DNA of 64,000 bases from Lasiosphaeria ovina (Eukaryota; Ascomycota; Sordariomycetes; Sordariales; Lasiosphaeriaceae), in the NCBI GenBank assembly GCA_033439765.1, contig JAULSN010000002.1, positions 4,650,001-4,714,000 of the forward strand, read 5' to 3'. Under the pieces are notes generated by a model, which made no database searches, was not told the DNA's origin, and saw only the letters and a program-made list of their open reading frames with translations. Made by a program: the position numbers and the translations under genes. This document shows, piece by piece, positions 1 through 64,000 of the stretch (position 1 is its first letter; every line of letters begins with the position of its first letter).

Positions 1-3000
1 GCGCAGGGTCAAAATAAAAACCAGCCAATGGGCGGCTTCTCCAGTCTCCTGATACGATCACCACCTCAATATAAGGGCAGCACTCTTTTGATGCCTGAGG
101 CTAGGGCGTTGAAGCAGCCGCTACATTAATACCTTTGATCGATACACTGCTTTTCCATTCCCAGTGTTTCGTGAAGAAAGATGGAATTACCTTATCCATT
201 GCTAGCTACCCGGTGACCATCATTGTGGCCCGTGCTTGGTATGTCCCCAGCAGTGGCAGCAGGAATGGATTGAGGATCGTCAGCATGGATCAGGCAGTTC
301 CGTAGTTGCAATGCGGATAACTGCAGCAACACTAGTAGGCAGTAGCAACTACTTTGATTAGCCGGCGATGTGATGGGGAAACTCGACCCAGATTCGACCT
401 ATCTAGGCTACAATTTGAATGAAACATACATAGTAAAGTCCCCAACCTACCCTGCTCTGCTCGCGGCTACCTTGGTTTGTTTGGTTCGTTTGCCTACTTT
501 ACAGGCCTTGATTCGCAAACTCACACGATAGATTGAAGCAGGGGAGACAGCCGAGAACCGTACTTTAATTAGAATCGTTTTTCACGTACAAACTCACATG
601 TGCAATACACAGCGCGGTCCTGTAATGGGATGGAAGTCTACTCTTCGTTTGGACAACTTGAGACACTTGCCAAGAAGAAGAAGAAGAAGAAGAAGAAGAA
701 GAATGTCTTAGACTAGCCCCATCGTCGGGATGCCGTTACACGTGGAAGTGTCGAAGAACTTTCGGCTCAGGGGAGCAAAAAATAGGCAAACCCGAGACGA
801 GAATGATCAGAATTGGCGCGATCCTCGCAGTAACTGAGGGGATTATAACCAAATCAAGATACGCCAGCAGCCGTCATTCCCTACAAACTACTCCATATGT
901 ATCCGCACTTGGTCGACCTAAGGCTCCGGCACCTGAAAATAGCTGGTGATACCACAATCTAATCCCCAATTAGTTAATAGCGCGGTACTTTGAAAAAGAA
1001 GGCCCCTGATGGGAATTTTGACAAATTAAATTGGCCTGTCACATTTTGGAAAGTGCCACGCTAACAGTCGTTCAGGGATTGGGATCGCACATACATAGTA
1101 CAATCGGTTACGGAATACTGTACGGATACACACCCATACACCCACCAACCGCCTCACCTCATCAGCCGCCGGCCGTGAGCAACCGCGCCTCATCCTATCC
1201 GCAACGGCCCTGTGTGGCGACGGCACAAGCGCGTCGAAGCTCAAGCTTGCGTCAAAAGTCATTGACTCCCTACTATTAAGGTACGGACCGAACGTGTGTT
1301 TGCCATGCATCGGCCCCGATAGATTGCACGTTGCTTGTACCGTAAGTCTACTCTGCTTCACGCAGCTAACCTTGAATACAAGACCGTAATCTCACCCGCC
1401 TCAGGCTGCATCAAACCCGATCTTTGGTCTCGGCTGTTGGCCGCCATTTTGCCCCTGAGCTCAAATCTGATGGGGCCGATATCGTCCATTACAGCGATGG
1501 TTCATTTGAGGAATATGATTTTTTTTGGACGCCTGCTAGGTAACCAACACATAAAAATCGCTACCGAGGATGGACGTGCTCCCCTATGCTCTGCATCTCC
1601 TGCTTCCAAGGCAACCAGGTGAGGTGGTCTTTAATCCTTGCCAAGAACACCAGACGAAGACATCATGCGGCGCGCAAGCCAGCTGCCCCCTCGACCTGGC
1701 CGCTGCTCGCTTCCTTTGTCATTTGGGAGGGGGGCTTCATGCCCTCCCAGCAGCTTGGAGTCTTGGGTCGGCGACACCTGGGAAGCGGCCTTTTCTGTAG
1801 GTGCATACAGCACGCCAGAGGCACGGCATTCTTGGCGAGTCAACTGCCAAAGTACCCCATTCATTCGTTCGTTAGGCTCTCCAGGGGTAAAGGTAAGGTG
1901 CTCCCTCTCTGCAGGGCAAACTCCGCGTTTCATAAAGTACCTACCTATTTCCTCAACAGGTGGTATAATAAACAAGAGAGGACGAAAACATTCCCGTACT
2001 GGACATCTCCGAAGGAGGTAATTATTTCCACGGAGCGGTACTGCTAGTCAGAGCCTTGTGCAGGGAGACCGGATCAGGATTTCCTTCCGAGACCAGCTCC
2101 TCAGCCTCAGATAATTCCCTCTCAGGCCAAGCAAGCTGACGACGCGCTGAAGCCAGAGGCTGAGGTGGCCGAGGGAAAACGAGCAGCGCTCAACTCGCTG
2201 ATCTCGGCATTTGCGAGCACGGACAGACTCGAGGGCAGCTCAAGCTACCTTACCCTACCTTACCTGCCTTACCTCCGCCGTCGGCTGTCAGCCAATTCTG
2301 CGGCCCCTCCCCAGAACTTGAGTGCCTCGCCAATATATGACCAACTGTGAAGACCTTTTCGTATTTTGAATTCGTTCTGCTAAGGTCCGCATCTAGATGT
2401 GTGTACGTACAGGACCATCTCATTCGATAGGCGGTAAGTAAAGTACGGTATACTCCGTACTGTCCAGGCACTGTATGATCAAAGGCCCTGTCAATAGCTT
2501 ACAAGGACCTCGGAAACTTACTAGGGCCTTTGTTACAACCTCGAAAGTCAGTACCTAGCAACGTGTCGTACCGAGTAAGTCCTCAATAACTCTCGGAGAA
2601 AGCCGTTGTTACGGCCCTGAAGTAGTGCTGCATATCTAGCTGTTTTATTTTCCTCATATGTAGCTGAAGATGCCCAAGATACCTACCGTGGAATTTAGTG
2701 GGTGGTGTAAATGTGGGCGCATTGGATGGAGGTCGATTTCAGTTTCGTGCCTTAACGAGACGAGGCGGTAATTGGACCCCGGATAACCCCTGCGAAAGCG
2801 ACGCCAGGCCCCTGCTGGGACCCTAACTTACCAAACTCCCCTGCTTGGTCGGCCTACCCGCAGAGGAGCATTCAATCCCTTTCGACGAGGAAACAGCACT
2901 CCTAAACCCGGCCAGTCAGCCAGCCACGCCAGCAATTGGAGTGCACCACACAATCACGACCCCCTCCCGTCGTCCACGTCCACGACGACGGACAACCACA

Positions 3001-3237
3001 AGCTATTTCAACCAAAACGTCGAGGCCCGACTTCCTCCCGCCCCTAAGCTTTGCATCCTCCTACTTTCACAGCGCCGAACTCGAACAGACCGGCCGCCGT
3101 CTTGCAATTGGGAGGGCGCTCTCGATGTAATATCCTGGCGCCCTTGCTGTCGTCGCTCTATCGTTCGAAAGTTCTAGTCGCCCTGCTCTTCATTCTGCGA
3201 CTCGTAGCGCCGCCCTGCTCGGCTGATAAATCACATC
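1..3237. other. Intergenic region, no gene supported
   Basis: I see no convincing gene here. Open frames are short, lack splice-linked partners and match nothing I recognise. There is a GAA/AAG microsatellite at about 674-703. The last few hundred bases are C/T-rich and probably hold the promoter and 5' UTR of the LIM-RhoGAP gene that starts at 3238. Confidence 0.5.
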
Positions 3238-6200
3238 ATGACGGCAGCCATGGACGAATACCTGGATGCTCCTATGGATGCAGAAGATGTCTTTCCTTGC
3301 AAAGGCTGCGGAGAGGTATGGCCTTCGCCTTTTCTAGTGCCCTATTTCGTTAGACCTAACCGTTTTGTTCCTGCAGATACTAGAAGAGGGCAAGGCCTTC
3401 GAACTCGGTACGTCCGCGCGATCCCTCCAGAGTCTTACAAACCACGGAGTTGCCTCCACCTCGATCCCGCAGAATGATATCGGCAGCGCCGACGACAGTT
3501 AGTATTTGTCTTGTACTGACCTTGCTGTAGCTGGAAACCGATGGCATCTTAACTGCTTTCGATGCAACACCTGCAATACCCTCCTCGACTCGGATGCGAA
3601 CTTGCTTCTTCTTGGAGATGGGTCCCTCATCTGCAATAACTGTACCTACAGCTGCAGCGCCTGCGGTAATAAGATTGAAGACTTGGCCATCCTCACCGGA
3701 GACCAAGCCTTTTGCGCAACATGCTTTCGCTGTAGGAACTGCAAGAGGAAGATCGAGAACCTACGGTATGCAAGGACATCCCATGGCATCTTCTGTATGA
3801 ACTGCCACGAGTCTCTCATGGCGAGACGGCGCAAGAAATCAAAAGCCGCTGCGCAAGCAAAGTCGCGAGACAAAGATGGCTCTCCGATGGTTACGGACAA
3901 GTCCCTACCTGCGCTTCCGCCCAATGCCGTTCCTCCCCTCGGCTTCACAGCCGAACGGGCCACCCCAGACTCGGACACGCCGACCGAGCTGTCCCCACGT
4001 CCCCGTGCCGCTTACGGGAGAAACGAGTCCTCGTCACGAAGCAGCTCCAGACCAGATCGTTCCCCGGAACGGCAAGTGGAGCAGATCAAAGACTCGGCTC
4101 TCGCTCCGCCCGCGCAGAGCTACAAGAACAATCGAAACTCGACAATCATATCCGGGGATCTCGTCAGCGCAGATAACGAAGGATTTTTTATCCCCGTTGC
4201 ACTTGATCCCAACCCTGCACCGGCAATCACACCCCATTCAGCAGCCTCCGATGCCTTTACAGACGCGAGTAAGAAAAACAAGGAAAAGGATTACTTTGGC
4301 TCGGCAAAGCCAGGTGCAACCTCTGAGAAACAGTCCGACTCGCAAGCCTCCACCCCCCATATTGCATTTCAGGAGAAGGGAAGGCAGCCGTCTTCGGAAT
4401 ACGAAAGCCCTCAGGACCGCCCCATGCGGAAGCTGTCAAAGAGGACCGATAGGAACGGGAACCCAAGAGCTCCTCCTCCCACAGAGGATAGGAAGATCCA
4501 GGCTGGAAAGACACAAGGCAGCAACGAAGAGTTCAAATTGCAGGACGCCCCGAAAAGCAAGAAGCTGATCAGCTCTAGAAGCAACTCCGTGTCAAGTAAT
4601 ACCCTTGATAGCGGTAATGCTGGAAAGAGCGCCAATGGTCCACAGCGTTCCAAAGACGTGGCCCCGATCGCTACAATAGCAGACTCCCCTACTCTTCTCG
4701 GGCAAGCAGACAGGACTCCGACGCCCAGGCTATCACAAGACTCGCGACCCAAGGAAGAAGGGGCGGTTCGACCGTCGATTGACTCGCTGAGCTCTGGTCG
4801 AGTAGATGTGCCTGGCGCAAGATCTATTCAGCGGAAAGAACTTCCTGCTGGTACGGCTCGAAATGGTAAGCCGACAATGCTCACCTCATGCTCAAGATAC
4901 CCCTTCAGCTAATATACTTGCCTTTAGTCAATGGCGACCCCCCGTCAGGGCCTGCTCCCCAGTTTGGCATCTCCGATGAGACTGCCTCAGCAAGCCAGCA
5001 AACGCCAACCAGGCCACCTATTCCCGAGACAAAAATGAGTACTACTTACATGCAGCCAAGGGCACCGCCCCAACCCCCTAGCCAGGCTCTCAAGGAGTCG
5101 GCGGGTTCGACCAACGAGATTCCGGAGCCCAAGGTGTCGCCCAAGCTACCCCGTTGGAGCGCCGGCGGGGATTTCAGTATGGATGAAGACATGGCAAGGA
5201 TTCTGGGCACCGACGAGGGTTCTTCGTCAATCATGCGTCGTGTGTCGAATGCTGTCCGACATGGAAGAAACAACAGCATGGAGTCTGGCAACCAGAACAA
5301 CAGACTCGGCCACAGCAGGAGCGTCAGTGAGACCACAAGGGGAACCACATCACCACGCTGGCCACGAACACCAATTGCCGAGGATCCGATGAATGGCGGG
5401 CACAGCCACGAAACCAGTAGCCCTATCTCTCTGTCGGGTACGGCGCAAGACGATACTGCAGTGTTGAAGCGGCAGCTCAGGAACTCGGAGCAGCGGGTGG
5501 CCGAGCTCGAGCGACAGTTTAACACGGAGAAGGATATGAAGAATCTCAACAAGAGACTTCTTGAAAAGCGAAAGACGGTCTCTGTGCTCGACACGCAGAC
5601 TGAGATCATGATTCGGGAGCTCGAGGTTCTGGCCGGCTACGTGGAACGCGCCAAAAAGACCAACGAGGCCCTCGACCCTCGTGAGCTCGAGGAATCTGCA
5701 ATCAAAGAGTTCGTGCAGAAGTTGGAAAAACTAAAGCAGAACATGGGTGCTGCAATTGAGCAGCTTTACGCCGAGCGTGATGAGTTGGTGGATGAGAAAA
5801 ATCAGGCGGCTGCGGATCGCGATCGAGCCTTGATGGAATTTGAGCAACTCTCGTCCAAGAATGCGCAACTGGCCGACCTCAACAACGATTTGACACACCA
5901 AATCCAGGAGCGGTTCAAGCACCAAGCCAATATCTCCGACCTGCGGTCGCCCAACGGGCTGGGTATTTACAGCCACGCCAAAGGAGTATCGAGCGCTTCG
6001 GTCAATATGGATTCTGCCAGCTTACAGACAGGAACGACCATGGTTGGCACAGACGCAGAGGACCAGGTTGTCGAAGGACCCACAGTTGTTAACATTCGAA
6101 AGGGCCAGGTTAAGAAATTCAACTGGAAGAAAGGTTCAAGCAAGGTGGCACACAACATTTCAAAGGGCATCAACCGTGCGGCCGTGGCGTTCCAGCAGCA

Positions 6201-7145
6201 GGAACAAACCCGCGCCCAGCAAAGCCAGGGTCTCAGTGGAGACAGTATTGGGCTCCCTTATAACATGACGGTTGTCCCGCTTGAGTCCCCTGCCACGGTT
6301 ACTCCTATGAATGGCCCCAACCGAATCGCCAGCGAGAACGCCCGCCAAGGTTTTGGCTTCTTCAGCAAGAAGCCCAATATGGCCAAGTCAACATCGGCGG
6401 CAAATGTCTCCACCGCGACGATTGCGGAGGCGCCCAGCACGCTGTTCGGCTCGGATCTGGTCGAGCGAACTGACTATGAGCGGCGCCAGATACCCAGCGT
6501 CGTCACTCGCTGCATCGAAGAGGTTGAGCTGCGCGGTATGGACGTCGAGGGCATTTATCGAAAGACGGGCGGGAATGCGCTGGTCAAGGTGATACAGGAG
6601 GGCTTCGACAAGAACGAGGATTACGACATCTCAGACCCGGCTTTGGACATCACGGCTGTGACCAGCGTGCTGAAGCAGTACTTCCGCAAGCTACCGAATC
6701 CCCTGCTTACTTTTGAGGTGTACGAACGGTTCTTGGAGTCGAGCTGTAAGTTTGCTCCCGTGTTCCTTCCGACGGCCCGGTTCTGGTAACTAACTGTTCA
6801 TAAAGCGATACAAAATGACTCGGAGCGTTGTTCCCACTTGAGAACGACTATCAATATGCTCCCTGCGAAGCATCGCGACTGTCTCGAGTTTCTCATGTTT
6901 CATCTCGCGCGCGTGGCAAGCAGAGAGCGGGAAAACCTTGTATGTGCTATCCATCCTAGTCGGACGGCGCAACAGCTAGCTAACCTCGGACTCTCTAGAT
7001 GACACCCAAAAATCTGGCTGTCGTTTTTGCACCCACTATTATGAGGGACCACAGCCTCGAGAAAGAAATGACCGACATGCACGCGAAAAACCTTGCTGTG
7101 CAGTTTTTGATTGAAAATAGCCACACCATCTTTGGCGAGGCATAG
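3238..7145 (+). CDS. RGA1: LIM-domain Rho GTPase-activating protein, Rga1/Rga2 type
   Basis: Predicted GTPase-activating protein for a Rho-family GTPase (Cdc42 or Rho), acting in polarity and septation. Six exons fit: 3238-3315, 3377-3407, 3531-4865, 4928-6745, 6806-6939 and 6999-7145, about 1180 residues, all GT-AG with phases that join cleanly. Two tandem LIM domains lie at the N terminus (C21-x2-C24, H42-x2-C45-x2-C48-x2-C51, then a second set from about residue 78). A long Ser/Pro-rich disordered stretch follows, then a coiled coil at roughly 660-810 and a C-terminal RhoGAP domain from about residue 1000 with the arginine-finger segment GIYRKTGG and the segment NLAVVFAPTIMR. The order LIM-LIM-coil-RhoGAP is that of yeast Rga1/Rga2; Lrg1 has three LIM domains. 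ATG 3238 is chosen because it opens the frame leading into LIM1. Substrate specificity is inferred. Confidence 0.93.
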
Positions 7146-8174
7146 CCTGCTCTCCATCATCTGTTATTCATACCCGCAGAACTCATTACCCCTCTAAGGC
7201 GAAACGAAATTGGGGAGGTTCGCCCTGAACGCGATCTGTACATAAACTTTCCCCATCCAAATCATTTTTCATTTTAGCAAGGCGATGGGAAAGAGGCGGG
7301 AGGAAAGAGCTGTGTTTTTTGGGGGTGGCGTTTTCTTCCTTCTTGGTATGAATTGTTGAGCTTTGTGTGTATTTTGCGTGCGTACGATTGGGGAAACAGT
7401 CAAGCCACAGAGGTTCTGCTGTATGGAAACTTTTCTCTTCGCCCTTTTCTCCTTCTTTTTAACATTCTCCCCAACAACTTTACTAGCTACGCTACTGTAT
7501 TCCTCTTTTCGATGTGTTTTTTTTTTATTTTTATTTCTATTTGCCGAAATAAGAAAAAAAATCCGAATTCACGGTCACTATCATTCAGCTCTTTTTTTCC
7601 GTTGGCGGGGAGTCGGACACGCTTTCTTTCCTTCTCTCACCCAGAGAGAGAAAACGAGGTGGACAGGCGGGCAGACCGACATACTAGCTTGGTCGCGCAG
7701 ACACTACAGACACAGACAGGAACGGAATGAAGTTCCTCTTTTTTTTCTCGTCTCTATAACTGCTTGTCTCGCCGCGCCTTATGAATCATGATGTACTTTT
7801 TTTCTCGCGGAGATTTCTGCGCTCTTATTCCCTTCGCTCCGTGTTTGTTTGCTGCTGCTTTTGGTAATGGGACTCTCTAATCTTGACGTTGTCTTGCTTC
7901 TTCTTTTTTTCCCCTCCTCTCCTATCTACTCTCCTCTGTGGTATGGTATGGTGTGGAAGGCATAGCCATAGGTGGGCCGTTCCCTGGCAACGACTCCATC
8001 GTCGATAGTCTTGGTCCCTCGTTTGCGACCTCTCGGCGAGACGGGGATGTTTATCACCCAGGCAAGGGGGAAAGCGGTGGAAATAGGGGTTAATGATGCT
8101 GTCTCTACGCCTCGTAAAGCGGACAGGCAGGCTATGGACAGTGGGCTATACAAGGAGGGATAGTGTGCTCTATC

Positions 8175-8212
<38 letters not shown>

Positions 8213-8609
8213 TTAGGGGGGGGGGGGGGGTTGTTAGTTTAGTTTGGTAATGGCGAACCCCCTAACCAATTCTCTCGGGGGCGAAATGACAAGAGTTAGC
8301 TGACTGACGTCGCTCTATCTACTGGTTTTTAAGTGTTTGCTTGTTGTCTGCCGCCCAGCCCACTAGCAAAATGATACATCATTCCTGGTTTGACTAGGTA
8401 TGTGTCAATTCCCGGCAGTGACGAGGACGGAGTCCAAGAGAGAAGCCCCGATTATGTTATTATTTTCATTTTATTTCATTCATGGCTGGAGGCTATACCT
8501 ACAAGTCTTGGTTGGCCCTCTTCCCCAGAACCCGTCAACTGCCTACACTATGTGCGCCAAACTCCGAGGGGACTGCTCAAGACGAGACGACACAGGGAAC
8601 AGTGGCTTC
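7146..8609. other. Convergent 3' intergenic region
   Basis: Space between the convergent LIM-RhoGAP and Fyv7 genes, presumably both 3' UTRs. It is T-rich with homopolymer runs at about 7520-7560 and 7738-7750. A GA dinucleotide microsatellite at about 8179-8212 is followed by a G tract near 8217-8231. No coding sequence is supported. Confidence 0.5.
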
Positions 8610-9490
8610 TCAAGGGGCACCCACAATCCTCTGGACTCGCTCAAGTAGTATGCGGCTCTCGCGGCCGACTTTCCGCTTCCCGTTGCGGCCGGGCTCCTTC
8701 GCCTTGGCCATAGCCTTGCGGAACCGTTCCCGGTCCGCGATCCGCCGCTGCTTCTCCGCCTCGCGCCGCGCAATCTCGGCGGCCCGCCCCTCGGCCTCGC
8801 GCTTCTTGCACTCCGCCACCTCAAGCTCCTTGTCGAAATACCCGGGCCGGCGCTGGCGGTGGCTCTGGCGCTTCTCTTCCCGGTCTTGGTGGTCTGCGGC
8901 CGCCGCCTTCTCGTCCGAGTTGGGATCAACATCGACAACGGCCTGGGTCCGGGGCTTGTCGGCCCTGGACATGTCGGCATCGGGGTTGTCGGCGTTTGCG
9001 CCTGTCAGCTTTTTCCCTCGCCCCTTCCTCTTTGTCATTTTCTTGTTGTATTCGCCGTCCGCGGCTGCGTCCGGCTGGGGTTCCGTGTCGTCAAGCATGG
9101 CCAGCCGCTCGGGGTGCATTGGCGCGGGCGGCTGGTTGCTATCGTCATTTTCTGGCGCTTCTTGATCGGCCTCGGCTCCGTGCTGTTTCTGCTGGCTCTC
9201 TTCCTGCTTCTGCTGGAACTCTGCCTTGACTTTGGCGTAGTGCTTCTTCACCTTGACTTTGGTGATGAGGTCCTGCTTGATTTTGGTTACTGCGTTCCGA
9301 GGTCAGCATGCATACCCACATGAACAGGGAATCTGGTTTCGTTAAAACCACCTTTGCGTCGCCATGGTCCGTCTGGCAGGTTTGCGGGGCCAACTCGGAA
9401 GCCGTGTCGGGGTTTTTTGGTGTCTCTCGGCCCACCATCATGAGTGGCGCCAGCGCCGGCTTGGTCGTCACGGGCTCGCTTGGTAGACAT
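8610..9490 (-). CDS. FYV7: rRNA-processing protein Fyv7
   Basis: Small basic nucleolar protein of the Fyv7/TAP26 family, needed in yeast for 18S rRNA maturation within the small-subunit processome. Two exons, 9352-9490 and 8610-9289, join across a 62-nt intron (donor GTGGTT, acceptor CAG) to give about 272 residues. The family signature is split by the intron: HGFRVGPANLPDGPWRRK ends exon 1, and VTKIKQDLITKVKVKKHYAK continues in exon 2. A long Gln/Glu/Lys-rich coiled and acidic middle follows, then the conserved tail KVGRESRILLERVQRIVG. It is longer than yeast Fyv7 because of the low-complexity middle, as in other filamentous fungi. ATG 9490 gives a short leader before the motif. The opposite strand is also open, but has no family match. 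Confidence 0.88.
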
Positions 9491-11969
9491 GTTGCTGGTT
9501 TGCCACCTTTCTCCGTAATTTGGAGGCGTTGTAATTCTGGGTGAGAAGCCGCCAGTTGCTTGCGAAAAAAGGACGAAATATGATTTTGGTTACTGGTGTG
9601 GGGCAGGTGAGCTCCGGGTCGCCTCGTTGAAGCTGCGATCGCAACTATTTTTCCTCCAAAGAAAAAAACCCCCCCCGGATAAGAACAGCATGCATTCTGC
9701 CCTGTTATCGCGATCAAGCATCCGAGGTTTGTAGGCGGTGAGGGTGACCTAAATTGCCGGAAGGGACGTTCTCCGTACCCACCGGGCAGTTTTCAGGTCA
9801 GGTGGGGGGTCAGGTGCAGGGTTCAATCCTGGCAGTTCAGTTCCCGGCGACAGGGGTCCCAACTCAACGGTAAAGACTTCCGAACTTCCAAGTTGCTGGA
9901 CTTGGAGCGGGAATACCAAAACGACTATTTAAAAAGGCCCCGAGACAGGCCATCTGGTCTTTTTGTTTTCACATTACACGTTATTATTTAATATTCAGGG
10001 CTGTTTAATAACGGATTCCAGATCAGGGATAACCCTGCTGTTGAGGAGTGGTTGGCCAGACTAGCGTTAACCCATTCGCTTGGACTGTGAGCACTCATGA
10101 GATCACATAGTGGCAGATGTGGTGGAAGTCGACCTCCAACCTAGCACACTACGCTCACACGAGACCATGTAACTATGGAACACTTCGATGAATTATGAGA
10201 GAGAGACCACGTACTCGTCATGATGCATCATTTCTCAGACATACGAAACACCCAGCATATCTTGGAGAACTTGAGGTTGGCAGACAGGCTGGCAAGGGAC
10301 GGGACCTGAACCTTAGCTCCCTTGCGTTGGGTGAGCCGCCAAACGCCTATCAGGCTCGGCGGGGTTGGCCATTGCTAGTTGTTGCTCCCCCAAGATAACA
10401 TGAAGTCACATGGACAGCTTAGTCCTCGAGGCTAGAACGTAAAGTCAGGGACGGAGTACCCAAGGTAAATACCTCAGTATGTACCTTATCTTCAGGGATG
10501 ACGCGCAAACATGAAGTGGATTGCGAACCGCCCTCCTTCAACCATTGATACGGTAGGTATGTACCTACCTAGGTTTGGTTCACGACTCACGACCTGCACT
10601 GGCTTCAGGACTGGGGCCTAACTCTGGATGTGCTTCAAACTGCCGCTCCAATCAATATGCGGATCGGGGAAGGGAAATTGCTTGCAGTCTGCAGGAGGGA
10701 GAGGGAGCAAGCACAAGCAGGCAGGCTGTCGTGGCACTCCAGCTTGTTGAGTTCACATCGCAGCAACTTCCTGGGCGGCCACGGGCTGGTCAGGTCGATC
10801 CCAAAGGAGGTTGACACCGCCTTCACGGTTGGTCTTGTGCCCCTGTGCATTAATTAGATTAGGCTAGCTCACTTCCACAGCAGCCAGCTCAGCGCAGCAC
10901 TAACACGCCGGAGAAAGGTAAGCCTGTGCTACTCCACAACAGCTCCAAAATTCCCTAGCGGGCAACCACGACAGACATGGACAGGGGCCGGCACACTCGC
11001 AGCGGAGACGCAGATGCACCCCTGCACCTGCCCTGCTGCTGCTGCTGCTGCTGAGTGGCCAGACCCGTCCACCCGCTTCCTTGCTGCCCTGCCCTGAACC
11101 TGGAGTTACAAATGGGAAAGCGCTGCAGTGCTGGCAACGTCGCTGAGTCGAGTTCTGCGTCACGTCACCATGAGATTGTTATAAACCACCTCAGCAGCGG
11201 ATCTGAACTAAAGCTTCCATCAAGTGACGACGAGCCTGCGGACTTCTACACCTACTACATACAGCGTCATTTCATCTAGACCAGTCTCCTCTATTCCGCA
11301 TATATCCGTACCTGCTGTAGTGGTTTTCCATTGTTTCCAGTCCTCCTTTCTTTCTCCATCGTGTTTGACTCTGAACTGCTGGGCCTTGTCGTTCCGCGCC
11401 TCTTCTTGATTTTCCAAGCCGCTTAAGCTCGCCGCCCCTTGACGAGCTGGCGGAACCAGTCAAATCCGAATCCGACTTCCATCCATTGGACTGACGTGAT
11501 ACGGTGAAAGTGCAGTGCAGTGCTGTGCAGCGCCGCTTGCTTGGTTTTGGGAGGGAATTCCTATCCTAATCGATCCCCATCCCCAGGCCTGGGCGATGGA
11601 TGATGTGACTGGTGCTTAGCCGCCGCCGCCACCACCGCCGCCGACTGCGACTTTGACCTGCTCCAAAGGCCCTCGATGGTCTCGGTCTCAAACCTCTCCA
11701 GCCTCCAACAAGTGCCTAGGCTAAAGTACTTGCTTGCTCAACAGACAAAACCCAGACAAGACAAGACAAGACAACATCAGACGAGCCGGGCAACAAAGAA
11801 GCAAAGAAGCGTCCCAGCCATGGGCAGCTTTCCCGACATGACCTGATCTCCACCCGAATTACTGTTTATGCTGCTTTATTAATAGCTGTCGGTCTTCTTG
11901 GCCACTATTTGACGCTTGACCCCTGGCGCTCAACTCTACTCTGACGCCCTGCCCTTTCAGTTTCCCACC
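9491..11969. other. Divergent intergenic region, Fyv7 to Atos gene
   Basis: No gene supported. It contains a C-rich run near 9668-9677, a CTG trinucleotide run at about 11034-11054, a CCG-rich stretch near 11622-11645 and an ACAAG pentanucleotide repeat at about 11756-11775. The last two probably lie in the 5' UTR of the Atos-family gene. A polypyrimidine stretch ending in CAG (11960) just before the chosen ATG may be the acceptor of a 5'-UTR intron. Confidence 0.45.
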
Positions 11970-14642
11970 ATGCCCATGTTCCAGGAGCAGCGTCCGGGTC
12001 CGGGTCCAGGCCCTGGTCCGGGTTCGGATTCGGGACCTCAGGATGTTGTCCCCGATGCCCCTTCGCTTTCCCCCGATCCGGTGCCACTTCATGTCCTGTC
12101 CCGTCTTGAGCGGCCCTTGAGCCGCCGGGTGTCGGAGGAAAGCATCAGGACTGAGCTATGCGAGGGACCTCTCCTTGACAGCCCGCCCAGGAAGCCTACC
12201 ACCCCCGAGCAGCCCCTGCCGAGTGCCGTTTCCGATAGGGCCGAGCTCATCGAGCGTCTCAAGAGGGGCGAGAGTCCTACGTGGGTACCAAACCACCATG
12301 TGCGTCTCGAGTCGTTGTACCTCCAAAACAGGACGTATTCTCCCTCCCCTCCCAGCACCCCCCAACAGCAACCGTCTGCTTCGCCGTCCCTAGGCTTGCT
12401 GCCTGCGCCCACCATCACGCCCGAGAAGCCAGACTCAAATTGCAAGCCAGAGGACAACCTCGACGACGACCTAGCCGACGATGTGCCAATGCAGGATGGG
12501 CTGGCCATTGAACGCCCGCGCTCCGCCCTTCACAGCGGAAACTTCACCCCGGAGGAGTCTTCCCTGTTTGCTCGCCGCCGTCACGAGGGAGGATCACGGG
12601 ACGAAGATAGCCACTTCGGTTCTGCTAGCACACCGTGGATGGCCACCTCGCCACCTAGGGGTTTCAGTGCCTTTGACTTCACCAAGCTGTCAGCCGACTA
12701 CAGGAGGGATGCGTTTAGGACCTCGGGCCCATCCTCGCTGTCTTCTTCCGTCTCGTCAAGTTTTGTCTACAAGCCACCGACGAGCCCACTTGTCCAGTCC
12801 GAGAGCAACGAAGACATTGACTTGACATTGCCCTTGGATGGCATCAGGATTGCCGCAGCCACTGCTCGTAATCCCCGGAGGCACACCCTCCACTTTGCCC
12901 AGTCCTCAACATACGCTGCTGTTACGAACCATAAACAACCCCCTCACCGCCGCGAGAGCACCTATCCTTACCAAGCCCACCAGCCTCGCCGCTCTCTGAC
13001 GTCGACGCCCACCTTTTCGTTTGCTGGCTCGCTGCCTCAGACACCCGCCTTGTTCCAGCCAAGACGGCCCTCATTTAGCTCCGAAGTATCACCATTGCAG
13101 CACGCATCATTGGTAGGATCCTACGAGGAGAGTATTCTTAGAGGTCGCATGTCCACAACCCCTTCCAAGCCATTGGAGTTCACAGCGCAGATTGGCGTCC
13201 TAGGCCTCGGAAAGTGCAAGCCGAGTCTCCGTTGCCCGTCTCATGTGACACTTCCTTTCTCGGCCGTCTTCTACAATTATGGAAGCACATCTCACGGGAG
13301 GACCAAGACCGAGGATGGCCCAAGTCCATACGTCGGTCAGATCGACTTGGAAAATGGTCTCCCAAACCCCGAAGAGGCCCAGAGGAGCAAACGGAAACTG
13401 CAGACGAGATACGCAGCTGAGCGCAAGGTCCTAGACGATGAGTCATACATGCAGGACGACCTAGCAGACCTGTCTGAAGGGGATGCCCGCAAAACGGCAA
13501 AACAAAAGAGGAGAGCAAGATCACCAAAAGCCCCTCCCGGCGGTCGATATCGTATCCCAGAGAAGGGGCAACTCCAGATAATCATCAAGAACCAGAACAA
13601 GACCGCCGTCAAATTGTATCTTGTCCCCTATGATTTGGCAGGCATGGAGCCAGGGATGAAGACATTTATACGCCAACGCAGTTACTCTGCCGGTTCCACC
13701 ATCGACAGCATCCCAGACCGGATGGAGAGCGAGACTCCAACCCGTCCGACTCTCCGATACCTCGTACATCTGCATATATGCTGTCCATCGAAGGGCCGTT
13801 TCTACCTTTACAAGGATATTCGAGTCGTTTTTGCCAATAGAGTTCCAGACGACAAGGAAAAACTCCGCAACGAGATTACGTACCCAGAGCCGCGATTCAC
13901 ACCGTACAAGCCGGCACGATCTATGCACCCACCTCTGGCCCCGAACCAGTTCCATGGTTCTGGGGCTTTGCTGGCAGCAGAGCAGGCCTTTAGGAGACGC
14001 AGCTCTGGGTTCTCGTTTGCCCACTACCAGCATTCTCAGTCCTACGACGGCTTGGACGGCAACAGTTTAATGCCAGACTTACCAGGAATGCCGACAGGCA
14101 TGGCAATTCAAGCGAGCTCGCCGTTTTCTGGAATCGGCGGGCTAGGGAATAATGTGCCGGTTGAAGCGACACCATTGGGACTGCTCCTCCCTTCAGCACG
14201 GAAGAGGCCACACCACCCACAGTTGCAAGACGGCCCCGAGAGCAGCGAAGCCACAGATGTGAGTACAACCACTCCAGGCAAGCAATCACTCGTTTCATCT
14301 TCACCTTGGATGTCACTCTCCCAGCCGGACACAAAAATGACCGGCCTCGAATCACCGGCCACGCTACATTTCAGCGCCGCACGCTCTGCTAGCAACGATA
14401 TCGGCAACTATGACAAGCTCACCAAAGGAGACGCTGGTTATGGCGGCAACGCCTTTACACTAGGGTCAAAAAGCAGCGGTCCCGGATCGACAGAAAGCCT
14501 CTTGTCAAAACGGTTGCGGTCATTGGGGGTCCAAGGCGGCGGCGGCGGCGGTGGCGGCAGTAGCGACGAGGCCACCGTCGCCTCTGACGATACTGGTAGC
14601 GGCCAAAACAAGATCAATAACTGGCCAGACGCTTCGTGGTGA
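11970..14642 (+). CDS. Atos-family (FAM214-like) conserved protein
   Basis: About 890 residues in one exon. The N-terminal half is Pro/Ser-rich and disordered, opening with a Pro-Gly repeat. Two conserved blocks then identify the Atos family (animal FAM214/ATOSA-B, with a DUF4210 domain and a C-terminal chromosome-segregation-like domain). The first is near residues 380-470, with segments ESILRGRMS, FTAQIGVLGLGKCK, HVTLPFSAVFYNYG and SPYVGQIDLEN. The second, about 530-650, has GQLQIIIKNQNKTAVKLYLV, PYDLAGMEPGMKTFIRQRSY and GRFYLYKDIRVVFANRV. Animal members are nuclear regulators of transcription; the fungal role is not established. A Gly-rich GGC run lies near the C terminus. The frame is open upstream only to a TTG, so ATG 11970 with context ACCATGC is preferred. 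It is convergent with the PPR gene. Confidence 0.87.
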   Translation: MPMFQEQRPGPGPGPGPGSDSGPQDVVPDAPSLSPDPVPLHVLSRLERPLSRRVSEESIRTELCEGPLLDSPPRKPTTPEQPLPSAVSDRAELIERLKRGESPTWVPNHHVRLESLYLQNRTYSPSPPSTPQQQPSASPSLGLLPAPTITPEKPDSNCKPEDNLDDDLADDVPMQDGLAIERPRSALHSGNFTPEESSLFARRRHEGGSRDEDSHFGSASTPWMATSPPRGFSAFDFTKLSADYRRDAFRTSGPSSLSSSVSSSFVYKPPTSPLVQSESNEDIDLTLPLDGIRIAAATARNPRRHTLHFAQSSTYAAVTNHKQPPHRRESTYPYQAHQPRRSLTSTPTFSFAGSLPQTPALFQPRRPSFSSEVSPLQHASLVGSYEESILRGRMSTTPSKPLEFTAQIGVLGLGKCKPSLRCPSHVTLPFSAVFYNYGSTSHGRTKTEDGPSPYVGQIDLENGLPNPEEAQRSKRKLQTRYAAERKVLDDESYMQDDLADLSEGDARKTAKQKRRARSPKAPPGGRYRIPEKGQLQIIIKNQNKTAVKLYLVPYDLAGMEPGMKTFIRQRSYSAGSTIDSIPDRMESETPTRPTLRYLVHLHICCPSKGRFYLYKDIRVVFANRVPDDKEKLRNEITYPEPRFTPYKPARSMHPPLAPNQFHGSGALLAAEQAFRRRSSGFSFAHYQHSQSYDGLDGNSLMPDLPGMPTGMAIQASSPFSGIGGLGNNVPVEATPLGLLLPSARKRPHHPQLQDGPESSEATDVSTTTPGKQSLVSSSPWMSLSQPDTKMTGLESPATLHFSAARSASNDIGNYDKLTKGDAGYGGNAFTLGSKSSGPGSTESLLSKRLRSLGVQGGGGGGGGSSDEATVASDDTGSGQNKINNWPDASW

Positions 14643-15350
14643 GGACCGGGGATATCAGGAAAAATGAAAATGCAGGGAAGAGACCGTTGGCATATCTGTG
14701 TATCTATCATGGGCTTTATCTGCCCACCGGTAGAGTGGGATGTAGGATATATTGATGGGGTGATTTTTGGACTTTTGGCATCCTGAGCATCAAGTAGCAT
14801 CAGAGGACCTTCCATGGGGTCTTGAATTTTTTTTTAAAAAGTAAATAGTTAAAGACCTATTTAGATAGAATACCCAGCCGGCCCAGACCAGAATCTACCA
14901 GTATTTTGTGGGATAGTTTTTGCTCACATGCGTGCCATCAACTGATATCTTCAAGAGTGGTGTTCTAACTCGTCGCGGCATGAATTCTACGTGCGACAGA
15001 CACAAGAAACAAGGAGCAAAAGGGGCGAGAGACGGCGGTAGATAATATTTCACACGCCCATTTCGCTCTTAGTGGCCCTCACATATACAGAGGTCACTAG
15101 AGTTCAACAAGAAACTGTTACTGCTTTTGTTTGGCGTAGCGGGAAGAGGTAGGTAATTATTATCCAAGACCACGAGACCCAAGACCCAATGTCCCATCGC
15201 TCCGTTCATCTTATATACACAAAGTACTAATTTACACGTTCGGTGTATACTATACAAGCCCTTGTATACACACACCATGGATTGCTCCGTTTCTAGCCTA
15301 AGCCCTGTATGTGGAAACCCCCCTCTAGTGTAATTTCATCTTGGTCGCTG
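14643..15350. other. Convergent 3' intergenic region
   Basis: Between the convergent Atos-family and PPR genes. AT-rich with T/A runs near 14826-14840. Nothing coding or RNA-like is recognised; it is probably the two 3' UTRs. Confidence 0.45.
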
Positions 15351-18300
15351 TTAATATGCACACACGTCTGCAGCCGCCGCCTTCGGCTCCCTTCTCTGCT
15401 GCAACGATGATCGAGAGGGCCGTTTTGCTTCGGGTGGGCTGACTTCGGCAGACACGTCTGTAGCCGCGCCCTTCGCCTCCCTTTTCTGCTGCCTCTCCTG
15501 CGCCCTTTTCTTTCTCTGCACCGATGATCGAGGGGGCCGTTTTGCTTTGGGTGGTTTGGCTTCGGTAAATACTACTCCAGCCGCCGCCATCGCCTCCCTT
15601 CTTCGACGCGCCCTTCTCTTTCTCTGTACCGATGATCGAGAGGGCCGTTTTGCTTCGGTAGATACGTCTGCAGCAGCCGCCATCGCCTCTCTTCTTCGAC
15701 GCGCCCTTCTCTTTCTCTGTACCGATGATCGAGAGGGCCGTTTTGCTTCGGTAGATACGTCTGCAGCAGCCGCCATCGCCTCTCTTCTTCGACGCGCCCT
15801 TCTCTTTCTCTGTACCGATGATCGGGAGGGCCGTTTTGCTTCGGTAGATACGTCTGTAGCAGCCTCCTTCCCCAACCTTCTCATACGCGTCAGCATTCTC
15901 CAACGCACCAGACGCGCCCTTTGCCTTCTCCTTGTTAGATAGGGCCGTAATGCTTTGCGTGGTTTGGCTATGGTAGATACGCCTGCAGCAGCCCTTTTCG
16001 CCAGCCTTCTCTTTTTCTTTGTTAGATAGAGCTGCTTTGCTTTCAGTAGTTTGGATTTATAGTTCCTGTCCACTGTAGCAACACCAAGCGCGTCCAAAGT
16101 CCCCGGTTCGGCTTTATAGTTCTTGTCCACTGTAGCGACACCAATCACGTCCAAAATCCCCGGTTTGGCTTCGGACTTCATGTCCCTGAATAAGGCGACT
16201 TCGAATTCCGAACTACCGCGGATCAAAGTCGACAGGGCGTGTATGACGCGAGGACACTGTTCGCTTATCCTGTCGAGAGCCGAAGATACTCTGCTGGACC
16301 AGTGCCTCATCTCATCCAACTCCTGGTATTTCTTGGCCAACACAAGAAGGGTGTGGGCAGTTGGTCTTGGGCGATGGAGATGAAAGCCGAGTCTTCTCCA
16401 TACGAGGGGAAGATCATTATTTTTTACTTTTTTTCTTACACGGCGATTTTGATACCAACCAGTCCAGTTCGGCATCAGCTGTTTCTCGCAGACGGCGAAA
16501 GCTTCATTCCACATTTTCATTTTGGCGAGTAGCTGCACGTTGATGTTCCAGTTCTTGCTGTCCACTTCAAACCCGTCTGCCTTGATTTGAGGAATCAACT
16601 GCACCAGCCCGCTTGCGTCTCCCTCGACAAAGCAAACTCTCTGCATCGTTTTGAGGGGGCTGCTGAGATCATAGCGGAATTTGGGTAGGATCCTGGCGGT
16701 ATTATCTCCGGCTTTGGGTGCCTGGCGCCTTTGCTTGGCTGCTTCCAAGACGATGCGCCATGTTGCCCTGACTTTGTCGTAGTTTCCCTCGGCGAAATCG
16801 GCGAGCATGATTGCATGCAGCATCCTGATTGAGGCGTTACCTGGCTCGGATGGGAACTGACTCTGGTAGAGGTTGACTATTTCTTCCACGGTTGAGAAAT
16901 CTCGCATCTGGGTCAGAATGAGGATGGCCTCGGAGGACTGTGTGGCGGCCCAGCGAGCGTCGGGAGCAACCGCGCCGTCAAGAGAAGTGCTCTGGCTCTG
17001 TCCCGCCGTCATGCTGATGATGTTCTTGAGCGAAACCCGTGCTTTATCTACTTGCTCGCTCCTCGATGGTGTCTCCGAATATTTCCTTATTAACTGGTGC
17101 AGCGCCTTCATGGTGTTGGCTGTTCTCTGAGCAGATGGGGGAACTCCCTTCGCCGTCAAGAAGTCGTTGATCTTGAGCGCAGCGTCTGGTTCGCCGGTAA
17201 CAATGAGAGCCGACATGAGAATCATGTAATGCTCGACTGTTGGGTGGAACGTTTCGTTCTTCTCGGCCTCCTTCAGCAGACGGAACGCGTGCATCGACTG
17301 CTTACAATACATCAGCGCTAAGAGGAGTTGGCGATAGGTATCATTGTCGTATGGCAGGCGGTGGCTGGTCATGACGTCCAGAAGCCGGTTAACCGCATCT
17401 AGATCCCGCCGCAATCCATGGTGGTGTAGCAGAGTGTTCCAAAGAACAGTGCAGCCGTTGTGACGGCCAGGTTCCTTGGTGACTGCGATACAGAGCTCTT
17501 CGGCTTGGGAAAACTGGTCATTCTCACAGTATGCCTCAACCACGGCGTCGATCATGGCTATGTCGGGCTCGACCTCAAACTCTTTTGCTAGGCGGAGGAG
17601 GTCTAGAGTGAAGTCAAGGTCGCCGCGGGCCCCCGACATGCCCATGACTGTCCCAAAACTGACGTGGTCGACCTGGCTCTGCTCGAACATGTGTACGAAT
17701 GTCTTGACGGCTTCGTCATACATCCAGGCACGCGCATAAGCATTGAGCAGGACGTTCCAGTACTTGGTGGGTGGGGGCATGGTTTTGGCGACTTCGTCAA
17801 GCACCTCGCGGGCGGCTTCGGGCTCGCCCCTCACGGCGTGGACGTGCATCAAGCTCATGGTGAGCGACGTGTCTTCCCGAGCAAGCAAGGGTAGGCACGC
17901 CAGATATTCCTGGGCGAGTCGCTTTACCGCCCCAACATCGCCGCGGTTGGCGTAGTAACTTAGGAATTTTTGATAACCCCATTGAGTCATGTCCTTACCC
18001 GTCAGTTTCCAGTCCCGAAGCAGCTCTTCCATCGCGACTGTCCCGTCCGAAAAGTGAACAGAAATCATGGCTCGAAAGACGCCGCTGGTAATGGACATGC
18101 CAGGAAAAGCCCGATATTGCCTGTAAAGGCGAGCGGCAAGCTTCTTGTGCCCCTTCTCAGCACAGTGGATAATGTATGATGCATATGGGACATATACGCG
18201 TTCATAATCTGGCGTCGATTTGCATCCATGTCGGAGACGTTCAAGGATGAAGACGGCGCTCGACTGCTCGAAAAGGGGCATGGATTTATTGGTCAGAAGC

Positions 18301-19583
18301 CTCATAAAATAATCAAGATCGGGTCTCGCGCGCGATCCGCCCCAACTGTACAAGTCTTGAATCCGTTCTGGAAAACTTGGCACGGTGGCCACGCGTTCAA
18401 ACGTCATGGTCTGATGGTCGGCTCCCCGAATCGCTGCAGTCCGCCATATCAACAGCGCGGCGTGAACCAAGGGCCACAACTGTTCCTTGAGGCCGTGAGC
18501 AAGCAAAATATCCAACCCCAGGTTGTTGTTGCCCTTGGGCTCCAGAGATGACGTGAAAATATCGACGGCAGCCTTGGGGTCCTGCAATACGAGGTGGGCG
18601 TCGATAGCTGCATTCAGCGAGTCCAAGTTCCGCTTATGGACGGGGCAGAGCTCCAAGAGCTTCAACACTCTCGTGGCGTCTGCCTGCCGACTTGACTTGG
18701 CGAGTTTCGCCATGACGGCGGTCCTATACTCGTCCTTGAGGACAGAGTCGAGATCGCAGTAGAGGGCCCAGATACGATCGTAGGAAGAACCCTGGTCGGG
18801 ACCTAGCTCCGAAGACAAGATTTTCACTAGTGACATAGCCTCCCAGGATCGGACCCCGATGGGCGACGGAACCTGAAGTGCAGGGCCATCCAGGGCCGAG
18901 TCCTGATTTTGACAGAGCTCCCGCTCTCCATCTCCGTGAGATTGATGGCCAATGCCCACCCCTATCAACTCTAGCGTGGCAGATATCTCGCTCGGCGGCT
19001 TATCTGAGACAAATGAACCTCCCTGCTTGTCTGCGCCCGCGGCTTCGGTATGTTTTTGCGTCTCTGAATGCGCGGCTTTCGCAGCAGCCTCGAGCGCAGC
19101 AAAGGAATCTCGCTGCGTTTCTGCGCCTTCAGCCTCGGCAGCACCCCGGGACGGATAGGGGATCGAGGAGGTATAGAAGCGGCCGGGCAGAGAGCGCGCC
19201 CTCTGGCTCGACCCGTCGCTGTCGGAGATGGCTGGACGTAGCCTCTGTAGCAGGCCGAGTGCTGGACTGGGGTAGAGGAAGTCGAGCAGGAAAGCCGATG
19301 CCGTCATTGAATCGAGCTTCCTCTCCGAAGGGGTCTGCGACGGGGGAGGAGGGCTGGGGGGGCTGGAGGCGGCTGGGGCGAGCAATGGCAATGGCAATGG
19401 CAATGGCAGGCGCGTGAGAGAAAGGCAGGCGTCGAGGAGCTCGATGTCGGGGGCGCCATGGCTCCAGAAGGTCGTTTGCAGCTGGTGAGGCCGATGGGTC
19501 GTCTTGCGCAGGGGCCTTAGGGTAGCAGGGAGAACTCGCTGGAGGTTGCACGGCTCGAGGCTGGCCGCGGTCCTCTCCAGCAT
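15351..19583 (-). CDS. Mitochondrial pentatricopeptide-repeat (PPR) protein, possibly Cya5-like
   Basis: Single-exon protein of 1410 residues. The N terminus is Arg/Ser/Leu-rich without acidic residues, as for a mitochondrial presequence. A disordered Ala/Glu region follows, then a long helical array from about residue 260 to 1100 with repeated PPR-like units (for example PTKYWNVLLNAYARAWMYDE and NGCTVLWNTLLHHHGLRRDL). PPR proteins bind organelle RNA and control its processing or translation. The start segment MLERTAASLEP resembles Sordariomycete proteins annotated as the COX1 translation factor Cya5, which is only a suggestion. The last 200 or so residues are unusual: a basic tandem repeat of 31 residues (93 bp) described separately. 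The CAATGG repeat near 19385 encodes a Leu-Pro run. ATG 19583 is the first in frame. Confidence 0.85.
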   Translation of the reverse strand: MLERTAASLEPCNLQRVLPATLRPLRKTTHRPHQLQTTFWSHGAPDIELLDACLSLTRLPLPLPLPLLAPAASSPPSPPPPSQTPSERKLDSMTASAFLLDFLYPSPALGLLQRLRPAISDSDGSSQRARSLPGRFYTSSIPYPSRGAAEAEGAETQRDSFAALEAAAKAAHSETQKHTEAAGADKQGGSFVSDKPPSEISATLELIGVGIGHQSHGDGERELCQNQDSALDGPALQVPSPIGVRSWEAMSLVKILSSELGPDQGSSYDRIWALYCDLDSVLKDEYRTAVMAKLAKSSRQADATRVLKLLELCPVHKRNLDSLNAAIDAHLVLQDPKAAVDIFTSSLEPKGNNNLGLDILLAHGLKEQLWPLVHAALLIWRTAAIRGADHQTMTFERVATVPSFPERIQDLYSWGGSRARPDLDYFMRLLTNKSMPLFEQSSAVFILERLRHGCKSTPDYERVYVPYASYIIHCAEKGHKKLAARLYRQYRAFPGMSITSGVFRAMISVHFSDGTVAMEELLRDWKLTGKDMTQWGYQKFLSYYANRGDVGAVKRLAQEYLACLPLLAREDTSLTMSLMHVHAVRGEPEAAREVLDEVAKTMPPPTKYWNVLLNAYARAWMYDEAVKTFVHMFEQSQVDHVSFGTVMGMSGARGDLDFTLDLLRLAKEFEVEPDIAMIDAVVEAYCENDQFSQAEELCIAVTKEPGRHNGCTVLWNTLLHHHGLRRDLDAVNRLLDVMTSHRLPYDNDTYRQLLLALMYCKQSMHAFRLLKEAEKNETFHPTVEHYMILMSALIVTGEPDAALKINDFLTAKGVPPSAQRTANTMKALHQLIRKYSETPSRSEQVDKARVSLKNIISMTAGQSQSTSLDGAVAPDARWAATQSSEAILILTQMRDFSTVEEIVNLYQSQFPSEPGNASIRMLHAIMLADFAEGNYDKVRATWRIVLEAAKQRRQAPKAGDNTARILPKFRYDLSSPLKTMQRVCFVEGDASGLVQLIPQIKADGFEVDSKNWNINVQLLAKMKMWNEAFAVCEKQLMPNWTGWYQNRRVRKKVKNNDLPLVWRRLGFHLHRPRPTAHTLLVLAKKYQELDEMRHWSSRVSSALDRISEQCPRVIHALSTLIRGSSEFEVALFRDMKSEAKPGILDVIGVATVDKNYKAEPGTLDALGVATVDRNYKSKLLKAKQLYLTKKKRRLAKRAAAGVSTIAKPRKALRPYLTRRRQRARLVRWRMLTRMRRLGKEAATDVSTEAKRPSRSSVQRKRRARRRREAMAAAADVSTEAKRPSRSSVQRKRRARRRREAMAAAADVSTEAKRPSRSSVQRKRRARRRREAMAAAGVVFTEAKPPKAKRPPRSSVQRKKRAQERQQKREAKGAATDVSAEVSPPEAKRPSRSSLQQRREPKAAAADVCAY
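15361..16040 (-). repeat. In-frame 93-bp tandem repeat in the PPR gene tail
   Basis: Units recognised by the core GATGATCGAGAGGGCCGTTT start at 15406, 15523, 15631, 15724 and 15817. The last three are spaced exactly 93 bp and are nearly identical; the outer ones differ by insertions of 15-24 bp. More degenerate copies extend to about 16040. Each unit encodes about 31 residues with the core TEAKRPSRSSVQRKRRARRR, making a highly basic C-terminal tail. The array is also open on the + strand (15547-15942), which I regard as a by-product. Confidence 0.85.
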
Positions 19584-20313
19584 CGCGACCGCGGTCGAGA
19601 TAGCACGACTTCAAATCTCGACAGAGGTTGACCAGACGCAGCCAGCCCAGCAGCACATGGCTCGTCCTGTAATGGTGTGGCCTGGCGGTGATCAGAGGCT
19701 GCATAAACAGGTGGCAGATCCCCTCAACCTTGGTTGGCATTGAAATATCCAGTCCGCACCAGATGTCGAGGGAGTTGGATGGCGCTCGCGCCTAGTTCAG
19801 TGAGATAGATCGAGTCCAGACACTGGAACCAAAATTTTCGAGAATCAGGCGCGAGGTGCTCCGTAGCGTCTTTCTGTGGAGTATGGAGTATGAAGGCCCA
19901 AGCTTTTCTATGCACTGCACCTCTCCTCTGGCCCCTGTCGAGATAAAATACCGTCGTAAGATATCTGACGGAAAACGCCGAACTCTAAAATGATGCCACT
20001 GAAGCTCGCGTGTCCCGGCCAGCTGCCCCAAGCTGAAGCTATGGATCTGGGCTCAATATTGTGGGGACCTGGCAGGCACTGGCAGCTGGCACTCTCCTAC
20101 CCTCCCCCCAAGCTTCGACTTTGTGCGCGGGGCAGAATTGGCGGGAAGCGAAGGGGAGCAAGGTTCTGGTTCTGGTTCTGGTTCAACAGCTGCCCCACCC
20201 CACCCTCTGCAACCCATCTACGGATACATACGACGGGAATCTACAAATACTGGTCTATCGAATCCGCAATCCGTCTACAGCGTGGAGGTACATAGGCATA
20301 CTACGGCGCTGCT
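19584..20313. other. Divergent promoter region, PPR protein and SRP68
   Basis: Shared 5' region of the divergent PPR and SRP68 genes. It holds a GGTTCT repeat at about 20164-20183, which would lie in the SRP68 leader. No gene is supported. Confidence 0.45.
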
Positions 20314-22363
20314 ATGGACATCACCAAGCTCGTCGTCTCGTTGAGGGAGAAGGCACTGCTCTACGGCGATTATGGCACTTACCGGTCGCAGCTGGCTGGC
20401 AAGCTGCTCAACAGCCGCAAGAAGCTGGCCATCGCGACCAAGAACCGCGGCAAATTCCACCCCAGGACGCATGTAGCGCCCGAGCAGATTGCCGAGAACC
20501 ACGAGTATGTATGCCCTTATCTATTGTCTGTCTGTCTGTCTGCCCTAGCTCGCCCGCCTTTGTCTAACCCAAGGCGCCTTTGCCCCCCCAGATACCTGCG
20601 TCTCCAGCTCCTGACCGCCGAGCGCGCCTGGGCCCATGCCATGTCCATGAAGGCGTCGCATTCCGCCGACACCAAGGGCACGTCCAGCAAGACACGCTCC
20701 CACATTGTCTCGAGGCTCGACAAGGCCGCGCGCACTGCCGAGGATTTAGCCGGTGCCCTCGCCCAGGGCAGCCTCAGCGGTGCCACGCCCATCGACATAC
20801 TCGAGGCTCGCGCCTACGCCGCCCTCCTACGGGGCGCTGCCCAGTTTGAGAGCCAGGCCTGGGCGTCGTGTCTGAAGAGCTACTCTATTGCCCGAGTCAT
20901 CTACAGCGCCCTCTCCACCTCGGTCAAGGGCGACGTCTTCAAGGACCTGCTCTCCGAGACCATCGACCCCTCGATCCGCTATGCCGCATACCAGGCCACG
21001 ATCCCGCGGACCGAACCCATCCCCACAATTGCGCACAACGCCTTTGCCCATGCTGACCCCGAACTTATCGACCGCGTTAGGACGCTGAATCCCGACGTGC
21101 TGGAGCATGGTGGTCTCGATGCCACAGGTACCTCATTGGGGGCCGAAGGGGCACCAACAAGCCTGACATGGCGGGGACGCGAGGTCAAGATCGAGGATGC
21201 CGCCATCGCCGTCGCCTGGGCTTCGGTAGGGACGGCCAAATCTCGGCTAACCGAGCGGCTGTCTTCGGCTCGCCCCTTGCAGCCCAAGGACATGGCGGCA
21301 GCATACGACGATATCCTGATCGCCAGCCAGGATGCCGTCGATGCGACAAAACAGGCCATCGATGAGCTCAAGAGTGAGGGCGTCACTCAAAGCGATCCCC
21401 GCATGCAGAGCCTGCAGATCACGCGTACCGCTGTAAACTTCGAGATGATAAGTTGGCGAATTGGCCGCAACAGAGCCCTGATCGGCCAACACGACGGTGC
21501 ACAGCTGGACTTTGGCGAGGCATCCAAGGCGACAACACAAGCGAAAGACCACCACCATGTGACCGACGCACATAGGAACGAGGCCCCTGGCCGACAAATT
21601 GCGAAGCTAAAAGAGAAGGTGGTCCTGTATGATGGCACATTGCAGAGTCTCGAGTCGATTATTGAGCTGCCTGGAGTGGCCAACGACCAGGAACTCTCTG
21701 GCCGCCTAGAGGCCACCTCGGAGTACTTCACTGCGCTCAAGTATGTTGCGTTCGCATCCGACCCTTCAGAAACTTGCGAGTTACGGTACTGACGCTCATA
21801 GATGTCTGGCACTCTCCCGGTCTCACTCTATAGCTGGGAATGCCGTGAGCGCACTTGCCCTCGTCAGGCACGCGCTCGACAAGTGCCGGGAGGCTCTCCC
21901 TGTTCTATCGAGCGGAGGGGGCGATAAAAAATCCTCGCCACGGAATATTTCTATCACAAAGGATGACGTGCGCTTTCTCCACAACCTCCTCAGCGGAGAA
22001 CTGCAGCGATCTCGAGCTCTTGTTGAGATACAAAGCCTCACGAAGTTGTCCCCCAAGGGCCCCACGGCCGGCCAAGCGGCAGACTCTTCCAGGCCCCTGA
22101 TCAGCCAGCTCTCCAACTACCCATCAGGAGCCGTCGATCTTAAGAATATTGTTGTCTACCCTCCACACGTCGAATCCGTCCCGGTGAAGCCGTTGTTTCT
22201 GGACGTGGCGTGGAACTATATTGATTACCCCGACAAGCAGGCCCAGCATCAGCAGCAGCAGCAACAGTCCGGCTCGAGGGATAGGACCACCGCACAGGAC
22301 AAATCAGCCGCGGATTCCGACGTAAAGCCCCAAAAGAGAGGCTGGTTCGGCTTCGGGAGATAA
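20314..22363 (+). CDS. SRP68: Signal recognition particle subunit SRP68
   Basis: SRP68 binds SRP RNA and, with SRP72, forms the large heterodimer of the particle that targets ribosomes making secretory proteins to the ER. Three exons, 20314-20504, 20592-21740 and 21802-22363, join in phase to 633 residues, the usual family size. The N-terminal RNA-binding part shows the family pattern YGDYGTYRSQLAGKL, LAIATKNRGKFHPR and YLRLQLLTAERAWAHAM, and helical TPR-like sequence follows. The C terminus carries the SRP72-binding region (LFLDVAWNYIDYP), a short Gln run and a basic tail ending RGWFGFGR. Intron 1 ends in a C-rich tract before CAG. It is divergent from the PPR gene and convergent with mtHsp70. 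Confidence 0.95.
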
Positions 22364-23052
22364 AATGTGCTTTTCTATGCTGAACGTTGCCACCAACTCT
22401 AGTAGATACTTTAGAATAAATGCTGTACTTGTCCCTGCTCTGGAAGGCCTGAGAGGGGAAAGACAAAGCCATGCGAGAAAAGTAATCAAAATAAAACAGA
22501 CATAAAATCGCGCTTGCCCCTGAGCAGAATTTGTACAACTCACACTCTCCTATCCAATACACTTCTCCAAACAGTTACACTACTTGGTGGCACTGCGCTC
22601 CTAATAAGGCAACGATACCACTTATTCTTGGGGTCACCTGTAGTGGTAAGACTTGAATACACAAGTGTTCTTTTTTTTTCTCTATAGCTAAGGGCCAGTC
22701 AGAGAGAAGCAAGGCAGCTAGCTTACTTAGTTTAACGAGGGGGGAGATTCTTTATTATGAATGCCTCGCGGGTGTACATCTTATATACACGCTACCAAGC
22801 CTATGCAACCCCCATCCCATCCTAGCGTATCTTGACATCCGAAAAATCGTAAAATGATGTTTCCTACAAAAAGCAAGAGTTTTGATGCTCAGAACGCCTT
22901 CCGCCGTCTGCAGTATTAAACAGAGAGGACAAGCCTGACGAGCCTATCAAAACACAACAAATATGATACAAGAGAATACATTGGAGAAGGGTGCTCCAAA
23001 CTAGTCAGACATTTGGTAGAAAGTGGTGTGTGTGGGGTATAGTGGTAGTTGT
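22364..23052. other. Convergent 3' intergenic region
   Basis: Between the SRP68 and mtHsp70 stop codons. AT-rich with T runs near 22671-22680. Likely 3' UTR of both genes; nothing else is recognised. Confidence 0.45.
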
Positions 23053-25242
23053 TTATTGCTTGGTCTCGTCCTTCTTCTCGCCCTCGGCACCGGCGTCCTG
23101 GCTGCTGGTCTGCTCACCAGAGTCGGCACGGGCCTTGTGCATCTTGTCAAAGAGGTTCAAGCTGGCGACCTGGAGCTCGTCGGTCTTCTCCTTAATCTCG
23201 GCAGCAGTAGCGCTGCCCTCGCCAGACTGGCTCTTGGCGACGAACTCACGGAGAGAGCTGATCTTCTCCCGAATCTGGTCAGCCTCGGTCTTGTCGAGCT
23301 TGTCGGAGTGCTCGTTCAGAGCCTTCTCGGTGTCGTTGAGGACGCTGTCGGCCCGGTTGGCAGACTCGATAGCGGACTTCCGCTCCTTATCCTCCTCGGC
23401 GTACTTCTCCGACTCCTCAACCATCTGCGAGATCTCGGCATCAGACAGACCAGAGCCTGAGGCAATGGTGATGGACTGGTCCTTGTTGGTGGACTTGTCC
23501 TTGGCGTGGACGTGGACGATGGAATCGGCGTCAATGTCGAAGGTGACCTCGATTTGGGGAACACCACGGTGAGCAGGGGGGATACCGACAAGCTGGAAGT
23601 TACCTAGGAGCTTGTTGTCGCGGACGAGCTCACGCTCACCCTGGTAAACCTTGATCTCGACAGCGGTCTGGAAATCGGCCGCCGTGGAGAAGACCTGTGA
23701 CTTCTTGGTGGGGATGGTTGTGTTACGGTTGATCAGACGAGTGAAGACACCACCGAGGGTCTCAATTCCGAGAGACAGGGGAGTGACGTCCAAGAGGAGG
23801 AGGTCCTTGACCTCACCAGACAGCACAGCGCCCTGAATTGCGGCACCAATAGCGACGGCCTCGTCGGGGTTGACCGACTTAGCGGGGTCACGGCCAAAGA
23901 TGTTCTTGACGGACTCTGCAACCTTGGGCATACGGGTCATACCGCCAACCAGGATGACCTCCTCGATATCCTTAGCCTGCAGACCGGCGTCCTTCAGAGC
24001 CTTGCGAACGGGCTCGATGGTCTTAGTGATGAGAGGCTGAACCATGTTCTCAAGCTGAGACCGCGTCATCTTCTGGTTGATGTGCTTAGGTCCCGAAGAA
24101 TCGGCAGTGATGAAGGGAAGGTTGATGTCGGTTTGCAGCGACGAGGAAAGCTCAATCTTGGCCTTCTCGGCAGCCTCGCGAATTCTCTGGATGGCCATGC
24201 GGTCGCCGGAGAGATCGATGCCCGAGTCCTTCTTGAACTGCTGGACGAGGTGGCGGACGAGATGGATATCGAAGTCCTCGCCACCAAGGTGGGTGTCGCC
24301 GTTGGTCGACTTGACCTCGAAGACGCCATTCTGAATCTCGAGGACCGAGATATCGAAGGTACCACCACCCAGATCATAAACGGCAACAACGCGATCGGCC
24401 TCCTTCTCCAAGCCATAGGCTAGAGCAGCGGCGGTGGGCTCGTTGACGACACGCAGAACATTCAGGCCGGAAATTTGACCAGCATCCTTGGTAGCCTGGC
24501 GCTGAGAGTCGTTAAAGTAGGCAGGAACGGTGACGACGGCGTTCTTGATGGGCTTGCTGAGGTAAGCCTCGGCAGTCTCCTTCATCTTGTTCAAGACGAA
24601 GCCGCCGATCTGGGACGGCGAGTACTTCTGGCCGCGAGCCTCAACCCAGGCGTCGCCATTGGAGTGTTGCACAATCTTGTAGGGAACCTCCTTGATGTCG
24701 CGCTGAACCTCGGCATCCTTGAACTTTCGCCCAATTAACCGCTTGGTGGCGAAGAGCGTGTTCTCCGGGTTCACAACCGCCTGTCTCTTGGCCGCAACGC
24801 CGACCAGGCGCTCTCCATCCTCGGCAAAGGCGACGACGGATGGTGTTGTCCGCGCACCTTCGGAGTTCTCGATGATCTTGGGGATCTTGCCCTCCATGAT
24901 AGCAACGGCGGAGTTGGTGGTACCTGAATTGACATTTGGGGTTAGCCGGGCGTCAAAGCCTGACTGTGGCGAACTCTGCTGTCATGGACCAGGAACCACT
25001 CACCCAGATCGATGCCGATGACGGCACCCTTGACCTTCTCATCTGAACTCGTGGACTCGAACCGAGCAAAGGTCGGAGTCATGGGCTTGCGCAGCACACC
25101 GGCGGCGCGAGAGCTTATTGAGGATGCCCTTGGCAGCTACAGGCATCGTGGTCAGTCATGACGAACGGGATTGATCGCGAAGTGGTCGCGTCATGCACTA
25201 GAGTGTTCAACCTACAGCTCTGGAGAAGCGTGTGGCCATCAT
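23053..25242 (-). CDS. SSC1: Mitochondrial matrix Hsp70 (Ssc1)
   Basis: Matrix chaperone and ATPase motor of the TIM23 import complex. Three exons, 25216-25242, 25004-25136 and 23053-24923, give 676 residues. The N terminus MMATRFSRA continues into an Arg/Ser/Ala-rich mitochondrial presequence with no acidic residue until FES. Hsp70 signatures follow in order: [16 protein letters not shown] split by intron 2, [28 protein letters not shown] and [14 protein letters not shown], then the linker [14 protein letters not shown] and the substrate-binding domain. The C-terminal Lys/Glu-rich lid ends [24 protein letters not shown] and lack of an ER retention signal separate it from BiP. Exon 1 is 27 nt and is placed by its canonical donor GTAGGT and by phase. 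The outer of two adjacent ATGs is used. Confidence 0.95.
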
Positions 25243-26429
25243 CCTGAAGGAATTTAATTAAAGAAACCCGATAGAATGGGATGGGGGAAGATTAAGCAGA
25301 GCAGAGCAGAAGCAGAGCAGACGGGGATGTGGTGGTATGTAATGGGAACTGCAGAACGAGAGAGGGTGGGAAGCCTCAAGGTCTTTTGTATGTGGTGCTT
25401 GGAAGGGAAAAAAAAATTCACAGCACGGTATCGAAGGCGTTCGAAATTTCGCTGAGCAGCCACTGGGAAGTCAGGGAGTGGGGCTGAAGCACGGACCATC
25501 GCAGGCCTTGGGGGTTCCATCGAAACCCGCATGCCCACGGCACAAGCGGAACTTGGAAGGTTCCCCAACAACTTTAAGAACCTCTGTCCGGAGGTCGTTA
25601 TCAGTATCACACGTGACCTAGGACAAGAGCCGAGCTCCCTGCTCGCCCGGGGTTGACTGAGAGAGGGCTGTAATGCTGCCCACCCGCCCGCTGTTGGGGT
25701 TGGACCCGAGCCGCATATGCCGCTCAGGGATAGGTACCTATGCAAGTGCGCCGCCAACAACTGAAGCTCCCCACGCACATGATTTCCCCTTCATACCTGC
25801 GTAGTAAGATCTTGATAGGTGAGACACGAGAAGCTTTTGACAATTGTCTCGCCGGGGCAGTCAACTCCAATCCAAACCAAGGCCTAGAGTACGAGGTACA
25901 CACCATACGATTCGCTCTCTCTGTGGACTCGGAGATTGGCATATTAGTGGCGAGGCGGCGTCTTTATGGTTTGGGGCGACGGCAAGAACCCAAAGCAAGC
26001 ACCAGCAGTAGCAGCACAACCCAAGTTCTCCGCCCACCACCTTCCCACCTCAGAAGCAATGACGACTGCGTTTTGAACGGACCTCCCCATCACCCTCAAC
26101 TTCTTGCATTCTGCCGGCCTTACCATACATACTGCCTTAGACAGACAGACGGCCGCTTCCGCTTGTTCAAAGGAAAATAAAACACACAAGAAGACATTTG
26201 GCCATTTCTCGCTGCCACGTATTTGCACCACAACACAATACGACCGTATTTCATTTACCCAAGGGTAGACCTGGGCTTTCCGTGATCGCCCTTACCTACG
26301 GTAGGCTGGGTTCTTGCGTCGACAGTTGGCGACGACTAGGACTAGCGACGACGACGAAGCCCATCCGATGGTTGCACCGCGTTAACAAACCCGCCAAACG
26401 CTGGGTGCCACCCTTTTGAAACCTTGACG
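25243..26429. other. Divergent promoter region, mtHsp70 and WD40 gene
   Basis: Apart from the weak heat-shock-like motifs, no feature is supported. Short open frames here have no recognisable content. The part next to 26430 is probably the 5' UTR of the WD40 gene. Confidence 0.4.
25433..25563. promoter_or_regulatory. Possible heat-shock elements upstream of mtHsp70
   Basis: Two minimal inverted GAAnnTTC units lie 200-320 bp upstream of the mtHsp70 start: GAAATTTC at 25443-25450 and GAAGGTTC at 25556-25563. The first is preceded by further GAA/TTC blocks at imperfect spacing. Heat-shock factor usually needs three units, so this is a weak but contextually sensible candidate. Confidence 0.3.
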
Positions 26430-28769
26430 ATGGCTGTCAAGCATGGCGAGTAAGACAACTTCTAACAACGTGCAGATGCGCAGTGCAGCATCATTCATTC
26501 ATCGGCTGTGCGACGATTGCTGACAGAGGACATCTGCATAGCTTCAGTCCGACCGAGGACCTCATCCTGCCCAAGCCGCGGCGCCACTACCGCACTACAG
26601 TTCGTGCTGCGTATGTTGCCCCGACGCGCTGCGCAAACCCCTCCGTGGCATGCTTGGTGATTGTGTCTGACATTACTGCTCGCTTAGGCATTGGCAGTTG
26701 CGATCCATGATTGGAAACGACAACCAGAACAAGGTCTACTACCCTTCAGGAACGAATAATCTTGTTATCCGCCAGCTCGACACGACTACCTGCGAGGCCG
26801 AGACCGTCAAACACTTGACCTTCCCCCCTAGGTGTCTTGTCGCGTCAAATGGCTGGGTCTGCTGCGGAGGGGAGACGGGCGAGTTTGTTGCGGTTCCCGT
26901 GGCTGGCCAGTCACGCCTAGCAGGTGATGGCAACCCATCGTTCAACATGGGCCCGGACGAACGCCTTCCGATCAACATGAGTCCGCCCCGCAGCGTCGAT
27001 TCCATCTTCACCTCATTGACCCGTGCACGCTCCTCCAACAAGAGCTTAGTAGCCAAGAGCAAGATAGTTGGTGACGAGCGGGTCAACTGCATCACACTAT
27101 GGTTCCCCCCATCGTCGGGCTCGAAATCTCCAGGGGCCTACCAGGAACCGGTGGCAGTTCTGGCAAATAATGACAAAACCGTAGTTGTGATCAGGCTGTC
27201 GGACCAGGAGATTCTTGACAAGCTCTCGTATCCCGACTGTGTGAACCGCGCCGTCCTTTCTCCCGATGGCCGGATTCTCATCGCAGTCAGTGATGACCCG
27301 TTCTTATACACACACGAGAGGACCGAGAAGACGGGGTCTTCCAATTCATTTCGTGGTGTGGGCCGGTCAACTCACGAGTGGACTTCGTGCGGCATGATCC
27401 ATCTCAAGGGCCAGAGAATCGATGACCGAACAGACAACAGGTTGGTTTTGGTTTCAAATTCACTACGTGTAAGTGCATGTTACTGACTATTTCTTGCAGG
27501 GGTAGCTTTGCCGCGTGTTTTTCAAGCAGCGGAAAATTCCTTGCGGTAGGAACTCAATACGGCACCATCTCAGTCTTCAGTGTGGTCGCCTTGACAATAC
27601 GCGATCTGGACCCGCTCATCACATCATTCACCTCGACACGGCCAAAGGTTGACCTAGGTGCAGTGCGGGACATGGCCTTTGCGCCTGGCCCTTCCGATCT
27701 TCTCGCCTGGACAGAAGACCGCGGCCGTGTAGGGGTTGCGGATGCCCGCACTGGATTTGTGTCTCGGCAGATTTTATACCTTGACCAGGCAGATGATTAT
27801 GACCATGTGGCAGTGACGGATCGGCAACCTGGAGATCCTCGAAGTGCCGACCGAGACCGACATGATGCATTGTCGTCGAGCTTTTCAAATACACTCGATT
27901 TGTCTCTGGATGGCGGACAGAACCGACGACCAGGGCCAGAATTGCGGGAGTCGCTCGAGCGGTACCACTTCCCGCTGACTGCGGACGAAACGCTTGTTTT
28001 GGAAGCTCTACAGGAGCATCGCAGGCGGCAGGAGGCGCGGATCAGAATGCCCTGGGCCGAGCGGAACACACGGGCGTCGGTGGCGCAGGACAGTAACACG
28101 CGGTCAAGAGAGCGCAGCGCAAGCGTGTCACGGGCTGTTAGCGACATCCTTGGCAATATCCGGGATCAGAGAGATCGTATACGCGACAGTCAGGAACGGT
28201 TGCGTGCTACGATGCGGGAGGACAGCGCTGCGGAACAACGGCGACGGGGCGCGGCTGTCTCCTCGGCTGCTGGGACGGGGGAACATATAGTCCCTGTGCC
28301 TGCCGCCTCTTCGGCTGGCGACTGGCGGCCTTTCGTTTCTCGGCTCTCAACAAACACACAAACCCCTGCCTCGAACAGCTGGGACAATGTTGAAGCTTTA
28401 TACAACCCCACACTCGGCGTTCCGCCTACCGAGGCGGCGGCAGCAGGCGAAGCTGATGTGCGCCGGCGGGATAGGGCAGCTTATCTCTTGCGCGAGTGGG
28501 AGGAGAACCCTGCTCGGCGGAACCAACGGCCATATCCCGGAAGGGGGTATGGCCATCGCTACTATGACCCCGCCGATACTGCCGGACTGGTGTGGAGTGA
28601 AGACGGCCAGACATTGTAAGTGACACCAAATCACGACTCGGGTCTGTTTCATGTTGCGAACTTGCTGACTCTGTCTGCTACTAGGTTCGTCGGAGCTGAT
28701 AACGGCATTTACGAATTTCGCGTGAATATACTTGGAAGAAAACTTTTCCCGGACATTACAATGCGGTAG
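26430..28769 (+). CDS. WD40-repeat protein of unknown function (DUF2415-like)
   Basis: Five exons fit with matching phases: 26430-26449, 26527-26610, 26688-27440, 27500-28615 and 28685-28769, giving 685 residues. The first exon encodes only MAVKHGE minus one base. The N-terminal part has WD-like blades (VIRQLDTTTCEAETVKHL, GWVCCGGETGEFVAVPV). Clear blades follow: RGSFAACFSSSGKFLAVGTQ, then DMAFAPGPSDLLAWTEDRGR. A long Arg/Glu/Gln-rich helical insertion spans about 420-560, and a last blade (VWSEDGQTLFVGADNGIYEF) sits at the very C terminus. This split arrangement resembles the fungal WD proteins carrying DUF2415, whose function is unknown; that link is from memory. It is divergent from mtHsp70 and convergent with the L2HGDH-like gene. 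Confidence 0.8.
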
Positions 28770-29199
28770 TGGCCTCAATGTCGGGTAAAGATACTATACG
28801 TTTTAATGAATCTGCACACGCACGCAATGGGCATGGGACCGGCGTTTAGGATGGTGAGGGGGCCTGCCGGAGGTTACCTCTTCCACATGGAGCTGAGGTG
28901 GCAAATGTTGGTGCCAACAATAAGCCGGGAATCGGCCGAATTCATGACTATTTTGGTGGAGAAAGGCATTTGATACAGATGGCCCGTTTCTGTCATTGAC
29001 GGGGACATATTTGCGGGCTATGATGAAACACAGAAATTCGCGCATGACCAGTACAGACGCGCAAGCCGTACACACAAGCCGGCCCGGCCTGTTCGCGATA
29101 TTGAAGCAGGGATTTGAGCCAAGATTGGGGGCTTGGGCTAGCACAGAGGAAAAGGAGTCAGGTCAGGGATTTAGGACAACCTGTAGTGATGTTAGTTAG
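28770..29199. other. Convergent 3' intergenic region
   Basis: 430 bp between the convergent WD40 and flavoenzyme genes. I see no gene or RNA here. Confidence 0.45.
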
Positions 29200-30495
29200 C
29201 TATGCGTACAAAAGCTCTCTGACTTTCTCTGCTATGGCGAGGCTGCTGGTGAGGCCGGGACTCTCGATGTTGAGCAAGTTGACCCAACCCTCGTAGCCTT
29301 CCTCCTTGTAAATGGCAAAGTCGACAAACCCCTTGCCATGCATAACGGCACCCAGCTTCCCCAGCTTGGGACGTATGCCCGCGTAGTCAGGCTGTAACTG
29401 CGTCTCGTCAAGCCCCGGCAGGTACTTCTTGACCTCCTCTATGGTCTGGGGAAGGCGAGCTGTGCTGACGGCCAGGTCGTGGGGAGAGTCAACCCACTCG
29501 ACGTCGGGGCCGAATTTGATGCGTCCAGCCATGTCCAAAGTCAGGTGGGTGCCCAGACCGCCGTGCCCGGGCTCGGGGGCAGGGTAGATGAGCGTGCTCA
29601 CCGACGGGCTCGACGCTGGGTAGGAAAAGTAGTTGCCCTTGGCGTAGAACATCTGCTTCCGCCGAGACTCGGGCACAATCATGTTGTGCACATCCACGGC
29701 GCCCAGCCCGGCCGAGTTGACAATGGTCTCGGCCGTCACCGACGACGTCTTGCCGCTCACGGCATCGCGCACCAGCAGCTCCCAGCCGCCACCGCCCGGA
29801 GGGCCGCCACCACCCGTGCCGGATGCAGACAGCGGCGTCACGGCCTCGACGGCGCTGCCCAGCGCCAGCGTGCCGCCGGCCTCCTCGAACCGGCCCAGCA
29901 GGCACATCATCAGCGCGTGGCTGTCGACGATGCCGGTGGTGGGGCTCTCAAGCACGCCGCGCTCGGCGCGCACGGCGGGCTCGCGGCGCGCGGCCTCGTC
30001 GCGGCCGACCCAGCGCACCGGGACGCCGACGGTGGCGGCGAAGTCGTGGATGTGCTGCAGCGCGGCGCGCTGGCGGTCGTTCTGGGCCACGATCCACTTG
30101 CCGGTACGGCGGTGCGGCACGCCGTGGGCGGCGCACAGCGCGTACAGCAGCTCGCGGCCGCGCACGCACAGCGCCGTCTTGAGACTGTCGGCGCCGTAGT
30201 AGATGCCCGCGTGCACCACCTCGCTGTTCCGGCTCGACGTCTCGGTGCCCACGGCGTCGTGCCGCTCTAGTAGTAGTGTTGAATTCCTGCTGCTGGTTTT
30301 GCGCGCCAGCTCCTGCGCTACGGCCAGCCCGACCACGCCGCCGCCAATGACAACATGGGTGAAGTCTGCCTGGCTCGTCTGGAGCCGTGCCGCACTGGAG
30401 AACGCCGCCGCCGCCGCTCGCCTCCCACCACTCTCCCGTTTTACGAGCCTAAAGGGGCTGGCGAGCCAGGCCGAGGCCAACAGTAAACGGCGCAT
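29200..30495 (-). CDS. L-2-hydroxyglutarate dehydrogenase-like FAD oxidoreductase, mitochondrial
   Basis: Single exon of 431 residues. A 45-residue Arg/Ala/Ser-rich leader predicts mitochondrial import. The FAD-binding Rossmann motif is THVVIGGGVVGLAVAQELAR, followed by the acidic ribose-binding strand LLLERHDAVGTETSSRNS. Family landmarks continue: EVVHAGIYYGADSLKTALC, ESPTTGIVDSHALM, IVNSAGLGAVDVHN, FYAKGNYFSYP, GGLGTHLTLDMAGRIKFGPD, YAGIRPKLGK and a C-terminal NIESPGLTSSLAIAEKV. This is the L2HGDH branch of the DAO fold, which oxidises L-2-hydroxyglutarate, a side product of malate dehydrogenase, back to 2-oxoglutarate. Residues around 215-230 form a Gly/Pro-rich insertion. Function follows from family similarity. 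Confidence 0.9.
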   Translation of the reverse strand: MRRLLLASAWLASPFRLVKRESGGRRAAAAAFSSAARLQTSQADFTHVVIGGGVVGLAVAQELARKTSSRNSTLLLERHDAVGTETSSRNSEVVHAGIYYGADSLKTALCVRGRELLYALCAAHGVPHRRTGKWIVAQNDRQRAALQHIHDFAATVGVPVRWVGRDEAARREPAVRAERGVLESPTTGIVDSHALMMCLLGRFEEAGGTLALGSAVEAVTPLSASGTGGGGPPGGGGWELLVRDAVSGKTSSVTAETIVNSAGLGAVDVHNMIVPESRRKQMFYAKGNYFSYPASSPSVSTLIYPAPEPGHGGLGTHLTLDMAGRIKFGPDVEWVDSPHDLAVSTARLPQTIEEVKKYLPGLDETQLQPDYAGIRPKLGKLGAVMHGKGFVDFAIYKEEGYEGWVNLLNIESPGLTSSLAIAEKVRELLYA

Positions 30496-32187
30496 CTTGT
30501 TTCAGATAAGAGAAAGGCGGCGCGTCTCACGGCCCCAGAGACAAAGAGGTCCTGTCAAATGTCAATGTGCGCCTTATTAAGCCGGTCCGTCAGCTTATTA
30601 AATCGCTGCTGAGATGCTGATGGACCGGTAAGAGGCGGGCGGGTTTGGGTGATTACCTTACCTCAACAAGGGCACCTCCAACTACAGCCCGAAAAAGCAA
30701 TAAGAGTCGCAAACTTGGTATCTTACATTAGTTGAGAGTGAGGTTGTTGGCGATAAGGACTTGAGGGGGGAGCTAGTGCACAGTGCGTCAATTGTGGAAT
30801 CGGCATTAGCTGGCTGGCTGCCAGCCTTGGCGACTCTTCCTCTCGCCCCCCCTGTCTGCGTCTCGATCCTCAGATCATCGATGATGTCTCCAGACGTTCA
30901 CTAACGGCGAACGTGGCTAAACTGAGCATGTCCCTTGGGCGGTTGGATCTGCATTTGCATCAATATCGATGTTTTTTATTTGATACCACTACCTCGTCTC
31001 TTAGCATGTGAATGTCTTGTCAACAAACTGGGTCCCAACCCCCAGGGGAGAAGAATAGGATTCCCTAGTCCACGCCTGAAGCCACTCAACCATATCACGG
31101 TAAATATCAGGAGAGGTAATATGACAACAGTGCGTACCTTCGATATACACCTCATGTCTCCGTACTCATCTTAACTTCCCGTGGCCAGGGATTTCAAGCC
31201 CCAGGAAAAAAGGCGGAAAATTAATAACAAGCTGGTAGGTGTGTAACTTGCCGTGTTATCCAAGTCTACACAATAAAGCCTTCCATGTCCAAGCATGGGA
31301 CAAAACTGAAGTGTTGACAAGAGACGACAGGCTATGTCATCGGCAGGGTTTTCTAGCGCAAACCCACAAGGCGCAAACCCACAAGGCGCTTGAAGGTACC
31401 CAGGCACCTGTGTATGTACAGCACAGTATATACACAGTGCGGGCCTTGGTTGGTGACGATCGCTGGATTCGGCCGAGGTATTTCATGTCGACGAGCAATC
31501 CTACCTCCCTATAAGCTTGCCGGGAGATTTACCAGAGCCTCGTGTCTCTCACATTGAGTTTGCAGGTAAGTTAGGGTAGTAGGTATCTGCCCAGGTAGAT
31601 CCCGGGTACAGATGGCCTTGTGCCGATCAACGATCCCCAATGGCTGCCGTCACGCGGGCCAAGCCCAGGGTCCCGCAGTCAGTGGCTCACGAGTGCTTTC
31701 AGCCGCTGAGGAAGGAGCGACCGGGCAGGGGTTCAAGATGGCGCCTCGACGTCACACACTCCACCCCCACCACCTCCAGCTCTCGCTGGTCTGGTTCGCT
31801 GCTGCTTCCTCCGCAACGCCACAAAGCATTCCACCTGGCCGCCCCTCGCTCAAAAGTATCACGCATTCAAGCCATCCATTCCAATCTCCAACTCATTTGA
31901 CCACGACAGGCAATCTCCCCGCTGGTTCTCTCTCGACTCCTACGCATTACCTCTCAAGTGGACCCACCGCTGACGTGAAACTTGGCCACCTGCTCCCATA
32001 TTGTGGGCTGTTGTGTGCATCCCTTCCATGGGTGCATCCACATCTGCCAGTGCTAGTCCCAGGTCCCCTGTCCCTTCCCCTTACGTACAGGGCGTGCGAT
32101 CGGCCTGCACGGCTGGCCGCTAGCCTGCCCTCTCCCCACACCCACTTGTCGAGGCCGCTTTAACAGCACCGAGAGCCAACAACGTCC
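30496..32187. other. Divergent intergenic region
   Basis: 1.7 kb between the divergent flavoenzyme and coiled-coil genes. The right half is C/T-rich, as in long fungal 5' leaders. A 14-bp direct repeat GGCGCAAACCCACAA-like motif occurs twice near 31360-31385. No gene is supported. Confidence 0.4.
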
Positions 32188-33390
32188 ATGGCTCCCGACT
32201 TGAATTCTCTCTCTCCCACCCTCGACGCGCGAGCACAAACGCCTGCCATGTCGTCTATCGCAGTCGAGTCATCCAGACCCCTGGCTGTGGACAGTCCGCC
32301 GTCTCCTTCTCCCAGGACTGCTTCGATCTCTCTCCAAGCTGCTGCCATACTCAACGCCGGCCTGCAGCGAGAGGAACCTTCTCGCCGTAAGAGACACTCA
32401 TACAACCCTAGCCGTCGTGTCGTGCCGTCTTGCTCACTTGGCCCCCAGGTTCCTCGAGCAGCTCCGCGTCTCGAAGCCGACAATCCCCCAGCTCCGGTCG
32501 CCGCCGATCTCAGGTTCTTATGAACCTCCAGATTGCCGACCCAAGCACACCGGGACCGGGCGAGATGATCGCAGAACCCCATCCTCAAGGTGGCAGCGTC
32601 CGTGCCGCCAGTCCCCAGCCCTTTTCGGCATCTCCCCGATTGATGGCCTCGGGCGAGCCGCGCCACTTCCGGACTCCTAGCCTCGGAGAGCTCCACCAGG
32701 AGCTCGAGAACGAGCAGGAGTTCCAGGTCAACCGGCTACTGCAAGAGATCCGCCGGTTGCAGCAGCAGGTTCTGCGTCAGCAGCAACCCGGAGGTCTGCC
32801 TTCCTCCACCTCCAACGTGGGAGAGGAAGTGTCGGATCGAGCCGTGCCACTCCCCATCCCGTCATCATCGGCAACACAATCCGCCCACCCTGCTCCAGGC
32901 GCCTCTGGATCTTCGCTTTCACGATCACCCGGCTTCCCACACCACCCTCGCAGCTCGTTCGACTTGGCACGCGTTGATCTGCAACGCCGGTCTAGGACCC
33001 CGAGTCGAGGCGCCTCGCCTAGGCTCCGCGCCACTTCGATCAGCGGCGAGAGCGGGGAGCAGTGGGTTCTTGGCGGCCGTGACGAGAGCGCTTTCTACCA
33101 GGCCGAGACGCAAATGCTGATTCGAGAGAATCAAATGCTCCGACATCGGATCCGTGATCTTGGCAAGTTTAGTCCGATGCAGCGATGCGGATATTGAGTG
33201 ACAAGCACTAATACGATTGAGAACAGAACGGCAACTGTCGGAGTTGACTGGCACCGCAACCACCATCTCCACTACCCACGAGCCTCCACACTCTTCCCAT
33301 TTGCACCAATCGACATCTATTTCCGAAGAAGAATCCGCCAGACTAGCCTTGGGGACAGCCACGCAGCCGTCAACTGCAGGGGACGATTGA
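32188..33390 (+). CDS. Fungal coiled-coil protein of unknown function
   Basis: Three exons, 32188-32386, 32449-33162 and 33227-33390, give 358 residues. The second intron (33163-33226) has a GC donor, GCAAGT, with a CTAAT branch-like motif and a CAG acceptor. Splicing there turns RIRDLGK-stop into the uninterrupted coil NQMLRHRIRDLERQLSELTG, and the reading frame then ends at TGA 33388-33390. The protein is Ser/Pro-rich with one helical segment (ELHQELENEQEFQVNRLLQE) near residue 155 and a second coil near residue 290. No enzymatic domain is visible. The pattern SLQAAAILNAGLQREE followed by Ser-rich sequence and RRRSQVLMNLQIADPS looks conserved among filamentous ascomycetes, from memory. It is the last core-type gene before the repeat-rich block. 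Confidence 0.78.
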
Positions 33391-34641
33391 GTTCCTTGGC
33401 CCAAGTCTTCTTTGTCCTCGCGGTTTGTTACGGTAGTCAATTCGCCGTTACCAAAATCCGCACCCAAAAGGCACGAGTCAGCATAACAGGGCCGGACGAA
33501 ATTTTTATCTCATTATTCTTCGGTATCTTGGCGTTAGAATTTTTACTTGGTTGGCCGTCTCTGGGGAGTGCTGTTAGACAACGGGCTCGCAAGACGCTAC
33601 GGAGAAGGGCACACACATTCATCTCTAGAGTTTGGTGCATGCCACACATGCTTTCAACGATGTGTCTTGTATTATTTATTCCTGTTTGTTGTCTGGGTGG
33701 ACCACTTCTGGTCCTCGGCAAAATGACAAGGCTGGCGTTAAGGGGTGTATACCAAATGATATTATTCTCCTCTGTTTAATTTTAGCTGAAGAACTCAATT
33801 ACAAAGTTCACCCTAGTTGTCGTATTTGTGTTTCTGGGTGACATTGAGTGATGAAACACTGTTGCCCATGGATGTCGCGGCATCTGTGCTATAATCCACT
33901 GCAAGTTATATCTGTCCTCTGCTCTGTAACGGTGTGCCGTTACGCCAGCAGACAAAACGTATACCTGTCGCCTGGCACTCTGGGCAACAGCAGTTAGTTA
34001 TATGGTCGCAACCCCCACCACATGCTCTATGTGTCAATATTTCAGAAGTCGTCTATCGTCTTGCCACTACAGTGATAAGTATGGCATACCAGTTGGATAG
34101 CTGGCCGATGTATCGTATATTGCGACAAGTCAGGGAGTTTCTCGACATCGTGGGGTTTGGCAGAGGCACCAAGGTATCCTACATGATCTCATTTGCTGCA
34201 TACACTTCACATACGACCATACCCATTGGAAAAGTCATGAACCCGCTTCTACATAAGTGGGGCTTTAAGTGGGGCTGTATGGCGCGGACGATTTTTTGGG
34301 GGGGCCATCAACCCTAACCCTGCATGTCACGTGCAACGGGCCGGGAGATCTTGAAAACTGGCGCCGATGTGGCCGCCGCTTTTCTCGGATACCGTTACTT
34401 GAGGAGACGGAGGAGCACCGGTCTTCTCGGTGCCCCCTTCCACCGCCCCCCCCACCCACCCTTCCCGACCAACTCAACGCACACCATGGCCAAATTCCTC
34501 CATTTTGACCCCCTACCGTGGGCGACGGATGAAAGCGAGAGGGGAGCCGGGGCTCCAGGAGTAAGGCATCCTGTGGTGTTCACGGTGCTCTTAACCCACC
34601 CTTCTCCCCGCCCTTTCCCCCCCTCAGGGTCCTTATTTTTG
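33391..34641. other. Transition region before the transposon block
   Basis: No gene supported. AACCCTAACCCT telomere-like dimers occur at about 34309-34322 and, just inside the following element, at about 34698-34710. The composition changes here from core-gene-like to AT-rich and mutated. Confidence 0.4.
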
Positions 34642-34685
34642 GAGCGAGTCTCCTGCAACCGTAAGAACGTCCCCAGTCACCGTAG
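34642..34685 (+). repeat. Left terminal inverted repeat of the MULE
   Basis: Matches the reverse complement of 50448-50491 without mismatch over 44 bp. It begins GAGCGAGTCTCCTGCAACCG. The perfect match is notable because sequence between the two copies is heavily mutated. Confidence 0.8.
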
Positions 34686-35198
34686 TCCACCACACATAAC
34701 CCTAACCCTGACTACATCCCCCGCCCGCCGGTACATCCAGGATTCTGCCGCCCAGTAATTTACCACTTTTTACAAAATTTACCACTTTTTTGCCACAACG
34801 TAACCGACCTTCCACAACCTACTTACCTACCTTACACAACCACCAACATATCGTCGGTACTACATTCAATCGATGTATCGGTATAGCTTCATTTCTTTAT
34901 CGATCACTTCGCTGCGTAGTTGTCACGGCAGGTGCGAAGGACATTTGGGTGGCCCTGATCGGTCGCACGCCACACGACTCGAGCTGACTGAGCAACCCCG
35001 CTGTTGGTGGCCTGTGCCAAGCCCTGCCACGTGACCCACAAAACCTAGCCCACTTCTCCGCGCATCGCGCAGCCTTTTGGAACTTTCTTTTCTTTTTCTT
35101 TCCTTAGCTTTAGATTCTACGAATACAGCGATGATTGGTGCAGCCCTGTCTCATTAAATCGACTGTGCGGTGATAGTAGTACTAATTAGCGATTAGAA

Positions 35199-35909
35199 AT
35201 GGCCGCCCTTAAAGATCTAAGCGATCTGAGCGACTTTAGCGATCTTAGCGATACGCCCGATGACGATGCGCCCGATACGCCGCCGCCACCACCGCTCTCG
35301 AACCCACCGCCCGGCCATAAGCTTTTCAATACCAAATATAATACCCTCGATGATCTTATCGATAATTTAAGCGAATTCGCCGCTTCTACGACCTTCAATA
35401 TAGCCAAACTACGAAGTAACAACTATCTCAAGGACTTCGGCGTAACGAAGGTCGATTTTGGCTACTAACGTGGAAGAGTTACGAAGTCCAGGGCCATAAC
35501 CAATAACACTACTACCGAATATAGAGGCTACGGTTAGTAGGCCGTAGCCAAAGCCCTTATTTATAACGATAGGAAATGGACCTTCGAGCTTCTTCCCGGG
35601 TATATAGAGTATATAGGTCACCTCCCGACCGACCGCGACTTCAACCTCCTGAGGTCCAAAGTCATCTTCGGTCCTGAGTATAAAGTAGTCATCGCTATAT
35701 ATACTGACCGCCTAGTAATCCCCAATAGGGAGATTGTAAAGGACTTGCGTAAGGCCTTCCCGGACCTCATTTTCATACGTAGTTAGCTACGAAAGTGCCG
35801 TTTTCGTCTCCGAAAGCTAGCTCGAAAAGGATATACGCCATTCCAAGTTACGAAGAAGTTGCTTAACAATACCGGTATATACTACAAAGTTCGTTAGTCT
35901 ACCGAAAAT
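35199..35909 (+). pseudogene. MULE transposase, 5' part (FAR1-like N terminus), RIP-damaged
   Basis: Begins at ATG 35199 with a Asp-Leu-Ser repeat and a Pro run. A FAR1-type domain follows (DNLSEFAASTTFNIAKLRSN, then VDFGY-stop-RGK where a Cys/Gln-Arg-Gly is expected). The frame is closed at 35466-35468, and several later stops are in codons one C-to-T change from Gln. A helical segment (DRLVIPNREIVKDLRKAFPD) continues to the LTR boundary at 35909. In MULEs this region precedes the DDE catalytic domain, which is not found here. Confidence 0.6.
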
Positions 35910-36325
35910 TGTAAGGGGAAGGCAGGTACGCCCGATCAAGGTGGTCACAATAGAAGCAGTAGGTAGGCAGAGCAAGAAGTGGTATTGGCTAAAGACTTCA
36001 ACCTGGCCCTCGCAAAGGAAGGTGGGCGAGGGCCGCATCTACATATAGGCTCAGGGCCTTTGTTGAGGCTCCGCGGGCGTGGCGCCACGGTGTGGCGCTT
36101 ATGGCGCGGCCAGTTGTGCGTGCCTTCGAGGGCTACGCAGCGAGGGCTACGCAGGGCCCTTTGAGGGCCTTTATTGCGCAGGGCCTTTGAGGCTCTACGA
36201 GTATGGCGCTACCGTATGGCGTTGGTGGCGTAGATGACATAGCGCGCATCGGCTTTGGGCCCGGGCTTCGTACAGGAAGGTGGGCGAGGGCCGGGGCCGC
36301 ATGCTCGGGGGTCCTTTTCCTTACA
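35910..36325 (-). repeat. 3' LTR of chromovirus A
   Basis: 416 bp, same length and boundaries as 48397-48812. It lies next to the polypurine tract in the minus-strand orientation. It carries more A/T transitions than its partner. Confidence 0.85.
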
Positions 36326-38604
36326 ACTATCCCCCCCCCCGTAGGTTAACGTCCCCGTTGACTTGACTAATCGTTCCATTTTCTATACCTCTGCTTTGCC
36401 TTCTTCTCATATCGCTTTAGCACCTTTTGTGCGTTGGCCAGGTGTTTCTTTAGTTCCTAGGTGTTATATTCGGCTAGCCAGCCCGCCCATTTGACTAGGA
36501 ACCTTCTTCGGTCTCCTTCATCCTTATACTCCACGATATCTTCTACTTCCCACTCTTCTTCTCCTTCTACCAGCTTAGGTAGTGGTAGTACCCTCTGGCC
36601 CTCGGTAACTACCCACTTTTCTAGCAGGGAGACGGGGAAGACATCATATAGTCTGGCGTACTTGGCTAGTAGGTCTACCCGGTATGCCTATATACCGATC
36701 CTTTCTATGATCTTTACCGGGATGAATCTCGGTACTAGCTTCCTACCGGCTTTGAAGCGGAAATTCTACGTAGAAAGGCCCACGGTTTCTCCTACTTCGA
36801 ACTCGATCCACTAGTGCCTTACATCGTAGTATCGCTTCTATAAATCTACGGCCTTCTGCCAGTAGTGGTATATCTTTTCCCTCAGGGTGTTCAGTCTACT
36901 TAGGCGTTCGTATACGCCTTACACCTTCAGCTATATAGAGGGTACGTAATCTACTATTCGGGGGTTATAGCCGTATAGGGCCTCGAACGGGCTTACTCCG
37001 ATAGTTATATATACGCTATTGTTATACGCGAATTCGGCCTCGGTGAGGAGTGGTGCCTATTGGGCCTCTTCGTTAGTAAAGCACCTCAAATAGTGCTATA
37101 GGCTCTGATATATTCGTTCTGACTAGCTATCGGTTTGCGGGTAGTATACTATTAAGAGCCTTTACTTAATTTGGCGAGCTTTGGAGAGTTCTATTTAGAA
37201 GTTACTTATTAATAGGGAATCTCTATTAGAGACTATACCTAGAGGCGTACTAAATTAGCACTTAATATACTCGTAGAGTAGTTGGGCTAGCTCAGCCGCC
37301 GTAACGGTAGTAGTGGTCGGGAGGAAGAGGGCGGTCTTCGTAAACCGATCTACTACTACGAGTACGGTATCTATAACGCGGTCCTTATACTAGTAAGGGG
37401 GTAGCTTAGTAATAAAGTCTAGGCTGATTTCTTCGAATAGTTGGGTAGGTAGCGGTAACGAGCTTAGCCTTCCGTACGGCCTATGCCTCGGTTACCGGTT
37501 GCCTAAGTATACCTAGTACTATCTTGTATAAGCTTGCACTTCTATATCTAGGTTTTCCTAATAGAACCTTCGCTTTAAGAGGTCTACTATCTTATGGCTA
37601 CTAAAATACCCGGCTCTAGGATTATCGTAGTATAACCTTATGAGCTCTCTTTTTACCGCTGGGACCGTAGGGATTACTAGCCTGCCTTTGTACCGGAGTG
37701 CCCCCTCGTTATTAACGTTATAGTTTCCTAGCTTGCCCTATATACTAGTACCTACGTCTATTTGACCCTCGAGTACTTCCTTAAGGCGGTTTCTATATTC
37801 GAGATCCCCTTTCTATAGAGCGATAATCGACCTATAGAACCTATACCTAGGATCCTATTCCTTAGCCGCCTTACCGGCGTAAACCTCTACCGTAACCGCG
37901 TGAGGGACTAGTAGGTCGGCACCCTAAACGCCTTACTATAGTTGCCCCCCGACCCTCTGGTCTGACCGCCCCGGCGAGATCGTTTACTCTGGCGAGTCCG
38001 TAGTAGCCGTACGGCGTCCTAGCCCCTCCCTCGGGGTATATTCGTCCCGCTAGTAGCTCCTTTCCCGGGGCTCTGCTTTATTAAACGCTACGCGTCCGGT
38101 AGCCCCGAGGGCAAAGCGCGTTATAGCCGAAACCCTAGCTATACCTTTAACTCGAGGATATTAAAGGGCTTGTTCAACCCGTCGGACCGCTCTACGGTAC
38201 CTTCGGGAGCACGATATCTTCTATACTCCGGCCCCGATCCGGGCCACTACCACTCTTACGGCTGCCGGTAGCTCCGTGGCTAACCGCAGTTTCTTCGTTA
38301 AGGTTAGTAGTATATCGCTATAGGCGATCTCTCCTACTATATAGTCTGGTCTTTTCGAAAGGGGGTCTATAGGGTTAGTAGTACTAGGGCGGTGTTCGAT
38401 ATCGAAGTCGAAGGGGGATAGGCGATATACCTATCTAGCTAGGCGGCCTTTAAGGTCCCGGGCCGGAGCTACGATTACTCCCTTAAGTACCTCGTAGTCT
38501 GTAAGGACTAGGAACCTCTAGTTAGTACCGCCTAGGTAGTGGCCCTAGTATTCGAGGGATTCGAGGATGGCGATAAGCTCCTTTTGGCCTATAGCCCACC
38601 GGAG

Positions 38605-38868
38605 TGTAAGAGAGGGCAGGTACGCCTAATCAAGGTGGTCACAATGTAGGCAAGAAGAAGGGCGAGCAATGAGTGGCATTGGTGTAAGACTTCAACCTGG
38701 CCCTCGCAAAGGAAGGTGGGCGAGGGCCGCTGCTTATATACATGCTCAGGGGCTCCGTTCCTTGTGACGGCAGTAGCTGTGCCAACTGGCAGTGGTCTGG
38801 CCAGTTGGTGACAGGTGGTGGGCGCACACAAAGGTGTGCGCACGTGCTTGGGGTGCTCTTTCCTTACA
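38605..38868 (-). repeat. 3' LTR of chromovirus B
   Basis: 264 bp, next to the polypurine tract. It is nearly identical to 45193-45456 and preceded by the target duplication CGGAG. Confidence 0.9.
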
Positions 38869-38948
38869 ACTATCCCCCCCCCCGTAGATCGACGTCCTCG
38901 TCGATCTTGAACCTTGTCTGTTGTCCTCCCTCTAACAAGAGCAAAAGC

Positions 38949-39020
38949 GCCGCGGTAGTGTAGTGGTTAACACCCTAGTATCTTTGCTAGAGGTCGGGGG
39001 TTCGAATCCTCCTCGGGGCA
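38949..39020 (+). tRNA. Degenerate tRNA-like sequence inside chromovirus B
   Basis: A cloverleaf can be drawn: acceptor stem GCCGCGG/TCGGGGC with one mismatch, D arm GTGT-AGTGGTTA-ACAC, perfect T arm GGGGG-TTCGAAT-CCTCC and discriminator A. The anticodon arm is abnormal: stem CTAGT/GCTAG leaves a six-base loop ATCTTT, so no anticodon can be assigned safely. It lies between the pol stop and the 3' LTR of element B. It may be a captured, decayed tRNA gene; it is probably not functional. Confidence 0.42.
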
Positions 39021-40421
39021 TCTTGGTTCATGGGCACTGCCTGCGGGTCGTGCTCGTGGATCAATGACTTTTTAGTCATTCCACTTCCTGTGCCTTTGTT
39101 TTGCTTTTTTCTCGTATCGTTGTAGCACCTTCTGTGCGTTGGCCAAGTGTTCCCTAGGTTCCCAGGTGTTGTATTCTGCTGGCCAGCCTGCCTATTTGAC
39201 TAGGAACCTTTTTCGTTCTCCTTTATCCTTGTATTCTACGATGTCTTCTACTTCCCACTCCTCCTCTCCTTCTACTAGCTCTGGTAGTGGTAGTACCTTC
39301 TGGCCTTCGGCTACCGACCACTTTTCTAATAGGGAGATTGGGAAGACATCATGGAGCCGGGCGTACTTGGCTGGTAGTTCGACCCGGTATGCCTGCGTAC
39401 CGATCCTTTCCGTGATCTTAACTGGGATGAACCTTAGTGCTAGCTTCCTCCCTGCCTTGAATCGGAAATTCTGTATAGAGAGTCCAACTATCTCTCCTAC
39501 TTCGAATTCGATCCACTAGTATCGTGCGTCGTAGTATTTCTTCTAGGAGTCCACTGCCTTCTACTAGTGGTGGTACAACCTCTCCCTTAGGTATGCTAGC
39601 TTGCTTAGCCGCTCGTGAACCCCTTGTACCTTCAGCTATATAGAGGGTACGTAATACGCCATCCGAGGATTGTAGCCGTACAGGGCCTCGAACGGGCTCG
39701 CTCCGATGGTTGCGTATACGCTATTGTTGTACGTAAACTCCGCTTCGTGGAGTAGTAGTGCCCACTAGGCCTCTTCGTCGGTAAAGCACCTTAAATAGTA
39801 CTATAGGCTTTAGTATATTCGTTCCGACTGGCCATCGGTCTGCGGGTAGTAGGCTATTAAGAGCCTCTGCTTAACTTGGCGAGCTTTAGAGAGCTCCACC
39901 CAGAAATTGCTAGTTAATAGGGAATCTCGGTCGGAGACCATACCTATTAGTATACCAAATCGGCATTCCACATGCTCGTAGAGTAGCTGGGCTAACTCGG
40001 CTGCCGTAACCGTAGTAGTAGTTAGGATAAAGAGCGCGGTTTTCGTGAACCGGTCCATAACTACTAGGATGGCATCTACGATACGGTCCTTATACTAGTA
40101 AGGGGGTAGCTTCGTAATGAAATCTAGGCTAATCTCTTCAAAAGGTTAGGTAGGTAGCGGTAGGGAGCTGAGCTTCCCGTATAGCTTGTGCCTTGGTTAT
40201 CGGTTACCGAGGTATACCTGGTACTATTTTGTATAAGCTTATACTTCTACGTCTAGATTTTCCCAGTGGAATCTTCGCTTCAATAGGTCCACTATCTTGT
40301 GGCTCCCAAAATGCCCGGCTCTAGGGTTATCGTAGTGTAAGCGTATTAGCTCTCTTCGTACTGCTGGCGCTACTAGGATCACCAGCCTACCTTTATATCG
40401 GAGGGCCCCCTTATTATTAAC

Positions 40422-41199
40422 TGTTGAAGAGGTTATATCGATAGAGCATTAATTAGTTTTCAAGCAGTTGGAAGAGTGGTAGTTATGGAAAGGTTTTAAC
40501 GGAAGGTAAGGTTTGGAGCTTCCGTGAGATAGATTCGAAGGCGGTGAAGGATGGCAGAATGGATGATAATGAAGAGCAGAAAAAGTGGAGCAGAATGGTA
40601 TTTAGATTGTTGTGATTGGTCGAAGACTGATTGAGATGTTATTATTCTAAATACAAAGGTGGGAAAATGGTCCCCTTATTATACCAGCTTGTGTGGACTC
40701 GGTTGAACGGAACTCGGCTCTGTTCAACACTTCGAACAACGGTCTGAAGCCAACAGAGGATCGTTGGCCAAGGTCGTAGCCGGCCCGGCAGGGCCTGCGG
40801 CTAGTTGGCCCGGGCCTGTTGCAGGTGGCCGGCAGGTGGCCCGGTCCGCGGCCAGGTGGCCCTGTGAGCGGCCTGGCTGTTGGAACCGGTTGCCTGAAGG
40901 TCGCCTACTGCCCTAGCCGTGCGGGGCCAACACCTGTGGCAGTTGGATCGATTCCAAAGACCGTATACGCGGGGCATTGAGTGGTTGTGGTTGCATTACG
41001 TTGTGTAAGGTGTAGGTCGTTATGTATGTAAGCTTTGCAGCTTACATAAGATTGCTTATGTAAGAGACCCACAATTATTTATAGTTGTATTATTACGTAA
41101 GCAGTATAAATATATTTATTATATATTTTTACCTCTTATAGTTCTTTTTATATCGTTTATTTTATATAAGGTAAAAAATATATATATTAAAAACCAACA
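40422..41199. mobile_element. Solo LTR nested in chromovirus B
   Basis: 778 bp with ends TGTTGAAG...ACCAACA, flanked by the 5-bp duplication TTAAC (40417-40421 and 41200-41204). Removing it rejoins B so that it aligns with A near 37705-37740 (ATTAACG...TTTCCTAGC). The right third is very AT-rich. No coding sequence or second copy is seen in the window, so it is a solo LTR of an unrelated family rather than a full element. Confidence 0.78.
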
Positions 41200-41204
41200 T
41201 TAAC

Positions 41205-41397
41205 GCTGTCGTTTCCTAGCCTACCCTAGAACCCAGTACCCATACGCCTTATATTGTTATTCCCTGGTTTCCCTATAGGCCTAGTACCCGCGTTATCAAC
41301 GCTATTGTTTCCTGGTCTGCCCTGGAATCCAGTACCTATACGCGTATTGTTATTCCCTAGTTTCCCTATGGGCCTAGTACCCGCGTTTCTTTAATCC
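41205..41397. repeat. Tandem duplication in chromovirus B next to the solo LTR
   Basis: Two copies of about 95 bp, each containing TTTCCT(A/G)G(C/T)CT(A/G)CCCT and ending CCTAGTACCCGCGTT, lie directly after the solo LTR. Element A has no second copy at this point. The copies differ mainly by transitions. Confidence 0.6.
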
Positions 41398-44300
41398 TCG
41401 AGCACCTCCTCAATACGGCTTCTATATTCGAGATCCCCTTTCTATAGGGCGATAATCGACCTATAGAATCTATACCTAGGATCCTATTCCTCAGCTACCT
41501 TACCGGCGCAAACCTCTGCCGCAACCGCGTAAAGAATCAATAGGTCGGCACCCTAAGCGTCTAGCTTTAGTTGCCCCTCGACCCTCTAATCTAACCGCCC
41601 CGGCGAGATCGTCTACTCTGGCGAGTCCGTAGTAGTTCTCCTAGTACGGCGTCCTAGCCCCTCCGTCGGGGTACTTCCGTCCCGCTAGTGGCTCCTTTCC
41701 CAGGGCTCCGCTTTATCAAACGCTACGCGTCCGGTGGCCCCGAGGGCAAAGCGCGTTATAGCCGAAACCCTAGCCACACCTTCAACTCGAGGATATTAAA
41801 GGGTCTATTTAACTCGTCTTACCGCTCTACGGTACTTCCGGGAGCACGACTTCTTCTATACCCCGGCCTTGATCTGGGCCACGATTGCCCTTACTACTAC
41901 TAGCAACTCCCTAGCTAACTGCAGCTTCTTCGTTAAGGTGGGTAATATATCGTCGTAGGCAATCTCTCCTACTATATAGTCCGGTCTTCTTGAAAGGGGG
42001 TCGGCGGGGTTAGTAGCCCTAGGTCGATGTTCGAGGTCGAAATCGAAAGGAGATAGGCGGTATACCCATCTAGCTAAGCGGCCCTTAAGGTCTCGGGCTG
42101 GGGCTACGATTACCCCTTTTAAGGCCTCGTGATTGGTGAGAACTACGAACCTCTAGTCGGTGCCGCCTAGGTAGTGGCCCTAGTGCTCGAGGGACTCGAT
42201 AATAGCGATGAGTTCCTTCTGCCCGGTGGCCCACCGGAGCTCGGTATCGGTGAGCTTCCTTAACTAGTAGGCTATAGGGCGCTATTAAGAGTCGACTAGC
42301 TGTAAGAGGATCCCGGAGATCGCCTTATTACTAGTATCGGTCTCGACTCTAGTCTGGCGGGTTGGATCCTAGTGGGTAAGGAAACCTGCTTGACTAAACG
42401 CTACTTTGAGGTGGTTAAAGGCGGTATCGGCCTCTGGTGGCCATCGGAAAGGGTTAGTGGCCTCTCCTTTTAGTAGTGCGGTAATGGGGGCTGTGATCCT
42501 AGAATACCCCTGGATAAACCGGCGGTAGAAGTTGGCGAATCCGAGGAAGACTTGTATCTCTCGTATTAACTAGGGTGCGGGCCATTCTTGGATTGCCTTA
42601 ACCCGCTCGAGGTCTATTGAGATACCTTAGTAGTTAATGATAAAGCCTAGGAACTCGACTTGGTCCTAGTAGAAGGAGCATTTTGACCGTTTAGCGAAGA
42701 GCTAGGCTTGTTCGAGACGGTCGAGCACCTCTAGGATATGGCGGGTGTGCTCCTTACGGGTGGTGGAGTAGATAAGGATATTATCGAGGTAGACGATACA
42801 AAACATATCTACTAGGCCGGCTAAGGCCCTATTAATATAAGCTTGGAAGGTGGCCGGCGCGTTAGTCAAGCCGAACGGTATAATAGTATATTCGAATTAG
42901 CCATAGCGGGTCTTGAAGGCTGTCTTCCATTAATCGGTCTTACGGATCCGGATCCGGTGGTAGGCATCCTTGAGGTCGAGCTTGGTGAAGAACCGGGCAC
43001 CTATAAGGCGGTCTATAAGGTTGCTAATGAGTGGTAGAGGGTACCGGTTCTTGATAGTGATCTTGTTTAGGCCCCGGTAGTCGACGTATAAGCGTATGGT
43101 TCCATCCTTCTTAGGGACGAAAATAACTGGGGCTCCGGTAGGGCTGCTGCTTTCTACGATACGGCCGTTAGCGAGGTTCTCCTAGATATAGAGAGCTAGT
43201 TCGTCCAATTGGGCTTGACCAAGGGGATAAATATGGCCCTACGGCGGTATAGACCCCTCTATAAGATCGATATAGTACTCGGCTCCTTCGAGGGTATTGG
43301 GCTCCCGAGATGCTTATTCCGAGAAGACGGCTGAGCGGTGTGCGAGCTCCGGGGGTAAAGGTTCTGGGTTTGGCTCCTATATCGGGCCGTCGAGGGTATC
43401 GATATGGTCCTCCTCGGGCCTGATAACCACGTTGGAGACTATAGCCGTAAAGGCGGGTACGCCGTTAAGGACGTCTCGGGCGAATTCCCCCGGTAGGATC
43501 TCCGAGTAACGGCCCTATTCGAAGGCGTTAAGGGCGGTATAAAGAACCACGCCCTCTGATCCTATACCCGGGTTCCCCTATAGTATTGGTGGGGCCCCCT
43601 TTAGCCGCTTGACCCCGTAGAAGAATTAAGATACGGTACGGGGGTTCCCGTATATGTTAGTGAGTTAGAGAGTAAGGTGGAAAATGCCGTGGTTCTTAAT
43701 CCGGCTACCGTTAGGGTTGATAAGCTGCGGTAGGTCGAGGCCTTCGGCCTCCGGGAGTATAGGGATATGATATACCCGGTAGAACCGGTGATCTACGTAA
43801 TTGACTTGGGCCCCCGTATCGGTATTAATAACCACCGTTAGTAGTACGGCCTTCTGGCCACGGCGCCAGGAGCGAGTGCTACCTTAGATGGTGAAGGTAG
43901 GGCCCGGCTTTACCCCCTTAAAGATGGCCTGGGTAGATCGATCGGGGTCGTCGTCTACCGCCTCTCGTTTTCCGAGTCGTCTTCTAAGTCGGAGGGTTCC
44001 GGATATAGGTCACCGGGGTCCTTACTATTCTCCGTACCGATATTCTGGATCCTGGTATCCGAGCCCGGTAGGGCCGTAGTACGTGGGAGGGTACATTGGC
44101 GTTATACGTATCCTAGCTTACCATAGTTATAGTACGTAATCGGCTCTCTAGTATGGAGAAGGGCCTACGCGTTAGACCCAGTGACTGGTTGTACTGGGGT
44201 AGGAGGTGTATCCTTTATTAGTAGATCCCGGAGTTCCCTTCGTTGGATCCGGGCTTTATCGTGGCGGGGCCCGGAGTAAGCTTCCTCCGTAGTACGTAGT

Positions 44301-45192
44301 AGTTTCCGGGCTTTATCGAGGCTAGTAGGGGAGCCTATCCGCTTTCGGTAGGTTTCTTTATCGTTGCCGTTCCGTAGGTAGGACCGGGTTAACCAGATGC
44401 GTTCGTACTATTCGGCATAGTCCTTTGCTAAGGTAACGTTAGGGACGGCCTCGGCGTATCGGCTATAGTAAAAACGGTCTAGTTTGATCCAATAGTCCCG
44501 TACTATAAAGGGGCTTTCGGTATCCATTCCGGGGAGTCGTCTGACTAGGGCGGCCTACTCTCTGTAGAACTCCTGGGGTAATCTCCCGCGTTGGGTATAA
44601 ACCAGCTAGTCTTTGTATGCCTGGACTTCTCCGGTCTTACTACTAAGGTAGTCCGAAGTGACGTAGTCCTTGAATTCCTGCTATACGATTCGTTCGAAGT
44701 CCCCGTCGTGGAGCTGCTTCTGGTAAGCCCGCCATTGTTGCTACGTTTCCGGCTCCATCCAGGTACTGGCCTATTAGACTTGGAGCCATTGAGGTCGGTC
44801 TTGGCGTATAGCGTTTCCTTGTTCTACGGCTTGTAGCTAGTCTTCCCTGTCCTGGAACGAGGCATTGACCCTCAGCTTGCTAACCGCGTAGGTAGGGGGG
44901 CGGTCGTCTTTCGGCCGGGACAGGCCTCCTTGAGGTCCTAGGTTAGCCAGAGTAGTTCCAAGGTTACCTAGGCCGGCAGAAAAGTTGGTCATCGCCTACA
45001 ACATCAAGGCTTGGAACTGCTGGGGATCCATACTAGCAGAGGGCGTAGGAGAGTCCTATACGGGGTCGTTCAAATCCTCGAGGGTCGCTTATTGGGTTGA
45101 ACTGGCCTGAGGAGTGGCTCTCCCCTTTCCACGAGTATTGCCTGCCATGGTGACCGGCTCGATCGTTACCGGTGGTAGGGAGGTTGAAGAAT

Positions 45193-45456
45193 TGTAAGAG
45201 AGGGTAGGTACGCCTAATCAAGGTGGTCACAATATAAGCAAGAAGAAGGGCGAGCAATGAGTGGCATTAGTGTAAGACTTCAACCTGGCCCTCGCAAAGG
45301 AAGGTGGGCGAGGGCCGCTGCTTATATACATGCTCAGGGGCTCCGTTCCTTGTGACGGCAGTAGCTGTGCCAACTGGCAGTGGTCTGGCCAGTTGGTGAC
45401 AGGTGGTGGGCGCACACAAAGGTGTGCGCACGTGCTTGGGGTGCTCTTTCCTTACA
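45193..45456 (-). repeat. 5' LTR of chromovirus B
   Basis: 264 bp, followed on the plus-strand side by the target duplication CGGAG at 45457-45461. Its leader toward gag, AATTCTTCAACCTCC, is shared with element A. Confidence 0.9.
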
Positions 45457-48396
45457 CGGAGCTCTATATCGGTGAGCTTTCTCGACTAGTAGGCTACGGG
45501 GCGCTACTAAGAGTTAACTAGCTACGAGAGGATCCTGGAGATCGCCTTATTACTAGCGTCGGTCTCGACCCGGGCTCGTCGGCTCGGTTCCTAGTAGGTT
45601 AGGAAGCTTGCGTGGCTAAAGGCCGATTTCAGCTATTCAAAGGCGGCGTAAGCCTCGGGCGGCTAATGGAAAGGGTGGTTGGAGCCCCCTTTTAGTAGGG
45701 AGGTAATAGGGGCGGTAATCCTAGAGTATCCCTAGATAAACCGGCGGTAGAAGTTAGCGAAGCCGAGGAAGACTTATATATCCCTAGTAGACTAGGGTAT
45801 TAGCTAGTCCTGAATAGCTTCTATACGCCAGGGGTCTATCTCGATGCCTTAATAGCTAATAAGGAAGCCGAGGAACTCGACTTGATCCTAGTAAAAGGAG
45901 CACTTAGACCACTTAGCGAAGAGCTGAGCCTACTCTAGGCGGTCGAGTACCTCGAGGACGTAGCGGGTATACTCTTTATAGGTATTGGAGTAGATAAGGA
46001 TATCGTCGAGGTATACGATATAGAATATGTCTACTAGGCCGGTTAGGGCCCGGTTAATATAGGCTTAGAAGGTGGTTGGAGTATTAGTAAGGCTAAACGG
46101 TATAACTGTATATTCGAATTACCCGTACTAGGTCTTAAAGGCCGTTTTCCACTAATCGGCCTAGCGGATTCGGATCCGGTGGTACGTATCCTTAAGGTTA
46201 AGCTTAGTGAAGAACCGGGCGCCGGTAAGACGGTCTATAAGGTCACTAATTAGCGGTAGCGGGTACCGGTTCTTAATAGTAATCTTATTTAGGCCCCGGT
46301 AGTTAACGCATAACCGTAAGGTCCTATCCTTCTTAGGGATAAAGATAACCGGGGCTCCGGCAGGGCTGCTACTTTCTACGATACGGCCGTTAGCGAGGTT
46401 TTCCCGAATATAGGCGGCGAGTTCGTCAAGCTGGGCCTGGCTTAGGGGGTAAATATAGCCCTACGGTAGCGTGGATCCTTCTTCAAGGTCGATATAGTGC
46501 TCCGCTCCTTCTAGGGTATTAGGTTCCTAAGCTACTTATTCCGAGAAGATAGTTATTCGGTATACGAGCTCTAGGGGTAACGGCTCGGGGTTAACTACTT
46601 TTTCCGGGCTATCGAGGGCTTTAATATAGTCTTCTTCTAGCCCGATAGCTATACGGGAGACCGTAGTTATAAAGGCGGGGGCGCTATTAAGGACGTCTCG
46701 GGCTAATTCCTTTAGTAGGATCTCTGAATAGCGGCCCTATTCGAAGGCGTTAAGGGCCGTATAGAGAGTTACGCCTTCGGACCCCATACCTAGGTTTCCC
46801 TAGAGTACCGGGGGGGATCCTTTCGGCCGTTTAACCCCGTAGAAGAATTAGGAGACTTCTCGCTATTATCCACGTATATCCATAAGCTAGAGGGTAAGGT
46901 GGAAAAGGCCGTAATGCTTAATCCGGCTTCTATCGGGGTTAATAAGTTACGGTAGGCAGAGGTCTTCGGCCTCCGGGAGCACGGGGATACGGTATTTCCG
47001 GTAGAATCGGTAATCTACGTAGTTGACTTATACCCCCGTATCGGCGTTAATAGTTACCGGTAGAGGTATGGCTTTCTATCCCTGGCGCTACGAGCGAGTA
47101 CTACCTTAGATAATGAAGGTAGGGCCTAGTTTTACCCCGTCGTAGATGGCCTAGGTAGATCGATCGGGGTTATCGTCTACTAGCTCTCGTTTCCCGAGTC
47201 GTCTTCGGAGTCAGAGGGTTCCGGGTACGGGTCCTCGAGGTCTCCGTAGTCCCCTACCTCGATTCTCTAGACCTTGGCGTCCGGGCCTGGTACGGCCGTA
47301 GGGCGCTAAGGCGGGAGGGTATACTAGCGTTGCACATGCCCTACTTTGCTATAGTTATAGTATATAGGAGGCTCCCTAGCGCGGAGCGGTGCCTAGGCGT
47401 TCGGCCTAGTGGCGGGTGGGGCGTAGGCAACGGGTTAGTCTAGTATAGGGGAGCCCCGAAGCTCCCTACGTTAAATCCGGGCTTTGTTATAGCGGGGTCC
47501 GGAGTACGGTTCCTCCGTCGTACGGTATAGTTTTCGGGCCTCGCTAAGGCTAGTAGGGGAGCCCAGCCTTTTCCGGTACGTTTCTTTATCGTTACCGTTC
47601 CTTAGGTAGGCCCGGGCGAGCTAGATCCGCTCATACTACTTAGCGTACTCCTTTACCGAGGTGACGTTAGGGACGGCCTCGGTATATCGATTGTGGTAGA
47701 AGCGGTTAAGTTTAATCCAATAGTCCCGGGCTATAAAGGTGGTATTAATATCCATATCCGGTAGGTGCCTTACTAGCGTAGACTATTCGCGGTAGAATTC
47801 CTGAGGGGACCGGCCGCGTTAAGTATATACTAGCCATTCTTTATATGCTTATACTTCGCCGGATTTGCTACCGAGGTAGTCCGTATTAACGTATTCTTTA
47901 AACTCCTACTAGGTAATCCGCTCGAAGTCCCCTTCGTAGAGCTACTTCTGGTAGGCCCGCCACTACTACTACGCTTCTAGCTCCATCTAAGTACTGGCCC
48001 ACTGGACTTGGAGCTATTGAGGTCGGTCTAGGCGGGTTACGTTTCCTTATTCGGTAGCTAGGAGCCAGTCTTCCTTATCCTAGAGGGAGGCGTCGAGCTT
48101 GAGCTTGCCGACTACGTAGGAGGGAGGGCGATCATCCTTCAATCTAGGGGGCCCTCCCTACGGTCCTAGGTTGGCCGCCAAGGTGCTGCCCAGGCTGGTC
48201 ATGGCCTGCATGAAGGCCTGGAATTGCTGGGGATCCATAGTGGGAACGGTAGCTATAGCGGCCTCTCTGGGCGAGTCCGGGGTCTGGCTACTAGAGTCCC
48301 CGGGGGCTTCGGATACCGACCTTCGGTCCTTTCCGCGGGTGTTGCTTACCATATGACCGGCTCGATCGATACCGGAAGGTGTGGAGGTTGAAGAAT

Positions 48397-48812
48397 TGTA
48401 AGGGGAAGGCAGGTACGCCCGATCAAGGTGGTCATAATAGAAGCAGTAGGTAGGCAGAGCAAGAAGTGGTATTGGCTAAAGACTTCAACCTGGCCCTCGC
48501 AAAGGAAGGTGGGCGAGGGCCGCATCTATATATAGGCTCAGGGCCTTTGTTGAGGCTCCGCGGGCGTGGCGCCACGGTGTGGCGCTTGTGGCGCGGCTAG
48601 TTGTGCGTGCCTTCGAGGGCTGCGCAGCGAGGGCTGCGCAGGGCCCTTTGAGGGCCTTTGTTGCGCAGGGCCTTTGAGGCTCTGCGAGTGTGGCGCTGCC
48701 GTGTGGCGTTGGTGGCGCAGATGACACAGCGCGCATCGGCTTTGGGCCCGGGCTTCGCACAGGAAGGTGGGCGAGGGCCGGGGCCGCATGCTCGGGGGTC
48801 CTTTTCCTTACA
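48397..48812 (-). repeat. 5' LTR of chromovirus A
   Basis: 416 bp, followed in minus-strand direction by the leader AATTCTTCAACCTCC and the gag ATG at 48352. No standard TGG primer-binding site is seen next to it. Confidence 0.85.
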
Positions 48813-50113
48813 CCCGGGTATAGGTATAAGGCGGGTAATAGAGAGAGGAAAATAACGAAGAAGATAACGATAAAGATGAGGAAGAAAACTAGGTTATTTA
48901 CCGTATAAGACGAGTATAAGATGGCTAATAGCCCAGGCTTAGTGCTTTACTAGTTAAGGTCCCCTATATAAAGGCCGGAATATACCTCCTTTAGGAGTAT
49001 ATAATATACTCGCCTACCCTCGATAGCTTTAACCGGGCTTAGGAGATAATAAAAGCCGTATTTTCCGGCCAAACGGCTATACTAAAGTATCTAAAGGAAA
49101 TATATATACTACTTAAAGAGTAGTAGGCAACTTACTATACTAATAAGGTACTCAACTTTAGCTAGCGATCTATATCACTAGTTAAGTCTATTAATAAGCT
49201 CTTCAAGTCATACGTTATTACCGGTAATAGTTTAGTTAATTAGACTATATAATAGAGCTTTAATATAGTGGAGGGTATAAAGGAAGCTTATAATAAGGAG
49301 ACTCGCAATCAATAGAACCGTATTCGCTTCGATTACTTAGGAAATTAGTAACTAGGCGAGGCTCCTTTCAATATATATTATAAAGCCCTCAACCGCGTTA
49401 TTCAATAGTACAAAAAGATATAACCGGCACTAGAAGACCGCCCAAGACCCCTCGAGCCTTATACCGGCAGCTTCCGGGCGTAGTATAGCATACCTTACTC
49501 TTATAAGCTTCTCAAACGTTATTACGTAGGTACTCTATGGCTTTAAAAGGTTAATTTCCATCTATATTAGTACCTGGAAAGGTCAATCCTTAACGAAGAC
49601 GAGTACCTACGGTACCAAGACTTCGATAGAGTTCAACATCTTCGGGGCAGGCCGCGTAACACTTCCGTATTTACAGCCGAGCCGAACGCGCCGCGAGTCC
49701 CGACTACTCAGCCCGGCAGGCAGTCCGAGCTTATGCCTTCTATTAGACGGAATCTCTTATAGTAGAAGGGTATTAGTCTTGACGATAACGACGATAACGA
49801 CGATATTGATGAACTAAGTCAGGCACCTACGCAGCCTGCCCGCCGTACCGTCAATAACCTTAACTTGGCTCGCCGTGGTAACCGGGGCACAGGGAGCCGG
49901 GGAGGCCGGGTAATAAGCACTCAGGGCATAGGGAGCCGGGCCGGCAGGACTCAACACCAAGGCACGCAGCGTATTAGCCGGGGCGGCACAACATCACGAG
50001 CTTCACGCGGCCCTACAGCCTCTACAGTGGCTGAAGGTCGTATTATACGGCCTATACGTAGTGGAAGGGTCCCGCAACCGACTGCCCGGGCATTGGAAGG
50101 CATGGATCAATAA
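48813..50113 (+). pseudogene. MULE transposase, 3' part, RIP-damaged
   Basis: Continues the + strand transposase after the gypsy element. With TAG/TAA stops read as former Gln codons, the frame resembles the C-terminal third of fungal MULE transposases. It contains SFNIVEGIKEAYNKETRNQ, then RFDYLGN, then the tail KLLKRYYVGTL and NEDEYLRYQDFDRVQHLRGR, ending in a Gly/Arg-rich stretch and TAA 50111-50113. At least eight premature stops are present. The DDE core is missing between this part and the 5' part. Confidence 0.6.
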
Positions 50114-50447
50114 GGCTATCAGTTGCATGCAGTTGCATGCAGTTATGAGTAGTTGTAAGCAGGCCTGCAGTTTTTTATTGCATTTTTGGCCCTGTTACGT
50201 AATCAGAATCAACGAAGTCAGCTTCGCTTTTTACTGCAGATTTGAACGATTTGAGCGAATCTACGGTCCTGAGCTGGAATTACCGTATTTGGAAGTATAT
50301 TGACGTTGGCGACGGCGGCGAGGTGCAATTGCGGTACAACTGCGTTGCCAGCGCTTGGAGCGGGGCGGCCAGCGAATGTGGTAATTTTGGCTGTAAAATG
50401 TGGTATTTTTATGGGCGGTGAGCTGTAAAGTCTTGGCGCCTATGTAC

Positions 50448-50491
50448 CTACGGTGACTGGGGACGTTCTTACGGTTGCAGGAGACTCGCTC
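50448..50491 (-). repeat. Right terminal inverted repeat of the MULE
   Basis: Reverse complement of 34642-34685, no mismatch over 44 bp. It lies 335 bp beyond the end of the transposase remnant. Confidence 0.8.
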
Positions 50492-50976
50492 ATGAAGAAA
50501 AGGGAGACGTAATAGATGTCACCACCATCTCACCTACCACATATCGCCGGTCTCGTCAGCGACGGCGGTCGTCCTAGGCTAGAGAGGCTTCTCGGAGAAG
50601 TCCTGGGAAGGCGCCGAAAGGCGGCGTATTGATGCCGGAATAGCCAAGCTGCCGCCTAAGAGGCCATCGTACTGGAAGGGGGCGCGGGTCTAGGGTGGAA
50701 GCATAGCATTAACCTGTCCACCCAGACTAACTGCTTCGAGGAGTACCACGGGGGAGATTTGGTCCTTTGGGCCCATCTCACAGCGTTTGTATGGCAACAA
50801 CACGAGACAAAAGGTGAGGATAGGTACAAAAATAGCCAAAATTTTCTCCCTACACCGGTGCCCCGAGTTAATAAGCCGACCTTACCGCCCACCAATGATC
50901 CGGTTCCTCGCCTAGAACAGCCCACTGAAGATATGCAGCCGCGCAAAGTCTCATTTGAAGTTCTCTCCCTCTATCT

Positions 50977-51318
50977 CTAACGATGGAAGGCCCCAAAGTC
51001 ATTTCCACCTTGACCTTCTTGCTCATCCCGCGGGACGTCGATCGGGTCCACGATGTTGACGAACCTGTTCTTCAGGTCCCCTTTGCATTCCGTAATGGAG
51101 TTATTCGGGGGGGGGGGTGCCCACCTTGCCGCATAGGTCTTGGTAGCCCTTGAGCTCCAGATCTTCCGCTGTGAATCGAGCATCTTCTTTGGTCTCGTCA
51201 TCGTCGTCGCCCTGTGACTGCGAAAAGTAGTGCAGCTTGAGCTCCTGACGTATCGCAATTGTGCACTCCCGGGTATCTTGTAACAGCTTGTCAGTAGGTT
51301 AACAAACAGATCGAACAA
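50977..51318 (-). pseudogene. Possible decayed gene remnant with a homopolymer frameshift
   Basis: Two minus-strand frames look coding in composition: one with KLLQDTRECTIAIRQELKLH and an acidic DDDDETKEDA stretch, the second with ECKGDLKNRFVNIVDPIDVP ending FHR-stop at 50977. They are in different frames, separated by a C run (G tract at 51109-51118 on the plus strand), so a homopolymer length change could have broken one gene. I do not recognise the product. Confidence 0.3.
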
Positions 51319-51327
51319 CGCGACGTA

Positions 51328-51660
51328 GCCTCAGCATCCCGAGTGATGATCGTTGGCCAAAGAGTTGAAAAAAACAGGAAACCCCTTCCCCCCCCCCCCC
51401 CTCAAAAAAAAATTCCCCCAGAAGACGAATAGGCCTCAGCATCCCCGAAGGTTTGTATCATCATTGGCCAATGAGTTGAAAAGAACAGGAAACCCCCCCC
51501 CCCCCTCCCCAAAATTTCCCCCAGAAGACGAATAGGCCTCAGCATCCCCGAAGGTTTGTATCATCATTGGCCAAAGAGTTGAAAAGAACAGGGGAGAAAA
51601 TCCCTTGGTAAGATTGATGGGCCTCAGCAACCCCGAAGGTTTGTATCATCACTGGCCTCT
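51328..51660. repeat. Tandem repeat with long C and A runs
   Basis: Copies begin with GCCTCAGCATCCCCGAAGG-like sequence at 51328, 51433, 51536 and 51621. The unit is about 105, 103 and then 85 bp and contains TTGGCCAAAGAGTTGAAAA. Runs of 12-14 C and 9 A sit in the middle of the units and vary in length. Confidence 0.7.
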
Positions 51661-53419
51661 TTAAAGTAAAGAACAGCTTGCTTCCTAACGCTCTGACTTG
51701 TCTTAGAGCTCGGCGTCGAGTGCTGCGAGACCTCTCCGGAAGACGTAAAATTTCGGTGGATGTTAGAAGGAAGGGGGGTGAACCAGGATGGATAAGGACC
51801 GCCTTTATATAAATTTGTGAAAGTCTATGGTGGAGAAAAACCTGCCAATGATATCAATGCAGTGGAAGGTTTCCCCAAACCTTCAGCCTTATCAGAACCC
51901 TATTTTGTTGGCCAAAGCATGTTGGAAAAGGTAGAGACTATGAAGCGAAAATTCGTGCCTGGGAGTTAAACTGGCGTTGGTGGTGTAGCTCGACGTAGAT
52001 AAGCTGTCTAGTAACCAATTGTTCGACCAAATCGTAAGATGGGAGTAGTGGTTAGCCAACAAGCCGCTGAATACCTGAGCCGTCAATAAGCTGATCGACC
52101 GAGGGACGTTTGCAGGCCGACCAACGCTCGGAAACACAAGCCGGAGCTTTGCCGTGTGTCAAACCAAGCAAAGTGGGCCAGGGCCCACTGGCACGTGACT
52201 CAGACCACACAGGCCCCTACGGCTTCCTACAGAGTTGGCTGAGGTTGGACTGTGGTTGCGCGTCTGAGCTGGAGTGCGGCATTTTTGCCATTGGTGAGGA
52301 TACGCGAAGCCAGGAAACGAAAGGGGGTAGGAGGAAAGGCAAAATTGTGGCGATGGGCCGAGGGCATGAAAGTATTCATCGTCAAGAGTTGACCTTGCAA
52401 TCCAGCAGCTGGTACGCGGGCAAGCGGGGCACCAGGAATGAGGGACAAATTTTAGGTCCGTGTGCTGAACTAGGATTGGTGGATGCTGCGGCTAGGTGAA
52501 CCGCGGCTGACCACTCAGAAACGGAAGCCTCGACGGCAACACATGGATTACAACGCTGCTCACCTCCCATCCAGCACTTGCACGACTCTATACACACAAT
52601 ACTATCTCAAAGCAACCCAATTCATCTGTGTCACCTAACACTTAATCATGGGTCAAGCGCCTAGAGCGCTGGAAAACCCGTGCAGCACGCGCAGCAGCCA
52701 ACGACTTGCAGGAGTGTCGCCGGAGTTTGGTTGGCGCCTGCATGGATGTATGACCTTCGTCGCAGCGTGAACAACCAACATACAGATTGATTGGTCACCC
52801 GTCGCAAGGCAATGGGCACACTACCCCTCATTGGCGAGCTTGTGCCAGCTCGGCGCGCATTTTCCACGCAATCTGCAAGATATATCTGGGAGTAGCGTCT
52901 CCAGAACGGTACCAAGAGCTGCCGTTTTAGCTACATCCGTTATGGCGACTTAACCCTAACCCTGGAATTACAAAATAATGTTGTCTTAAGGTCCGTGGGT
53001 GGCCGGTCTTTCCGGCGTCAGATGCATCCCATTTTCCGGAACACATCATCCCATTTCCTGGACTCCAGGGCTCCCAAATTCGGCATACTTTGCACCTACG
53101 ACCAGGACCCATAGGAAAACTGCGTGTCTTGTTGCACATATGTGGGGCTTGGGTGGGGCTTTGGTGGGCTTTCTTTGTTTAATTAACCCTAACTCTTTTT
53201 TTTGGACGCTGGGTGAGAGCACACGGTCTTTACTTGGGCCGATGTACCGGCCCCGAGGACCCGATGCCCCGGGTTCCCGGGTCCTCTATGAGTAGTCTGT
53301 CTAGCTCCAGGTCCTCCCTGATTGGTTGCTTCCAGGACCCGGGCCCAAGCCTTCATGACTGGCTGTCCTAGCAACTATCACATTTCTTTTACTGTGTCTG
53401 CGTCCGCGGCCCCAGCCGG

Positions 53420-53758
53420 TCACCCTGCCATCTTGTAGATGTAGATGCAGATCGTGACATTAATGTACTCGACCTCGTTCTTTATCATGATGATCCCATG
53501 TCGTACGAAGAAGTCGATCATAGCCAAATTGCAGTTAGGCTTAAATTCGCCGCGGTATGAGCTTGAACCCCGCCACCTTGTTATTACGTGCGGCTCGGGC
53601 GATATCCCCGCCGGCAGTTAGAGGTCGTAGACGAACATTATATAAGGAGACTGCCCCGTGTGGCTTCGTGTGGCGTACTAGTTGCTCGAACCTAGGTGGT
53701 TTAGCGAGGTCTTAGCTGTAAAGTCGCTAGCATAGGGAGATGAGCTAGATGATGACAT
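53420..53758 (-). pseudogene. Small orphan gene with two RIP-type stops
   Basis: A frame of 113 codons runs from ATG 53758 (MSSSSSSPYASDFTAK) to TGA 53420-53422, broken only by TAG at 53678-53680 and TAA at 53618-53620. Both are single C-to-T steps from Gln codons. The second half reads like real protein (RGEFKPNCNLAMIDFFVRHG and NEVEYINVTICIYIYKMAG). It has no family I recognise; it could be the end of a larger gene. Confidence 0.45.
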
Positions 53759-54189
53759 GTATTAAGTTGGGTAAAAGTTGCCTACGTGTATACAACTTAA
53801 TTGTAACTTGCTTGGCTGACCATCGCCTCCCATAGTTAGGGGCTCCCCATCGAGATACTCTATCCCCTTATCTGTCTCACTTATCCATTTCGCCAACCCG
53901 AGTGAAACTGTGGCCCAGATTTGGGGAGAAGCGATGTATTTTGAGACCGAAACGGCGCCGTTGCGATCGCCATTTTCCCCAGTCAAGATGCCAGCCAGCG
54001 CGCCAGTCAGCCAGCCAGTGGGCTCACACATCCCGGCGCTCAGCCAGCCCAACCATTACCCCCAGGCTAGGGTCTTGGCACACCGATCAGACGACCATTC
54101 ACACAGCTGCATTCGTCGCGCATGCTGGGGCGTCAAATGCTCGGGCTTTGGTTGCTCTGCAAGGTCCTCCAAAAATGGTAGTCCAAGTA
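53759..54189. other. Short stretch upstream of the Tc1-type element
   Basis: No independent gene supported. The minus-strand frame 54133-54187, directly beside the transposon, may be the displaced end of the micro-exon gene (see findings). A CAGC/CAGT-rich patch lies near 53988-54020. Confidence 0.35.
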
Positions 54190-55467
54190 CAGTAGGCGGC
54201 AAAAAGTTTGAAACCCAATTTTGTACCGCGAAAGCCGCTAGCCGTATTAGGAATAAATATATATTTTAATATTTCGTATACCAACCTTCCGCTTTAATAA
54301 CGGCCATAACGCGGTGAGGCATTGTACTCGCTAATCTATCTAGAATTGCTTGGTCAATTGCATGCCAGGCATGCTGTGCAGCACTGATTAGCCTCTGTAA
54401 GGTCTCTTCCGTATCTGGAGCATGCTCAAGCTCTGGATACTCCCGGTATATCTCGGCCTTCATAAGGGCCCAGAGGTTCTCGATTGGGTTAAGGTCTGGA
54501 GAGTACGGTGGCCAGACCATAACCTGAATACCGAGTCTATCGAGAACAGCCTTTACTATCCGAGCTGTATGTACTGAGGCATTGTCGTGCATGAAGATAT
54601 CTCTAGGTTGTACAAAGTCTGGAAGCATACCTTCGTACAAATAGCTAATAACCCATCCAGAGACACCTTCTCTCGCCGAGAGAGGGTCACCATTAAGAGG
54701 GACCAAGCCGGTACGACTACTATAGCCAAAGCCAGCCCAAAGTATCTTCTTCATACCCTTCCCACTATATAAAACTTCCTTTATATCATATTGTGCAAGT
54801 TATTCGTATGGCCGAAGGAAGGTCCAAACTGGTCGTATCCCTTTCCCTCTTTCCATAGTACATTCGTCACTCCATTTAAGCTCCTCCAATCTACCTCTAT
54901 ATAATGCTCGCAGCGTCGAGCCCAAGCGAGTCGTGCGGCAGCCTGTGTATCGGTTAATTAAGGTCTCCTCAATTGGCGCCATTTTCGTTTACCCATTTCG
55001 TGAAGAAGGCCTCGGAGTGATCGTTCTTTGATCACATTATCCACCGAATCGAGAAGGTCTCTATGAGATACGTGGGGATTCGTATATGTGATTATATCGT
55101 AGATTTGGTCTCGTTGTTCTTCGGTAATCTTGCGTGGTGCTCCTGACCGCGGTCGGGTCTGATTGTCAATTCGAAGAGCCTCGCGTCGTATTGTAGTCTT
55201 TATTATACTAAGGGGGATTTCTGGATGTAACTTATGAATACGTGTAGGGCCATATCTTAAAGAATATAGCTCACATATACGCGAGCGTATTTGAGGTGAT
55301 AATTCCGACCGTCGTGCTATGATAGTAGGATTGTTGTTTTAGTTATTATTATTACAAAAAAAAGTGGTTATGAGGGGAGACTAATACGCGTCGTCTTCTT
55401 TTAGTTAGCGGCTTACTAGCGGCTTTCGTAGTACGAAATTGGGTTTCAAACTTTTTGCCGCCCACTG
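54190..55467 (-). mobile_element. Tc1-type DNA transposon, inactive
   Basis: 1278 bp bounded by inverted repeats starting CAGT(A/G)GGCGGCAAAAAGTT, continuing through TGAAACCCAATTT, and flanked by the TA target duplication (54188-54189 and 55468-55469). The first bases of the two ends differ by one transition. The transposase inside is broken. Confidence 0.9.
54266..55345 (-). pseudogene. Tc1-type transposase, frameshifted
   Basis: An N-terminal paired HTH region is readable (SELSPQIRSRICELYSLRYG and RPRSGAPRKITEEQRDQIYD). The middle DWRSL and KWSDECTMERGKGIRPVW lie in different frames near 54890, so there is a frameshift. TAA at 54800-54802 follows RPYE. The C-terminal part is intact, with HDNASVH and WPPYSPDLNPIENLW; 34 residues separate the D and E, the DD34E spacing of Tc1 transposases. 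It ends at TAA 54266. Confidence 0.85.
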
Positions 55468-55471
55468 TAAC

Positions 55472-58400
55472 TCAACCAGTCCTCATCAGTATCGTGAATC
55501 GCTTCGATATACCCAGGGGAAGAGACAGGAACTTACATAGTATGCGCGTGCCACAAACGCTGCACTTGAATCCGTTAGCAATTAAGCTCTCTTCTGAAGC
55601 TTGAACCAATAGCCAGGCTGGGCTCTCCGGCCAATCTCGATGCGGGATGCGGAAGCTGTGATAAGGCGAGCGCAGCCGATCGTGGGCAGCCGGCCCACCC
55701 CCGTCAGCATTCTTTCCATCCTTCGCCCGGGTGTTACAACGCAGATGAAGCAGATGCCAGTCGACACGCTGCCCTTGAGAACTCGATGCGCCCATTGGAC
55801 TGTCGCCACTTTGTGAAACCGCCTGCGGTTCAGTCCGAGAGCTCACTTTGCCGCGGCTTGCACCACCGCACCCGGTCGCCAACAAGAGACAAAAGATCGG
55901 CCCACCACAACGTTTCAAATTTGTATTTGCTGCCATTAGTCGTTAACAAACTTGGTCCTGCCATTCGTTTGAAGGAGAGTGACTTACAGTCCTCGGTTCC
56001 TAGTTGATATCTTCCACGACACAATGTGTTAGTCTCGTGGCAAACATTAGGTAGCAAGTAGTGAAACAACTGAGGACACTCACTGACAACTGGCGTCTAA
56101 TGCATCGGTCAGTTTGAATCTAGATCGAGTGCGTCATTAAGGGGATGCTGACCACGCGCCCAGAATGCTCACACGCTGTCGCCAATGGATGTCAGCGCAC
56201 CAAGTTCCAAAAGATGGCGCACTTACGCAAATCATCAATCTACTTTTTCTAGTGCGAGTCAGGACGTGCGATTGAGTTTGTTGATTCGAGATTCGAAACA
56301 GTGGATTATCCTGTGGTGACTTACGCCCGCCGCCGCCATCGCATCTTGGACCTTGGTAAATGTCAGCATCATTAAAGCATACCTAGGTAGGCACCCTGGA
56401 GAGAAATCGCGCACCGCTTTGTCAAACATCCCCTGCAACGAAACCAGCACAACTGCAATTGGAGAAGCCATTTAAAAATTATGGAACGGTACTTACCTCA
56501 ACGTAGCCGATAACTCAGAGAGTTATTAGTGAGCTTTTGCTATTTTAGCTACGGTAACTACACCACCACCTATCCCGCTTTCTCAATGACACATGAAGAC
56601 CATTGCGATTAATGCAAGAACCAAATCGGGTCGCCGAGGCCTCCTCCTCAGAAACCTTATTCTACACATACCTAGTTAGTAAGATATACTAAGCGTTGCA
56701 GTTACTCAGAGTTAAATGTAACTTACGATCATCTCGACCTGCCATTTCTACATAACGAAGCAACGATTAGCGTCCAGATTCTGCGAAGTGTAGCGGTAGG
56801 CATTTGGGATGGGAAGACTTACGGCAGCCTCCTTGATACAATGCTGTACCGGGATTCAGCCAGCTTGGCCACAAAACAACAATGATAATAATAGGGGGGC
56901 GATGGTACTCACGTCCCTCTCATTGGTGAGACGCTAGGAAGGTCAGCGGTGCAGTTCAATAAGTTGGGTATGACTGCTTGGATCTCTTACTTGGATCTCG
57001 TGCTCGCAAAACTATCAGATGAGATGTGGTAAGCTAATCGTTCGGGCCGCTCTCGATACCAGTAGGCAGGAATATTGCACTTACGGTCGCCTTTGTTTTG
57101 AATTGCTAAACGACAAGTCAGATACTTGTGGCAGAGGGAACGAGATTACGGGGGCACTCACAGCTATCATGCTTTTGGCGTACTAACAGTGTCAATGTGT
57201 TGGTAGAGTACAGACATTAAGCGCAGTCGCTAGGGGCGACTTACTTCAGCTGAAAAAGGCTGAAGGCAAATTGTTAGCAGCCAATCGTCTAGGTGGCAAC
57301 CGAATCAGTGAAGGACTCACTTTGGGCTATGGGAAGGAAGAGGTCAGCGATTGTCAATCATGGTGCGGGATACTAGGATTATGATACATACCTTCTTGGC
57401 CGGAGCCTCCTCGGTCGCCGGGGCGGGGCGCTTGTTTGAGGTGGACTAATAACATCATTGTTAGTTACAGTACGCATACCTAAGCAGAGAGGACTAGTGC
57501 AAGGGTAGACAGATAGGTAGGTGTAGGAAACAGTAATACTTACGGCACTGGCGTCGCTGGCGACGCCGTTGGTGGTGATTATCTCCTAGCGTTACAACAG
57601 CTTGTCAGTGCGACTGATAGGCCAGCGTGGGGGTGTCTGAGGTTGTCGCTGTCTGAGAGGCGCCTAACATACTTTAGGTTCTTGTCTCTGTGCCACGTAG
57701 TCAGCAAACTGAAGGTGCAATATGACTGATGTGGCCAAGATGCAAGGGTGGGAGAAGAAGAAGGGCAAATTGGATCCTCGGCCCTCTGAAGAAGTGCTGC
57801 TCGGATTGGCGGAGAGCATATTGGGACGCGGGAGGACAAGGGAAAAGGGGTAGTCGGCGGCGCTCGCGACATACTCTCCGCATGACGAAGTGACGCTGGC
57901 AGGAGGACGTTTGTGCTAAGGGCGCGAATCCAATGTCGGACTGGAGGCATTGTATTGCACAATGTGATTGGGATTCTTCCGCAACTCCTCTAAGAACAAG
58001 GTTTTGTGCCAGCACTGCGCACTGAAGTCGGCCGACCCCCGCTCCTGGCTGCCTCGAAGCCACCATCGCAAGGGGCAACGTCGAGTGGATGCTCAGATAA
58101 AGAGGAGAGGTGACGGGGAGGTATTGGGCACAACGAGGGAATGTGTGGAATACTGGGGCAAACTTGCACCCGCCAGCCCAGCTATGTAGGTAGTAATTGC
58201 GCACTAGCGCCGAAGGTGTGAATGCATGAAATAGGACCAGTTCTAACGACCAACATGCTGTAAAGGAAAGTAGGTACTTACGGTCGGCACCTGGGGGGTG
58301 GCGACGCGGATGTTCTTCTATATGAGTATCAGCTGTCGTGTTCTGGGTCGGAGCTCGTGCCTTTCGCGATATAAGGGCCGAGGAGGATTTATCAAGTACG

Positions 58401-58609
58401 TACTTTGGCAGCAGGCATTCTATGCACCACGTTAGCGTTACAAGCCAACCCCAGAGCGTTATGACCGAACTCGCTTTGCGATTTCGCTGTAGGGGAAGAA
58501 AAAATATAACGAGTCAGCATGGAACTTGAGCTGCGTTAGGTACCCCGGGTTCAACTCACTTCTTTGTTGGAAGCTGTCTGTCAGAGGTGGGCGATGTGTT
58601 AGCGTCCAT
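55472..58609 (-). CDS. Micro-exon gene encoding a heptad-per-exon coiled coil, unknown family
   Basis: About twenty minus-strand exons can be joined in one frame. They are 58560-58609, 58466-58486, 58404-58419, 58282-58317, 57673-57687, 57544-57585, 57392-57445, 57321-57326 and 57245-57259. Six exons of exactly 21 nt follow: 57162-57182, 57085-57105, 56991-57011, 56913-56933, 56823-56843 and 56727-56747. These encode YAKSMIA, QFKTKAT, FCEHEIQ, RLTNERD, HCIKEAA and KWQVEMI. Most introns are 56-75 nt with GTAAGT/GTGAGT donors. The N terminus is basic (MDANTSPTSDRQLPTK, MPAAKKN). The 3' side is less certain: 56661 onward with an unclear donor, 56497-56513, 56415-56432, 56325-56351, then 13-, 3-, 6- and 12-nt candidates and a long last exon from 55929. 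A 594-nt intron (57688-58281) may hide exons. Only this frame is open through all the 21-nt exons. The donor at 58465 (GTCATA) is weak. I do not recognise the protein; a structural or regulatory coiled coil is inferred. Confidence 0.62.
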
Positions 58610-58746
58610 TTAGCGGTGCATATAAGGGGGTCGGCTTGAGGGATACTTGCAGGTGATCTATGGTAGGTGGGAATTGTCAGTATAAGATAACAAACTGTTA
58701 ATAGGTGGCACTTAGGGCCCGCGGGAGGGGAGGGGGGGGGGGGTAG

Positions 58747-59498
58747 TACATACCGGTTCTGTCGTTGGTGGACGACGTTTGTTCGGAGACAAAGGTTTTG
58801 AAAGAGAGGATCATCGCCAGGGCAAGGCTCGCTCTTTCTGACGCTACCATCGATCGGGATGACCTGCATCACCAGTCCACGATGCTGACCCGAATGATCG
58901 ACCTCGAACGGCGGGCCACTACGATGGCGGAGAGTCTTCAGCGCTATCGGTACCTCGCCGACGTCGGAGACTGGGCGGCAGGCATTGTCAACATCGCTAA
59001 GAGCGCGGAGACAGTTACCAAAAACGACCACCAAGTGCAACTTCAGACGCATTTCAAGGCCACCGGATCGTCTGCGGATGACGCTGCGAAGATGGTCCAA
59101 AACCTCGACAATTGGCTTGTTTTGAAAGGAACCCAAGCCACCGATTGCTGGGTCATTCTCGAAGGAGAACTCGATCGTATCCGCTCATGGTCCCTTGAAG
59201 GTCGACGAGCGGGAAAGGAACCAGAGTCCCCGGGCTTAGTATGTGTCTTTATTTGTTATTCCCATTCTGTTGCTCCAGTCATTCCAAGATAGACACTGCT
59301 CTTTGACACAAACACTCCACACCCCCTGAGCTGAGGGGTGACAAACACACTGACGGATCATACCACCAGGATCGGATCCAACATCTAGCTGCGTCACTAG
59401 GCATATCGCGGCAAAAGCTGATCGACGCGATACGCCTATACTCGGATCGGAACTATTATCAAAGGTACTCGCAAGCAAGAAGCCCATACTCGATCTAA
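58747..59498 (+). CDS. Orphan helical protein, 5' end uncertain
   Basis: A plus-strand frame open from 58747 to 59238 is followed by an intron (59239-59369, GTATGT...CCAG) and a second exon 59370-59498 ending in TAA. The sequence is alpha-helical and well balanced (VCSETKVLKERIIARARLAL, DDAAKMVQNLDNWLVLKGTQ, HLAASLGISRQKLIDAIRLY), so it is probably real coding sequence of about 205 residues. There is no ATG at the start of the open frame. The start may be the ATG at 58660-58662 spliced to 58747, but the acceptor there follows a G run, which is unusual. It diverges from the micro-exon gene with only about 50-140 bp between them. I do not recognise the family, and the 3' end may be truncated. 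Confidence 0.5.
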
Positions 59499-59518
59499 TT
59501 GAAGCCACGGCTCCCATG

Positions 59519-60553
59519 CTAATCATTTTCGTCGTAGTCCCACTTATTATCCAGCTCGTCTCTGAGCCGCTGGACAAATTCATGCGAGCCACAGCAAAAG
59601 CAGAGATCCTCTATTGGAACTTCGTAACCAGCATCCCACATTCGGTCATGCCCAGCCCACTGTCCAAACTGCTCCTTCTTCACTTCGACAAACCGGCGAT
59701 CGCTCGTATAGAAGGCTCTTGGGGGTTTGTCTCCCAGCCCTTTGGCCTATTCCTTAGTGGGTTCCTGGTATCTCGGACTACGCTTAATGCGGTAGTCGAT
59801 AAACCAGAGAGAGAATGACTCCGCTAGAGCAGTACTCTCAACAATATCGACGATAAAGTCCCAAGCGGGTCCTCGGGTATTATGAGCTACCTTATCCTAC
59901 GCGGGGTCGTATTCCAGGGCCATGTAGCGCTCACCTTCAGCCCAGCGTATCTATCTCCAATCTCCCGTACGAAAACTATAAGTAGGGAAATTATCCCATA
60001 CAAGGTCCCAGTTAAGGGCTGTAATATCGTATGGCTGCAGGATGAAAAGATCTTGGCCGGGGAAGACGGTGAGATAGCGGCGTCTGGAGTTATCGGAGGC
60101 TATATACGTGGCCGTCTCCGGCAGAGTGAAGCGGCCTCGTTTCTTCCGGAAGTTTTCTACCTCTGAAAGGCTCCATACTTTTTGTCGTCGTACTGGAGTT
60201 TGGAACTCATTCTCAATGGCTAGTAGTAATTCTTTACAGGCCGCCCAAAGACCGCTATCGATAAGGTAGGTTAATGGGTTGTTGAGCGTCCATGAGATCG
60301 GGGCTGCTGCCTGTATGGCCGGGTCGAAGTCGACGCCCCTCGGCAGGCACCGCGGCGCGGCAAGACGTGATTTCGAGATCCACGGGTAATTATCGCGAGA
60401 GGTTTCGTGTTCCGGGCCGGTGTGTTCTGAATCGTTGGCATTGTAAACTCTAAAAACGTGCGCTCCTGGGAGAGCCGGTCGGGTTGCGAGTTTCCAGATC
60501 TTCTCCCTGAGCTCCCACGGGAGAAGGGGGAAGAAATGAAAACCTGCTGCCAT
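59519..60553 (-). pseudogene. 2EXR-domain protein, three CAG-to-TAG stops
   Basis: A single frame of 345 codons from ATG 60553 to TAG 59519-59521 is interrupted only by TAG at 59951-59953, 59897-59899 and 59747-59749. Each is one C-to-T step from CAG (Gln). The N terminus GFHFFPLLPWELREKIWKLA is the 2EXR motif of a large family of fungal F-box-like proteins. The continuation keeps family-like sequence (TRGPAWDFIVDIVESTALAE, FYTSDRRFVEVKKEQFGQWA, then HEFVQRLRDELDNKWDYDEN). The open frame also continues upstream to an ATG at 60784, but its basic leader looks non-coding. The clean Gln-to-stop pattern points to RIP or recent decay rather than long neutral drift. Confidence 0.72.
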
Positions 60554-61050
60554 TTTCGGGTCGATGGCGCATGCCGCGGTGTGAAGAAGTAATGGGCGGG
60601 AAAAGCATTGGAGTCTTGCGATGAGGTTGGGAGCTGTTGAACGCCCCACGAGGAAGATTCCGTTTTCAGATTGAGCAGGGGCCAAAATGAGGGGCCACCG
60701 GCTGGTTCCGGCACCCACACAAGCTGTTTCCGGCATTTGCCGGATCCGGTTTCTTCTTCTTCTTCTTTTTCTACCTTTCTTCAAACGTTCGAAGTTACGA
60801 AGACGGCGTTTAGAAGAGGGTTCAAAGCAGTAGATTAGAGATAAATAAAAGCCTCAAGTCGCCAAGTTTGGAGGCTGGGGCAGAGGAGAATCCAACACAA
60901 GTTTTCCCTACTGTTTTTGGCCAAGATTTGCTGCGGTTTTTGACGGAGCCGAGGTGGGAAAGGTACCTTACTCATGGGTGAGTACTGACAAGTACTGTAC
61001 GTAATCCGTAGTTTTGTTCGGTAATGACAAACCTAAACCTCCGTTGGCCC
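60554..61050. other. Short intergenic region
   Basis: About 500 bp between the 2EXR pseudogene and the HExxH gene, with a TTC run near 60752-60770. No gene or RNA is recognised. Confidence 0.4.
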
Positions 61051-62164
61051 TTATGAGTCACGCGATCCTGGGACGAGACGGAGAGGGAGATGGCTAGCAG
61101 TAGCACACTTACAACTGAATTCGCCCTTTATGAATTCCTGGATCCAGTCCAATTCAACCCAAAACATCTTGGCATCTTCCCACTTGCCCTGGCCGAGGTA
61201 GTATTCGGTTAGAAGGAAGGCACTGATGCGCGCGATGCCGTCTCGAGTGAAAAACTTCATTTTGCCCCATCTCCAAAGGGCTAACTCCAGTTTGGCGCCG
61301 GCTTCTCCTTTTGGCTGTTGCTTGGCGTCTCCCGTATTGGGTGGACCACTCTTGATAGATGGTGGCTCGTCCTTGGCGTCTTCCGTGCCGGGTAGGCCGC
61401 TGTTGATAGATGGTGGCGTGCGTGGGCGGAGGTCTTCGTCGCGGTATATGACGTAGCCAGTGAGAACATGGGCACACTCGTGGGCTATAATCTCAACAAG
61501 AACCATCATCCAAGTCATAACGCTGGCTGTGTCTATTTCACGCATCTCATCGTAGTGTTTCATATCAGGTTTAAGCGCCGCAAGGTCACCTGCCTTCCGG
61601 ATAGTAGCGTCGATAATCTAAGTAATTTGGAGAATTAGTCGAAGTATCACTTGTGAGCCTTAGCAAAACGGGCCACACAATAACTTTTAGTTAGCAGGCG
61701 GTTATACTTGCATCCAAATTCAGACGAATAAAAGCAGCATCCTTTGGCTTGTATTGATTCAAAGTCTTTCCCCATTTACTGCATTTCGTCCCACCGAAAT
61801 CTTCCGCTCTGCGGGTAACGCGGACGACTGGAAAATCGGAACGTATCGCTCTAAGGAACTTTGAAACTTCTTCCTTCATGCCGTGCAGGTCGTTTAGCCG
61901 ATGGGAAAATCTATGCTGTCCTCTTTTTTTTGCCTGTTCTATTACAAGCTCTTGAGCGAGGTCAACCAGTTTCGGGTTGCCTTCGGGAGATTCAAGTAGA
62001 CGCAGTGCATGATGGATCGCCATTCTAACTACTATCCGTCTCGGGTCATCGAGGGTTAAGCATGAGTATGCTAAGGCATCGGGATTTGCTGATACGTTGT
62101 CGGCGACGACCAGTAGCTTCCCAACATGATACGAAGGGTGTGGACTTGAGGAGCTGGTTGCCAT
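61051..62164 (-). CDS. Orphan protein with an HExxH metallopeptidase-like motif
   Basis: Exon 1 is 61712-62164 (151 codons) and exon 2 starts at 61617. The intron 61618-61711 has a GC donor (GCAAGT) and a TAG acceptor; the GT two bases downstream would shift the frame into TGA, so GC-AG is preferred. Exon 2 contains VLVEIIAHECAHVLTGYVIY with HECAH near residue 197, the zinc-binding and catalytic pattern of gluzincin-type peptidases. A duplicated segment (PPSINSGLPGTEDAK / PPSIKSGPPNTGDAK) follows, then a helical C-terminal part (RISAFLLTEYYLGQGKWEDA). The end is either TGA 61066 after a further small intron (donor 61112) or the in-frame stop at 61051. No signal peptide is evident and no third zinc ligand is assigned. 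Peptidase activity is inferred from the motif only. Confidence 0.6.
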
Positions 62165-63690
62165 GGCGGAATCAATTTCCCTTTTGCTTTGATTAACGAG
62201 TGCGTTCTCCTTAGTGCTGGCAAATAATGGCCGACAGCTGGTATAGATTAACGGAAAAAGAATTTGTTTTGGGGGTAAGTTGAAGAGGGAACATCGGCGG
62301 GAAAAGGATTTCTGGGAATACGAGCTTTAAAAACAACTCAACTTGCAAGGCAGGATCCATTTGAAAAAGGTGGTTCTGCCTCTGCCTGCCCACGGCCCAT
62401 TGTCTGCGTATGAGATTGGGCTGCATGGCCAACAGCCTGCTGATTCATGGCGGTGTGGGCGGCGCCGGCGGCCCATCCAGATGGAATCTTTCGTCGCTGC
62501 AGAGGCCAGATCGGCTGCAGGGATAGGTAAACTGTCGTTTTGTTGACCTGTTTTCCCCGTGCCTTGCCTCATACGCGTACTGAAATCACCCCGATCACAA
62601 CTCCGGTCATCAACGGACCCTAAGGCCCTAATACGCACCCGGGCTGAGTGTCTGGTCTGGCAGCAAGACATGTCCCAGGACCAGGTCGGCGCCTGGCGCT
62701 CTCGGCCTCGGCCTCTCCCCACGGTGATGGGCTCCTGCCGGTTGACAAAGGGCGTAGGGGTGAGAGAACAAGCCCCAGTCGTCAACCCGACAGTTGAGTT
62801 TACAGCCAAACTCTCGCCACCTGAAGTGCGATGCCATCCCCCGACTCTTCCTCAGTATTGTTTGATTTTCTGGCTGCCTGTGTGGCGTGTTCAAGGACCG
62901 ATTTTCGGGCATCCAAGACGGCCGAAATCGTATTAACGCCCAATAATGCAGCACTCCTGGAACAACGATGAGAGCAGAGTTGAGAGGTTCGATAGTGATG
63001 TTGCTAATCTCGCAGTCCAAGCGAAGGCCAGGTTGAGTGCACTCATGGAGTCCTGTTGGTTAAATATTCGAGATTTATCTAACGTTACGGGGTAGTTAAC
63101 TAGGTATTTTTCAACGGGCGGCGAAGCATAAGTCGTATCCGGGTATACTATATACTTTTACCGACTAGTTATTTGAATAGAGCATCGAAGTGGTCGAAGG
63201 TAAGCTGTTTAGTTTTCCAGTGATCTTGGCCCACTGCTGCTGCCCAATGCAGAGCGGCTCAACAACGGTGGAGCGCTCATGTAGGAGGAACGTTGATCTC
63301 CCCGATCAGGAAGTAAGGAGATTCAAATGTGGGTTGGACGAGGTACTAGTTCTAACAGAAGCGGCGAAAACCACCCCGAAGTTTGGCGGGACGAATGCTG
63401 CTAACGTATTTCCCTGTCATCCTGGCCACCCTGGCATTCTGGCCACATCTGGAATAGTCTCCCCACTGTGGCTTCAAGGAAAGAAGAAAAGAAATACCAC
63501 GGCAACAAAACAACAACAACAACATCACAACATTCTCCAATTTGACTATCTCAGACCTCATTGGCATCACCAGCTTCAGAGGAATTAAACAATATCTTTT
63601 TTTTTGCGTTACGATACCGACTTTTCGTCAAGAAACGCAAGATTCGGAATTTATCCAGATCTGAGACCGTCTACACCTACCATCACACCA
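62165..63690. other. Intergenic region, no gene supported
   Basis: No convincing coding sequence. The first 200 bp are probably the promoter of the HExxH gene. AT-rich, TA-rich sequence near 63060-63180 may be the decayed end of the pogo element that follows, but I could not define its terminal repeat. Confidence 0.35.
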
Positions 63691-64000
63691 ATGGAGCCCC
63701 CACCGCAGCCGAACCAGCGTACAGCGAGCGTACGGTAGATAACTGCACCCCCTAAACGCCGTCAAGCCAAAGCCTAGCGAATCCCACGCCCCTCAGACCC
63801 TACTAAAGAAGACCGACTCGTACAAGCTATCGAGGCGCTCCATAACGGCAATTTCGAATCCATCCGAGCCGCTGTAAAGTTCTATAAAGTTACTCGGAGT
63901 ACTATGATGAATAGACTTGCTGGTATGGAAGACCTGAAGTCCTCACGATAAGCCTAATAACGGTTATTGCCGGTGGAGGAGAATATACTAGTCGATACGG
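63691..64000 (+). mobile_element. Pogo/Fot1-type transposase, 5' part, RIP-damaged, cut by window end
   Basis: Starts at ATG 63691 (MEPPPQPNQRTASVR) and reads through several TAG/TAA codons that are one step from Gln. The segment DRLVQAIEALHNGNFESIRA followed by VKFYKVTRSTMMNRLAGM is the N-terminal psq-type helix-turn-helix of pogo/Fot1 transposases. It is followed by the conserved LLPVEENILVDT that opens the CENP-B-type DNA-binding domain. The element runs off the window. Confidence 0.72.

Follow-up and report, generated by a model that had tools for sequence, protein, structure and literature searches.

In collagen, 54-bp exons encode structural repeats. The schistosome MEGs are described as having a coding region made up mostly of very small symmetrical exons, from which alternative splicing makes variants, and their products as all carrying a signal peptide and being secreted or membrane-anchored (PMC4350168). 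The aphid bicycle genes are characterised as a large family with CYC motifs and salivary-gland expression, with about 17 exons on average and internal exons in phase 2 (PMC9168663). Single fungal micro-exons are already in print: Phanerochaete chrysosporium is reported to have them in close to one-third of its P450 genes (PMC1184071), and Xlr2 of Trichoderma is reported to carry a 20-nt 'switch-like' microexon that switches a DNA-binding domain, in an account that calls functional microexons previously undescribed in filamentous fungi (PMC11121469).

Here we describe a micro-exon gene on the minus strand of a 64,000-nt stretch of the Lasiosphaeria ovina genome (the window). Judged by one neighbouring gene, the host belongs to Sordariales, with Lasiosphaeria miniovina as the nearest species. 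Our reading, to which we assign a probability of roughly 0.7, is that this is a constitutively spliced orphan gene encoding a probable nuclear helical protein, with an old 21-nt repeat in its exons and a truncated C-terminus. The open-access literature yielded no fungal gene with a run of equal-length micro-exons or with one heptad per exon, nor did 'micro-exons' appear in the open-access literature on the mycorrhizal SP7 effectors. A Pfam search found no family above its cut-off and two matches far below theirs. Both searches agree with the claim of an earlier, sequence-only reading that no fungal family of such design has been described.

A minus-strand gene of fourteen phase-0 exons

The gene has 14 coding exons and 13 introns, all in phase 0, and its translated part covers 1,874 bp (58418-56545; Table 1). 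All 12 internal exons share this phase, nine of them being 6-21 nt long. Thirteen exons measure 6-54 nt, each a multiple of three, and account for 309 of the 426 coding nt; exons of at most 21 nt, with the coding part of exon 1 included, account for 177 of the 426. Introns are 56-98 nt long, with the single exception of one of 594 nt that precedes exon 3. The run of six consecutive 21-nt exons (exons 8-13) was found as the sequence-only reading had claimed and is reproduced by the path of the spliced product P0001; so were the short introns of 56-75 nt with strong donors between them, the five measuring 56, 73, 57, 69 and 75 nt, with GTGAGT, GTAAGT or GTAAGA donors and YAG acceptors. The 6+15-nt exon pair and the 42-nt exon that it listed are both present, and the stop codons that it cited do rule out frame 2 in the first 21-nt exon and frame 3 in the fourth. 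Its extent for the gene, 58609-55472, has to be revised: P0001 corresponds to translation of 58418-56545, and a Tc1-type transposon has its edge at 55472. A start at 58609 was rejected, since splicing from the canonical donor that follows 58560 into the acceptor nearest downstream runs the frame into a stop codon; the stretch from 58609 is therefore probably untranslated. The frame of MPAAK is open upstream to 58486, an extension that is not part of P0001, and the N-terminus may be longer by way of another 5' exon.

Table 1. Features of the gene and its 3' flank, in window coordinates
Feature	Position	Strand	Description
Exon 1, coding part	58404..58418	-	15 nt, start codon, MPAAK; identical in P0001
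Exon 2	58282..58317	-	36 nt, KNIRVATPQVPT
Exon 3	57673..57687	-	15 nt, RQEPK; placed from P0001
Exon 4	57544..57585	-	42 nt, EIITTNGVASDASA
Exon 5	57392..57445	-	54 nt, STSNKRPAPATEEAPAKK; bulk of the bipartite NLS-like motif KRPAPATEEAPAKKPK
Exon 6	57321..57326	-	6-nt micro-exon, PK; end of the NLS-like motif
Exon 7	57245..57259	-	15-nt micro-exon, PFSAE; immediately ahead of the predicted helix
Exon 8	57162..57182	-	21-nt micro-exon, YAKSMIA
Exon 9	57085..57105	-	21-nt micro-exon, QFKTKAT
Exon 10	56991..57011	-	21-nt micro-exon, FCEHEIQ
Exon 11	56913..56933	-	21-nt micro-exon, RLTNERD
Exon 12	56823..56843	-	21-nt micro-exon, HCIKEAA
Exon 13	56727..56747	-	21-nt micro-exon, KWQVEMI
Exon 14, coding part	56545..56661	-	117 nt including stop codon; NKVSEEEASAT is the gene's own, then 27 repeat-derived residues
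Dispersed repeat, 127 bp	56502..56628	-	98% identical to G000:C32:1638020-1638146
Probable spliced 3' untranslated region	55537..56501	-	six GTRAGT donors, short candidate exons
Tc1/mariner-type transposon (DDE_3)	54186..55472	-	inverted ends of about 54 bp; abuts the 3' end of the gene

Exon joining predicted from the sequence gave 108 residues. Searching 5.8 billion proteins with this joined protein returned two candidates, one of which was a match at E <= 10, a cluster of one sequence: P0001, a 141-residue protein from a 1,104-nt contig. P0001 matches every predicted joined exon and adds one of 15 nt (exon 3), and exactly one phase-0 GT-AG path through the window, that of the 14 exons, gives 141/141 of its residues. 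Since the contig is shorter than the 1,874-bp genomic span, it derives from spliced RNA. The gene is transcribed, protein-coding and spliced to one 141-residue product, expression being supported by a single contig; that it is a genuine expressed gene with its micro-exons all in phase 0, as had been proposed, is borne out by P0001 letter for letter.

A chain finder (YAG, an open exon of 6-60 nt divisible by three, a GT[AG][AC]G donor, introns of 45-110 nt) detected an 8-exon chain at the gene and a sole other chain, of 3 exons, in the window. In 100 resampled control windows (first-order, 2-kb blocks) the longest chain was below 3 in 36, 3 in 51, 4 in 11 and 5 in 2, while chains of 21-nt exons only, which reach 6 at the gene, reached a maximum of 2 (6 of the 100 windows). 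Elsewhere in the same genome the longest chain was 3, observed twice, in 23 ten-kb stretches (230 kb of 51.7 Mb) taken from a sample of 33 loci and 243,715 bases from which five loci holding or adjoining the gene had been removed. Within 58420-55473 the motif GTRAGT reaches a density of 5.1 per kb on the minus strand and is absent from the plus strand; across the whole window its densities are 0.17 per kb (plus) and 0.48 per kb (minus, gene included).

No homologue besides P0001 itself was found among the 5.8 billion proteins. Two PDB matches by sequence (E 1.1 and 3) were rejected, as were the 19 matches at E <= 10 from a PDB fold search, none of which had E <= 0.001. A second DNA or protein copy was not found in the genome, by a search that 7-codon exons escape at the protein level; the six own-genome protein matches comprise the gene's exons 5 and 14, the repeat on C32 and three weak matches (E 1.35-1.54, 25-26% identity). 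Scanning the window with Rfam at the gathering threshold returned one tRNA.

The 3' end and the status of the reading frame

P0001 takes its final 27 residues and its stop codon from the dispersed repeat. Beyond the stop, GTRAGT donors lie directly after 56497, 56325, 56227, 56084, 55988 and 55537, and the short candidate exons in this region measure 22, 36 and 12 nt. The gene looks truncated, given that its last residues and stop are repeat-derived and are followed by six further strong donors before the Tc1-type transposon. The small repeat probably brought in the present stop, cutting off the original C-terminus, and we infer that the short candidate exons are former coding exons, which would now sit in the 3' untranslated region.

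The same features may instead belong to a non-coding or decaying gene, either an RNA of many exons or a pseudogene that the 127-bp repeat has cut short and whose frame is a relic. The repeat-derived stop and 27 residues speak for this, as do the absence of a homologue from our searches and the six strong donors beyond the stop; in filamentous fungi, introns after the stop would invite nonsense-mediated decay. Nevertheless, residues 1-114 are free of stops and frameshifts, the RNA was found fully spliced across the coding part, and 13 of 13 introns in phase 0 would arise by chance with a probability of 6e-7 (one third per intron) or 1e-4 (half phase 0), making us sceptical of this alternative.

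Predicted helix, splicing mode and the equal exons

Run on the single sequence, AlphaFold2 predicts one helix of 50 residues (60-109); it extends over all six of the 21-nt exons, and these encode most of it. Its pLDDT by block is 87, 93, 96 and 87 over residues 61-100 and 64 over residues 101-110, while the whole one-sequence model has a mean pLDDT of 66 and a pTM of 0.32. Ahead of the helix, at residues 41-56, lies the bipartite NLS-like motif KRPAPATEEAPAKKPK. Residues 1-59, with 10 K/R against 5 D/E, are basic and probably flexible, and a hydrophobic N-terminal stretch is absent, the best 8-residue Kyte-Doolittle mean in residues 1-40 being 1.21, at residue 24. A small nuclear protein is the probable product, in which the basic, probably flexible segment with its nuclear-import motif would be followed by a 50-residue amphipathic helix whose expected partner is either a second copy of itself or another helix.

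The sequence-only reading went further, assigning one coiled-coil heptad to each exon, a claim that finds partial support. In its favour, the predicted helix spans the exons and, of the seven 4-3 registers of the six 21-nt exons, the one at positions 2 and 6 ranks first and is above chance (p 0.004 Kyte-Doolittle, 0.025 Eisenberg, in tests applying several scores to six or seven exons). The signal falls, however, once flanking heptads are included (p 0.03-0.24), and the hydrophobic Fourier peak lies at 3.6-3.67 residues (p 0.02 and 0.01; p 0.01 at 3.67) and not at a period of 3.5 (p 0.27). This pattern suits an amphipathic helix no less than it does a canonical heptad coil.

That the introns are short and their donors strong points to intron definition. 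As the exons do not have the length to carry splicing signals, the short introns would be recognised singly, each via its strong donor, and since recognition is intron by intron all micro-exons would be joined constitutively. The exon side contributes little to the splice signal: G occupies exon position -1 at 1 of the 13 introns, whereas among 49 candidate introns its share is 33% (p 0.04). Where short introns with strong donors are spliced by intron definition, failure usually means retention. Retaining any single intron here would give an in-frame stop in 10 of 13 cases and a frameshift in the other 3, the five introns divisible by three all containing a stop. For plant micro-exons, failed intron definition is likewise reported usually to result in intron retention (PMC8831610).

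These observations bear on the proposal that splicing tunes coil length, that is, that regulated skipping of single micro-exons yields helices differing by whole heptads, in coil length or in partner. Skipping any micro-exon would keep the frame, since each of the 12 internal exons is in phase 0 and divisible by three; the same design is described as permitting variants in schistosome MEGs (PMC4350168), and alternative splicing is reported as proposed for basidiomycete P450 genes bearing micro-exons (PMC1184071). However, the protein database search yielded one full-length sequence, from one contig, with every micro-exon included and no exon-skipped isoform seen; intron definition favours retention over skipping, and the heptad register is weak. 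The proposal is not supported so far, and we hold it to be decidedly unlikely. No more probable is the idea that this is the first fungal micro-exon gene in which an exon equals a helical heptad, splicing resizing a nuclear coiled coil heptad by heptad as a spliced 'ruler'. If true, such 'ruler' genes may be widespread in fungi yet invisible, given that gene predictors tend to discard exons of 6-21 nt, so that protein databases lack them.

As to the origin of the equal exons, their in-register similarity is 7.8 of 21 bases against 5.9 under codon-order shuffling (p 0.0006), and similarity in register is also found at the protein level (p 0.006). Second codon positions only give p 0.08, third positions without end codons p 0.05, and the exons, when aligned locally, score no higher than shuffled ones (p 0.47). 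An old 21-nt repeat is the likeliest source of the equal lengths, its signal being drawn from six short exons and not present in every test; it may have arisen by exon duplication, or as a heptad repeat whose units were each interrupted by an intron at an identical point. A recent invasion, in which introner-like elements inserted repeatedly into an ordinary gene for a helical protein, would suit introns that are mostly short, alike in length and near-identical in their donors, and introner bursts are known in ascomycetes. Yet nine of the 13 introns, when compared, resemble one another no more than shuffled versions do (12.3 against 11.9 in mean score, p 0.18; p 0.42 for the best pair), and six equal 21-nt exons in one phase are not expected from random insertion; we consider such an invasion improbable. 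That P0001 is a gene model or a retro-copy in another assembly, and not a transcript, is very hard to credit, given that its database row has no annotated name, that a 1,104-nt contig cannot contain the 1,874-bp gene, and that a processed DNA copy would still display the same splicing.

Comparison with known systems

Backed by its spliced product, the locus is evidence that the spliceosome of an ascomycete joins exons of 6 nt, 15 nt and six times 21 nt without a break in the run. It is a compact natural substrate for studying intron definition where exons lack the length for exonic signals, and for asking if the length of an exon can be coupled to a repeat in the protein. Should genes of this type prove common, a class that lies beyond the reach of protein searches is missing from fungal gene catalogues.

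Like the schistosome MEGs as described (PMC4350168), the fungal gene has most of its coding sequence in very small symmetrical exons; unlike them, it lacks a hydrophobic N-terminal stretch, has an NLS-like motif and is represented by one isoform in the protein database search. Protein database and Pfam searches found no sequence relation between the two. With the aphid bicycle genes it shares many micro-exons nearly all in one phase and few or no relatives by sequence search, but the phase reported there is 2 and not 0, and those genes form a large family whereas no second copy of this one was found (PMC9168663); the CYC motif is absent from P0001. The P450 genes of Phanerochaete chrysosporium, also fungal, include exons of 2-10 codons, of which the shortest has 6 bp, alongside short introns, although those reported are scattered in known basidiomycete enzymes, in an account that does not describe equal-length runs (PMC1184071). 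Trichoderma Xlr2 is likewise a filamentous-ascomycete case of a micro-exon overlooked by the consensus gene model, but its reported exon is a single one of 20 nt, not divisible by three, against nine internal exons of 6-21 nt that are (PMC11121469). In the K domain of plant MADS-box proteins, too, short exons are described as encoding part of a polymerisation region, although there in a known land-plant transcription-factor family, whereas the fungal gene has no Pfam family or relative in our searches (PMC7714060). Set against collagen, the unit is 21 nt and not 54 bp and the protein shows its structural repeat only weakly, but in both the exon length is a whole number of structural repeats.

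The exon chain and its spliced product

The minus strand from 59200 to 55000 was read, and pairs of YAG acceptors and donors lying 3-60 nt apart were tabulated. In this listing six consecutive 21-nt exons appear at the positions proposed by the sequence-only reading. At five of the six donors no multiple of three other than 21 nt is listed; the donor of the last also has an open 12-nt alternative, and a 54-nt one that contains a stop. Joined to the neighbouring phase-0 exons, the six encode 108 residues. As chance controls we used 100 resampled windows and 23 stretches (230 kb) of the same genome. The chain here comprises eight short exons of 3n length, against a longest of five in the resampled windows (2/100), and its six 21-nt exons compare with a longest run of two (6/100); no chain of more than three short 3n exons was found in the 230 kb. 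Between 58420 and 55473, the minus strand carries 5.1 strong GTRAGT donors per kb and the plus strand none; over the whole window the densities are 0.48 (micro-exon gene counted in) and 0.17 per kb, respectively.

Searching 5.8 billion predicted proteins with the 108-residue joined sequence gave, among two candidates, one match with E <= 10. This protein, P0001, is 141 residues long and is encoded on one contig of 1,104 nt with the source label 'lgn', presumably Logan, an assembly of public reads. P0001 is identical to all exons in the joining, contains in addition the residues RQEPK, encoded by an exon absent from the joining, and runs 28 residues beyond its end. A spliced-path search of the window, confined to phase-0 introns of 40-800 nt, yielded exactly one GT-AG path that encodes the complete 141-residue protein with its stop codon, covering 1,874 bp with exons of 15, 36, 15, 42, 54, 6, 15, 21, 21, 21, 21, 21, 21 and 117 nt. 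Because the contig is shorter than this gene span, it derives from spliced RNA or a copy thereof. The run of six exons noticed in the sequence is confirmed and is now backed by a spliced product.

Every one of the 13 introns is in phase 0. Retention of a single intron introduces an in-frame stop in ten cases and a frameshift in three, and each of the five introns of 3n length contains a stop. Since we see no reason for such a pattern in an untranslated RNA, the gene is protein-coding.

Features of the micro-exon gene and its surroundings (window positions unless a contig is named)
Feature	Position	Strand	Remarks
Micro-exon gene, coding part	58418-56545	minus	14 coding exons
594-nt intron	57688-58281	minus	no second copy found in genome by search
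RQEPK exon	57687-57673	minus	15 nt
127-bp dispersed repeat	56502-56628		two copies; other at C32:1638020-1638146
Tc1/mariner-type element	54186-55472		inverted ends and DDE_3 domain
175-residue open frame	58765-59292	plus	head-to-head with micro-exon gene
1,410-residue open frame	15351-19583		tandem protein repeat at C-terminus
Tandem protein repeat	15351-16000		units with KRRARRRREAMAAAADVSTEAKRPSRSSVQ
tRNA gene	38949-39020	plus	surrounding stretch poor in long open frames

Splicing mode and the predicted helix

Nine of the 12 internal exons measure 6-21 nt. GTRAGT donors are present in 9/13 introns, and G is the last exon base at 1/13, a lower share than the 33% among 49 candidate introns from 285 kb of this genome (p 0.04); the splice signal therefore lies mostly on the intron side. 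Apart from the 594-nt intron, lengths are 56-98 nt, which probably suits intron definition, whose failure tends to mean retention. For micro-exons, a plant study gives retention as the commoner outcome in plants and skipping in animals (PMC8831610). These short introns, together with the inclusion of all micro-exons in the one known product, lead us to infer constitutive splicing. So far there is no support for the suggestion that skipping of heptad exons tunes coil length or partner choice, which is possible but unlikely.

Single-sequence AlphaFold2 modelling of P0001 leaves the part before residue 60 without regular structure and places one helix at 60-109, with block pLDDT of 87, 93, 96 and 87 across residues 61-100 and 64 across 101-110 (overall mean pLDDT 66, pTM 0.32). 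Residues 41-56, KRPAPATEEAPAKKPK, are arranged like a bipartite nuclear-localisation signal, resembling that of nucleoplasmin. Pfam returned no family above cut-off and the model no fold match at E <= 0.001; relatives sought by sequence in the PDB reached just E 1.1 and 3, and none was accepted.

The claim of one coiled-coil heptad per exon stands in part. Of the seven possible 4-3 pairs in the six exons, positions 2 and 6 rank highest in hydrophobicity (p 0.004 Kyte-Doolittle, 0.025 Eisenberg), a signal that weakens to p 0.03 and 0.12 with the next heptad added, and to 0.04 and 0.24 with both flanking heptads. For position-mean variance, p is 0.03 and 0.16 within the six exons and not significant once flanks are included (0.12 to 0.56). 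Over 57 residues, a length at which periods 0.2 apart are barely separable, hydrophobic power peaks at period 3.6-3.67 (p 0.02, 0.01) and is not significant at 3.5 (p 0.27). These results support an amphipathic helix and allow for a canonical heptad coil.

Possible origin of equal-length exons and of the 3' end

In-register comparison of the six exons gives 7.8 matching bases out of 21, where codon-order shuffles give 5.9 (p 0.0006); taken singly, codon positions 1, 2 and 3 have p values of 0.03, 0.08 and 0.01. The likeness persists without the first and last codons (p 0.006; third positions alone 0.05) and with the seventh unit included (p 0.004), and codon 5 is GAG in 4/6 exons and in that adjoining unit. 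Local alignment speaks against such likeness, since neither the exons (p 0.47) nor nine of the introns (p 0.18) scored above their shuffles. The simplest reading is an old repeat unit, although shared constraint on a helix may instead be the cause.

The gene appears to be damaged at its 3' end: the last 27 residues of P0001 and its stop codon are provided by the 127-bp repeat, which is 98% identical to its counterpart on contig C32 (the genome examined comprises 51.7 Mb in 32 contigs). By eye, the C32 copy lies near the apparent 3' part of a tRNA-like sequence. Six further GTRAGT donors lie beyond the stop, with 56497 to 55537 as the last exon bases, together with candidate exons of 22, 36 and 12 nt; we read these as probable former coding exons, now untranslated. 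The feature as first delimited ended at 55472 because the Tc1/mariner-type element begins there; elsewhere in the genome this element has two near full-length relatives, 84-87% identical, and many short sequences match its ends alone.

On the other side, the 175-residue open frame, without a Pfam match at E <= 0.01, possibly shares a promoter with the micro-exon gene. Elsewhere in the window, an L-2-hydroxyglutarate dehydrogenase is 91% identical to a Lasiosphaeria miniovina protein, its next named relatives among the best 120 of 7,998 scored being Sordariales at 77-81%.

Comparison with known micro-exon genes

In the open-access literature searched, we found no gene assembled from consecutive micro-exons of equal 21-nt length. 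Structurally, the gene is similar to schistosome and aphid micro-exon genes. However, the secretion feature of the former is missing here, the intron phase differs from that of the latter, and no sequence relation to either was found, so we do not assign the gene to their class. A paper on Trichoderma Xlr2 calls functional microexons previously undescribed in filamentous fungi (PMC11121469). Micro-exons in fungi as such are already known, since a 2005 report describes them in the basidiomycete Phanerochaete chrysosporium, where nearly a third of the P450 genes contain micro-exons of 2-10 codons (PMC1184071).
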